Positions 1 through 29,363 of a DNA stretch of 29,363 nucleotides are shown one piece after another; the stretch's first letter is position 1; the number at the start of each line of letters is the position of its first letter. Source of the DNA: a virus; IMG/VR virus record IMGVR_UViG_3300048930_000689, positions 1 through 29,363 of that record, one strand, 5' to 3'. The notes under the pieces are model-generated. The model was not told the origin of the DNA, searched no databases, and was given only the letters and a program-made list of their open reading frames with translations. Both the position numbers and the translations under genes were made by a program.

Positions 1-99
1 TTCAACCGCCGCCTGTTCGACACCGGGCAGCTCTGGCAGTCGATCAAGGCTAAGGTCACGAAACTGCCCAAAGGCAAGAAGGTCAAGGTCACTGGCTGA
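1..99 (+). CDS. Neck/tail-completion-type protein, C-terminal fragment
   Basis: The reading frame is open from the first base and stops at TGA 97-99, giving only the last 32 residues. The segment reads RLFDTGQLWQSI followed by a lysine-rich tail. An 'xDTGxLxxSI' phrase is common near the C-terminus of phage neck or tail-completion proteins of the HK97 gp10 / virion-morphogenesis type, and the position just before the tail sheath fits. The stop overlaps the next start (TGATG), so the two genes are translationally coupled. The family is inferred from one short motif and synteny only. Confidence 0.5.
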   Translation, partial: FNRRLFDTGQLWQSIKAKVTKLPKGKKVKVTG

Positions 100-509
100 T
101 GTTCGAGAAGGATCTACAGCGCAGGCTTGAACGCATCTTCGGTGTGCCGAAGGTGACGTACAATGCAGCCAATCCTGAGGCGCCCGAGCAAGACACCATC
201 TTCGTGGAAGTCGAGAACGTCGCGGTGCGCATGATGTCGGCGAGCGGCGGCCGTCAGTCCGCAAAGGTCACAGGCGCGCTGCTGGTGTTCTCGCAGGCCG
301 AGCGCACCACCTATGGATTTTTCAGGAAGCGCGTTGAGCAGGCCGATCCTGACGACACGCGCGGCCTGTTCTTCGGAAACGAAGTCAACGCAGGAAACAT
401 CGAGAACGTCTGTGCACGGCGTGTCTCGTTTCAATTTCTTTACGACTCTCAGTACGACCCAGACAAAGGCGAAATGAACGACGTCGCCATCACGATCACA
501 GAGGAGTGA
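99..509 (+). CDS. Putative tail-completion/neck protein
   Basis: A 136-residue protein starting at ATG 99, one base inside the previous stop. It is a soluble mixed alpha/beta sequence with no signal peptide or membrane segment and no motif I can name. It sits between a gene with a DTGQL neck-like motif and the tail sheath, where myophages encode a tail terminator or completion protein that caps the tail and joins it to the neck. GAGGAG at its 3' end (501-506) serves as the Shine-Dalgarno for the sheath gene. The assignment is synteny-based; the coding call itself is firm. Confidence 0.6.
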   Translation: MFEKDLQRRLERIFGVPKVTYNAANPEAPEQDTIFVEVENVAVRMMSASGGRQSAKVTGALLVFSQAERTTYGFFRKRVEQADPDDTRGLFFGNEVNAGNIENVCARRVSFQFLYDSQYDPDKGEMNDVAITITEE

Positions 510-513
510 GACC

Positions 514-1800
514 GTGGCCAAGATTCTGCTCGACTACTTCATGCCCATCTCCGTCGTTGAGCCGATCCCGGCCGCGTCGACGGCGTTTCTCAAGCAGGTC
601 TGCGTCGTCGCCAAGCCGAAGGCCGGCCAGGAGGGCAACGTCGGCACGATCTTCCTTTGCACTTCGACCGCTCAGGTCGCGGCGCGCACCGACAACGAGA
701 ACTGTGATCAGCTGTTCGCGGCTGGCATGAGCAAGGTCTACCTGCTGCTCGCCGATGACCTCGACATCGCCGACGCGCTCGAGACGGAAGCCGGCGAGTT
801 TTACACGGTCCTGATCTCCGATGACTTCGTCGATGAAGATCTGGAGACCGTGAACGTCCCGGCTGTCGCTGCATCGAAGAAGATTCAGGACATCCTCTAT
901 ACGGCCAAGACGGCTGGCGCCGACGGCAACGACATCGAGATCACCTACGACGACAGCAAGAACGACGGCAGCGCCGAAGTCACTTCTGTCACTGACGGCG
1001 CCATCACTGTGGCCATCGAAGCCGGTGTCACCACGGCTCAGGCGATCGCAGATGCGATCGAAGCCGATGAGGACGCCGATGCCCTGGTCTCAGTCGCGGT
1101 CGATGCCGGCGATGAGACCGATCCTCAGACCGCCGAGACCTCGGTGGCGCTGGAGAACGGCGCCGATGTCACGACGCAAGCCGGTGACGTGGACCTCGGC
1201 AGCTTCCAGGGTGTCGTCGGCTACAGCACCGATGATGCGGACGTCGCGGCGAACTTCGCGGCGCTCGAGCGTCACTGCGGATTCTACGAAGGCGCTGGCG
1301 GCAACGGCGCCGCGAGCATGTTCTACGCCTTCGGGAAGCTCCTCAGCAACCTGTCGGACTGGAAGAATCAGCAGTACATCGCGATGCCCGAGGACGACCA
1401 GATCGAGAGCCTCGGCGAAGCCAACACGCTGTTCGATGACCGCGTGTCCTTCGTGATCTCCGATGAGGAGTTCGGTCAGCGCCTCGCGCTGTTCACGGCT
1501 GGCGGCAAAGCGATCGTCGCGCCCTACATCAGCAAGAACCTCCGCGTCGACATGCAGAGCCGCGCGCTCACCTGGATCTCGGCGAATCAGCCGCAGTTCA
1601 CCAGGACGAACGCCGCGCTGCTCGAGCAACGGCTGCAAGAGGACGTCATCAATCAGAAGTACATCGCAACGCAGTGGATCGAGAAGGGCGTGGTCTCCGT
1701 GGACCTCGTTCAAGACAACTTCGTGGCGAACGCCGAGATCAATATCTCGGAACCGACGGCGATGTGGCGCGTGTTCGGCAACATGCAGTCGACGCTCTAA
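514..1800 (+). CDS. Contractile tail sheath protein with inserted beta domain
   Basis: A 428-residue protein with GTG start at 514 and GAGGAG eight bases upstream. Size, position just before a 140-residue tube-like gene, and the C-terminal part (NLRVDMQSRALTWIS, then QRLQEDVINQKYIATQWIEKG) fit a contractile tail sheath subunit. These form the outer cylinder around the tube and contract on infection. Residues about 121-217 look like a separate acidic beta-rich module (AGADGNDIEITY, DGAITVAIEAGVTTAQAI) inserted between the halves. This type of repeat-like module is seen in other phage surface proteins and would probably face outward. The sheath call rests on context plus general resemblance, not on a diagnostic active-site motif. 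Confidence 0.72.
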   Translation: MAKILLDYFMPISVVEPIPAASTAFLKQVCVVAKPKAGQEGNVGTIFLCTSTAQVAARTDNENCDQLFAAGMSKVYLLLADDLDIADALETEAGEFYTVLISDDFVDEDLETVNVPAVAASKKIQDILYTAKTAGADGNDIEITYDDSKNDGSAEVTSVTDGAITVAIEAGVTTAQAIADAIEADEDADALVSVAVDAGDETDPQTAETSVALENGADVTTQAGDVDLGSFQGVVGYSTDDADVAANFAALERHCGFYEGAGGNGAASMFYAFGKLLSNLSDWKNQQYIAMPEDDQIESLGEANTLFDDRVSFVISDEEFGQRLALFTAGGKAIVAPYISKNLRVDMQSRALTWISANQPQFTRTNAALLEQRLQEDVINQKYIATQWIEKGVVSVDLVQDNFVANAEINISEPTAMWRVFGNMQSTL

Positions 1801-1833
1801 CACCAAAGCCTCTACCCTAGGGAGACTTAGCTC

Positions 1834-2256
1834 ATGGCTCTGTTCCGAATGTACGACTGCGATTTCGTCGTGGTGATCCGTGGCGTCACCTACCAGTTCA
1901 CGCACGTCGAGAACTTCACGATGGAGGACCCGGAGAGGACGCGGCTGATCCGCGGTTCCAACGCCGGGAACAAGGAGGGCCTCGCGTATAAGGAGGGCCT
2001 CAAGGAAGCCAAGACCGCGACGCTCACGGTGATCGGCATGCCGAAAGCCGTGCACGACTTGCTCAAGGAAGTCTACGACAGCAAGGAGCGCGTCGACGCC
2101 GGCGCCATCTCGCGCGCCGATGGCTCGTCGAAGATGCTGAAGAACGCGATCCTCGCGCAGTCACCTAAGCAGCTGACGATGGACGACAGCGCGGAGTCTC
2201 TCAACACCTCTCTGCTGTTCGAGAGCTTCGACGTCGAAGAGATCCACAAAAGCTGA
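1834..2256 (+). CDS. Tail tube protein
   Basis: A 140-residue protein starting at ATG 1834, with GGGAGA at 1820-1825 as ribosome-binding site. It lies directly after the sheath, which is the usual sheath-tube order in contractile-tailed phages. Its length is typical of tube subunits, which stack as hexameric rings to form the DNA conduit. The sequence is beta-rich and soluble (for example VVVIRGVTYQFTHVENFTME and TATLTVIGMPKAVHD), as expected for the tube fold. The 33 bases separating it from the sheath contain a small near-palindrome around CCCTAGGG. The call is by size, fold impression and synteny. Confidence 0.68.
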   Translation: MALFRMYDCDFVVVIRGVTYQFTHVENFTMEDPERTRLIRGSNAGNKEGLAYKEGLKEAKTATLTVIGMPKAVHDLLKEVYDSKERVDAGAISRADGSSKMLKNAILAQSPKQLTMDDSAESLNTSLLFESFDVEEIHKS

Positions 2257-2268
2257 GGTCGGTGATCC

Positions 2269-2640
2269 GTGAAAGTCCTTCCACTCAAAGGCGTCAAATC
2301 GTTTCACGCGATGCGCGCTTACAGCCTCGCGCTCCTCGGCCTCAAGATGCTGCCTGAGCACATGGGGAAAGAGTTCAGCGAGTTCTATGCAGAGATCGAA
2401 GCGAGAGGGCAGGAGGCGATCGAAGCCGCGATCCGACACGCGGTTTCGTTCGTCGCCCTTGAGGACGAGGAGATCGAGAACGTCCTGGCGTTCGTCACAG
2501 ATGCCAACGGCGTGCCGATCAGCAGCGCGAACATCAAGAACCTCGGACCCAATGAGATCAAGGAAGCGATCGTCGCGGTGTTCATCGAGATCAGCAAGAT
2601 CAAGGTGAACCTGGTCACGTCAGAGGAAAAAAAAAACTGA
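2269..2640 (+). CDS. Tail assembly chaperone, unshifted form
   Basis: A 123-residue, largely helical protein with GTG start at 2269, ending TSEEKKN at TGA 2638-2640. It occupies the slot between tube and tape measure where nearly all long-tailed phages encode a pair of tail assembly chaperones (G/GT of lambda, E/E' of P2). The last codons are GAG GAA AAA AAA AAC TGA and contain a ten-A run ending in a slippery heptamer, so the protein exists as this short product and as a minor shifted product (separate entry). Chaperones coat the tape measure before the tube polymerises and are absent from the finished virion. Confidence 0.78.
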   Translation: MKVLPLKGVKSFHAMRAYSLALLGLKMLPEHMGKEFSEFYAEIEARGQEAIEAAIRHAVSFVALEDEEIENVLAFVTDANGVPISSANIKNLGPNEIKEAIVAVFIEISKIKVNLVTSEEKKN

Positions 2641-2744
2641 CCGACTTCTCGATTGACCTGCGCCGCACCTTCGCTCGCCATCCTGACTTGCTGCTTTCCG
2701 AGATCATCAACCTCGCGTTCTACGAGGCGGCTGCCGGTGTTTAG
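2269..2744 (+). CDS. Tail assembly chaperone, -1 frameshift product
   Basis: If the ribosome slips back one base on the A-run, reading continues from CTG at 2637 for 35 codons to TAG 2742-2744, adding LTDFSIDLRRTFARHP... to ...AFYEAAAGV. The total is about 158 residues. The extension frame has no start codon of its own with a ribosome-binding site and fills the gap exactly up to the tape-measure start, which overlaps its stop. This is the classic G/GT-like layout, in which the extension recruits the tape measure. The protein sequence is visible; that slippage happens is inferred from the conserved strategy and the perfect slippery site. Confidence 0.75.
2627..2637 (+). promoter_or_regulatory. 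Programmed -1 frameshift slippery site (A AAA AAC)
   Basis: Ten consecutive A residues (2627-2636) followed by C. In the zero frame the codons are AAA AAA AAC, so 2631-2637 is the canonical X XXY YYZ heptamer A AAA AAC. The zero frame stops at the very next codon, TGA 2638-2640, as in many recoding sites. GAGG at 2623-2626 just upstream could act as an internal stimulatory Shine-Dalgarno. No obvious pseudoknot was worked out. Confidence 0.8.
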
Positions 2745-3885
2745 TGAGATCGTCAAACTGATCCCGAGCGTCGACAAGACGGCGTTGAACCGAATGTTCA
2801 CGTCGCTCAATCAGCGCTTCACATCGGTCGCCAAGAAGTTCGGCCAGGGCATGAAGAACGCGATGAAGCTCGGGGGCCTGGTGGCGCTCGGCAGCGCGCT
2901 CATCGCCAAGCTGATCAATCCGCTCGAGAAGGCAGAGGAGATCATCAAGCGCATCACGTCGAAGGGCGATGATGCCGTGACGAACGCCGAGGAGTTCGGC
3001 ACCACCGAGGGCAAGCTGCTCAGGCTGGAGGCGCTCGGCGCGGCCAAGGGTCTGGACTCCGATCAGATGCGTGTGCTGCTCGGGAAGTTCCAAGGAGAGC
3101 TTGCCAAGGAACAGCTGGCGGCACGCAATGAGAAGGCGCTGACGCCTGAGCAGCGCGCCGAGCTCAAGGCCAAAGGGCAGGAGCCGGTGCCTGGCGTCCT
3201 CCGTGACTTCATCGACATCCCTGACATGGCTGACGCGTTCTTCGCGTTCGTGCAGTCGCTGAGCGCGACCGGCAGGACTGACAAAGCCAAGCAGACCGTC
3301 GTGGAGTCAACGGTGTTCGGGGAAAAGCTGAGCGGCAAGGCCGCCGAGTTTTTCAACGCTACTGACTTCGAGGATGTGCTGAAGAAGCTGCCTCGCGTCG
3401 AAGTGCTGACGGAAGCCGCGAAGAAAGCCGGCGCGCTCGCTGACCTCAATGACCTGCTGACGGCAGTCCGCAACGCCGAAGACTTCGTCGGCAAGTCGAA
3501 GCTCGTCAACGAGAAACAGATCAAGGATCTCGACCGTGCGGCGCGCGGCGAGATGCGTTCCGAGGATCAGACTCTTGCTCGCTTCGATGCGCTCAAGAGC
3601 ACGTCCATCGCGATCCAAGAACTCACCGAGAAGTTCGATCAGTTCTCGACCATGCTCATCAAGGACGCAGCGCCCATGGTGCTGGAGTCGATCAGAGGTC
3701 TCAGCGCACTCGCCGAGACTCTGAAGCCCATTGTGTCTGACGCCAAGGATCTGATGTCGGAAGGTTTCGGCCGACTCGCCGACGGCCTCGCGTCACTGAG
3801 TAACAAGATCGATACGATGTGGGAGTCGTTCAAGGCATCGCGTCTCTGGCGCTGGGGCGGCAAGCTGTTCGGAGGTGATGACTGA
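2737..3885 (+). CDS. Short tail tape measure protein
   Basis: A 383-residue protein placed after the frameshifted chaperone pair. I chose GTG 2737 as the start: GAGGCGG at 2723-2729 gives good spacing, and the start overlaps the TAG of the shifted chaperone frame. The N-terminus is basic and helical with a hydrophobic stretch (LGGLVALGSALIAKLI, about residues 46-61), as in tape measures that later enter the host membrane. The rest is predominantly helical with heptad-like charge patterns and few prolines. At roughly 0.15 nm per residue it would set a tail near 57 nm, short for a contractile tail. No peptidase or lysozyme motif is visible. Confidence 0.72.
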   Translation: MFSEIVKLIPSVDKTALNRMFTSLNQRFTSVAKKFGQGMKNAMKLGGLVALGSALIAKLINPLEKAEEIIKRITSKGDDAVTNAEEFGTTEGKLLRLEALGAAKGLDSDQMRVLLGKFQGELAKEQLAARNEKALTPEQRAELKAKGQEPVPGVLRDFIDIPDMADAFFAFVQSLSATGRTDKAKQTVVESTVFGEKLSGKAAEFFNATDFEDVLKKLPRVEVLTEAAKKAGALADLNDLLTAVRNAEDFVGKSKLVNEKQIKDLDRAARGEMRSEDQTLARFDALKSTSIAIQELTEKFDQFSTMLIKDAAPMVLESIRGLSALAETLKPIVSDAKDLMSEGFGRLADGLASLSNKIDTMWESFKASRLWRWGGKLFGGDD

Positions 3886-4526
3886 TGCTGAACGGCGTCG
3901 ACCCGCTACTGGTGATCGTGCTCAAGGTGAAGCCGCCTGAGGACAAGACGGCGCCGCCGCTGCCAGGCATTCTGAACAAGTTCCTCGATATGGTCGGCAT
4001 TCCGATCCCAATCTACTTGTCTGAGCGAGGCATCAACCGCCGCATTCCAGGCGCGCAGGTGCTCGTCGGTTCTCAGAACTCCGGCATCATCGTCGAGTCT
4101 GAGTCACGGTCGATCGACATTCAGACGAAAGTCGAAGCCGTCACCGACAAGGATCCTCTGAAGGCCGGGCAGACCGCAGATCCTGAAGTCACGCAGCGCC
4201 CCATCGACACGCAGCTGTCCATCAACCTGATCGCCTCGCGTGATTCGATCCTGATCACCGCATTGCTTGCGCTGATGGACATGCTGATTAGCCGGCTGGA
4301 GTCACAGGAATACTCGATTCACTACATCAACCGATCGACCGTCATCTTCGGCGCCAGGCTGTCCCGCTTCGCGACCAGCATGAATCCCAACGAGGACAAG
4401 ATTCAGATCGACCTGACGCTGAGTGTCGCCACCAAGGAAGTGGCTGCCGGTGTCGCTGCCAAGGCATCGCAGTCGGTGACGCCTGTCGCCAACACATCGA
4501 CGACATCACTGTCAGTGCATCCCTGA
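3885..4526 (+). CDS. Baseplate/tail-hub region protein, unknown
   Basis: A 213-residue protein starting at ATG 3885, overlapping the tape-measure stop by one base (TGATG). It begins with a hydrophobic beta strand (PLLVIVLKV) and contains a central amphipathic helical stretch (ILITALLALMDMLIS). It ends in a Thr/Ser/Ala-rich tail. No signal peptide, LysM or lysozyme motif was recognised. Its place immediately after the tape measure is where the tube-initiator or hub proteins of contractile phages are encoded, so a baseplate role is likely. I do not recognise the family. Confidence 0.55.
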   Translation: MLNGVDPLLVIVLKVKPPEDKTAPPLPGILNKFLDMVGIPIPIYLSERGINRRIPGAQVLVGSQNSGIIVESESRSIDIQTKVEAVTDKDPLKAGQTADPEVTQRPIDTQLSINLIASRDSILITALLALMDMLISRLESQEYSIHYINRSTVIFGARLSRFATSMNPNEDKIQIDLTLSVATKEVAAGVAAKASQSVTPVANTSTTSLSVHP

Positions 4527-4538
4527 GGTTGACCGATC

Positions 4539-4799
4539 ATGGCTGCAAGCTGGTACAAAATTTTCAACCTCGCGGAGTTCAACGCCTCAGGCCTGGTCTC
4601 GCAAACCCTGCTGCTCAACCTGCCGGACCGCGGTCAGCAGACCTTCGAGATCTTCAAGGGCAATGAGGTCAACCTCGTTTACGCTGATGCGTTCCTGCCC
4701 GTCGACTTTCTCGGCATGAATCCCTACGTGCAAGGTGACTACGCGGTCTATCGCGATGACGCCGATGATGTGTGGCTGGGCATTCAGGAGGACGAGTGA
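4539..4799 (+). CDS. Small baseplate-region protein, unknown
   Basis: An 86-residue protein from ATG 4539, twelve bases after the previous stop, with GAGG at 4526-4529 as a plausible ribosome-binding site. It is acidic, starts MAASWYKIFNLAEF and ends in a charged DDVWLGIQEDE segment. There is no membrane helix or recognisable motif. The beta-rich pattern and location inside the baseplate operon suggest a small structural or adaptor subunit. Its stop codon overlaps the GTG of the next gene and its last codons contain that gene's AGGAGG box. Confidence 0.55.
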   Translation: MAASWYKIFNLAEFNASGLVSQTLLLNLPDRGQQTFEIFKGNEVNLVYADAFLPVDFLGMNPYVQGDYAVYRDDADDVWLGIQEDE

Positions 4800-5260
4800 G
4801 AGTCGTCGTCCGACACGGGCACTTCGCCTTTTACCCGCACAGCAAGACAGAGATCCTGCACTTCAGGCGCCTGTTCAAAATCATGCTGTATCCGCAGGAC
4901 GACTACTTCACGTTCTATGGCTTGCTCAACCTGCCGCGCTGGTCGCAGGTAGGCAGGCCTTTCGGCACGACACCGGCGCTCGTCAACTTCGCCGGTGATC
5001 ATCCGTCCGATGTCATGCGCGCGAACGGTTTCGTGTACTCGATGCAGACGACGCTCATCGTCCCGGCCGCCACCTATGCGGCGTTCTCAATCAACTTCGC
5101 GCAGGGCCGAGACTTCTTCCACTCACCGAAGATGCTGATTCAGCCTGGCTGCGTGTACGCGGTCGGCAATGTGCCGCGCGGGATTCTCGCCGGCTACACT
5201 GGCGAGCTAGACGTCAACGAGCAGCGGACCTACCTGTCATCCGTGGAGTCGATGCTATGA
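4796..5260 (+). CDS. Baseplate-region protein, unknown
   Basis: A 154-residue protein. GTG 4796 is the best start because AGGAGG (4786-4791) sits just upstream and the codon overlaps the previous stop. The protein begins VRVVVRHGHFAFYP and is rich in aromatic residues and beta-strand patterns (DDYFTFYGLLNLPRW, TLIVPAATYAAFSINFAQG). This suggests a compact structural protein of the baseplate or tail end. No catalytic signature was found. The gene overlaps its successor by ATGA (5257-5260), indicating tight translational coupling in the baseplate operon. Confidence 0.55.
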   Translation: MRVVVRHGHFAFYPHSKTEILHFRRLFKIMLYPQDDYFTFYGLLNLPRWSQVGRPFGTTPALVNFAGDHPSDVMRANGFVYSMQTTLIVPAATYAAFSINFAQGRDFFHSPKMLIQPGCVYAVGNVPRGILAGYTGELDVNEQRTYLSSVESML

Positions 5261-5700
5261 GCAGCAAGATCCTGCCAGGGACCTGCGCGGCTCAAGTCGT
5301 CAGCACGGCCGCGCTGCCTCCGGAGATCCATCCGCTGCCCGGCCTGCCGACGCCGGCGACGCCTCCGATGCCCGTGCCGCTCGCGACGATCCTCGGCCAA
5401 GGTGTGGGCGCCTCGACAGGCATCGTGATCTTCGACGGCATCAATGCCTTCTACATCCCCGATATTTCCGGCGACCTCAAGACGACGCTCGAGCAAGTAG
5501 TGGCCGCCCTGACTCAAGTCAAGACAGCGCTCGACCAGATCGGCAGCGCCTTCACGACCATCGACGGGAAACCGACAGGCGGCACTGGCTCAGCAGTGGT
5601 GCCGACCGTCACGGCGAACGTCACGGCGATCTCAACGGCGGGCACTGCGGTTGAGACGGCCAAGACCGCACTCAACACGCTCAAGGGAGCGCTCAAGTAA
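5257..5700 (+). CDS. Baseplate/spike-position protein, unknown
   Basis: A 147-residue protein starting at ATG 5257 within ATGA. The N-terminal third is rich in proline and alanine (HPLPGLPTPATPPMPVPL). A compact segment GIVIFDGINAFYIPDISG follows, and the C-terminal half has Leu/Val/Ala heptad-like spacing with many threonines (LEQVVAALTQVKTALDQIG), consistent with a coiled coil. It precedes the gp25-like wedge gene, the slot used by the central spike protein (V) in P2-like phages. However, no spike, PAAR or OB-fold motif is visible, so a spike role is only a positional guess. Confidence 0.5.
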   Translation: MSSKILPGTCAAQVVSTAALPPEIHPLPGLPTPATPPMPVPLATILGQGVGASTGIVIFDGINAFYIPDISGDLKTTLEQVVAALTQVKTALDQIGSAFTTIDGKPTGGTGSAVVPTVTANVTAISTAGTAVETAKTALNTLKGALK

Positions 5701-6014
5701 TGCTGAAGGACATCGTTTCAATCGAAGGAGCTGATCTCGGTGTGCAGCAGTCAGAGGCGCCACGTGCCGCTAACGTGCTGTCCACGCAGATCGGCGATCT
5801 CGAGTACGCTCCGACCTTCGGCATCGACATCAGGCTGTTCCTTGAAAGTGAGTTCGTCATCCAGAACGAATCTTTCAAAGCCTACCTGGTGCAGCGGCTG
5901 CTCGAGCATCAGGTCAACGTGATCGATGTAGTCACGACGATTGAGCGCGTTTACCATGACCTCACATTCAACATCGGCAACTCATCTGCCTCTGGTGGAG
6001 GATTCGTCTCGTGA
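5700..6014 (+). CDS. Baseplate wedge protein, gp25/W-like
   Basis: A 104-residue protein whose start overlaps the previous stop (TAATG). The phrase GDLEYAPTFGIDIRLFLE, followed by a helix ending in VQRLLEHQVNVIDV, has the length and shape of the T4 gp25 / P2 gpW lysozyme-related wedge family. These proteins bind the sheath-initiating end of the baseplate wedge and have lost enzymatic activity. Directly downstream is a J-like gene, the conserved W-J order of contractile tails. It ends GGGFVS and overlaps the next GTG start by four bases (GTGA). Confidence 0.72.
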   Translation: MLKDIVSIEGADLGVQQSEAPRAANVLSTQIGDLEYAPTFGIDIRLFLESEFVIQNESFKAYLVQRLLEHQVNVIDVVTTIERVYHDLTFNIGNSSASGGGFVS

Positions 6015-6823
6015 GCTTCGCCCAAGACACCGGCTATACGCCGTCGACGATCGGTCAGCTGATGACCGAAGTTCGTTTGGCAATCAACGCCGGCTTCGGC
6101 GCGGACTTCACCGAAGGCACCTTCGTAGGTAGCAACTGGTACAAATATTTCTACGTCCTCATGCAGAAGGTCGTTGAGAACGAGACTAAGACCGCCGAGG
6201 TGTTCGCGAAGCTGCAGGAGTACATCGCGACGACGAACGCCAAGATTCAGAGGCCGTCCGTCTCGCTGCCAGGTCTGATCGACAGCTTCGCGGCGAACGG
6301 CTTCACCGCATCTGTGAAGCGCAATGAGCTCGCTGATGCCGGCACCGTCTCTGTCTGCGTGTTGGTCGACGACGAGGCCGATGACTACGGCGAGAAGCGG
6401 CTGCAGATCTGCACACTGCTCAAGGACTTCGTGGCTGCCGGCATGGTGTTCACTGGCAGCGAAGAAGAGGACATCACGCTGAGCAACGGGCAGGAGTTCA
6501 CCTTTGCATATCACCTGCCGGATCCGACGCCGATCCTTCTGAAGCTCACGCTGACGACATCAGACAATCAGGACTTGGCGATCCCTGATGACGAGGCGAT
6601 CCGCCAGGTGGTGTACGACAACATCAACGCCCGCTACCGTCTCGGTTGGAACTTCGAGCCGCAGCGCTACTACACGCAGGTCGATGCGCCTTGGGCTGCG
6701 ACGATCTTGCTTGAGTGGTCGGATGACGAGGGCGCCAACTGGCATGACGAGCCGTTCGTCGCGGAGTTCACCGACCTGTTTACCTTCACCGAGAACGAAA
6801 TCGATGTGGTGGTGGACCCGTAA
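6011..6823 (+). CDS. Baseplate J-like protein, short form
   Basis: A 270-residue protein with GTG start at 6011 in a four-base overlap with the gp25-like gene. The N-terminal helices (YTPSTIGQLMTEVRLAINAGFG, then a helical pairing region) and the following beta-rich part (AGTVSVCVLVDDE, PILLKLTLTTSDN) resemble the Baseplate_J / T4 gp6 family. That family forms the ring linking wedges around the hub. It is shorter than many J proteins of about 300-380 residues, in keeping with the compact tail. Position after W and before an I-like gene supports the call. Confidence 0.68.
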   Translation: MSFAQDTGYTPSTIGQLMTEVRLAINAGFGADFTEGTFVGSNWYKYFYVLMQKVVENETKTAEVFAKLQEYIATTNAKIQRPSVSLPGLIDSFAANGFTASVKRNELADAGTVSVCVLVDDEADDYGEKRLQICTLLKDFVAAGMVFTGSEEEDITLSNGQEFTFAYHLPDPTPILLKLTLTTSDNQDLAIPDDEAIRQVVYDNINARYRLGWNFEPQRYYTQVDAPWAATILLEWSDDEGANWHDEPFVAEFTDLFTFTENEIDVVVDP

Positions 6824-7366
6824 ATGCAACGCTTCAAAGAGAACGATCCAAAAGAAGAGCAGGTCTACAGCGTCGCACTGCCGACGCTCGAGACGATCGG
6901 CACAGACCTCAGCTCGATGTACGCTGAAGCCTTCGCCTGCTTCCTGCTTGGTGATGTCCTCTATGACCTCGACCGCGACCCGATGGTCGGCGTCGTCTCA
7001 AGGGATGTCTACCGCCAGAGCTTCCCGGCTATTCATAATCTCTTCACGCGACCCGGCACCTTCGAGTTCTACCTGAGCCTGTTCCGCAGCGTGTTCACCG
7101 ATGACACTGACATCCAGTTCGACATTCCCGGCCCTGGCCAGCTGACGATTGATGTGCAGGCCATCACCTCTGAGAACTTCTACCTGATGGCGCGTTCGCT
7201 CGTGGATGGCGAGTACGTCTACGAACGGCTGGTGACCAGCGATCTGAACGAGCCGATCATGGCTCAAGGGTTTCGCGGTCCCAAGTCTGAGTCAGAGATT
7301 CACAGCCTGATCGTTGAGGTGTCGGCGCACGGCATCTACACGACCGTCAACCTGATCGAGGTCTAA
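6824..7366 (+). CDS. Baseplate protein in the tail-protein-I position
   Basis: A 180-residue protein whose ATG directly follows the TAA of the J-like gene with no gap. P2-type tail protein I has about the same length and position, linking baseplate wedge and fibre. I see no clear I-family signature, so this is synteny. The sequence alternates helical segments (SSMYAEAFACFLLGDVLYDL) with beta segments (GQLTIDVQAI, IYTTVNLIEV) and lacks membrane or signal segments. The next gene is a fibre, which supports a connector role between wedge and receptor-binding proteins. Confidence 0.55.
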   Translation: MQRFKENDPKEEQVYSVALPTLETIGTDLSSMYAEAFACFLLGDVLYDLDRDPMVGVVSRDVYRQSFPAIHNLFTRPGTFEFYLSLFRSVFTDDTDIQFDIPGPGQLTIDVQAITSENFYLMARSLVDGEYVYERLVTSDLNEPIMAQGFRGPKSESEIHSLIVEVSAHGIYTTVNLIEV

Positions 7367-7368
7367 CC

Positions 7369-8349
7369 GTGGCAGACAGGACGATCCCCAGTCTAGATCA
7401 GGTCACGTCGATCACAGACACAGCGCTGTTCGTCGTGGACACCGGCATCGAGACGTTCAAGATGCGCGCTGAGGACTTGGCTGTGTACATGCGGGACACG
7501 CTCCTGCCTGCCGGCATGGTCTCGCCATACGGTGGCCTAGCTGCTCCTTCGGGATGGCTGATGTGTGACGGATCAGCGGTCAGTAGATCGACCTACTCAC
7601 GGCTGTTCGCGGCGATCGGCACGGTCTATGGCATCGGCAACGGAACAACGACATTCAACGTACCTGACGCTCGCGGTCGAGTGATAGCCGGCAAGGACGA
7701 CATGGGCGGCAGTGTGGCTGCCCGCCTGACGACAGGTGTTTCTGGCGTCAACGGTGCCAGCCTCGGCGCAGCTGGCGGTGATCAAGCCTACACGCCTGCC
7801 GGTGCCAACAGCGGCACGCAGTCAATCGCGCACACGCACACCATCGCGCACACTCATACCCACGCGCACACGCACACCATCGCGCACACACACACGATGG
7901 ACCACACCCACAACATCGCTCACCATCACAAAGTGATGGAATGGAACTATCTGACTTGGGGCGTCAAGCACACAGGAGCAAACACCGCTTGGTCGAACAC
8001 AAAAGACTTCATTTCTCTCACGCGCAGTGGGTCCGTAGGTACTGATGCCTATGGATTCGATGGCGGTTGGTCTGCTGGTGAATCAGTTTACACAGGCGGT
8101 CCGTTGGGGCCGGTGTCAGGATCGAACTCCACGGCTACATCCGGCGCTGCCAGCGTCAGCACCACGAGTGCGGCAAGCGCCGCGAACTCCGGTGCAGCAA
8201 GCACAGAAACGACATCGGCCGCCAGCGCCACGAATTCAGGCGGCATGTCCGCAAACTCCACAGTCAACGGATCCAACTTCACGTTCACCGGCACAGCATC
8301 GCACCGCGTGCAACCGACGCTCGTGCTCAACTACATCATCAAGGCGTAG
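7369..8349 (+). CDS. Tail fibre with collar domain and His-rich HxH tip
   Basis: A 326-residue fibre protein with GTG start at 7369. Residues 1-45 form a short attachment module (ADRTIPSLDQ...ETFKMR) that recurs in the next gene. Residues about 48-110 are a phage tail-collar domain (GMVSPYGG, PSGWLMCDGS, TFNVPDARGRVIAG). Residues 153-188 contain HxH repeats (AHTHT, THAHTH), like the metal-binding HxH motifs in trimeric fibre tips such as T4 gp37. A Ser/Ala/Thr/Asn-rich stretch follows, and the C-terminus HRVQPTLVLNYIIKA is typical of collar proteins. It is likely a trimeric receptor-binding or adhesin component stabilised by iron or another metal. Confidence 0.85.
   Translation: MADRTIPSLDQVTSITDTALFVVDTGIETFKMRAEDLAVYMRDTLLPAGMVSPYGGLAAPSGWLMCDGSAVSRSTYSRLFAAIGTVYGIGNGTTTFNVPDARGRVIAGKDDMGGSVAARLTTGVSGVNGASLGAAGGDQAYTPAGANSGTQSIAHTHTIAHTHTHAHTHTIAHTHTMDHTHNIAHHHKVMEWNYLTWGVKHTGANTAWSNTKDFISLTRSGSVGTDAYGFDGGWSAGESVYTGGPLGPVSGSNSTATSGAASVSTTSAASAANSGAASTETTSAASATNSGGMSANSTVNGSNFTFTGTASHRVQPTLVLNYIIKA
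7825..7932 (+). repeat. Degenerate CAC-rich repeat encoding HxH motifs
   Basis: About 108 bases built from degenerate ATCGCGCACACNCACAC units, encoding some fourteen histidines in the pattern HxH. The repeat stays in frame, so selection is on the protein (metal-coordinating histidines) rather than on DNA. Such arrays are prone to slippage and recombination between fibres. Confidence 0.8.
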
Positions 8350-8357
8350 GTCGACTC

Positions 8358-8723
8358 ATGGCTAACAGGACAATTCCCGAGCTGTCAGAGATCGACCTTG
8401 TAGACGTCACAGCTGACCAACTGTTGGTCCTTGACGACGGCAACGAGACGTTCAAAGTCAGGATGTCCACGCTCGCCAACTTCTTTCTGTCGGCCAACCG
8501 CTTCCCTGTGTCTGTCGTGTTCGACGGCATGGAGACCGGCGAGAAGACTGTGGACGTGACGTCACTGGACATCGATGCCACGGTGTTCGCATGGACGCTA
8601 AAGAAACCGACGACCGGCGAGCAGATCACTGCTGTCATCAAGACGCCGGACGCCGCAACCGTGACGATCGACACCGGCGACTTCGCACTTGACGCCGGTA
8701 CCTACATCCTCTTGGGAGTCTGA
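8358..8723 (+). CDS. Small fibre-associated protein sharing the fibre attachment module
   Basis: A 121-residue protein from ATG 8358. Its first 45 residues (ANRTIPELSE...NETFKVRMSTLA) parallel the N-terminus of the preceding fibre (ADRTIPSLDQ...IETFKMRAEDLA), so both probably dock on the same baseplate site. The remaining part is a small beta-rich domain (KTVDVTSLDIDATVFAWTL, AATVTIDTGDFALDAGTYILLGV), perhaps a knob or adaptor. It may be an alternative or shortened fibre produced by duplication of the attachment module. No catalytic motif was seen. Confidence 0.65.
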   Translation: MANRTIPELSEIDLVDVTADQLLVLDDGNETFKVRMSTLANFFLSANRFPVSVVFDGMETGEKTVDVTSLDIDATVFAWTLKKPTTGEQITAVIKTPDAATVTIDTGDFALDAGTYILLGV

Positions 8724-8726
8724 CCT

Positions 8727-9755
8727 ATGAACATGCGTCGTCTGCTCATCGCCGTCTTCTCGCTCATCGGAGTCGCGACCGTCGCGTTCGCGATGGACAT
8801 CAACGGCCAACTCAAGAACGCGCAGTTCGAGAAGGTCATCGCCAATCCGTCCGTCAACGAGGTCGAGGGCCGCGTGGTCTATGACACCGTCGACGACCAG
8901 ATCCGTTACTACGATGGCTCCGCGTGGATGACGATCGCCGACACCGCGTCGGCCCTCGTGAACCCTATGGACGACGCCGGCCAGATCATCTACGGCGGCG
9001 CGTCTGGATCGGTGACGAAGCTCGCCGCCGGCACGAGCGGCCAGGCATTGTTCTCGGCGGGAACGTCCGCGCCGGTCTGGACTGGCTTGGCTGACGGCAA
9101 GGTCTGGGTCGGCGACGGCTCCAACCTACCTGTCGCCGTGACGCCGTCGGGCGACGTGACGATGACCAACGCAGGCGTGACCGCGATCGCCGCCGGCGTG
9201 ATCGTCGATGCCGACGTGAACGCTTCCGCTGCGATCGCAGGATCAAAGCTCGCGGCCGCGACCAATTCGGTAGCCGGCGCTGTGACTACGTCCGCCCAAT
9301 CTTTTGCCGGCGTGAAGACGTTCTACGACGGCGTCAAGCTCGACGACGCTGCCGGTCAGTCAACACTCAACCGCTATGCAGAGTCGGGGTCTCTTACTTC
9401 GTCCTCGGCGTCGGCCTGCGCGTCGTTTAGCATCACGATGTACCTGACGCGCATCGGAAACATCGTGATCGGCACGATGAAATTCAAGCTGACGAAGGAC
9501 GGCACGGCCAACCAAGTGACCATCAGCGGGCTGATCCCATCCGGCTTCCGGCCAGCCCAGCGTCAGGTGATCTCCTACCCAATGAACTACCACGGCGGCG
9601 GCAGTCAGAATGCGGCGGCCTACGTGGACACGGACGGCGACCTGCTGCTCTTCCGCGGCTCTGACCTCGGCGCATTTGCGGCCAGCGGAGTGAGCAACAC
9701 TGCCGGATCGGGCTCCTTCTACGTCAACTTCACCTACGACCTGACCGGAGCGTAA
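8727..9755 (+). CDS. Fibre-like surface protein with N-terminal signal peptide
   Basis: A 342-residue protein from ATG 8727 (GGGAG at 8714-8718 fits this start better than ATG 8733). Residues 1-22 form a textbook Sec signal peptide: RR, a hydrophobic core LLIAVFSLIGVATVA, and an AFA cleavage site. The mature protein resembles phage fibre modules: VEGRVVYDTVDDQIRYYDGSAWMTIAD, a glycine/alanine/threonine-rich shaft with VTKLAAGTSGQAL, and a beta-rich C-terminal domain (GSGSFYVNFTYDLTGA). A cleavable signal is unexpected in a virion fibre because assembly is cytoplasmic. It may be exported, or the helix may serve as a membrane anchor. Confidence 0.7.
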   Translation: MNMRRLLIAVFSLIGVATVAFAMDINGQLKNAQFEKVIANPSVNEVEGRVVYDTVDDQIRYYDGSAWMTIADTASALVNPMDDAGQIIYGGASGSVTKLAAGTSGQALFSAGTSAPVWTGLADGKVWVGDGSNLPVAVTPSGDVTMTNAGVTAIAAGVIVDADVNASAAIAGSKLAAATNSVAGAVTTSAQSFAGVKTFYDGVKLDDAAGQSTLNRYAESGSLTSSSASACASFSITMYLTRIGNIVIGTMKFKLTKDGTANQVTISGLIPSGFRPAQRQVISYPMNYHGGGSQNAAAYVDTDGDLLLFRGSDLGAFAASGVSNTAGSGSFYVNFTYDLTGA

Positions 9756-9757
9756 CG

Positions 9758-10027
9758 GTGCGCACCACATGCCTCGTCGAGAAGGCAGACCTGAACGCCC
9801 TCACGCGGCTCGCCCAGTTCGGCGAAGCGCACGCCTGGGTGATGGGGCTCCCGGCCGACCCCTACTACGCGGCCGTTGGCGAAGACTATTTTCGTCGTCA
9901 TCCAATGTCCGTCGATTACGGAAAGCTGACGCCGGTCCTGACAGCCGCCGTGAAAGAATTGATCGCTCGCGTCGAGAAGCTTGAGACCAGAGTCACTGAG
10001 TTGGAAGGTCAGAACCCCTGCAAGTAA
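9758..10027 (+). CDS. Small fibre accessory protein with S74-chaperone-like C-terminal helix
   Basis: An 89-residue protein with GTG start two bases after the previous stop. The C-terminal half, DYGKLTPVLTAAVKELIARV followed by EKLETRVTELEGQ, closely resembles the conserved end of peptidase S74 intramolecular chaperone domains (xDYxxLxPxLxxAxxEL then a coiled coil). Those domains trimerise tail spikes and cut themselves off. Here the segment is a separate short polypeptide after two fibre genes, without the Ser/Lys catalytic part. It could be a free-standing trimerisation chaperone or a remnant of a longer fibre. Confidence 0.55.
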   Translation: MRTTCLVEKADLNALTRLAQFGEAHAWVMGLPADPYYAAVGEDYFRRHPMSVDYGKLTPVLTAAVKELIARVEKLETRVTELEGQNPCK

Positions 10028-10040
10028 GGATGAGCCCGAG

Positions 10041-10280
10041 ATGTACGAAGTGAAGTTTCAAAACAAGGACCTCGACGGCGTGATCCCTGATGTCGTCGAA
10101 GACGGCCTCGTGGAACAGTTCCCTCATCGGTGGTTTCTTGACAGCGGCGGTCAGCGTACCGAGGTCCCGATCGCGGGCACCGTCTTCGTTTTCGGGCCAG
10201 AACGCCACGAGATGATCACGAAGAGGCACGCCGAGTTGGAAGCTGCGAAACAAAAGTCCGAGGCACAGCCGCCGCCCTGA
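10041..10280 (+). CDS. Small protein, unknown
   Basis: A 79-residue protein starting at ATG 10041, with AAGGA at 10026-10030 about ten bases upstream. It starts MYEVKFQNKDLDGVIPDVV, has a beta-rich middle (EVPIAGTVFVFGPER) and ends in a charged helix (KRHAELEAAKQKSEAQPPP). There is no signal peptide or membrane helix. It follows the fibre accessory gene and precedes the lysis-like region. I do not recognise a family. Confidence 0.5.
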   Translation: MYEVKFQNKDLDGVIPDVVEDGLVEQFPHRWFLDSGGQRTEVPIAGTVFVFGPERHEMITKRHAELEAAKQKSEAQPPP

Positions 10281-10306
10281 TGCTCTGCTGAGCGGCTGGG
10301 TCGTGG

Positions 10307-10312
10307 TACAAT
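10307..10312 (+). promoter_or_regulatory. Candidate -10 element upstream of the secreted-protein gene
   Basis: TACAAT, five of six matches to the sigma-70 -10 hexamer, sits in a local AT patch (GGTACAATTTTCC) 43 bases before the start of the signal-peptide gene at 10355. No good -35 hexamer lies 16-18 bases upstream (TCTGCT region). A 7-bp inverted repeat (CAGCCGC 10266-10272 / GCGGCTG 10292-10298) precedes it and could end upstream transcription weakly. The call is tentative. Confidence 0.28.
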
Positions 10313-10354
10313 TTTCCTACGCCCCACACGACCAACCGCCCAGGAGACTCTGCC

Positions 10355-11026
10355 ATGCCAGTGCTTGCCGCCTTGTTCGCGTGGCTCCTCGTCTCTTCTT
10401 CGGTCTTTGCCTCTGCGCCAAACCGCAGGGTTGTCGCCGAGCTGCGGGCCGCGAACACGCTGGAGGCGCAGGCCGAGAAGACGACACTGGCGATGGACCT
10501 GCTGATCAAGACGGCCTGCTTCCATGCACGCCGGGTCGGATCGGGCGATGACGTCGCCGGCGTCTGCGGCGACTGGGAGAATTACTGGCTTCCGAAGATG
10601 GAGATGGCGACGGCAGAGGGCCGCGGCATCGGCGACCACAAGCCGCTCTCGCAGTGGCTTGCCGCCGCAACGGTAGTCCTCTATGCGGCGCTCTCCGACT
10701 ATCCTCTGATCATCGACATGATCCGACTGGAAGATCTGGTCATCTTCAACTACGGCCTGCCGGTCTTCTTCGATCCGCATGCATCTGCCGAGTGGTGCCT
10801 TGAGCTGCCCGACTCCCCTTGCCGCGACGAGTATCGCGAGCATGGTGAGCGAGTCATCTCATCGACATCCTGGTGGCTGAGCTGGGGCGCGTGCGTCGGC
10901 GCGACCTGGGGCGCCGGCGCCATCGGGATGATATGCAGCCCGATCGGCGACCTCACGGAGAAGCTCGTCCTCGTCACCGTCGCGCCGAAGATCAGCTATC
11001 GCATCTGGGATCGGAACAACGGATGA
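10355..11026 (+). CDS. Secreted or membrane-anchored cysteine-containing protein, unknown
   Basis: A 223-residue protein from ATG 10355, preceded by CAGGAGACTC. Residues 1-21 (MPVLAALFAWLLVSSSVFAS) look like a Sec signal peptide ending near ASA. At least six cysteines are spread through the mature part (ACFHAR, GVCGDW, AEWCLEL, SPCRDEY, GACVGA, MICSP), consistent with disulfides in the periplasm. A second hydrophobic glycine/alanine-rich stretch (WGACVGATWGAGAIGMI) near residues 180-196 could insert in a membrane. It heads a run of small membrane proteins ending in an endolysin, so a role at the envelope during lysis or superinfection control is possible. Function unknown. Confidence 0.6.
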   Translation: MPVLAALFAWLLVSSSVFASAPNRRVVAELRAANTLEAQAEKTTLAMDLLIKTACFHARRVGSGDDVAGVCGDWENYWLPKMEMATAEGRGIGDHKPLSQWLAAATVVLYAALSDYPLIIDMIRLEDLVIFNYGLPVFFDPHASAEWCLELPDSPCRDEYREHGERVISSTSWWLSWGACVGATWGAGAIGMICSPIGDLTEKLVLVTVAPKISYRIWDRNNG

Positions 11027-11154
11027 GCCGCGTCCACTCTGCAGCCTGCAAGCTGATGGGCGCCGCCTTCTTCTTCGGCGGCTGCTACATGCGCGACCAG
11101 TTCATGGTCATGGCTGCGATCTATCTCAGCGTCTCCGCGGACGAGTGGGTCTGA
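11023..11154 (+). CDS. 43-residue membrane-type miniprotein
   Basis: ATG 11023 lies in the ATGA overlap with the previous gene. The product is MSRVHSAACKLMGAAFFFGG followed by CYMRDQFMVMAAIYLSVSADEWV, with two weakly hydrophobic stretches separated by an RD pair. This may be a hairpin in the membrane. Size, coupling to a secreted protein and position upstream of the lysis genes are compatible with a holin-like or accessory protein, but nothing specific identifies it. Translational coupling is the main support for it being real. Confidence 0.45.
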   Translation: MSRVHSAACKLMGAAFFFGGCYMRDQFMVMAAIYLSVSADEWV

Positions 11155-11157
11155 CCG

Positions 11158-11394
11158 ATGACGCAGCAGCCCAAGATCGGGAAGCTTCCTATCATGGTGC
11201 TCTGCATCTTCAGATACGCGAGCAGAGAGGGCGGCACTAGGCGATGGCATCAGGATGCAGTGATGGTGCGCGCAACGACGAGCCGTCGTGTGAGGGAGCA
11301 GTTCGCGCTGGCGATGTGCAGGGGCTATCGGGCTGCGATCAAGGACTACGAACTCGTCGGCTACATCGCGAAGCACGGGAAGGAGCACTGGTGA
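11158..11394 (+). CDS. Small basic protein, unknown
   Basis: A 78-residue basic protein from ATG 11158, three bases after the previous stop. It is rich in Arg and His (REGGTRRWHQDAVMVRATTSRRVREQFALAMCRGYRAAIKDYE) with no clear membrane segment. Its stop overlaps the GTG of the next gene (GTGA), and its 3' end supplies that gene's AAGGAG box (11380-11385). I do not recognise the family; the coding call rests on gene packing. Confidence 0.45.
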   Translation: MTQQPKIGKLPIMVLCIFRYASREGGTRRWHQDAVMVRATTSRRVREQFALAMCRGYRAAIKDYELVGYIAKHGKEHW

Positions 11395-11696
11395 CGATCT
11401 CCGAACGAACCGGCTTCGCGCTCTCGCTCGTCATCGGGCTCTGCGGCATCGTGGGCTCTGGTATGTGGTGGGCCTCCAGCATCGAGGCGAAGACCTCCGC
11501 CGGCGCGGCGAAGCTCGCCGAGGTCGAGCAGGCGTTTCGCGATCTGCGCGACGCGCAACAGGACACAAAGAAGATCGTCGCCGTCACTGCCGCTCAGGTG
11601 TCGATGATCGTAGACTTTCTAGGGGCGGATCAGATGGGTCCGCCGAAGAGCCTGCGGCCGAAGCGTCGGCAGCCGCCTCAGGACTTCGATCAGTAA
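11391..11696 (+). CDS. Single-TM plus coiled-coil protein, possible holin/spanin-type
   Basis: A 101-residue protein. GTG 11391 is chosen because of AAGGAG (11380-11385) and the GTGA overlap. Residues about 8-31 (GFALSLVIGLCGIVGSGMWWASS) form one transmembrane helix. A charged helical segment with heptad spacing follows (AKLAEVEQAFRDLRDAQQDTKKIVAV) and the end is basic and proline-rich (PPKSLRPKRRQPPQD). One N-terminal helix plus a coiled coil is the architecture of inner-membrane spanins and of several small phage membrane proteins. Its place before the endolysin supports a lysis role, but no partner outer spanin was identified. Confidence 0.5.
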   Translation: MTISERTGFALSLVIGLCGIVGSGMWWASSIEAKTSAGAAKLAEVEQAFRDLRDAQQDTKKIVAVTAAQVSMIVDFLGADQMGPPKSLRPKRRQPPQDFDQ

Positions 11697-11762
11697 GCTT
11701 CTATGGGGAGAGGCGCCATGGTCGGCGCTGATCCTCTCAACCCTTTGCACCGGAGTGCACTC

Positions 11763-12113
11763 ATGCTTCAAGGCTGGATCATCAACATCGTCGTCTCCTT
11801 CATCCTCCGCCAACTCGTGAAATTCCAGAGCACGCTCGACTGGGCGAAGGTCAAAGCCGACCTTGCCGTCCGCGTCTGCGCCGTGGTTCCGGGCAAGTGG
11901 TTCGACGCCGAAGCCGTTGCTCTCTGCAACGCCATCTGCGACGGCGCCGCGAGCGTCATGAGCAACGTCAGCGCGATCGACAACATCCTTCGCCTCGCCG
12001 CCGCGGAGAAGTGGCCCGAAGCCATGGACGCCCTCAAGGCGTTGCTGCTCGGCGCCTGGATCCCGACCAGCGCGGAAGGTCAGAAGGCGAAGGCGGCGCT
12101 CGCCGCAGCCTAA
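11763..12113 (+). CDS. Small membrane-associated protein of the lysis region
   Basis: A 116-residue protein if ATG 11763 is used (GGAG at 11753-11756). An in-frame ATG at 11718, preceded by GGGGAGAGG, is an alternative that would add 15 residues. The N-terminus LQGWIINIVVSFILRQLVKF is hydrophobic with a basic flank and could be a short membrane helix or amphipathic anchor. The remainder is a helical, alanine-rich domain (DWAKVKADLAVRV, WFDAEAVALCNAICD, KWPEAMDALKALLLGAW). It directly precedes the endolysin. It could be a holin-type or accessory protein, but the single hydrophobic stretch is not decisive. Confidence 0.5.
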   Translation: MLQGWIINIVVSFILRQLVKFQSTLDWAKVKADLAVRVCAVVPGKWFDAEAVALCNAICDGAASVMSNVSAIDNILRLAAAEKWPEAMDALKALLLGAWIPTSAEGQKAKAALAAA

Positions 12114-12159
12114 GTCATCCGGATCTGTCGACGGTCTTGATGGGGGCGCGTCGGCTCAC

Positions 12160-12199
12160 GCGGCCAGAGCTGAGGAGCCTAACCTCGGTCTCTGGCCGC
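12160..12199 (+). other. Strong RNA hairpin upstream of the endolysin gene
   Basis: GCGGCCAGAG (12160-12169) pairs perfectly with CTCTGGCCGC (12190-12199). Inside it GAGG (12172-12175) can pair with CCTC (12183-12186). The 3' side continues CTCAACTTTGGGG without a U-run, so it is not a standard intrinsic terminator. It lies in the 107-base gap between the membrane protein and the endolysin, 21 bases before the endolysin start. It could slow transcription or control endolysin translation or mRNA stability. Confidence 0.55.
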
Positions 12200-12220
12200 T
12201 CAACTTTGGGGGGGCATGCG

Positions 12221-12574
12221 ATGTCACACTTCACCGCCGGAGAGTTCGCCTGCCGCTGCGGCAGCTCAAAGTGCGACGCGGCGCCGATGAAGCCGGCCTT
12301 CATGGAGAAGCTTGAGCGCCTGCGCGTCGAGTGGGGTCGCCCCATGATCATCACCAGCGGCCGCCGATGCGCCGCCTGGAACAAGAGGGTCGGCGGATCT
12401 CCGAAGAGCCAGCACCTCTACGGCAACGCCTGCGATGTCCATCTGCCGGCGCCGATGATCCCTGACTTCGTTCTGCTCGCCGAAAAGTATGGCTTCCTCG
12501 GCATCGGGACCGGCCCCACCTTCGTGCACATCGACGCCAGGCAGCAGCGCGCGCGCTGGACCTACGGGATCTGA
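12221..12574 (+). CDS. Endolysin, peptidase M15 family (D-Ala-D-Ala carboxypeptidase type)
   Basis: A 117-residue zinc peptidase starting at ATG 12221. It has the full M15_3 signature: HFTAGEFACRCGS at the N-terminus, TSGRRCAAWNKRVGG (45-59), SQHLYGNACDV (63-73) and FVHIDAR (101-107). The zinc ligands are predicted as His65, Asp72 and His103. Such enzymes cut peptide bonds in the peptidoglycan stem and serve as phage endolysins. There is no signal peptide, so a holin or similar pore is needed for access. Residues Cys11, Cys13 and Cys18 give the N-terminus an extra cysteine cluster. Its 3' end overlaps the converging minus-strand gene by 13 bases. Confidence 0.88.
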   Translation: MSHFTAGEFACRCGSSKCDAAPMKPAFMEKLERLRVEWGRPMIITSGRRCAAWNKRVGGSPKSQHLYGNACDVHLPAPMIPDFVLLAEKYGFLGIGTGPTFVHIDARQQRARWTYGI

Positions 12575-12774
12575 TCGGCATCGTCGATAGGGTAGAAGTC
12601 GATCAGCGTCTCCGGCTCAGGCGGGAAGTCCCAATCATAGGGATCCGCCGTCTCATCTTGATCGGAGAGCCAGAGGTCGTAGACCGAGATGCTCTCCAGC
12701 GTGATGACGACGGTCTCCCGCGCCTGGTTGGCCGCGCACGCGCACGCGCAGCAGGTCGCCAGCAGCTTGATCAC
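12562..12774 (-). CDS. Small secreted or lipoprotein-like acidic protein
   Basis: A 70-residue minus-strand protein with GTG start at 12774, overlapping the zincin stop (GTGA). The N-terminus IKLLATCCACACAANQ is short, hydrophobic and has four cysteines, resembling a very short lipoprotein signal, although no ideal lipobox is present (LATC has Thr at -1). The rest is acidic with prolines (DPYDWDFPPEPETLIDFYP). It converges on and slightly overlaps the endolysin gene. A small outer-membrane lysis lipoprotein is one possibility, but it lacks the usual Rz1-like composition. Confidence 0.45.
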   Translation of the reverse strand: MIKLLATCCACACAANQARETVVITLESISVYDLWLSDQDETADPYDWDFPPEPETLIDFYPIDDADQIP

Positions 12775-13079
12775 AGGTTATCCACAATCAGCCGCCTGAT
12801 CGGAAGCTCCAGCTTCCTGATGAGGGCGTGCGGTATCGGAAGCCCCCACTCGAACTCGAGTGCGTGCATCAGCTCGTGCGTGTAGGTGTCGAAGCGATCG
12901 GCAGGCTTCAAGCCCTGGACGATCCAGATCGTACGTCGCTCCGGGCAGCAGAGGCCGATGGTGCGGCGTCGGCTCCTGGGGTCGTCGCCGGCCTCGGTGA
13001 TGCAGCGGACGAAGCGCACCTTGTAGGTCGCATCTCGGACGCGGATCTCCCGCGGGAAGTCGCGCTGGCGCTTGATCAT
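12771..13079 (-). CDS. Zinc metalloprotease-like protein (HELMH)
   Basis: A 102-residue minus-strand protein. ATG 13079 is preferred because it forms an ATGA overlap with the upstream phosphoesterase stop. The metal site is HELMH at residues 68-72 in the context FDTYTHELMHALEFEWG, preceded by the strand RTIWIVQGL. This is the layout of small phage and mobile-element zincins related to the SprT/IrrE-type group: a strand, then the HExxH helix. A third ligand is not obvious in the short C-terminus. The substrate is unknown; processing of a host or phage regulator is conceivable. Confidence 0.62.
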   Translation of the reverse strand: MIKRQRDFPREIRVRDATYKVRFVRCITEAGDDPRSRRRTIGLCCPERRTIWIVQGLKPADRFDTYTHELMHALEFEWGLPIPHALIRKLELPIRRLIVDNL

Positions 13080-13756
13080 AGCGGCACGAACCTTGGCCCA
13101 TCGCCGTCGATGACGCCGACGCCATGCGTCCACGTCTGGATGCGCCGCTGCCTGGTGTAGCTCAGCGCCTTGGAGCTCGGGTCGCCGAGGTAGCCTGCGT
13201 TCAGCTCCCAGATGGTCTTCGGCCCGAGGCGCGAGTAGACGACGCCGCCGAGGTGCGAGTGTCCGCAGACGGTGCTCATGCCGTTGTGCCGGGTGTGGTC
13301 GCCGTGCTTGCGGAAGCCGTGCATGTAGCAGACGCCATCTAGGAAGAGCTCTTCGCGCTCGCTGCCCTGCGTGGTGACGCCATCGAACTTCCAGAGGCGC
13401 GCGTGGATCTCCTCAAGGAAGGGCTCGAACTCCGGCATCGACGCCATGACCCGCTTCACCAGGCGCTCGTCGTGGTTGCCGAGGAGCTGGAAGCGCTCGA
13501 CGCCTCGGCCGGCGGCGTCGCGGATCGCCTTCCAGAACTGCTCGGCGGCGGCGCGGGCGCGCGTGATCTCGTCGCGCGGCGTGATGAGCGACTGCGAGCG
13601 CGGGAAGCGCGAGAAGCTGAACAGATCGTAGGCATCGCCGACCTGCACCACGGCGTCCGGCTTGAGCCGCTTCACCAGCGCGATGGCGGCCGCCACCTTG
13701 CGCCGATGGGCGAAGGGGAAGTGCAGGTCTCCGAACGCCACGACGCTGAGTGTCAT
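13076..13756 (-). CDS. Calcineurin-like metallophosphoesterase
   Basis: A 226-residue minus-strand protein from ATG 13756. The binuclear metal site motifs are all present: GDLH (9-12), VGDAYD (39-44), GNHDE (93-97), a later YMHG and CGHSH. This is the calcineurin-like phosphoesterase fold acting on phosphate mono- or diesters. Phage members include protein phosphatases and nucleic-acid-processing enzymes of the Mre11/SbcD superfamily; the size fits a single catalytic domain without the SbcD capping domain. It is the first gene of a three-gene minus-strand unit read from the structured region 13757-14162. Confidence 0.82.
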   Translation of the reverse strand: MTLSVVAFGDLHFPFAHRRKVAAAIALVKRLKPDAVVQVGDAYDLFSFSRFPRSQSLITPRDEITRARAAAEQFWKAIRDAAGRGVERFQLLGNHDERLVKRVMASMPEFEPFLEEIHARLWKFDGVTTQGSEREELFLDGVCYMHGFRKHGDHTRHNGMSTVCGHSHLGGVVYSRLGPKTIWELNAGYLGDPSSKALSYTRQRRIQTWTHGVGVIDGDGPRFVPL

Positions 13757-14162
13757 GCTCTAATTTTCCCCTGGAAGCCGCGCTGCTCATAGGCTTGCGG
13801 GTTGGCGCTTCCCGAAGGCCGGCGGCTTCGGCGCTGGCGGCGCGCGCCCTTGGAGCGCGGCCTGCCGGAGCGCGCGCCTCGCCTCGGCGTCGCTGCCCCT
13901 CAGGGCGCCCAAGGAAGCGGGCGCTGCGCGCTCAGATCGGGCCGCCAGAGGCCGGGAGCTGGGCGCCTAGGGCGACGCCCCCCGGATCCGGCCGGCCCCC
14001 CAGGGCGCTCCATTGAGCTTTTCGGGATCGGTTGAGGGCAGAGTTTTGGCTCAAGCGCTCATGTCTATTGGCAGATCACGAATCTGTTAAAGAAAACGGA
14101 GGCTCTGCCGATAAGTGTTGCATCAGGCGGCGATGGAGCTGCCTCAAGCAAGGAGATGCCCG
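13757..14162. promoter_or_regulatory. Structured non-coding divergent region
   Basis: About 400 bases without a credible gene between divergent units. The left part (13800-14010) is extremely G+C-rich with many inverted repeats: CCGAAG 13812-13817 / CTTCGG 13826-13831, GGCGCGCGC 13839-13847 / GCGCGCGCC 13870-13878, and GGGCGCCC 13903-13910. The right part (14041-14100) is AT-richer and holds CAGAT-5-ATCTG (14072-14086), flanked at a distance by GGCAGAG 14037-14043 / CTCTGCC 14103-14109. It must contain promoters for both directions. TTGGCA at 14068 has no -10 at proper spacing. It could also be an origin or a structured RNA. Confidence 0.5.
14150..14158 (+). promoter_or_regulatory. AAGGAGATG ribosome-binding box, recurrent in this genome
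   Basis: AAGGAGATG lies five bases before ATG 14163 and decides that start over GTG 14115 and ATG 14133. The identical nonamer precedes starts at 14417 (14403-14411), 14676 (14664-14672) and 23331 (23317-23325) on the plus strand. On the minus strand it precedes 22129 (22132-22140) and 20147 (20149-20157). Confidence 0.75.
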
Positions 14163-14387
14163 ATGCGCCAGCCGACGAAGAAGCAAGCCCTCGCCCTGAT
14201 CGGCCGCAAGGTGATCAACCGCCGGACGGGCGAGCGCGGCGAGATCACCGGCCTCAGCAGCCGCGAGGACAAGCCGGGCAACCCCGCCATCGTCGAGATC
14301 GCCATCGCCGGCGCGCGCTTCGGCGGCTGGGAATACCTGGACGACATCATCGACGGCACCGCGGGCTGCTGCTGGTACCTCGCCTGA
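14163..14387 (+). CDS. Small protein, unknown (first of the plus-strand small-gene unit)
   Basis: A 74-residue protein whose start is set by the AAGGAGATG box just upstream. It begins with a basic segment (RQPTKKQALALIGRKVINRR), then a beta-rich small domain (GERGEITGLSSRED, PAIVEIAIAGARFGGWEYL) and ends CCWYLA. The short-barrel-like pattern could be a KOW- or SH3-like binding module, which is only an impression. It is the first gene transcribed rightward from the structured region. Function unknown. Confidence 0.55.
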   Translation: MRQPTKKQALALIGRKVINRRTGERGEITGLSSREDKPGNPAIVEIAIAGARFGGWEYLDDIIDGTAGCCWYLA

Positions 14388-14416
14388 TCCTCAACCCCAT
14401 CGAAGGAGATGCCCCC

Positions 14417-14647
14417 ATGAGCAAGCTTGCAACCCTGACGCGCCCGCCGGTCCCCTTCTTCGCGCCCGCTCAGCCGCTCGTCACCGCCCTCTGGGAGGAG
14501 CTGCGCATCGTCGCCGCCGGCGGCGAGCCGGGCCCCTTGGGATCGCAGCCGACGCCCCCGATCTTCTGGCATGCGCTCGGCCAGATCACCGTCAACGCGG
14601 TGCATGCCGAGCTGCGCGCCCTGCTGGCCGAGCGCCAGAGCCTCTGA
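14417..14647 (+). CDS. Small protein, unknown
   Basis: A 76-residue protein from ATG 14417 with an AAGGAGATG box. The N-terminus is rich in proline and hydrophobic residues (TLTRPPVPFFAPAQPLV) and the C-terminus is helical (WHALGQITVNAVHAELRALLAERQ). No motif was recognised. It lies between two similarly organised small genes with the same ribosome-binding box, suggesting coordinated expression. Confidence 0.5.
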   Translation: MSKLATLTRPPVPFFAPAQPLVTALWEELRIVAAGGEPGPLGSQPTPPIFWHALGQITVNAVHAELRALLAERQSL

Positions 14648-14675
14648 GATCCACCATCACCCTAAGGAGATGCCC

Positions 14676-15347
14676 ATGAAGACCGAAGAGATCAGCTGCC
14701 CCATCGACGCCTCGCGCATGCTGCTGGAGCGCCACCTCGAAAACCTGCGCCTGCTCGTCAACCGCAGCCGCCCCTCGACTTGGGGCGTCGTCGATCGCCT
14801 CGATGGCGCCTGGACCTTCCAGGTCGCCGCCGGCGGCCGCTGGCAGCGCATCTTCGCCACGCCCTTCTACGATGGCGGCGACGGCCTGCCGGTTGGCTTC
14901 TGCGACGACGACGGCAACGAGGTCAGCTGCGAGCAGCTCGACTGGGGCATCACCGGCAATCTCGCCGCCGACGCCGCCAGCTACGTCGAGGCCGTCCAGG
15001 GCGCCATCGCCGATCGCTGCCGCCGCGAGGAGCAGGACATCGACGCGGCCGTCCGCGCCGCCGAGACGCCGGGATCCGCGCTCGGCCCCCTGCTCGGCGG
15101 CGAGCCGAAGCCGCACCCCCTCTACTCGACGACGCCGAGCGGCCCTATCTGCGAGAGCTGCGCGAAGCCGATCCCCTTCGATCAGCTGGGCTACTGCTGC
15201 TGGACGGACTTCGTCGGCCGCGATCGCTGCGCCTGCGAGGCCTGCCAGGAGCGCTCCTATGATCAGGCTCAGGAGGCGGCGCGCGAGAGCGGCGGCGCAG
15301 CTGCCGAGCAGGCCGCGAACACCGATCTCTATCTGAAGATGAAGTGA
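14676..15347 (+). CDS. Zinc-ribbon-containing protein, unknown
   Basis: A 223-residue protein from ATG 14676 with an AAGGAGATG box. The N-terminal half has a beta-rich segment (WGVVDRLDGAWTFQVAAGGRW, DGLPVGFCDDDGNEV). Near residues 160-190 there is a cysteine cluster CESC...CC...CACEAC that could bind zinc in a ribbon or treble-clef-like fold. The C-terminus is an alanine/glutamate-rich helix ending DLYLKMK. Such modules often bind nucleic acid or protein partners. No enzyme motif was seen; it is the largest gene in this small-gene unit. Confidence 0.55.
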   Translation: MKTEEISCPIDASRMLLERHLENLRLLVNRSRPSTWGVVDRLDGAWTFQVAAGGRWQRIFATPFYDGGDGLPVGFCDDDGNEVSCEQLDWGITGNLAADAASYVEAVQGAIADRCRREEQDIDAAVRAAETPGSALGPLLGGEPKPHPLYSTTPSGPICESCAKPIPFDQLGYCCWTDFVGRDRCACEACQERSYDQAQEAARESGGAAAEQAANTDLYLKMK

Positions 15348-15355
15348 GGCAAGCC

Positions 15356-15625
15356 ATGGCCGACGAAGAGCTGGCGGCGAAGCTATCTGCTCTCGCCCTC
15401 CAAGGATCCGACGAGGCGCACCACCGCAAGATGTGGGCCGTCGCCGAGCTGCTGGCCGCGGCCGAGCTGCTGGTGATCAGCATGCACGACGAGGCGATCC
15501 AGGAGCGCGAGCTGGCGACGACGATGATCGAAGAAGAAGCTGCGGGCCGCGAGGCGCGGACGCTATCCATCTACCGCGTCGAGCTGGCCGCTATGCGCCG
15601 ACGCATCCCCCTAGGAGTGAAGTGA
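15356..15625 (+). CDS. Small helical protein, unknown
   Basis: An 89-residue protein. ATG 15356 is chosen with GAGG at 15346-15349; a GTG at 15344 is the alternative. The sequence is almost entirely helical and acidic with alanine/leucine/glutamate runs (AVAELLAAAELLVISMHDEAIQERELATTMIEEEAAG), probably a helical bundle or coiled coil. It overlaps the next start by one base (TGATG). Function unknown. Confidence 0.5.
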   Translation: MADEELAAKLSALALQGSDEAHHRKMWAVAELLAAAELLVISMHDEAIQERELATTMIEEEAAGREARTLSIYRVELAAMRRRIPLGVK

Positions 15626-15855
15626 TGAAGACCATCGTGATCGGGCAGGCCGTGAAGGAGATCAGGCCGATGACGGAAGCCGAGGCGGAGGCCGAGGGCT
15701 GGGAGTTCAATCGACGCCATGGGGCGCCGACGGTGATCGTCCTCGCCAACGGGACGTTGATCTATGCGTCGCGCGACGACGAGGGCAACGGGCCAGGCCA
15801 GCTCTTCGGCCGCGACCCCAAGGGCGTCGGCATCGAGCTGCGGGGTGGCGCATGA
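15625..15855 (+). CDS. Small conserved-type phage protein
   Basis: A 76-residue protein from ATG 15625 with AGGAG at 15613-15617. The pattern IRPMTEAEAEAEGWE, then PTVIVLANGTLIYASRDDEGNGPGQLFG resembles a small protein type I recall from many phages and bacteria, with a 'VIxLxNGxxIYxSxDxEGNGPGxLFG' signature and no known function. It overlaps the next gene by ATGA (15852-15855). The signature match is from memory and unverified. Confidence 0.6.
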   Translation: MKTIVIGQAVKEIRPMTEAEAEAEGWEFNRRHGAPTVIVLANGTLIYASRDDEGNGPGQLFGRDPKGVGIELRGGA

Positions 15856-16196
15856 TCGTCGGCTTCACTTCCCTGGTCAGCCGCGGCGACGCCGAGTTCG
15901 AGATCGACGCCCAGGCTCAGGTGCGGCGCGGCCGTCCGGCGAAGCTCTACGGAGAGGACGCGCATCCGGGCGACATCGATGAGGTCCGCTTCGACTGGAT
16001 CATGGTGTCGCCGACGACGCCGGCGGAGGGCCCATGGCCGGCGCTCTGCGCGAAGGAGTTCGCCGCGGCCTTCGGCGGCGCCGCCCTGGAGATGCTCGAA
16101 GCCGAGGCCATCGAGGAGCATAAAAACTATGCGTCCATGCTGGACGATAGGAGAGCCGACTATGAGTTCGAGCGCATGCGCGATGGCGACTGGTGA
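15852..16196 (+). CDS. Hypothetical acidic protein
   Basis: A 114-residue acidic protein from ATG 15852 in an ATGA overlap. It combines a beta-rich N-terminal part (MIVGFTSLVSRGDAEFEID, DEVRFDWIMVSPTTPAEG) with a helical C-terminal part (AKEFAAAFGGAALEMLEAEAIEEHKNYASM). Its last 35 bases overlap the start of the following wHTH gene in another frame. No motif was recognised. Confidence 0.5.
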   Translation: MIVGFTSLVSRGDAEFEIDAQAQVRRGRPAKLYGEDAHPGDIDEVRFDWIMVSPTTPAEGPWPALCAKEFAAAFGGAALEMLEAEAIEEHKNYASMLDDRRADYEFERMRDGDW

Positions 16197-16479
16197 TCTC
16201 TTGAGCCTCGCCGAGCTTCGCCGCTTCTATCCTCGTCGCCGCTTCCCCGTCCGGCGCGCGATCGTCGAGGCTCTCCAGTCCTCGGGCTGCCAGATGCTCT
16301 CTCCGGCCGAGCTGGCGCGCCGGGTCTACCGCGAGACGCCGAGCGGCGACCGGATCTCCCGCCTCATGCAGAGCATCTACCTGATGCGCAAGGAGCTGGG
16401 CCCGGACTGGCTCGTGGACGTGCAGATCCATCGAGGAACCTCGGTGATCACGCTGCACTCCAGCCGCCTGATCCTGTAG
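16162..16479 (+). CDS. Winged-helix DNA-binding protein, OmpR-type-like
   Basis: A 105-residue protein. ATG 16162 is supported by AGGAGAG at 16149-16155; ATG 16183 is an internal alternative. The core LSPAELARRVYRETPSGDRISRLMQSIYLMRKELG, then a strand pair ending RGTSVITLHS, resembles the winged helix of OmpR-family regulators (trans-acting helix, R-x-KLG, then the wing) without any receiver domain. It would bind DNA as a stand-alone regulator. It is the last gene of its transcription unit and is followed by a strong terminator. Confidence 0.6.
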   Translation: MSSSACAMATGDLLSLAELRRFYPRRRFPVRRAIVEALQSSGCQMLSPAELARRVYRETPSGDRISRLMQSIYLMRKELGPDWLVDVQIHRGTSVITLHSSRLIL

Positions 16480-16505
16480 GCTCGCCTGGATAGATCATCC
16501 CAACG

Positions 16506-16536
16506 GGGGCCGCTTGCTTTGCAGGCGGCCCCTTCT
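16506..16536 (+). terminator. Hairpin terminator after the small-gene unit
   Basis: GGGGCCGCTTGC (16506-16517), loop TTT, GCAGGCGGCCCC (16521-16532): a 12-bp stem with one G-T wobble, followed by TTCT. It lies 26 bases after the wHTH gene and separates the small-gene unit from the ParB-like/Mom-like pair, implying a separate promoter or regulated read-through for that pair. The downstream T-tract is short, so efficiency is uncertain. Confidence 0.75.
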
Positions 16537-16598
16537 CTGTGGCAAGATGGCTCCATCTTCCCCCGAAGCCAGCTCTCCCCCAGGAGCCAGAACGCCCG

Positions 16599-17204
16599 AT
16601 GCAAGTCGAGACGCGCCCTATCTCTTCGTTGGTCCTCGATCCTGCCAACGCCAGGAAGCACGGCCCGAAGAACCTCGCCGCCATCAAGGGCAGCCTCGCG
16701 CGCTTCGGGCAGCAGAAGCCCATCATCATCTCGGATGCCGGCGTCGTCATCGCTGGCAACGGCACCCTGACGGCGGCGATGGAGCTGGGCTGGACGGAGA
16801 TCGACTGCGTCCGCACGCATCTCTCCGGCAGCGACCTGACGGCCTTCGGCATCGCCGACAACCGGACGGCGGAGCTGGCGGAGTGGGATCCGGAGAACCT
16901 CGGCGCGCTGCTCGGCGCCCTGGACGAAGAGTTCCCGCTGGATCAAATCGGCTTCGACGAGGCCGACCTTGCGGCGATGGGCATCGGCATCGACGAGGCA
17001 CCGCTTCCCGATCTGCCCGATGGCGACCGGCTGCCCTTCCAGCAGATGGCCTTCCATCTCCATGACTCGCAGGTCGACCTGGTTGATCGCGCGCTCGAGT
17101 CCGCGCATGAACTCGGTGACTACGACAAGGACCTCAATCCGAACAAGAGCGGCAACGCGCTCGCGCGCATCTGCGCCGCCTATCTGAAGATGCGCCATGG
17201 GTAA
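16599..17204 (+). CDS. ParB-like N-terminal-domain protein
   Basis: A 201-residue protein from ATG 16599 (AGGAG 16582-16586, slightly long spacing). The first 100 residues are a ParB/sulfiredoxin-type domain: ISSLVLDPANARKHG, LARFGQQKPIIIS, VVIAGNGTLTAAMELG and FGIADNRTAELAEWD. GNG (53-55) stands in the nucleotide-binding GxxR-type loop. The C-terminal region is acidic with a conserved-looking KSGNALARICAAYLK end. Phage ParB-like proteins of this type are often next to DNA methyltransferases or modification genes rather than ParA, and none is present here. It overlaps the Mom-like gene by eight bases, so the two are likely functional partners. Confidence 0.8.
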   Translation: MQVETRPISSLVLDPANARKHGPKNLAAIKGSLARFGQQKPIIISDAGVVIAGNGTLTAAMELGWTEIDCVRTHLSGSDLTAFGIADNRTAELAEWDPENLGALLGALDEEFPLDQIGFDEADLAAMGIGIDEAPLPDLPDGDRLPFQQMAFHLHDSQVDLVDRALESAHELGDYDKDLNPNKSGNALARICAAYLKMRHG

Positions 17205-17949
17205 GGCAAAGCAGATCCACGTCGCGCCGATATCGCGCGAGCATGCCAACGGCGTCTGCAAGCGCTTCCATTACTCGGGCACCGTGGTGCTCGGGAGCCA
17301 GCTACATCTCGGGGTCTTCCTGGACGGCCGCCTTGAAGGCGTGATGCAGTTCGGGCCGCCCATCGACAAGCGCAAGCTGATCGGCATCGTCGCGGACACC
17401 CCATGGAACGGCTTCCTGGAGCTGAACCGCATGGCCTTCGGGCCGCGGCTGCCGCGCAACTCCGAGAGCCGAGCTCTGGCCATCGCGATGAAGATCATCC
17501 GGAAGAACTACCCGCATGTGCAGTGGGTTGTCAGCTTCGCCGATGGCACGCAGTGCGGCGACGGGACGATCTACCGCGCCTCCGGCTTCGTCCTCACGGC
17601 GATCCGGAAGAACCAGACGATCATGCGGATGCCCGATGGATCCGTCGAGGTCTGCCATAACGCATCGACGCCGAAGAAGGCGAGCGGATCGATCCGGGCG
17701 CGCGGCGGTGTCGCGATGCCTGGGTTTCAGCTACGCTACATCTACTTCCTGGATCCGTCCGCGCGGGGGCGGCTGGTCGGATCTGAGGTAGGCTTCTCGG
17801 AGATCGAGCGCGTGGGCGCCGGGATGTATCGGGGAGAGAAGAGACGCGCCGGAAGCAAAGCGATCGTTGCGTCCGCTAACCATGCGGAAGGGGGCGGTGA
17901 AACTCCGACCCCGGCGCTCCACTCCTCCCCCGATCAGTCGTCCTCCTGA
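17197..17949 (+). CDS. Mom-like DNA base-modification protein
   Basis: A 250-residue protein from ATG 17197, overlapping the ParB-like gene. The core (residues about 15-185) reads KRFHYSG, LHLGVFLDGRLEGVMQFGPP, NGFLELNRMAF, NSESRALAIAMKIIRK, WVVSFADGTQCGDGTIYRAS. I recognise this as the GNAT-fold family of phage Mu Mom, which converts adenines to a carbamoylmethyl form and blocks many restriction enzymes. The His25-Tyr26 pair and the SFADG segment are candidate active-site elements by analogy with Mu Mom. The C-terminal tail is basic, then Gly/Pro/Ser-rich. No Com-like translational activator was found nearby. The 3' end overlaps the converging gene by 16 bases. Confidence 0.75.
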   Translation: MGKAKQIHVAPISREHANGVCKRFHYSGTVVLGSQLHLGVFLDGRLEGVMQFGPPIDKRKLIGIVADTPWNGFLELNRMAFGPRLPRNSESRALAIAMKIIRKNYPHVQWVVSFADGTQCGDGTIYRASGFVLTAIRKNQTIMRMPDGSVEVCHNASTPKKASGSIRARGGVAMPGFQLRYIYFLDPSARGRLVGSEVGFSEIERVGAGMYRGEKRRAGSKAIVASANHAEGGGETPTPALHSSPDQSSS

Positions 17950-18131
17950 TCCTGGACGATCACCTGCCTGCAGCAGCGCTCATCCTTGAGCCGCTGCACG
18001 TACTCCGTGATGGATCCCATCGGCACCTGCGTCTTGAACTGCAGGTCTGAAGTCTGGACGCCGGCACCGCCGCGGTAGGCCGGCTCGACGAAGATGGCGA
18101 AGCGACCCAGGAAGTCGACGCGATACCTCAC
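17934..18131 (-). CDS. Small protein, unknown (end of minus-strand unit)
   Basis: A 65-residue protein. GTG 18131 is chosen because it overlaps the previous stop as GTGA. It starts VRYRVDFLGRFAIFVEPAYRG, a beta-rich segment, and ends in a charged stretch (RLKDERCCRQVIVQDQEDD). No motif was recognised. It is the last gene of the long minus-strand unit and converges with the Mom-like gene. A small inverted repeat GATCAG 17932-17937 / CTGATC 17946-17951 lies in the overlap. Confidence 0.5.
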   Translation of the reverse strand: MRYRVDFLGRFAIFVEPAYRGGAGVQTSDLQFKTQVPMGSITEYVQRLKDERCCRQVIVQDQEDD

Positions 18132-18322
18132 TTTGGTTTCCTTCCCTCTCTCCAGGCCTTCAGAGCCTGATAGAGAGAAGTGATCTTCCATCCCGCGCCG
18201 CGCGGATGACTGCTCTGCTCGACAGCTTCAGCTAGTCGATCTCCTAGCTCACGGAGAGCGGCGTTCTCGGCCTCAAGCTCCTGGATGAACCTCTCTGACG
18301 ACCCCAGAAGTTTGTCGCTCAT
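18128..18322 (-). CDS. Small coiled-coil protein
   Basis: A 64-residue protein from ATG 18322, with GGAGGTGA just upstream on the minus strand. Residues 9-40 (SERFIQELEAENAALRELGDRLAEAVEQ) have clear leucine/alanine heptads and would form a coiled coil, followed by a basic tail ending WREGRKPK. It overlaps its neighbours by four bases on both sides. Function unknown. Confidence 0.55.
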   Translation of the reverse strand: MSDKLLGSSERFIQELEAENAALRELGDRLAEAVEQSSHPRGAGWKITSLYQALKAWREGRKPK

Positions 18323-18540
18323 GTCTTCACCTCCTCCAGAGCTCGCGACAGAAACCTCGCTCGGATCTTTTCGTCGCGGACGTTCTCGATCGCGCGCGCA
18401 AGCCTGCGACTGACGTCGAGCGCCTGGCGATCCGCCTGGCGATCCGGATGCGGAGCTGCCCATAGAACCGGCAAGATCAGCATGGACTCGAAGTCCGTCA
18501 GCTCGATAAGCACTCTGTCCTTCTGGAAGCCTAGTCGCAT
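18319..18540 (-). CDS. Small helical protein, unknown
   Basis: A 73-residue protein. ATG 18540 overlaps the TGA of the upstream gene (TGATG); a GTG at 18543 is also possible. The N-terminal half has a hydrophobic strand/helix (VLIELTDFESMLILPVLWA) and the C-terminal half is a charged helix (VSRRLARAIENVRDEKIRARFLSRALEEV). No motif was recognised. Coupling to both neighbours supports expression. Confidence 0.5.
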   Translation of the reverse strand: MRLGFQKDRVLIELTDFESMLILPVLWAAPHPDRQADRQALDVSRRLARAIENVRDEKIRARFLSRALEEVKT

Positions 18541-18689
18541 CACGACTCCCAGAAGAAGACGTCACCGCGGCGCGCCTTCACAGAGAGGGTGTCGCGATGC
18601 TTCAGGAAGCACCACATCACATAGAACCCGATCCAGATCGGCGCCGTGAGCAGGCACGTCCAGTTAACGATCAATCTTGCCAGCCTCAT
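18540..18689 (-). CDS. 49-residue single-helix membrane protein
   Basis: A short gene from ATG 18689 with GGAGGG upstream on the minus strand. Residues 4-29 (ARLIVNWTCLLTAPIWIGF followed by YVMWCF) form one transmembrane helix with a basic C-terminal tail (LKHRDTLSVKARRGDV). It overlaps the Lar-like gene by 26 bases and couples to its successor by TGATG. One of several tiny membrane proteins in this unit; function unknown. Confidence 0.6.
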   Translation of the reverse strand: MRLARLIVNWTCLLTAPIWIGFYVMWCFLKHRDTLSVKARRGDVFFWES

Positions 18690-18873
18690 CGGCTTCCCTC
18701 CTGCGCAGGGCGACGGTCGGACCCCTGCGCCATGCTTGAGCTGCCCGGTTGGTGTTCTTCTTCCACTGGCCTCGCGCGCCGCACTTCAGGCAGAGCGCGG
18801 CGACGAGTTCGAAGGTGTGCATGGTGCCGATCTTCTTCGATCCGCACCACCAGCACGGGACAAAGTCCGTCAT
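18664..18873 (-). CDS. Lar-like zinc-ribbon protein (possible restriction alleviation)
   Basis: A 69-residue protein; ATG 18873 is chosen for its ATGA overlap with the upstream gene and GGGAGG on the minus strand. It has CWWC (7-10) with GSKKIG, CLKC (28-31) with GARGQW, then a NTNRAAQAWRR helix. This CxxCGS...CxxCGARG...A(x)xAWNxR layout is that of Lar-family zinc ribbons. Named for the Rac prophage restriction alleviation protein, the family also includes many phage proteins of untested function. An anti-restriction role would fit the modification genes nearby. Confidence 0.68.
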   Translation of the reverse strand: MTDFVPCWWCGSKKIGTMHTFELVAALCLKCGARGQWKKNTNRAAQAWRRGPTVALRRREADEAGKIDR

Positions 18874-18998
18874 CGCCGTCGCCTCCCGCGCCACCAGTCG
18901 GCGACGCCATCGGCGAGCAGGCCGAAGAGAAGCGCCGCGACCATCGCCGCACAGACGAGGATGCCGCAGAGCAGCGCCTCTCGGCTCTGATCGATCAT
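18870..18998 (-). CDS. 42-residue single-helix membrane protein
   Basis: From ATG 18998, with AGGAGG upstream on the minus strand, and ATGA overlaps on both sides. The product is MIDQSREALLCGILVCAAMV, AALLFGLLADGV, then a tryptophan/arginine-rich end (ADWWRGRRRR): one hydrophobic helix with a strongly basic cytoplasmic tail. Clean overlaps and a good ribosome-binding site make it a credible gene despite its size. Function unknown. Confidence 0.6.
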   Translation of the reverse strand: MIDQSREALLCGILVCAAMVAALLFGLLADGVADWWRGRRRR

Positions 18999-19390
18999 CT
19001 GAGCGCCTCCTGGAGATCCTGAGGCGTCACCCCCTTGAGGCCGACGAAGATGCTCGGCGGCAGATCGTACTCTTCGCCGGCGCGCCGCCAGAGATGCAGG
19101 CAGTTCGGGTGATTGTTCACGTACTCGCTCTGCCGCGGATGGAACTGCACCACGGTGTCATCGAAGTCCCAGAAGAGATCCTTGATGGCGCACATTTCCG
19201 CCCAGGTCGGGCAGCGGTTGGTCAGGGACACGGAGACGTGCTCCCATCCTCCCCCATCAGAGGCGATCACCTTGATGATCACGCCGCGCACGCGCACATA
19301 GAAGAGTCCGAACTGATCGCCCGGCTCCGTGCGGAACTGCCCGGCCTTTACCCTGAACACCTCGGCGTCGGGCCCTACCCTGAAGCTCAT
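18995..19390 (-). CDS. DUF7694-like conserved phage protein
   Basis: A 131-residue protein from ATG 19390 with AGGAGG upstream on the minus strand. The region GVIIKVIASDGGGWEHVSVS, CPTWAEMCAIKDLFWD and VVQFHPRQSEYVNNHPNCLHLWR is highly characteristic of a small conserved protein found in many phages (DUF7694, name from memory). It often sits in early or accessory modules. The function is unknown; the many conserved Trp, His, Asn and Cys residues suggest an enzyme or metal-binding fold. It is coupled by four-base overlaps to both neighbours. Confidence 0.72.
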   Translation of the reverse strand: MSFRVGPDAEVFRVKAGQFRTEPGDQFGLFYVRVRGVIIKVIASDGGGWEHVSVSLTNRCPTWAEMCAIKDLFWDFDDTVVQFHPRQSEYVNNHPNCLHLWRRAGEEYDLPPSIFVGLKGVTPQDLQEALR

Positions 19391-19527
19391 CGCATGTCCT
19401 CCTGATCGGCCGGGCACTCGTCGCTCCACTCCCAATAGACGCGGCGCGCGGTGCAGGACATGACGCCGACCAGGAAGCAGCCCCAGAAGATCGCCCAGAA
19501 GGCTCTCTCGAAATCGACTCGCGGCAT
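19387..19527 (-). CDS. 46-residue membrane protein
   Basis: ATG 19527 begins a 46-residue product, MPRVDFERAFWAIFWGCFLV, GVMSCTA, then an acidic tail with two tryptophans. Residues 9-27 form a transmembrane helix. It overlaps the DUF7694-like gene by ATGA and follows the upstream gene by two bases. Function unknown; the fourth charged-tail miniprotein type in the unit. Confidence 0.55.
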   Translation of the reverse strand: MPRVDFERAFWAIFWGCFLVGVMSCTARRVYWEWSDECPADQEDMR

Positions 19528-19529
19528 CT

Positions 19530-19688
19530 TCACTGCGGACCTCCCAGCTTCGTCGGATCGATCATGAAGCGCCAGAGCATGTAGGCGAGGATGCGCCGCT
19601 TCTCTGTCCAGTCGTGCCGATTGAGGCGGCCGAGGATGATCTCCAGAGAGACCATCTCGGGGTCGCGCGGCTTCTTGCGGCGCTTCAT
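19530..19688 (-). CDS. 52-residue basic protein
   Basis: From ATG 19688, in ATGA overlap with its upstream neighbour and with GGAGGG on the minus strand about ten bases ahead. The product is very basic at the N-terminus (MKRRKKPRDPEM) and then helical (VSLEIILGRLNRHDWTEKRRILAYMLWRFMID). It could bind nucleic acid or a protein partner; no motif recognised. Confidence 0.5.
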   Translation of the reverse strand: MKRRKKPRDPEMVSLEIILGRLNRHDWTEKRRILAYMLWRFMIDPTKLGGPQ

Positions 19689-19822
19689 AGCGGGATGCCC
19701 TCCGCGTTGTCGCAGGCCTCGTTGAGCGCCTCATAGGCTGGCACGCTCATCATGTAGTCCTTCGCGATGCGCCGGACTTCGGAGATCAGATCCTTCAGAG
19801 CCTGAGCAGCTTCGTCGCTCAT
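19685..19822 (-). CDS. 45-residue acidic protein
   Basis: From ATG 19822, overlapping its upstream neighbour by four bases. The product (MSDEAAQALKDLISEVRRIA, KDYMMSVPAYEALNEACDNA, EGIPL) is one acidic helix pair. No function can be proposed; support is from tight packing and the start/stop overlaps. Confidence 0.5.
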   Translation of the reverse strand: MSDEAAQALKDLISEVRRIAKDYMMSVPAYEALNEACDNAEGIPL

Positions 19823-20037
19823 GACTGGATCTCCTTCCGGCGCAGCTCGATGAAGGCGGCGAGCCCGAGGATCAGCGCCTCTCCATCCTTGTTCAGCTCC
19901 TTGGAGAGGTAGCAGCTCTGCATCTCGAAGCCGGCCTGGCCTCTGCAGGCGACGAACAACTCCCGCGCCATGGTGTTCAGCATCTCGGCCTGCTCGTGCG
20001 CGTCGGCGCAGGAGAAGGCCTTTGCGAGTACGCTCAT
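19819..20037 (-). CDS. Small helical protein, unknown
   Basis: A 72-residue protein; ATG 20037 is chosen for its ATGA overlap with the upstream gene and GAAGGGGG on the minus strand. It is helical with three cysteines (FSCADAHEQAEMLNTMARELFVACRG, MQSCYLSKELNK) and ends with a predicted helix (LGLAAFIELRRKEIQS). No motif recognised. Cysteine spacing does not resemble a zinc finger. Confidence 0.5.
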   Translation of the reverse strand: MSVLAKAFSCADAHEQAEMLNTMARELFVACRGQAGFEMQSCYLSKELNKDGEALILGLAAFIELRRKEIQS

Positions 20038-20147
20038 GCGCGCCCCCTTCTGTTGCGATGCTCTTCCCAGATGATCGTCACGGCCCAGACCGCGCCGAAC
20101 GTGATCGCGAGAGCGTACTTGCCGACCTTCTTCACAGTTTCCATCAT
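20034..20147 (-). CDS. 37-residue single-helix membrane protein
   Basis: ATG ATG at 20147/20144 follows the AAGGAGATG box (20149-20157, minus strand). The product, METVKKVGKYALAITFGAVW, AVTIIWEEHRNRRGRA, has a transmembrane helix near residues 12-27 with a basic tail. It overlaps both neighbours by four bases. The strong dedicated ribosome-binding site argues for real, even high, expression. Confidence 0.6.
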   Translation of the reverse strand: MMETVKKVGKYALAITFGAVWAVTIIWEEHRNRRGRA

Positions 20148-20473
20148 GCATCTCCTTCCATCGTGATCTTGAGACCTCTGACGCGCAGCGACGTATCAAG
20201 TCCCTGCGGCCCCTGATCCTCCTTCGCGACGCCTTCGACATGAACCGTCGCGCGAACCTCCGCCATCACAGCCATCGCATCGCAGAAGGCGACGAAGAGC
20301 GCCGGCCGCGATCCGGCTGGCGCATCTTCGAGTGCCTTTGAGAAGAGCCGCGCGCCGATGCTCGCGAAGAGACCGGCGCGGTTCGGGCCCGACAGCTTGC
20401 GGTGACGCCGGAAGAGCCAGGAGATGGCTCGCTCGGTGTCGCGCAAGAGATCGAACTCAGCCCTTCGCCACAT
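20144..20473 (-). CDS. Hypothetical protein next to the recombination gene
   Basis: A 109-residue protein if ATG 20473 is used, which overlaps the upstream gene by 17 bases; an internal TTG is an alternative. It starts WRRAEFDLLRDTERAISWLF with a basic helical region, then an alanine-rich helix (FVAFCDAMAVMAEVRATVHVEG). It ends LRVRGLKITMEGDA. No motif recognised. It follows the putative annealing protein and so may belong to recombination or replication. Confidence 0.5.
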   Translation of the reverse strand: MWRRAEFDLLRDTERAISWLFRRHRKLSGPNRAGLFASIGARLFSKALEDAPAGSRPALFVAFCDAMAVMAEVRATVHVEGVAKEDQGPQGLDTSLRVRGLKITMEGDA

Positions 20474-21497
20474 CGGCCACCGCCTTCTTGAGCAGGCTCG
20501 TCGCCGTGGCGAACTGCTTCGGATCGCGCCACGCCTTGACGTCGGCCTGCGAGACGCCGAGGAACTTCCAGATGTCGCCGACGCTGGCGGCGGCCGCGGC
20601 TTCGGCTGCTTCATCGAAGGCAAGCCGCGCGTCGTCGAGCGCCTTCTGATCCTGCACGGAGAGCGGCGCGCTCTGCTTCGCAGCGTCGGCGCGGACCTCG
20701 GCCGGATCAGCCGGCATCTCGAAGTGATCGCCGATCCTGCTCATGCCGTCGCGCACGCTGTTATAGATGCGCTTGATCTGCCCGAGGTCCTTGTCCGTCA
20801 GCGCCGCGACCTTCTTGCCGAACTTCTTCTCCATGTGATCGACGGTGACGCCGAGCTCCGCCATCTTCTCGACGGCCTGCTTGCGATAGCCGGCCATGTC
20901 GCCTTGGTACTTCTTGCTCGTCGCCTTCTCGATGGCGTCCTCGGCGGCCATCTGGATGTGCTTCGGGATCACCGCGAGGATGCAGGCGCGCAGGCGGCGC
21001 TGCGCCTGGTTCATCACGGCCTCATAGATGTCGCGCGGATCATGGAGCGCTGTCGTGCCCTTCTTCGTCACGCGCTCGTGCGGTACGATGATCTCCAGAG
21101 CCTTGCGCGCGTTCGTCTGCATGTCCCAGCAGGAGATGCTGACGCGCGACCAGCCCGGCACCCCAGCCTCGCCGTTGACGCTCTCGACGATCTTCACGCT
21201 GGCGTCGATGTTTCCCCAGGCCTGCGCCAGAGCTTCGGCAGCGCGGATCGACAGCCCCCAGATCGTCTCGCCGCCGCGCGGATACTCATAGGCGGCGATC
21301 TCGGCGAAGCGCTCGTTCCCGCAGATCGCCTCGATGGCCTGCAGCGCCCGGCCTTCGTGCCGCGGGAACTCGCGCGCCATGATCATCGCGCCGCGCACCG
21401 TCTCGATCTCCCGGCTGACGGCCTGCATCTGCCCGGCCGTCTGCGCCGCCACCATCGATCCGCCCCCGATCACTTCTACTTCTCTCGACTGGCTCAT
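20457..21497 (-). CDS. Putative phage recombination (annealing-type) protein
   Basis: A 346-residue protein from ATG 21497 in ATGA overlap with the upstream Gp157-like gene. The core MIMAREFPRHEGRALQAIEA, SIRAAEALAQAWGNID, VPHERVTKKGTTALHDPRDIYE and NQAQRRLRACILAVIP matches a recurrent phage protein type I recall near Gp157-like and recombination genes. It is often unannotated or treated as RecT/Red-beta-like. Pairing with a Gp157-like protein supports a role in DNA annealing or repair during replication. The C-terminal third is acidic and alanine-rich. The RecT-like label is tentative; the conserved-family recognition is firmer. Confidence 0.6.
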   Translation of the reverse strand: MSQSREVEVIGGGSMVAAQTAGQMQAVSREIETVRGAMIMAREFPRHEGRALQAIEAICGNERFAEIAAYEYPRGGETIWGLSIRAAEALAQAWGNIDASVKIVESVNGEAGVPGWSRVSISCWDMQTNARKALEIIVPHERVTKKGTTALHDPRDIYEAVMNQAQRRLRACILAVIPKHIQMAAEDAIEKATSKKYQGDMAGYRKQAVEKMAELGVTVDHMEKKFGKKVAALTDKDLGQIKRIYNSVRDGMSRIGDHFEMPADPAEVRADAAKQSAPLSVQDQKALDDARLAFDEAAEAAAAASVGDIWKFLGVSQADVKAWRDPKQFATATSLLKKAVADVAKG

Positions 21498-22129
21498 CCC
21501 TGCTTCTCCTTCTTGGTTTTCTTCTTGACGATCGACACGTTCAGCCGCTCGCCTATCTGCAGATGGTCGTTCGGCTTCAGCTCGCCGAGGTCCGCGACGC
21601 CTTCGGCATCCGCCTTCAGCAGCCGCTTCAGCTCCGGCAGCCGCCACTCATAGTGCTCCGGCGTCATCTTCACGAGGTCGCCGCCAAAGCGCAGGAAGTC
21701 CTGCGGCGTCGGCTCGCGCTTCGGCACGACGACATCATCCGTCGCGCGGAAGTAGAGCTTGCGCTCGACGCCGGGCATCTCCTGGAGCTTCTGCGCGCGC
21801 ATCGACTCCTCGGCATAGCGATAGATCGCCGCCGCGGTGTTGCGCGCCGTCGCCGCGCGCCTCGCAAGGAACTTCGCTCGCTCGCCGATCTGCGCCGCCT
21901 TCAGCTCGAAGTCCTCGATCATCGAGACGAGCTTCTCCACCTTCTCGGCGCTGGCGTCGAGCAGGCTGCCGATCTGCGCCGCGGGGTCGAAGCCCTCGGC
22001 GGCGGCGCGATCTAGGAAGGCGTCCATCCCGCCGATCTGCTGGCAGAGCTTCCAGAACGGCGCCTCCGGGTCAAGCTCCAACCCCCCCGGCGAGGGTAAA
22101 GCGGCCTCCGCTGCTTCTTCTTTAAGCAT
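21494..22129 (-). CDS. Gp157-like protein
   Basis: A 211-residue protein. ATG 22129 is chosen because of the AAGGAGATG box (22132-22140, minus strand); upstream ATG 22177 lacks one and would run into the divergent regulatory region. The central helical segment VEKLVSMIEDFELKAAQIGE, RAKFLARRAATARNTAAAIY, then MRAQKLQEMPGVERKLYF resembles the siphovirus Gp157 family: coiled-coil proteins with an ERAKxLxxRAxxAxN pattern followed by a basic beta segment, first linked to phage resistance in Streptococcus. It lies first in the minus-strand unit and directly upstream of the annealing-type protein. Confidence 0.65.
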   Translation of the reverse strand: MLKEEAAEAALPSPGGLELDPEAPFWKLCQQIGGMDAFLDRAAAEGFDPAAQIGSLLDASAEKVEKLVSMIEDFELKAAQIGERAKFLARRAATARNTAAAIYRYAEESMRAQKLQEMPGVERKLYFRATDDVVVPKREPTPQDFLRFGGDLVKMTPEHYEWRLPELKRLLKADAEGVADLGELKPNDHLQIGERLNVSIVKKKTKKEKQG

Positions 22130-22223
22130 CGCATCTCCTTGAAGAATCGGCTTGAGAATGGGCGCATCATCGGCCATGATGAGGCCAACTTTCAACAAGT
22201 TTCCGATCCCTCTGGAGGCGTCC
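22130..22223. promoter_or_regulatory. Divergent regulatory region with CATCAT-CGGCC-ATGATG palindrome
   Basis: This gap separates the minus-strand unit from the plus-strand HTH/replication unit. The palindrome CATCAT (22165-22170) - CGGCC - ATGATG (22176-22181) lies in its middle. A plus-strand promoter candidate is TTGAGA (22152-22157), 17-base spacer, CATGAT (22175-22180). A minus-strand candidate has TTGAAA (22195-22190) with GATGAT about 18 bases on. Both -10 elements fall in the palindrome, so one regulator could control both directions; the HTH protein encoded next door is the natural candidate. Hexamer matches are modest. Confidence 0.45.
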
Positions 22224-22454
22224 GTGGCCCTCAAGGAACTCCTAAAATCTCAGCGCTATCGGCAAGTCGACCTGGTCCGAGCGGCGCGCAAGCTCGGCTC
22301 CAACCTCTCGCCCTCGCTGCTCTCGAAGATCCTCTCCGGCACGGAGCCGATCTCCGAGCGCCGAGCCGAGGAGCTGCGCGCCGCACTGCTCAGCCTCGGC
22401 TTCAAGGAGCGGCAGATCCGCTGCGCGCTGCGGGCCGCCATGGCGGTGATCTGA
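22224..22454 (+). CDS. Small HTH (Cro/CI-like) protein
   Basis: A 76-residue protein. GTG 22224 is favoured by GGAGG at 22214-22218; upstream TTG 22152 and ATG 22158/22176/22179 would overlap the divergent promoters. The sequence LKELLKSQRYRQVDLVRAAR followed by LSPSLLSKILSGTEPISERRAEELRAAL has the helix-turn-helix arrangement of XRE/Cro-type regulators, with YRQVDLVRAARKLG...SLLSKILSG as the HTH. It probably binds the palindrome between the divergent units. It overlaps the next gene by one base (TGATG). Confidence 0.68.
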   Translation: MALKELLKSQRYRQVDLVRAARKLGSNLSPSLLSKILSGTEPISERRAEELRAALLSLGFKERQIRCALRAAMAVI

Positions 22455-23314
22455 TGGCGCGCCACGACTCTGGCTGGATCAAGCTGCACCGCTCGCTGCT
22501 TGACCACGCCTTCTTCGACGACCCGCTGCTGCTGGCCATCTGGGTCCGGCTGCTCCTCTGCGCCTATCGAGAGGACCGGCGGACCAAGGTCAAGGGCTTC
22601 GGCTGGATCACGGTCAAGCGCGGGCAGGTGATCTGCGGCGCCGCCGAGATGGCCCAAACTCTCGGGGTTGGACGCATGTGCGTGGAGCGTCGTCTAAAAG
22701 ACCTCGAAAACGAGCAGGCGATCGAGCAGCAGACGAGCAACCGCGGACGGATGATAACGATCTGTAACTTCGACAAGTATCAGGATCGAAAAGGGAGCGA
22801 CGAGCCACCAAGCGAGCAGCCAAGCGAGCAGCAGGCGAGCAGCAGGCGAGCAGCAGGCGAGCATAGAATGGAGAAGAGAGAGAAGGGAGAGAAGGTAGAG
22901 AAGAGAGAACCCCCGGCCTCGCCTCCGGCTCCCCCGGATCCTCTCGATCTCGCCCTGGTCAATAATTGGGCAGAGTACGCCAGAGCCGAGAGCGCGACGG
23001 CCCGGCCTGACGTCGAGGCCTGGTGCGATGCCGTCCGCCTGCTGCGCCGCGATGGCTTCACCCACGAGGAGCTGGCGGCGATGCTCGCCTTCGCGCGCGC
23101 CGACGACGAGTTCTGGCGCGGCAAGGCGACGAGCCTCGTCGCGCTCCGGAGCCGATCGAAGAACGGCCTGCTGAAGGCGGAGAACCTGCGCAACGCCATG
23201 CGCGCGGCGCAGCGGCTGCAGCGCGGCGCTCCGGCGGCGCCGACATCCAAACCGAGACCATCGAGGCCGCCAGTCGTGACGGACCTCGAAGCCCTGAAGC
23301 GAGAAGTGGACTGA
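22454..23314 (+). CDS. Replication initiator / helicase loader, DnaD-like
   Basis: A 286-residue protein from ATG 22454. The N-terminal ~105 residues have the winged-helix pattern of phage replisome organisers: GWIKLHRSLLDHAFFDDPLL, LAIWVRLLLCAY, GFGWITVKRGQVICG, MAQTLGVGR, ITICNFDKYQ. A low-complexity linker (about 113-155) follows and then a C-terminal helical domain (FTHEELAAMLAFARADDEFW). The downstream gene is a DnaB-type helicase, so this protein probably recognises the origin and loads the helicase. The linker DNA contains tandem repeats that could be the origin itself, as in lambda O. Confidence 0.75.
   Translation: MARHDSGWIKLHRSLLDHAFFDDPLLLAIWVRLLLCAYREDRRTKVKGFGWITVKRGQVICGAAEMAQTLGVGRMCVERRLKDLENEQAIEQQTSNRGRMITICNFDKYQDRKGSDEPPSEQPSEQQASSRRAAGEHRMEKREKGEKVEKREPPASPPAPPDPLDLALVNNWAEYARAESATARPDVEAWCDAVRLLRRDGFTHEELAAMLAFARADDEFWRGKATSLVALRSRSKNGLLKAENLRNAMRAAQRLQRGAPAAPTSKPRPSRPPVVTDLEALKREVD
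22812..22862 (+). repeat. Five GCGAGC iterons with 11-12 bp period (candidate origin)
   Basis: GCGAGC recurs at 22812, 22824, 22835, 22846 and 22857, within a unit GCGAGCAGCAG (periods 12, 11, 11, 11). Because 11 is not a multiple of three, successive copies encode different residues (SEQ, then ASS, then RRAAG), so the DNA rather than the peptide is being repeated. Immediately 3' is a purine-rich strand tract (22866-22909) of GA/AGA runs. Iterons plus an asymmetric, easily opened tract inside the initiator gene are the usual make-up of lambda-type phage origins. Confidence 0.6.
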
Positions 23315-23330
23315 CGAAGGAGATGCGCGG

Positions 23331-24626
23331 ATGAACTTCGAGAGAGAGCTGATCGGCCTCTGCATCAAGAACGGATCCGGCTTCGAGGCCGCCCTTGGAG
23401 CCGGGGTGACGGAGGAGAGCTTCCAGGACCCGGTCTGCGGGTCGATCTTCAAGGCGATGCGCGAGGCGGATCGCGAGGGCGAGCGCGCGAGCCTCCCCTA
23501 TCTCTGCCGGAAGCTCGGGCCCCAGATGGCCGAGGATCTTCAGGCTCTCTATGCGACGGCGGCGACCTCGCTCAACGTCCGGCACTTCGCCGACGAGGTG
23601 GCGGCGGCATCCTGGGTGCGCTCGACGCACGCCGCGCTGCGCGACCTCTCGGCGGCGCTGATCGCGCGCCAGCCTCAGACGCCGATCGGCGAGCTTCAGC
23701 GCATGCTCGACGAGCTGCCGGCGCTCTCAGGGCGCCTCAGCGGCGAGGCCGGGCCGCGGCTCATCCGCGACGTGATGCCGGAGTGGATCGACGACCTGGA
23801 GGCGCGCGTCACCGGCAAGCTCAGCTCCAACGTCCCGACCGGCTTCTCGGCGCTCGACATCGTGATGAACGGCGGCTGGCATCGCGGCGCCTTTGCCGTC
23901 GTCGCGGCGCGACCCGGCCGCGGCAAGACCACCTTCGGGCTAAGCGCGGCGATCAACGCCGCCATCGCTGGCCATCAGACGATGTTCGCCACCGTCGAGA
24001 TGACGGCACGAGACATCGCGACGAAGGTCGTCAGCAACCTCGCTCGAGTGAAGAGCGGCAAGTTCATCCGCGGAGAACTCACCGACGACGAGAGCGACCG
24101 CACGATGGGGCAGATGGAGCGCATCGGCGGACTCCCGCTTTGGATCGACGACGCATGGCGCGGCGAGTTCGAGAAGTTCGTCGCGCACTGCCGACGCCTC
24201 AAGCGGCGCTCCGGTCTCGACCTGGTCTTCCTGGACTACGTCGGCCTGACGAAGCTCAAGGGGCGCCATGACTCGCGGCGAGAAGAGGTCGAGGAGATCT
24301 CGAAGGCCTGCAAGCTGATGGCGCTGGAGCTGAACGTCGCCGTCGTCGCGCTCGCCCAGCTCAACCGGCGCGCCGAGGATGAGATCGTTCCCGGCAAGGA
24401 GCACATCGCGGAGTCAGACAACCTCGGCCGCGATCCCGACGCCGTGATCCTGATCTATCGGAAGCCGATGCTCGCCGCCGATGGCAGCGAGACCGGCGAG
24501 GAGCAGACGATGCTGAGCGTGCAGAAGAACCGCTGGGGCATCGAGCGCGACATCCCGGTCGATGCCGATCTCGCCTTCAGCGCCTTCCGATCGGCGTCCG
24601 TCAACCTGGAGAGCTTCAACTCATGA
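23331..24626 (+). CDS. Replicative DNA helicase, DnaB family
   Basis: A 431-residue protein from ATG 23331 with an AAGGAGATG box at 23317-23325. It has a DnaB-like N-terminal helical domain (ERELIGLCIKNGSGFE, ALYATAATSLNVRHFADEV) and a RecA-type motor from about residue 165: VPTGFSALDIVMNGG, Walker A ARPGRGKTT (193-201), TVEMTARDIA, Walker B DLVFLD (297-302), AQLNRRAED (342-350), and SDNLGRDPDAVILIYR with a later R-rich end. It would unwind DNA at the fork as a hexamer. It is somewhat shorter than E. coli DnaB. Its stop overlaps the next start by four bases. Confidence 0.9.
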   Translation: MNFERELIGLCIKNGSGFEAALGAGVTEESFQDPVCGSIFKAMREADREGERASLPYLCRKLGPQMAEDLQALYATAATSLNVRHFADEVAAASWVRSTHAALRDLSAALIARQPQTPIGELQRMLDELPALSGRLSGEAGPRLIRDVMPEWIDDLEARVTGKLSSNVPTGFSALDIVMNGGWHRGAFAVVAARPGRGKTTFGLSAAINAAIAGHQTMFATVEMTARDIATKVVSNLARVKSGKFIRGELTDDESDRTMGQMERIGGLPLWIDDAWRGEFEKFVAHCRRLKRRSGLDLVFLDYVGLTKLKGRHDSRREEVEEISKACKLMALELNVAVVALAQLNRRAEDEIVPGKEHIAESDNLGRDPDAVILIYRKPMLAADGSETGEEQTMLSVQKNRWGIERDIPVDADLAFSAFRSASVNLESFNS

Positions 24627-24817
24627 GCGCAGAGCTGATGAAGGAGATCGAGGAGGCGCGCGAAGGCGCCGCGCATCTGCGCAAGGTCGCCGAGGAGATC
24701 TCGGATGGATGGATGGCGAAGGAGATGCGCGAAGCCGCGGATCTGCTCGAAGGCGCCGCCGCCGACGCCGCGACGAGCTTCGACTTCAAAGCATGGCTTG
24801 CAGCGGGGTGCCCTTGA
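24623..24817 (+). CDS. Small helical protein, unknown
   Basis: A 64-residue acidic protein from ATG 24623, in ATGA overlap with the helicase. It is almost fully helical (MKEIEEAREGAAHLRKVAEE, MAKEMREAADLLEGAAADAA) with a short C-terminal FDFKAWLAAGCP. Its last 25 bases overlap the start of the methyltransferase gene. It may be a dimeric accessory subunit; no family recognised. Confidence 0.55.
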   Translation: MSAELMKEIEEAREGAAHLRKVAEEISDGWMAKEMREAADLLEGAAADAATSFDFKAWLAAGCP

Positions 24818-25758
24818 TCAATGGTCTGGATTTATTTAGCGGCATCGGCGGACTCTCCCTTGCCTTGGAGCCCTGGGTGCGGACGCTCGCCTACTGTGAG
24901 GCGAACGCCTACGCTCAATCAGTTCTCCTGTCCCGCATGCGGGGAGGCGCGCTGCATCGCGCTCCAATTTGGGACGACGTGCGCACGCTGCGCCGCGCAG
25001 ATCTCCTCACGCTCGGTCATGGAGCCGACTTCGACATCATCTTCGGCGGCTTCCCTTGCCAGGACCTCAGCCTTGCGGGAGATGGCGCGGGTCTGGCTGG
25101 CGAGCGAAGCGGCCTGGTCTTTGAGATCCTCCGACTCGTTGGCGAGCTGGAGCCCAGCTTCGTCTTCTTGGAAAATGTGCCTGCCCTTCGGAGCCGAGGG
25201 GCCGACGCTATCGTCGGTCGACTGGCCGGCCTCGGGTATGAGTGTCGATGGGACGTGCTATCCGCTTTCGACGTGGGAGCGCCGCACCTCCGAGAGCGAT
25301 GGTGGCTTCTGGCCTACCGCGACGGCGCAAGATGCCGCAAGCTCGCGCAACGCTACGGTGCAGAACCGGAGAGTCGCTGGCAACTCGGGGGTGACGCTGA
25401 CGGACTTCGTCACTCTCTTCCCGACGCCGACCGCGGCGGAGTACGGCACGCGCAACAACGGACGGCGTGGCGATGGGACGACCTTCGGGACCGCTGGCGC
25501 CCCGAGCTTAGCGACGATGGCGAGGCAGAACCTCTGGCCGACGCCGAAGGCGAGCGAAGGAGATCGCGGCTGCAGCTCGGACAACCTGCGCGGCAACCCG
25601 ACCCTTTCGAGCGCAGCTGGTGGGAAGCTGAACCCCCGGTGGGTCGAGTGGTTGATGGGCTACCCGGACGGGTGGACCGTCTGCGATCCCTTGGCAACTC
25701 CGTTGTTCCATCCCAGGCGCGCGAGGCATTTGTTCGGCTGATGGGGCTGCGTCGATGA
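24793..25758 (+). CDS. DNA (cytosine-5) methyltransferase
   Basis: A 321-residue enzyme; ATG 24793 is used, with GTG 24808 an alternative only five codons on. C5-methyltransferase motifs are in order: I, GLDLFSGIGG (11-20); IV, GGFPCQDLS with catalytic Cys89; VI, FLENV (125-129); VIII, HLRERWWLL (165-173); and IX/X, RVDRLRSLGNSVVP (293-306). Between VIII and IX is the Arg/Asp-rich variable region that should set target choice. No cognate restriction gene is visible, so it is an orphan phage methylase that probably protects DNA. Most of the gene also carries a second open frame (see next entry). Confidence 0.88.
   Translation: MACSGVPLINGLDLFSGIGGLSLALEPWVRTLAYCEANAYAQSVLLSRMRGGALHRAPIWDDVRTLRRADLLTLGHGADFDIIFGGFPCQDLSLAGDGAGLAGERSGLVFEILRLVGELEPSFVFLENVPALRSRGADAIVGRLAGLGYECRWDVLSAFDVGAPHLRERWWLLAYRDGARCRKLAQRYGAEPESRWQLGGDADGLRHSLPDADRGGVRHAQQRTAWRWDDLRDRWRPELSDDGEAEPLADAEGERRRSRLQLGQPARQPDPFERSWWEAEPPVGRVVDGLPGRVDRLRSLGNSVVPSQAREAFVRLMGLRR
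24821..25741 (+). CDS. Overlapping +1-frame ORF with PTPxA repeats and LNPxWVEWLMG motif
   Basis: A 306-codon frame open inside the methyltransferase gene in the +1 frame. Residues 114-286 contain SSSWKM, DWPASGM, CYPLSTWERRT, three PTxxA repeats (FWPTATAQD 163-171, LFPTPTAAEYG 199-209, LWPTPKASEGD 238-248) and GGKLNPRWVEWLMG (267-280). I recognise these phrases from a recurrent phage protein type often found beside C5 methyltransferases, as a separate gene in some genomes. The start is uncertain: ATG 24821, 25019 or 25082, none with a good ribosome-binding site. It may be a real dual-coded gene, a frameshift extension, or a frame image that annotation has propagated. Function unknown. Confidence 0.5.
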   Translation: MVWIYLAASADSPLPWSPGCGRSPTVRRTPTLNQFSCPACGEARCIALQFGTTCARCAAQISSRSVMEPTSTSSSAASLARTSALREMARVWLASEAAWSLRSSDSLASWSPASSSWKMCLPFGAEGPTLSSVDWPASGMSVDGTCYPLSTWERRTSESDGGFWPTATAQDAASSRNATVQNRRVAGNSGVTLTDFVTLFPTPTAAEYGTRNNGRRGDGTTFGTAGAPSLATMARQNLWPTPKASEGDRGCSSDNLRGNPTLSSAAGGKLNPRWVEWLMGYPDGWTVCDPLATPLFHPRRARHLFG

Positions 25759-26417
25759 ACTCCCTGCACATCAAGACCGCGTTGCTCGCCTACTTCCGCT
25801 TCAGGAAGCAATGGCCCTATCTCGCGACTGAGGTCGGCGGCTACTCCGCTGACGTCCTGGCGAGCGATGGCGCCGCGCTCGTCGAGGCCGAGGTCAAGGT
25901 GTCGCGCTACGACCTGCTGGCGGACTTCCGCAAGCCGAAGCACGTCCACTGCGCGAGAGCGGATGTCACGAGCGAGTGGACGCCGAACAAGTTCTACTTC
26001 GCCGTTCCGCCGCACCTGGAGACCATCGCCCTGGAGACGATCATCGCGAAGGCGCCGCGCTACGGCCTCATGGTGATCGGCGAGGGCAGAGTCGATGACT
26101 GCGTCCGCGTCGCTAGGAAGGCCGAGCGCATCCACTCGCGCCCGATCTCCGCCTTCGCGTTGACGAAGATCGTGCTGCGAGCCAGCAGCGACCTCGTGAC
26201 GCTCTACATCAAGCACGAGCTGGAGGCGCAAGCGCTGCGCGGCTATCTCGATCAGTCAAAGCGCTTCGTCGACCAGGAGATGCGCGAGCAGCAGGAGGCC
26301 ATCGATGCTGAAGCCGAAGAAGAAGAAGAGAGCGACGCTGGAGCAGAGGATCCGGAGCGCGATGCGCAAGATCTGGTGGGAGAGCGAGCAGCGCAAGGAG
26401 GCGCTCAAGAGGGCTAA
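25755..26417 (+). CDS. PD-(D/E)XK nuclease-like protein
   Basis: A 220-residue protein from ATG 25755, in ATGA overlap with the methyltransferase. The segment YLATEVGGYSADVLASDGAA, then LVEAEVKVSRYDLLADF shows a nuclease-like E...D(15-20)ExK arrangement (candidate Asp in ADVL, Glu and Lys in AEVKVS), resembling MmcB-type and restriction-like nuclease cores. The C-terminal 45 residues are strongly acidic (EAEEEEESDAG) and come from DNA shared with the next gene. It could process or repair DNA. Catalytic assignment is by pattern only. Confidence 0.58.
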   Translation: MNSLHIKTALLAYFRFRKQWPYLATEVGGYSADVLASDGAALVEAEVKVSRYDLLADFRKPKHVHCARADVTSEWTPNKFYFAVPPHLETIALETIIAKAPRYGLMVIGEGRVDDCVRVARKAERIHSRPISAFALTKIVLRASSDLVTLYIKHELEAQALRGYLDQSKRFVDQEMREQQEAIDAEAEEEEESDAGAEDPERDAQDLVGERAAQGGAQEG

Positions 26418-26706
26418 GGTGCAAGGCCACGCCTTCTGGATCTGCGAGCAGTGCGAAGAGCTCACGCCGAAGCCGGACGTGGATCATCGCTTCGAGGTCG
26501 GATCGACTCCCGCCGTCCATGACTGGATCCCGGCCAACGACATCTCCTGGGCGATGTGGATGCGGCGTCTCTTCTGCTCGGCCGCAAATCTCGTGGTGCT
26601 TTGCAAGCCCTGCCATGCGAAACGAACCGCTGACCAACGCGCTGCCAAGGCGGCGCTCAACCCGAAGCGAAGGAAGAAGAGACATGCCGACCCTGAAGCA
26701 AGCTGA
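26305..26706 (+). CDS. HNH endonuclease-like protein
   Basis: A 133-residue protein from ATG 26305 with AGGAGG at 26293-26298. It overlaps the preceding nuclease-like gene by 113 bases in another frame, giving it a very basic N-terminus (LKPKKKKRATLEQRIRSAMRK). The HNH/zinc core is CEQC (47-50), VDHRFEVGSTP (His61), SAANLVVLCKPCHAKRT (Asn95, Cys100, Cys103, His104). HNH proteins next to the terminase assist packaging in several phage groups; this one lies three genes upstream of a terminase, so such a role is plausible. Confidence 0.75.
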   Translation: MLKPKKKKRATLEQRIRSAMRKIWWESEQRKEALKRAKVQGHAFWICEQCEELTPKPDVDHRFEVGSTPAVHDWIPANDISWAMWMRRLFCSAANLVVLCKPCHAKRTADQRAAKAALNPKRRKKRHADPEAS

Positions 26707-27028
26707 GCTGTTCAAGATCACCGGCGAGGAGCGCGCGCATCTCGAAGCTCGCATCCTTGAAGCCGACAAGGAGCGCCGCATCATGCTGCGCGCCGCGAAG
26801 GACATCGCCGCCCCATACAAGGAGCGCGCGAAGGAGCTGGATGCCTACTGCGACGTCATGTATGCGCAGCTCGGCGAGACCGCTGAGGAGTCGCGACGCA
26901 TCCGCGATGACGTCCGCGCCAGAGCCGACGCCGTGGACGACGACGACGATCTGCCCCGGCCGCGCAGCGTCGCCATCGCCGGCGACATGCTTGCGAAGCA
27001 GGCCGCCAAGAAGGCCGGCAAGGCTTGA
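26684..27028 (+). CDS. Helical coiled-coil protein, unknown
   Basis: A 114-residue protein from ATG 26684 (AAGGAAG upstream), overlapping the HNH gene by 23 bases. It is a long charged helix (EERAHLEARILEADKERRIM, LRAAKDIAAPYKERAKELDA) followed by an acidic patch (DAVDDDDDLP) and a basic alanine/lysine tail (AKQAAKKAGKA). Its position between HNH and HTH/terminase genes suggests DNA packaging or modification, but I recognise no family. Confidence 0.52.
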   Translation: MPTLKQAELFKITGEERAHLEARILEADKERRIMLRAAKDIAAPYKERAKELDAYCDVMYAQLGETAEESRRIRDDVRARADAVDDDDDLPRPRSVAIAGDMLAKQAAKKAGKA

Positions 27029-27223
27029 CAGCGGCTGGCTCCATCCTCCAGAGTGGAGCCAACATCCGCATCTCCTTCGGCGCAGCGCTTCCCGGTCTGA
27101 CCACCGGGAGCGCAGCGCCATCTTCTGAGAAGCAGCCCCCCGATTCGATGGCACCCCCGCTGCCGTGCTACACTCAGAAGATCCCAAGGCAGTCAAGAAG
27201 TATCCACCATCGAGGGCCCTCGC
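27029..27223 (+). promoter_or_regulatory. Structured leader with hairpins and extended -10 promoter candidate
   Basis: About 195 non-coding bases. Hairpin one is GGCTCCA 27037-27043 / TGGAGCC 27054-27060. Hairpin two is GCGCTTCCCGGT 27085-27096 with ACCGGGAGCGC 27103-27113, an 11-bp stem with one bulged T and loop CTGACC. Neither is followed by a T-run. An extended -10 element, TGC-TACACT (27166-27174), lies 50 bases before the HTH gene; the -35 region is poor. The region probably separates the replication/modification unit from the packaging unit. Confidence 0.4.
27211..27222 (+). promoter_or_regulatory. Perfect 12-bp palindrome overlapping the ribosome-binding site
   Basis: CGAGGGCCCTCG is a perfect palindrome ending one base before ATG 27224, and its GAGGG is the only Shine-Dalgarno for that gene. 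It could be an operator for the encoded HTH protein or an RNA element that hides the ribosome-binding site. Either would give self-limiting expression. Confidence 0.5.
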
Positions 27224-27460
27224 ATGGACGCCTCCGCTCTGGACACGCGCAAGCTCTGGCGCCATCTCGACGCCATCCGAGACGCGCGGCATCTCTCCTG
27301 GCGGGACATGGCGAAGATGCTCAAGCTCGGCCGCAATACGATGGCCGCTCTGGAAGGCGGGAATAGGCTCCCCGCGGCCGCGACGATCCGGAAGCTCCGG
27401 GTCTTCATCGGGCTCTCCGAACGCGCCTTCCAGGACTCCTTCTGCGCGCGCAGGAAGTGA
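27224..27460 (+). CDS. Small XRE-type HTH protein
   Basis: A 78-residue protein from ATG 27224. LDAIRDARHLSWRDMAKMLK followed by LGRNTMAALEGGNRLPAAAT is a typical helix-turn-helix of the Cro/XRE type (helices at SWRDMAKMLKL and RNTMAALEGG). It is preceded by a palindrome covering its ribosome-binding site, suggesting autoregulation. Located just before the terminase operon, it may time late or packaging gene expression. Confidence 0.65.
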   Translation: MDASALDTRKLWRHLDAIRDARHLSWRDMAKMLKLGRNTMAALEGGNRLPAAATIRKLRVFIGLSERAFQDSFCARRK

Positions 27461-27464
27461 CGCC

Positions 27465-27662
27465 ATGAAGTTCTGGCTCGTCGTCACCCTGATGTATCCG
27501 GGGCAGCAGGCGCGCTGGGCGACCGGCGCCTTCCCGACGCTCGACCAGTGCCTGCGCGCCCTCGAAGCCGCCGAGCTGGTCATCCCGAAGCCGCTGGGGA
27601 AGGACGGCAAGACCTGGGCTGGCTTCAAGGCCTGCGTGCCTGAGCCGAAGAGCGGCCGATGA
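27465..27662 (+). CDS. Small protein, unknown
   Basis: A 65-residue protein from ATG 27465, with AGGAAGTGA upstream. It starts MKFWLVVTLMYPGQQARWAT, a beta-like hydrophobic start rather than a signal peptide, then FPTLDQCLRALEAAELVI. It overlaps the terminase start by four bases (ATGA 27659-27662), so it is translationally coupled to packaging. No family recognised. Confidence 0.5.
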   Translation: MKFWLVVTLMYPGQQARWATGAFPTLDQCLRALEAAELVIPKPLGKDGKTWAGFKACVPEPKSGR

Positions 27663-29278
27663 GCGACCAGCAGCAGCGCAAGCGCGGCAGGCCGTCCGCC
27701 TACAACCTCGGCATCGCCGCGCGCATCCTCGCGCTCGCCGAGCAAGGCAAGACGGACGCCGAGATCGCCTTCGCCATCGGCGTCTCGCTCTCCGCGCTTA
27801 GTAATTGGAAGGCGAAGCATGCTGATTTTAAGGATGCCCTAAAGGATGCCAAGTGGGTCGCTGATGAGCTTGTCGAGGCGTCGCTGTTTCAAAGGGCCGT
27901 TGGTTACTCGCATAGAAGCGTTAAATTTTTCTTCGATGCGAAGGGCGGCAAGGTCGTCTCGCAGCCCTATATCGAGCACTTCGCGCCGGACACGACGGCC
28001 TGCATCTTCTGGCTGAAGAACCGGCAGCCCGAGGCCTGGCGCGATCGCCATGAGATCGTCAATCCGCTGCCCGACGTCGAGGACGCCGGAGATCGAAGCT
28101 TCGAGGAGTTCTGCGTCGCCGCCGGCTATCCGCCGCCCTTCGAGAAGCAGCGCGAGATGCGCGCCTTCGTGTTCGATGACGAGCTGAAGCGCTCGCGGCT
28201 CCTGCTCGGCTCGCGCGGCTACGGCAAGACCGACTATGCGACGATCCTCGGCAGCGCCTTCAAGCTCTACCAGGATCGCCAGTATCGCATCCTGATCACG
28301 ACGAAGAGCGACGAGAAGAACGCCGCCATCGTCGAGGAGATCACGAAGGCACTCGAGGCCAACGGCGTCGCGCTTGAGAAGAAGAACGCTCTGCACCTGC
28401 GCGTCCTCGGCGTCCAGGGCAAGGACCACTCGGTGTCGGCGCTGACGATCGGCGCCAGCTCCTTCCGCGGCCGACACCCAGACCTGATCATCATGGACGA
28501 CCCCGTCACCGAAGAGGATGTCTCCGAGGCGACGCGCGACAAGCTGCAGCGCAAGTACAACGAGCTGGTGAAGCTCTGCCAGAACATCGCCATCATCGGC
28601 CAGCCGGTCCACGTCTTCGATCTCTATGAGACGCTTCGCCCGCTGGTGAAGACCATGGAGGTCCCGCATGGGACGATCCAAGAGCTCGACCACGATCTCG
28701 AAGCGATGGCGCTCGCCGGCGTCTCCGAGAAGTCCATCAGCGCCAGCTACCATCTCAAGGTCACCTCCGAGGCAGGCAACCCGCTCTCGAAGGTCGGCTT
28801 CATCGACAAGTTCCCGAAGGGCGGCAGCGTCGCCTTCATCGATCCCTCCTTCCGCGGCGGCGACTTCACGGCGATGTCGATCGGCCGCCAGCACTTTGAA
28901 GGCGTCGCCATCCAGGGGCACGCCTGGAAGAAGAGCTGGGAGGACTGCCTGCCGGAGATCATGCGCGCCTGCCAGGCCTTCGAGGTCAAGAAGCTCTGCT
29001 TCGAGACGAACTCGCTCGGCCTGATGCCGCTCAAGATCCTGCGCGAGGCTCTCTCCGAGCTGGGCGTCAGCGTCGTCGGCCGCGACTCAACTGGCTTCAA
29101 GCACAGCCGCATCATGGCCGCCGGCACCTTCGCGCACATGATCCATCTGGCCAAAACTTCTGATCGCATCTACGTTCAGCAGACCACCAAGTACGAGTAC
29201 GGGTCGAAGTTCGACGACGCGCCGGATAGCCTGGCGTCGCTGCTCGAATGGATCGGCCTGATTAGGGGCAAGCGATGA
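27659..29278 (+). CDS. Terminase: TerS-like HTH domain fused to large subunit
   Basis: A 539-residue protein from ATG 27659. Residues about 8-130 match the small-terminase-like HTH type: KTDAEIAFAIGVSLSALSNWK, LFQRAVGYSHRSVKFFFD, DTTACIFWLKNRQPEAWRDR. Then comes a complete large subunit: Walker A GSRGYGKT (184-191), Walker B DLIIMDD (275-281), and the nuclease acidic residues Asp395 (AFIDPSFRGGD), Glu449 (LCFETNSLG) and Asp523 (DDAPDSLAS). One polypeptide would recognise the packaging site, drive DNA into the capsid and cut it. No separate TerS gene was seen upstream. The stop overlaps the next start by ATGA. Confidence 0.88.
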   Translation: MSDQQQRKRGRPSAYNLGIAARILALAEQGKTDAEIAFAIGVSLSALSNWKAKHADFKDALKDAKWVADELVEASLFQRAVGYSHRSVKFFFDAKGGKVVSQPYIEHFAPDTTACIFWLKNRQPEAWRDRHEIVNPLPDVEDAGDRSFEEFCVAAGYPPPFEKQREMRAFVFDDELKRSRLLLGSRGYGKTDYATILGSAFKLYQDRQYRILITTKSDEKNAAIVEEITKALEANGVALEKKNALHLRVLGVQGKDHSVSALTIGASSFRGRHPDLIIMDDPVTEEDVSEATRDKLQRKYNELVKLCQNIAIIGQPVHVFDLYETLRPLVKTMEVPHGTIQELDHDLEAMALAGVSEKSISASYHLKVTSEAGNPLSKVGFIDKFPKGGSVAFIDPSFRGGDFTAMSIGRQHFEGVAIQGHAWKKSWEDCLPEIMRACQAFEVKKLCFETNSLGLMPLKILREALSELGVSVVGRDSTGFKHSRIMAAGTFAHMIHLAKTSDRIYVQQTTKYEYGSKFDDAPDSLASLLEWIGLIRGKR

Positions 29279-29363
29279 GCCTGATCCGTAGCTTCTTCTC
29301 GTTCGGATCCGCCGGCGGCGCGTCGAGCTCTGGGCTCGTCGAGATCTATCCGATGGCGACGCC
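29275..29363 (+). CDS. N-terminal fragment of the gene after the terminase
   Basis: ATG 29275 overlaps the terminase stop and has AGGGG upstream. Only 29 residues are in the window (MSLIRSFFSFGSAGGASSSG followed by LVEIYPMAT). Phage gene order predicts a portal or other head gene here, but the fragment is too short to say. Confidence 0.5.
   Translation, partial: MSLIRSFFSFGSAGGASSSGLVEIYPMAT

Follow-up and report, generated by a model that had tools for sequence, protein, structure and literature searches.

The window analyzed here is the whole of an IMG/VR virus record (29,363 bases; GC 63.5%), and the gene under study, hereafter 8727, occupies 8727-9755 on its plus strand, with the coordinates and frame described earlier: it runs from an ATG at 8727 to a TAA at 9755, encodes 342 residues, and sits between the tail and lysis genes. 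Upstream of it lie a collar fiber gene (7369-8349, plus strand), whose product carries an attachment-like module (TIPSL...VVDTGIETFKM) and a Phage Tail Collar domain, and a gene for a 121-residue protein (8358-8723, plus strand) made up of the same kind of module (TIPEL...VLDDGNETFKV) and a short C-terminal region. This N-terminal module also opens fibers of the phages phi1402 (gp32 and gp33) and MAC3UK and of six related IMG/VR phages (L028-L033), in the form TIPxL...VDTGxxTFKM or KITDLQL...GDNGIQTYR, and it is absent from the 8727 protein. Judging from its position and recurrence, the module probably serves attachment to the baseplate, and the 8358-8723 product may be an adaptor without a fiber. 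Downstream, an 89-residue ORF (9758-10027, plus strand; other frame, no signal peptide) starts 2 nt after the stop of 8727, and the lysis genes follow it. Its C-terminal half resembles the extreme C-terminus of phage tail fibers, matching the P-TIM68 fiber at 52% over 48 residues and ending at the fiber C-terminus; we read this half as a putative S74-chaperone-type coil, and the ORF may encode an independent folding helper or be what is left of a longer fiber.

Some other features of this neighborhood deserve mention. The 7369-8349 collar fiber has a long repeat rich in histidine (AHTHTIAHTHTHAHTHTIAHTHTMDHTHNIAHHHK) that may bind metal. Just upstream of the lysis genes, 10355-11026 (plus strand; AGGAG 8 nt upstream) encodes a protein with no family match that has hydrophobic C-terminal segments and a signal-like hydrophobic N-terminus (MPVLAALFAWLLVSSSVFA, followed by SAP) without a positive n-region. 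Proteins that are signal-peptide-like and have hydrophobic segments also lie by the lysis region in phi1402 (gp35; L012, 19842-20327) and MAC3UK (L013, 19466-19924), and phi1402 gp35 passes the rule applied below to the 8727 leader.

The 8727 protein begins with MNMRRLLIAVFSLIGVATVAFA, followed by MDINGQLKNAQFEKVIANPSVNEVEGRVVYDTVDDQIRYYDGSAW, the part downstream of the leader opening with MDINGQ. The leader (22 codons; 8727-8792, plus strand) is laid out as MNM, the pair RR, the stretch LLIAVFSLIGVATV and AFA, with a predicted SPase I site between AFA and MD. We scored it with a simple rule that calls for a positive n-region, a 10-residue uncharged hydrophobic core and small residues at -3 and -1; by this rule the Sec/SPase I features (n-region, h-region, AXA cleavage site) are all present. 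The leader had the top score among the 183 ORFs of at least 60 residues in the window, and only 1058 of 200,000 random composition-matched N-termini (0.53%) passed. The rule proved crude on controls, finding OmpA and LamB, missing MalE and PhoA and wrongly passing the membrane protein LacY; its result supports the signal-peptide call made by eye and is no substitute for SignalP. Hydrophobicity peaks in the leader (KD 2.62 for the best 15-residue window vs. 1.67 elsewhere in the protein), and 15-residue windows over the whole protein gave no evident second membrane segment, which favors an exported fiber. Overall, the N-terminus looks like a Sec/SPase I signal peptide. Export through Tat was considered for the RR pair and rejected: the usual Tat context is S-R-R-x-F-L-K, which is missing here, where an M comes before the pair and a very hydrophobic core after it.

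Residues 23-70 (MDINGQLKNAQFEKV...VVYDTVDDQIRYYDGSAWMTI; 8793-8936, plus strand) share homology with the N-terminal ends of head-decoration and tail-fiber proteins of phages, with alignments that span 45-55 residues and reach 49% identity. Aligned IMG/VR homologues gave the module consensus MAxKF[LV]TN[LI]DLNxNQ[LI]xNxxFExLxxDPxSxNFEGRLIYxTxxDxIKxYxGSAW, and the PHROGs names attached to the homologues are head decoration, tail fiber and virion structural protein. The module lies within 70 residues of the first possible start in 133 of the 154 matched viral ORFs, many of these loci being near-duplicates, so that the independent cases are fewer. These N-terminal-module homologues begin at the module: about 8 residues, MAxKF[LV]TN, precede the position aligned with M23. 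In the 8727 protein the 22-residue leader stands where the homologues have those 8 residues, and the predicted cut between A22 and M23 coincides with the edge of the module, the arrangement to be expected from fusion of a signal peptide to a fiber. Since the homologues start after the hydrophobic segment, the leader is, on this comparison, an addition specific to this lineage and gives no evidence of an old exported family. Three loci flagged as signal-peptide fibers under a relaxed rule were discarded: in L056 the module sits at residue 744, in L069 the match falls inside the module's own N-terminus with weak hydrophobicity, and in L103 the case is weak and the alignment starts 81 residues in.

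These results bear on several claims of an earlier note on this locus. It had pointed to an N-terminus with RR, a hydrophobic core and the cleavage site AFA, all of which are present, with the rule passed and a Shine-Dalgarno motif supporting the start; its observation that fiber-type sequence comes straight after the cleavage site likewise agrees with the module alignment. Its proposed signal-peptide prediction across homologues, made here by simple rules, recovered the leader in 8727 and found a convincing one in 0 of the 133 N-terminal-module homologues. It had also held that homologues starting after the hydrophobic segment would refute a signal peptide; the homologues do start there, but the Shine-Dalgarno motif favors translation from 8727.

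The evidence for the start site also weighs on a very unlikely alternative, namely that the leader is untranslated, the protein starting at ATG 8793 (MDINGQ...) and the upstream codons being open by chance or joined on in a chimeric assembly. An in-frame ATG does exist at 8793, the sole later start near the boundary, and the homologues start near this point. However, the Shine-Dalgarno-like GGGAG (8714-8718, plus strand; within TTGGGAG) is spaced 8 nt upstream of ATG 8727 and no such motif precedes 8793. Translation from 8793 would also open a gap of 69 nt and cost the protein the 8 residues with which the homologues begin. The signal-peptide codons are moreover coding-like in third-position GC (0.86 vs. 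0.83 for the remainder of the gene), and the chance of such an N-terminus arising at random is about 0.5%.

The rest of the protein is built like a fiber. Residues 84-205 (GQIIYGGASG..., GDVTMTNAGVTAIAAGVIVDADVNASAAIAGSKL..., TTSAQSFAGVKTF; 8976-9341, plus strand) form a low-complexity shaft of repeat motifs common to phage tail proteins, with a weak match to phrog_2012 at residues 120-206 and related segments in the loci L075, L103 and L123. The C-terminal tip (residues 206-342; 9342-9752, plus strand) appears kin to the tips of Arthrobacter phage minor tail proteins (phrog_3971, phrog_16877): it weakly matches phrog_3971 and minor tail proteins, and it matches gp23 of Arthrobacter phage Tenno (E 0.01 by tblastn; 4e-6 by phmmer against 9725 ORFs of fetched loci), whose family, phrog_6614, includes minor tail proteins. 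AlphaFold2 was confident only at residues ~31-70 (pLDDT about 90; mean of the whole model 54.5), and Foldseek with this weak model returned mostly phage fiber and decoration proteins, none with an alignment good enough to use; sequence searches of the PDB were uninformative. Neither an outer-membrane anchor nor a known surface-anchoring domain was found with Pfam and NCBIfam. By its module and shaft the 8727 protein fits the virion fiber and head-decoration class, and it departs from that class by its export-type leader.

The product could be an ordinary virion fiber. Its hydrophobic N-terminus would then be no export signal, or an unused one, and would instead be an uncleaved attachment peptide docking into the 8358 adaptor or the baseplate, with the 9758 product as folding helper. 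Its homologues are virion-type proteins, its operon holds the adaptor-like gene with a module resembling those for virion attachment as well as the S74-type coil gene 2 nt downstream, and fibers usually attach through their N-terminus. Yet the leader resembles a Sec signal in its RR n-region, its long hydrophobic core and its AFA at the module boundary; SRP/SecA should accept a leader of this kind as a substrate, and no N-terminal-module homologue uses one. On balance we regard a virion fiber as rather unlikely, though it is the strongest of the alternatives.

Among isolates, the terminase of the phage (27659-29278) is closest to those of the Bdellovibrio dwarf myoviruses MAC3UK (49.8%) and phi1402 (48.3%), over 435 residues, and the baseplate genes of the phage match gp30-gp31 of phi1402 in order and length (270 and 180 residues here vs. 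269 and 179); a gp31 homologue occurs in 8 of 11 related records at 31-38% identity. phi1402 has been described as the smallest independent myovirus known (PMC3391216). The gene content of the window (a weak tail-sheath match, DnaB- and DnaD-like replication genes, the collar fiber and an M15-type endolysin) fits a small contractile-tailed phage. The host is possibly a member of the Bdellovibrionota, an assignment that the GC content and the modest identities leave tentative. No counterpart of 8727 turned up in nine IMG/VR records related by TerL, several being fragmentary, or in the phi1402-like related phages. Searches of viral contigs and plasmids, and two scans of genome contigs with a few peptide patterns, gave no close relative of the whole protein. 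We also observed two DNA-modification genes in this small phage, one for a Mom-like protein (17197-17949, plus strand; Pfam PF25680, E 2e-48) and one for a C5 cytosine methylase (24562-25758), and, in a related phage contig (L033 of G007), a simple repeat at 10224-10602 on the reverse complement that is open in two frames (GSGSGYGYG..., ALALAMAMA...) and is apparently a low-complexity tract.

Kinship with Bdellovibrio phages raises the question of a phage-borne surface adhesin, displayed by the host and altering what the cell adheres to, as a moron resembling lysogenic conversion. The model for this is the mosaic adhesive trimer (MAT) fibers of Bdellovibrio, which resemble phage fibers, carry signal peptides and are displayed on the cell surface (Caulton et al., 2024; PMC10769870). 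The terminase and the syntenic baseplate genes speak for such an adhesin, but the host is tentative at a GC of 63.5% and a terminase identity of only about 50%. Furthermore, MATs have a conserved domain of ~130 residues after the signal peptide where 8727 has a short phage module, and the scanned ORFs yielded no integrase, leaving lysogeny unsupported. We consider this explanation improbable. A related and more speculative thought, which we hold to be slighter still in likelihood, is that a tailed phage of a predatory bacterium exchanged the first residues of a virion fiber for a Sec signal and so obtained a secreted, free-standing fiber, a phage counterpart of the MATs that would be displayed on the infected predator or left in the bdelloplast and there mask receptors or alter attachment to prey.

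The reading that we prefer, holding it about as probable as all others together, is that the 8727 product is an accessory derived from a virion fiber and exported as a non-virion protein of the envelope. Export itself appears moderately likely. Retargeting to the envelope is favored by the anatomy of the signal peptide together with the start-site evidence, by the N-terminal position of the module in most homologues with no convincing signal peptide among them, by the annotation of these homologues as virion parts (head decoration, tail fiber), and by the lack in 8727 of the module that opens both upstream fiber genes and the fibers of related phages. The position between tail and lysis genes, which is common for accessory genes, and the lack of a match in the nine TerL-related records favor an accessory gene. 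A survey of phage diversity-generating-retroelement targets reported signal peptides on bacterial surface-displayed targets and none on the phage proteins (PMC6199706), and by analogy the signal peptide in 8727 argues for display over virion assembly. The MATs, fiber-like proteins with signal peptides on the Bdellovibrio surface (PMC10769870), offer a second analogy in favor of export. The secreted fiber proposed in the earlier note is partly supported, by a Sec-type leader, predicted to be cut at the module boundary, on a protein whose virion-part relatives have none, and by the absence from 8727 of the baseplate-attachment-like module of its neighbors; the roles suggested there, such as decoration of the infected cell, a superinfection block or binding of virions, are conjectural.

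The envelope reading would work as follows. By sequence, the protein joins a widespread phage module to a shaft and a tip of the receptor-binding type, and its 22-residue leader of the Sec/SPase I kind stands in place of the 8 residues with which its relatives begin. Late in infection SecYEG would export the product, signal peptidase would cleave it between AFA and MD, and the fiber would fold and trimerize in the periplasm. In what is the weakest step, the tip might then bind a component of the envelope, so that a receptor is masked or the fiber stays as a surface adhesin; the product would perhaps be a receptor mask, a decoy or an adhesin, and this role is the least certain part of the proposal. 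Masking of a receptor would amount to a superinfection block or decoy, and progeny would not re-adsorb to the dying cell or its debris. The 8727 product would not be expected as a baseplate-assembled part of the virion. Counting against the envelope reading are the single example from a metagenomic contig with no close relative showing that the leader is conserved, the fiber operon, whose possible adaptor (8358) and possible cytoplasmic chaperone coil (9758) fit a virion fiber, and the lack of an outer-membrane anchor or known surface-anchoring domain.

Each of the three parts, module, shaft and tip, is already known; none of the loci compared joins them to a Sec signal in a tailed phage, and a limited literature search found no report of a tailed-phage fiber with a Sec signal. 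If the protein is exported, exchanging a few N-terminal residues for a signal peptide would be a simple route from a virion fiber to a secreted or surface fiber. This would bear on the origin of bacterial adhesins such as MATs from phage fibers and on the ways in which phages may block re-adsorption, and annotators would be warned that the label "tail fiber" need not mean a part of the virion.

Compared with known proteins, the same module that opens the mature 8727 protein is found in members of phrog_2647, phrog_8309 and phrog_11518 (MAxKF[LV]TNLDLNxNQ...EGRxIY...YDGxAW), which also share the architecture of shaft and tip after the module; unlike 8727, they start directly at the module without a signal peptide. 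The tips of the Arthrobacter phage proteins (phrog_3971 and phrog_6614, Tenno gp23) have 35.8% identity over 76 residues and the motif GLIPxGFxPA in common with the 8727 tip, whereas the N-terminal portions of these proteins are of other kinds, collagen-like ones among them, and no signal peptide is seen in Tenno gp23. Phage-encoded proteins that act on the cell envelope or surface include envelope superinfection-exclusion proteins, the prophage adhesins PblA/PblB and Eib. To our knowledge, superinfection exclusion of this kind relies on small lipoproteins or membrane proteins and not on fibers; PblA/PblB belong to the virion and lack a signal peptide, and Eib has a YadA-type anchor. In Eib and the trimeric autotransporter adhesins this anchor is C-terminal, in contrast to 8727, for which neither Pfam nor NCBIfam gave a match to one. 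MATs differ from 8727 in being bacterial and longer and in their conserved, beta-rich domain of ~130 residues after the signal peptide (PMC10769870), in place of which a phage module of ~50 residues follows the 8727 leader, which speaks against such a domain in 8727; the MAT domain, compared by its published description, was not recognized here. What 8727 has in common with the MATs is a signal peptide followed by phage-tail-fiber-like sequence, with an adhesive tip in the MATs and, by sequence, a phage-type tip in 8727, and the nearest sequenced relatives of its phage infect Bdellovibrio.
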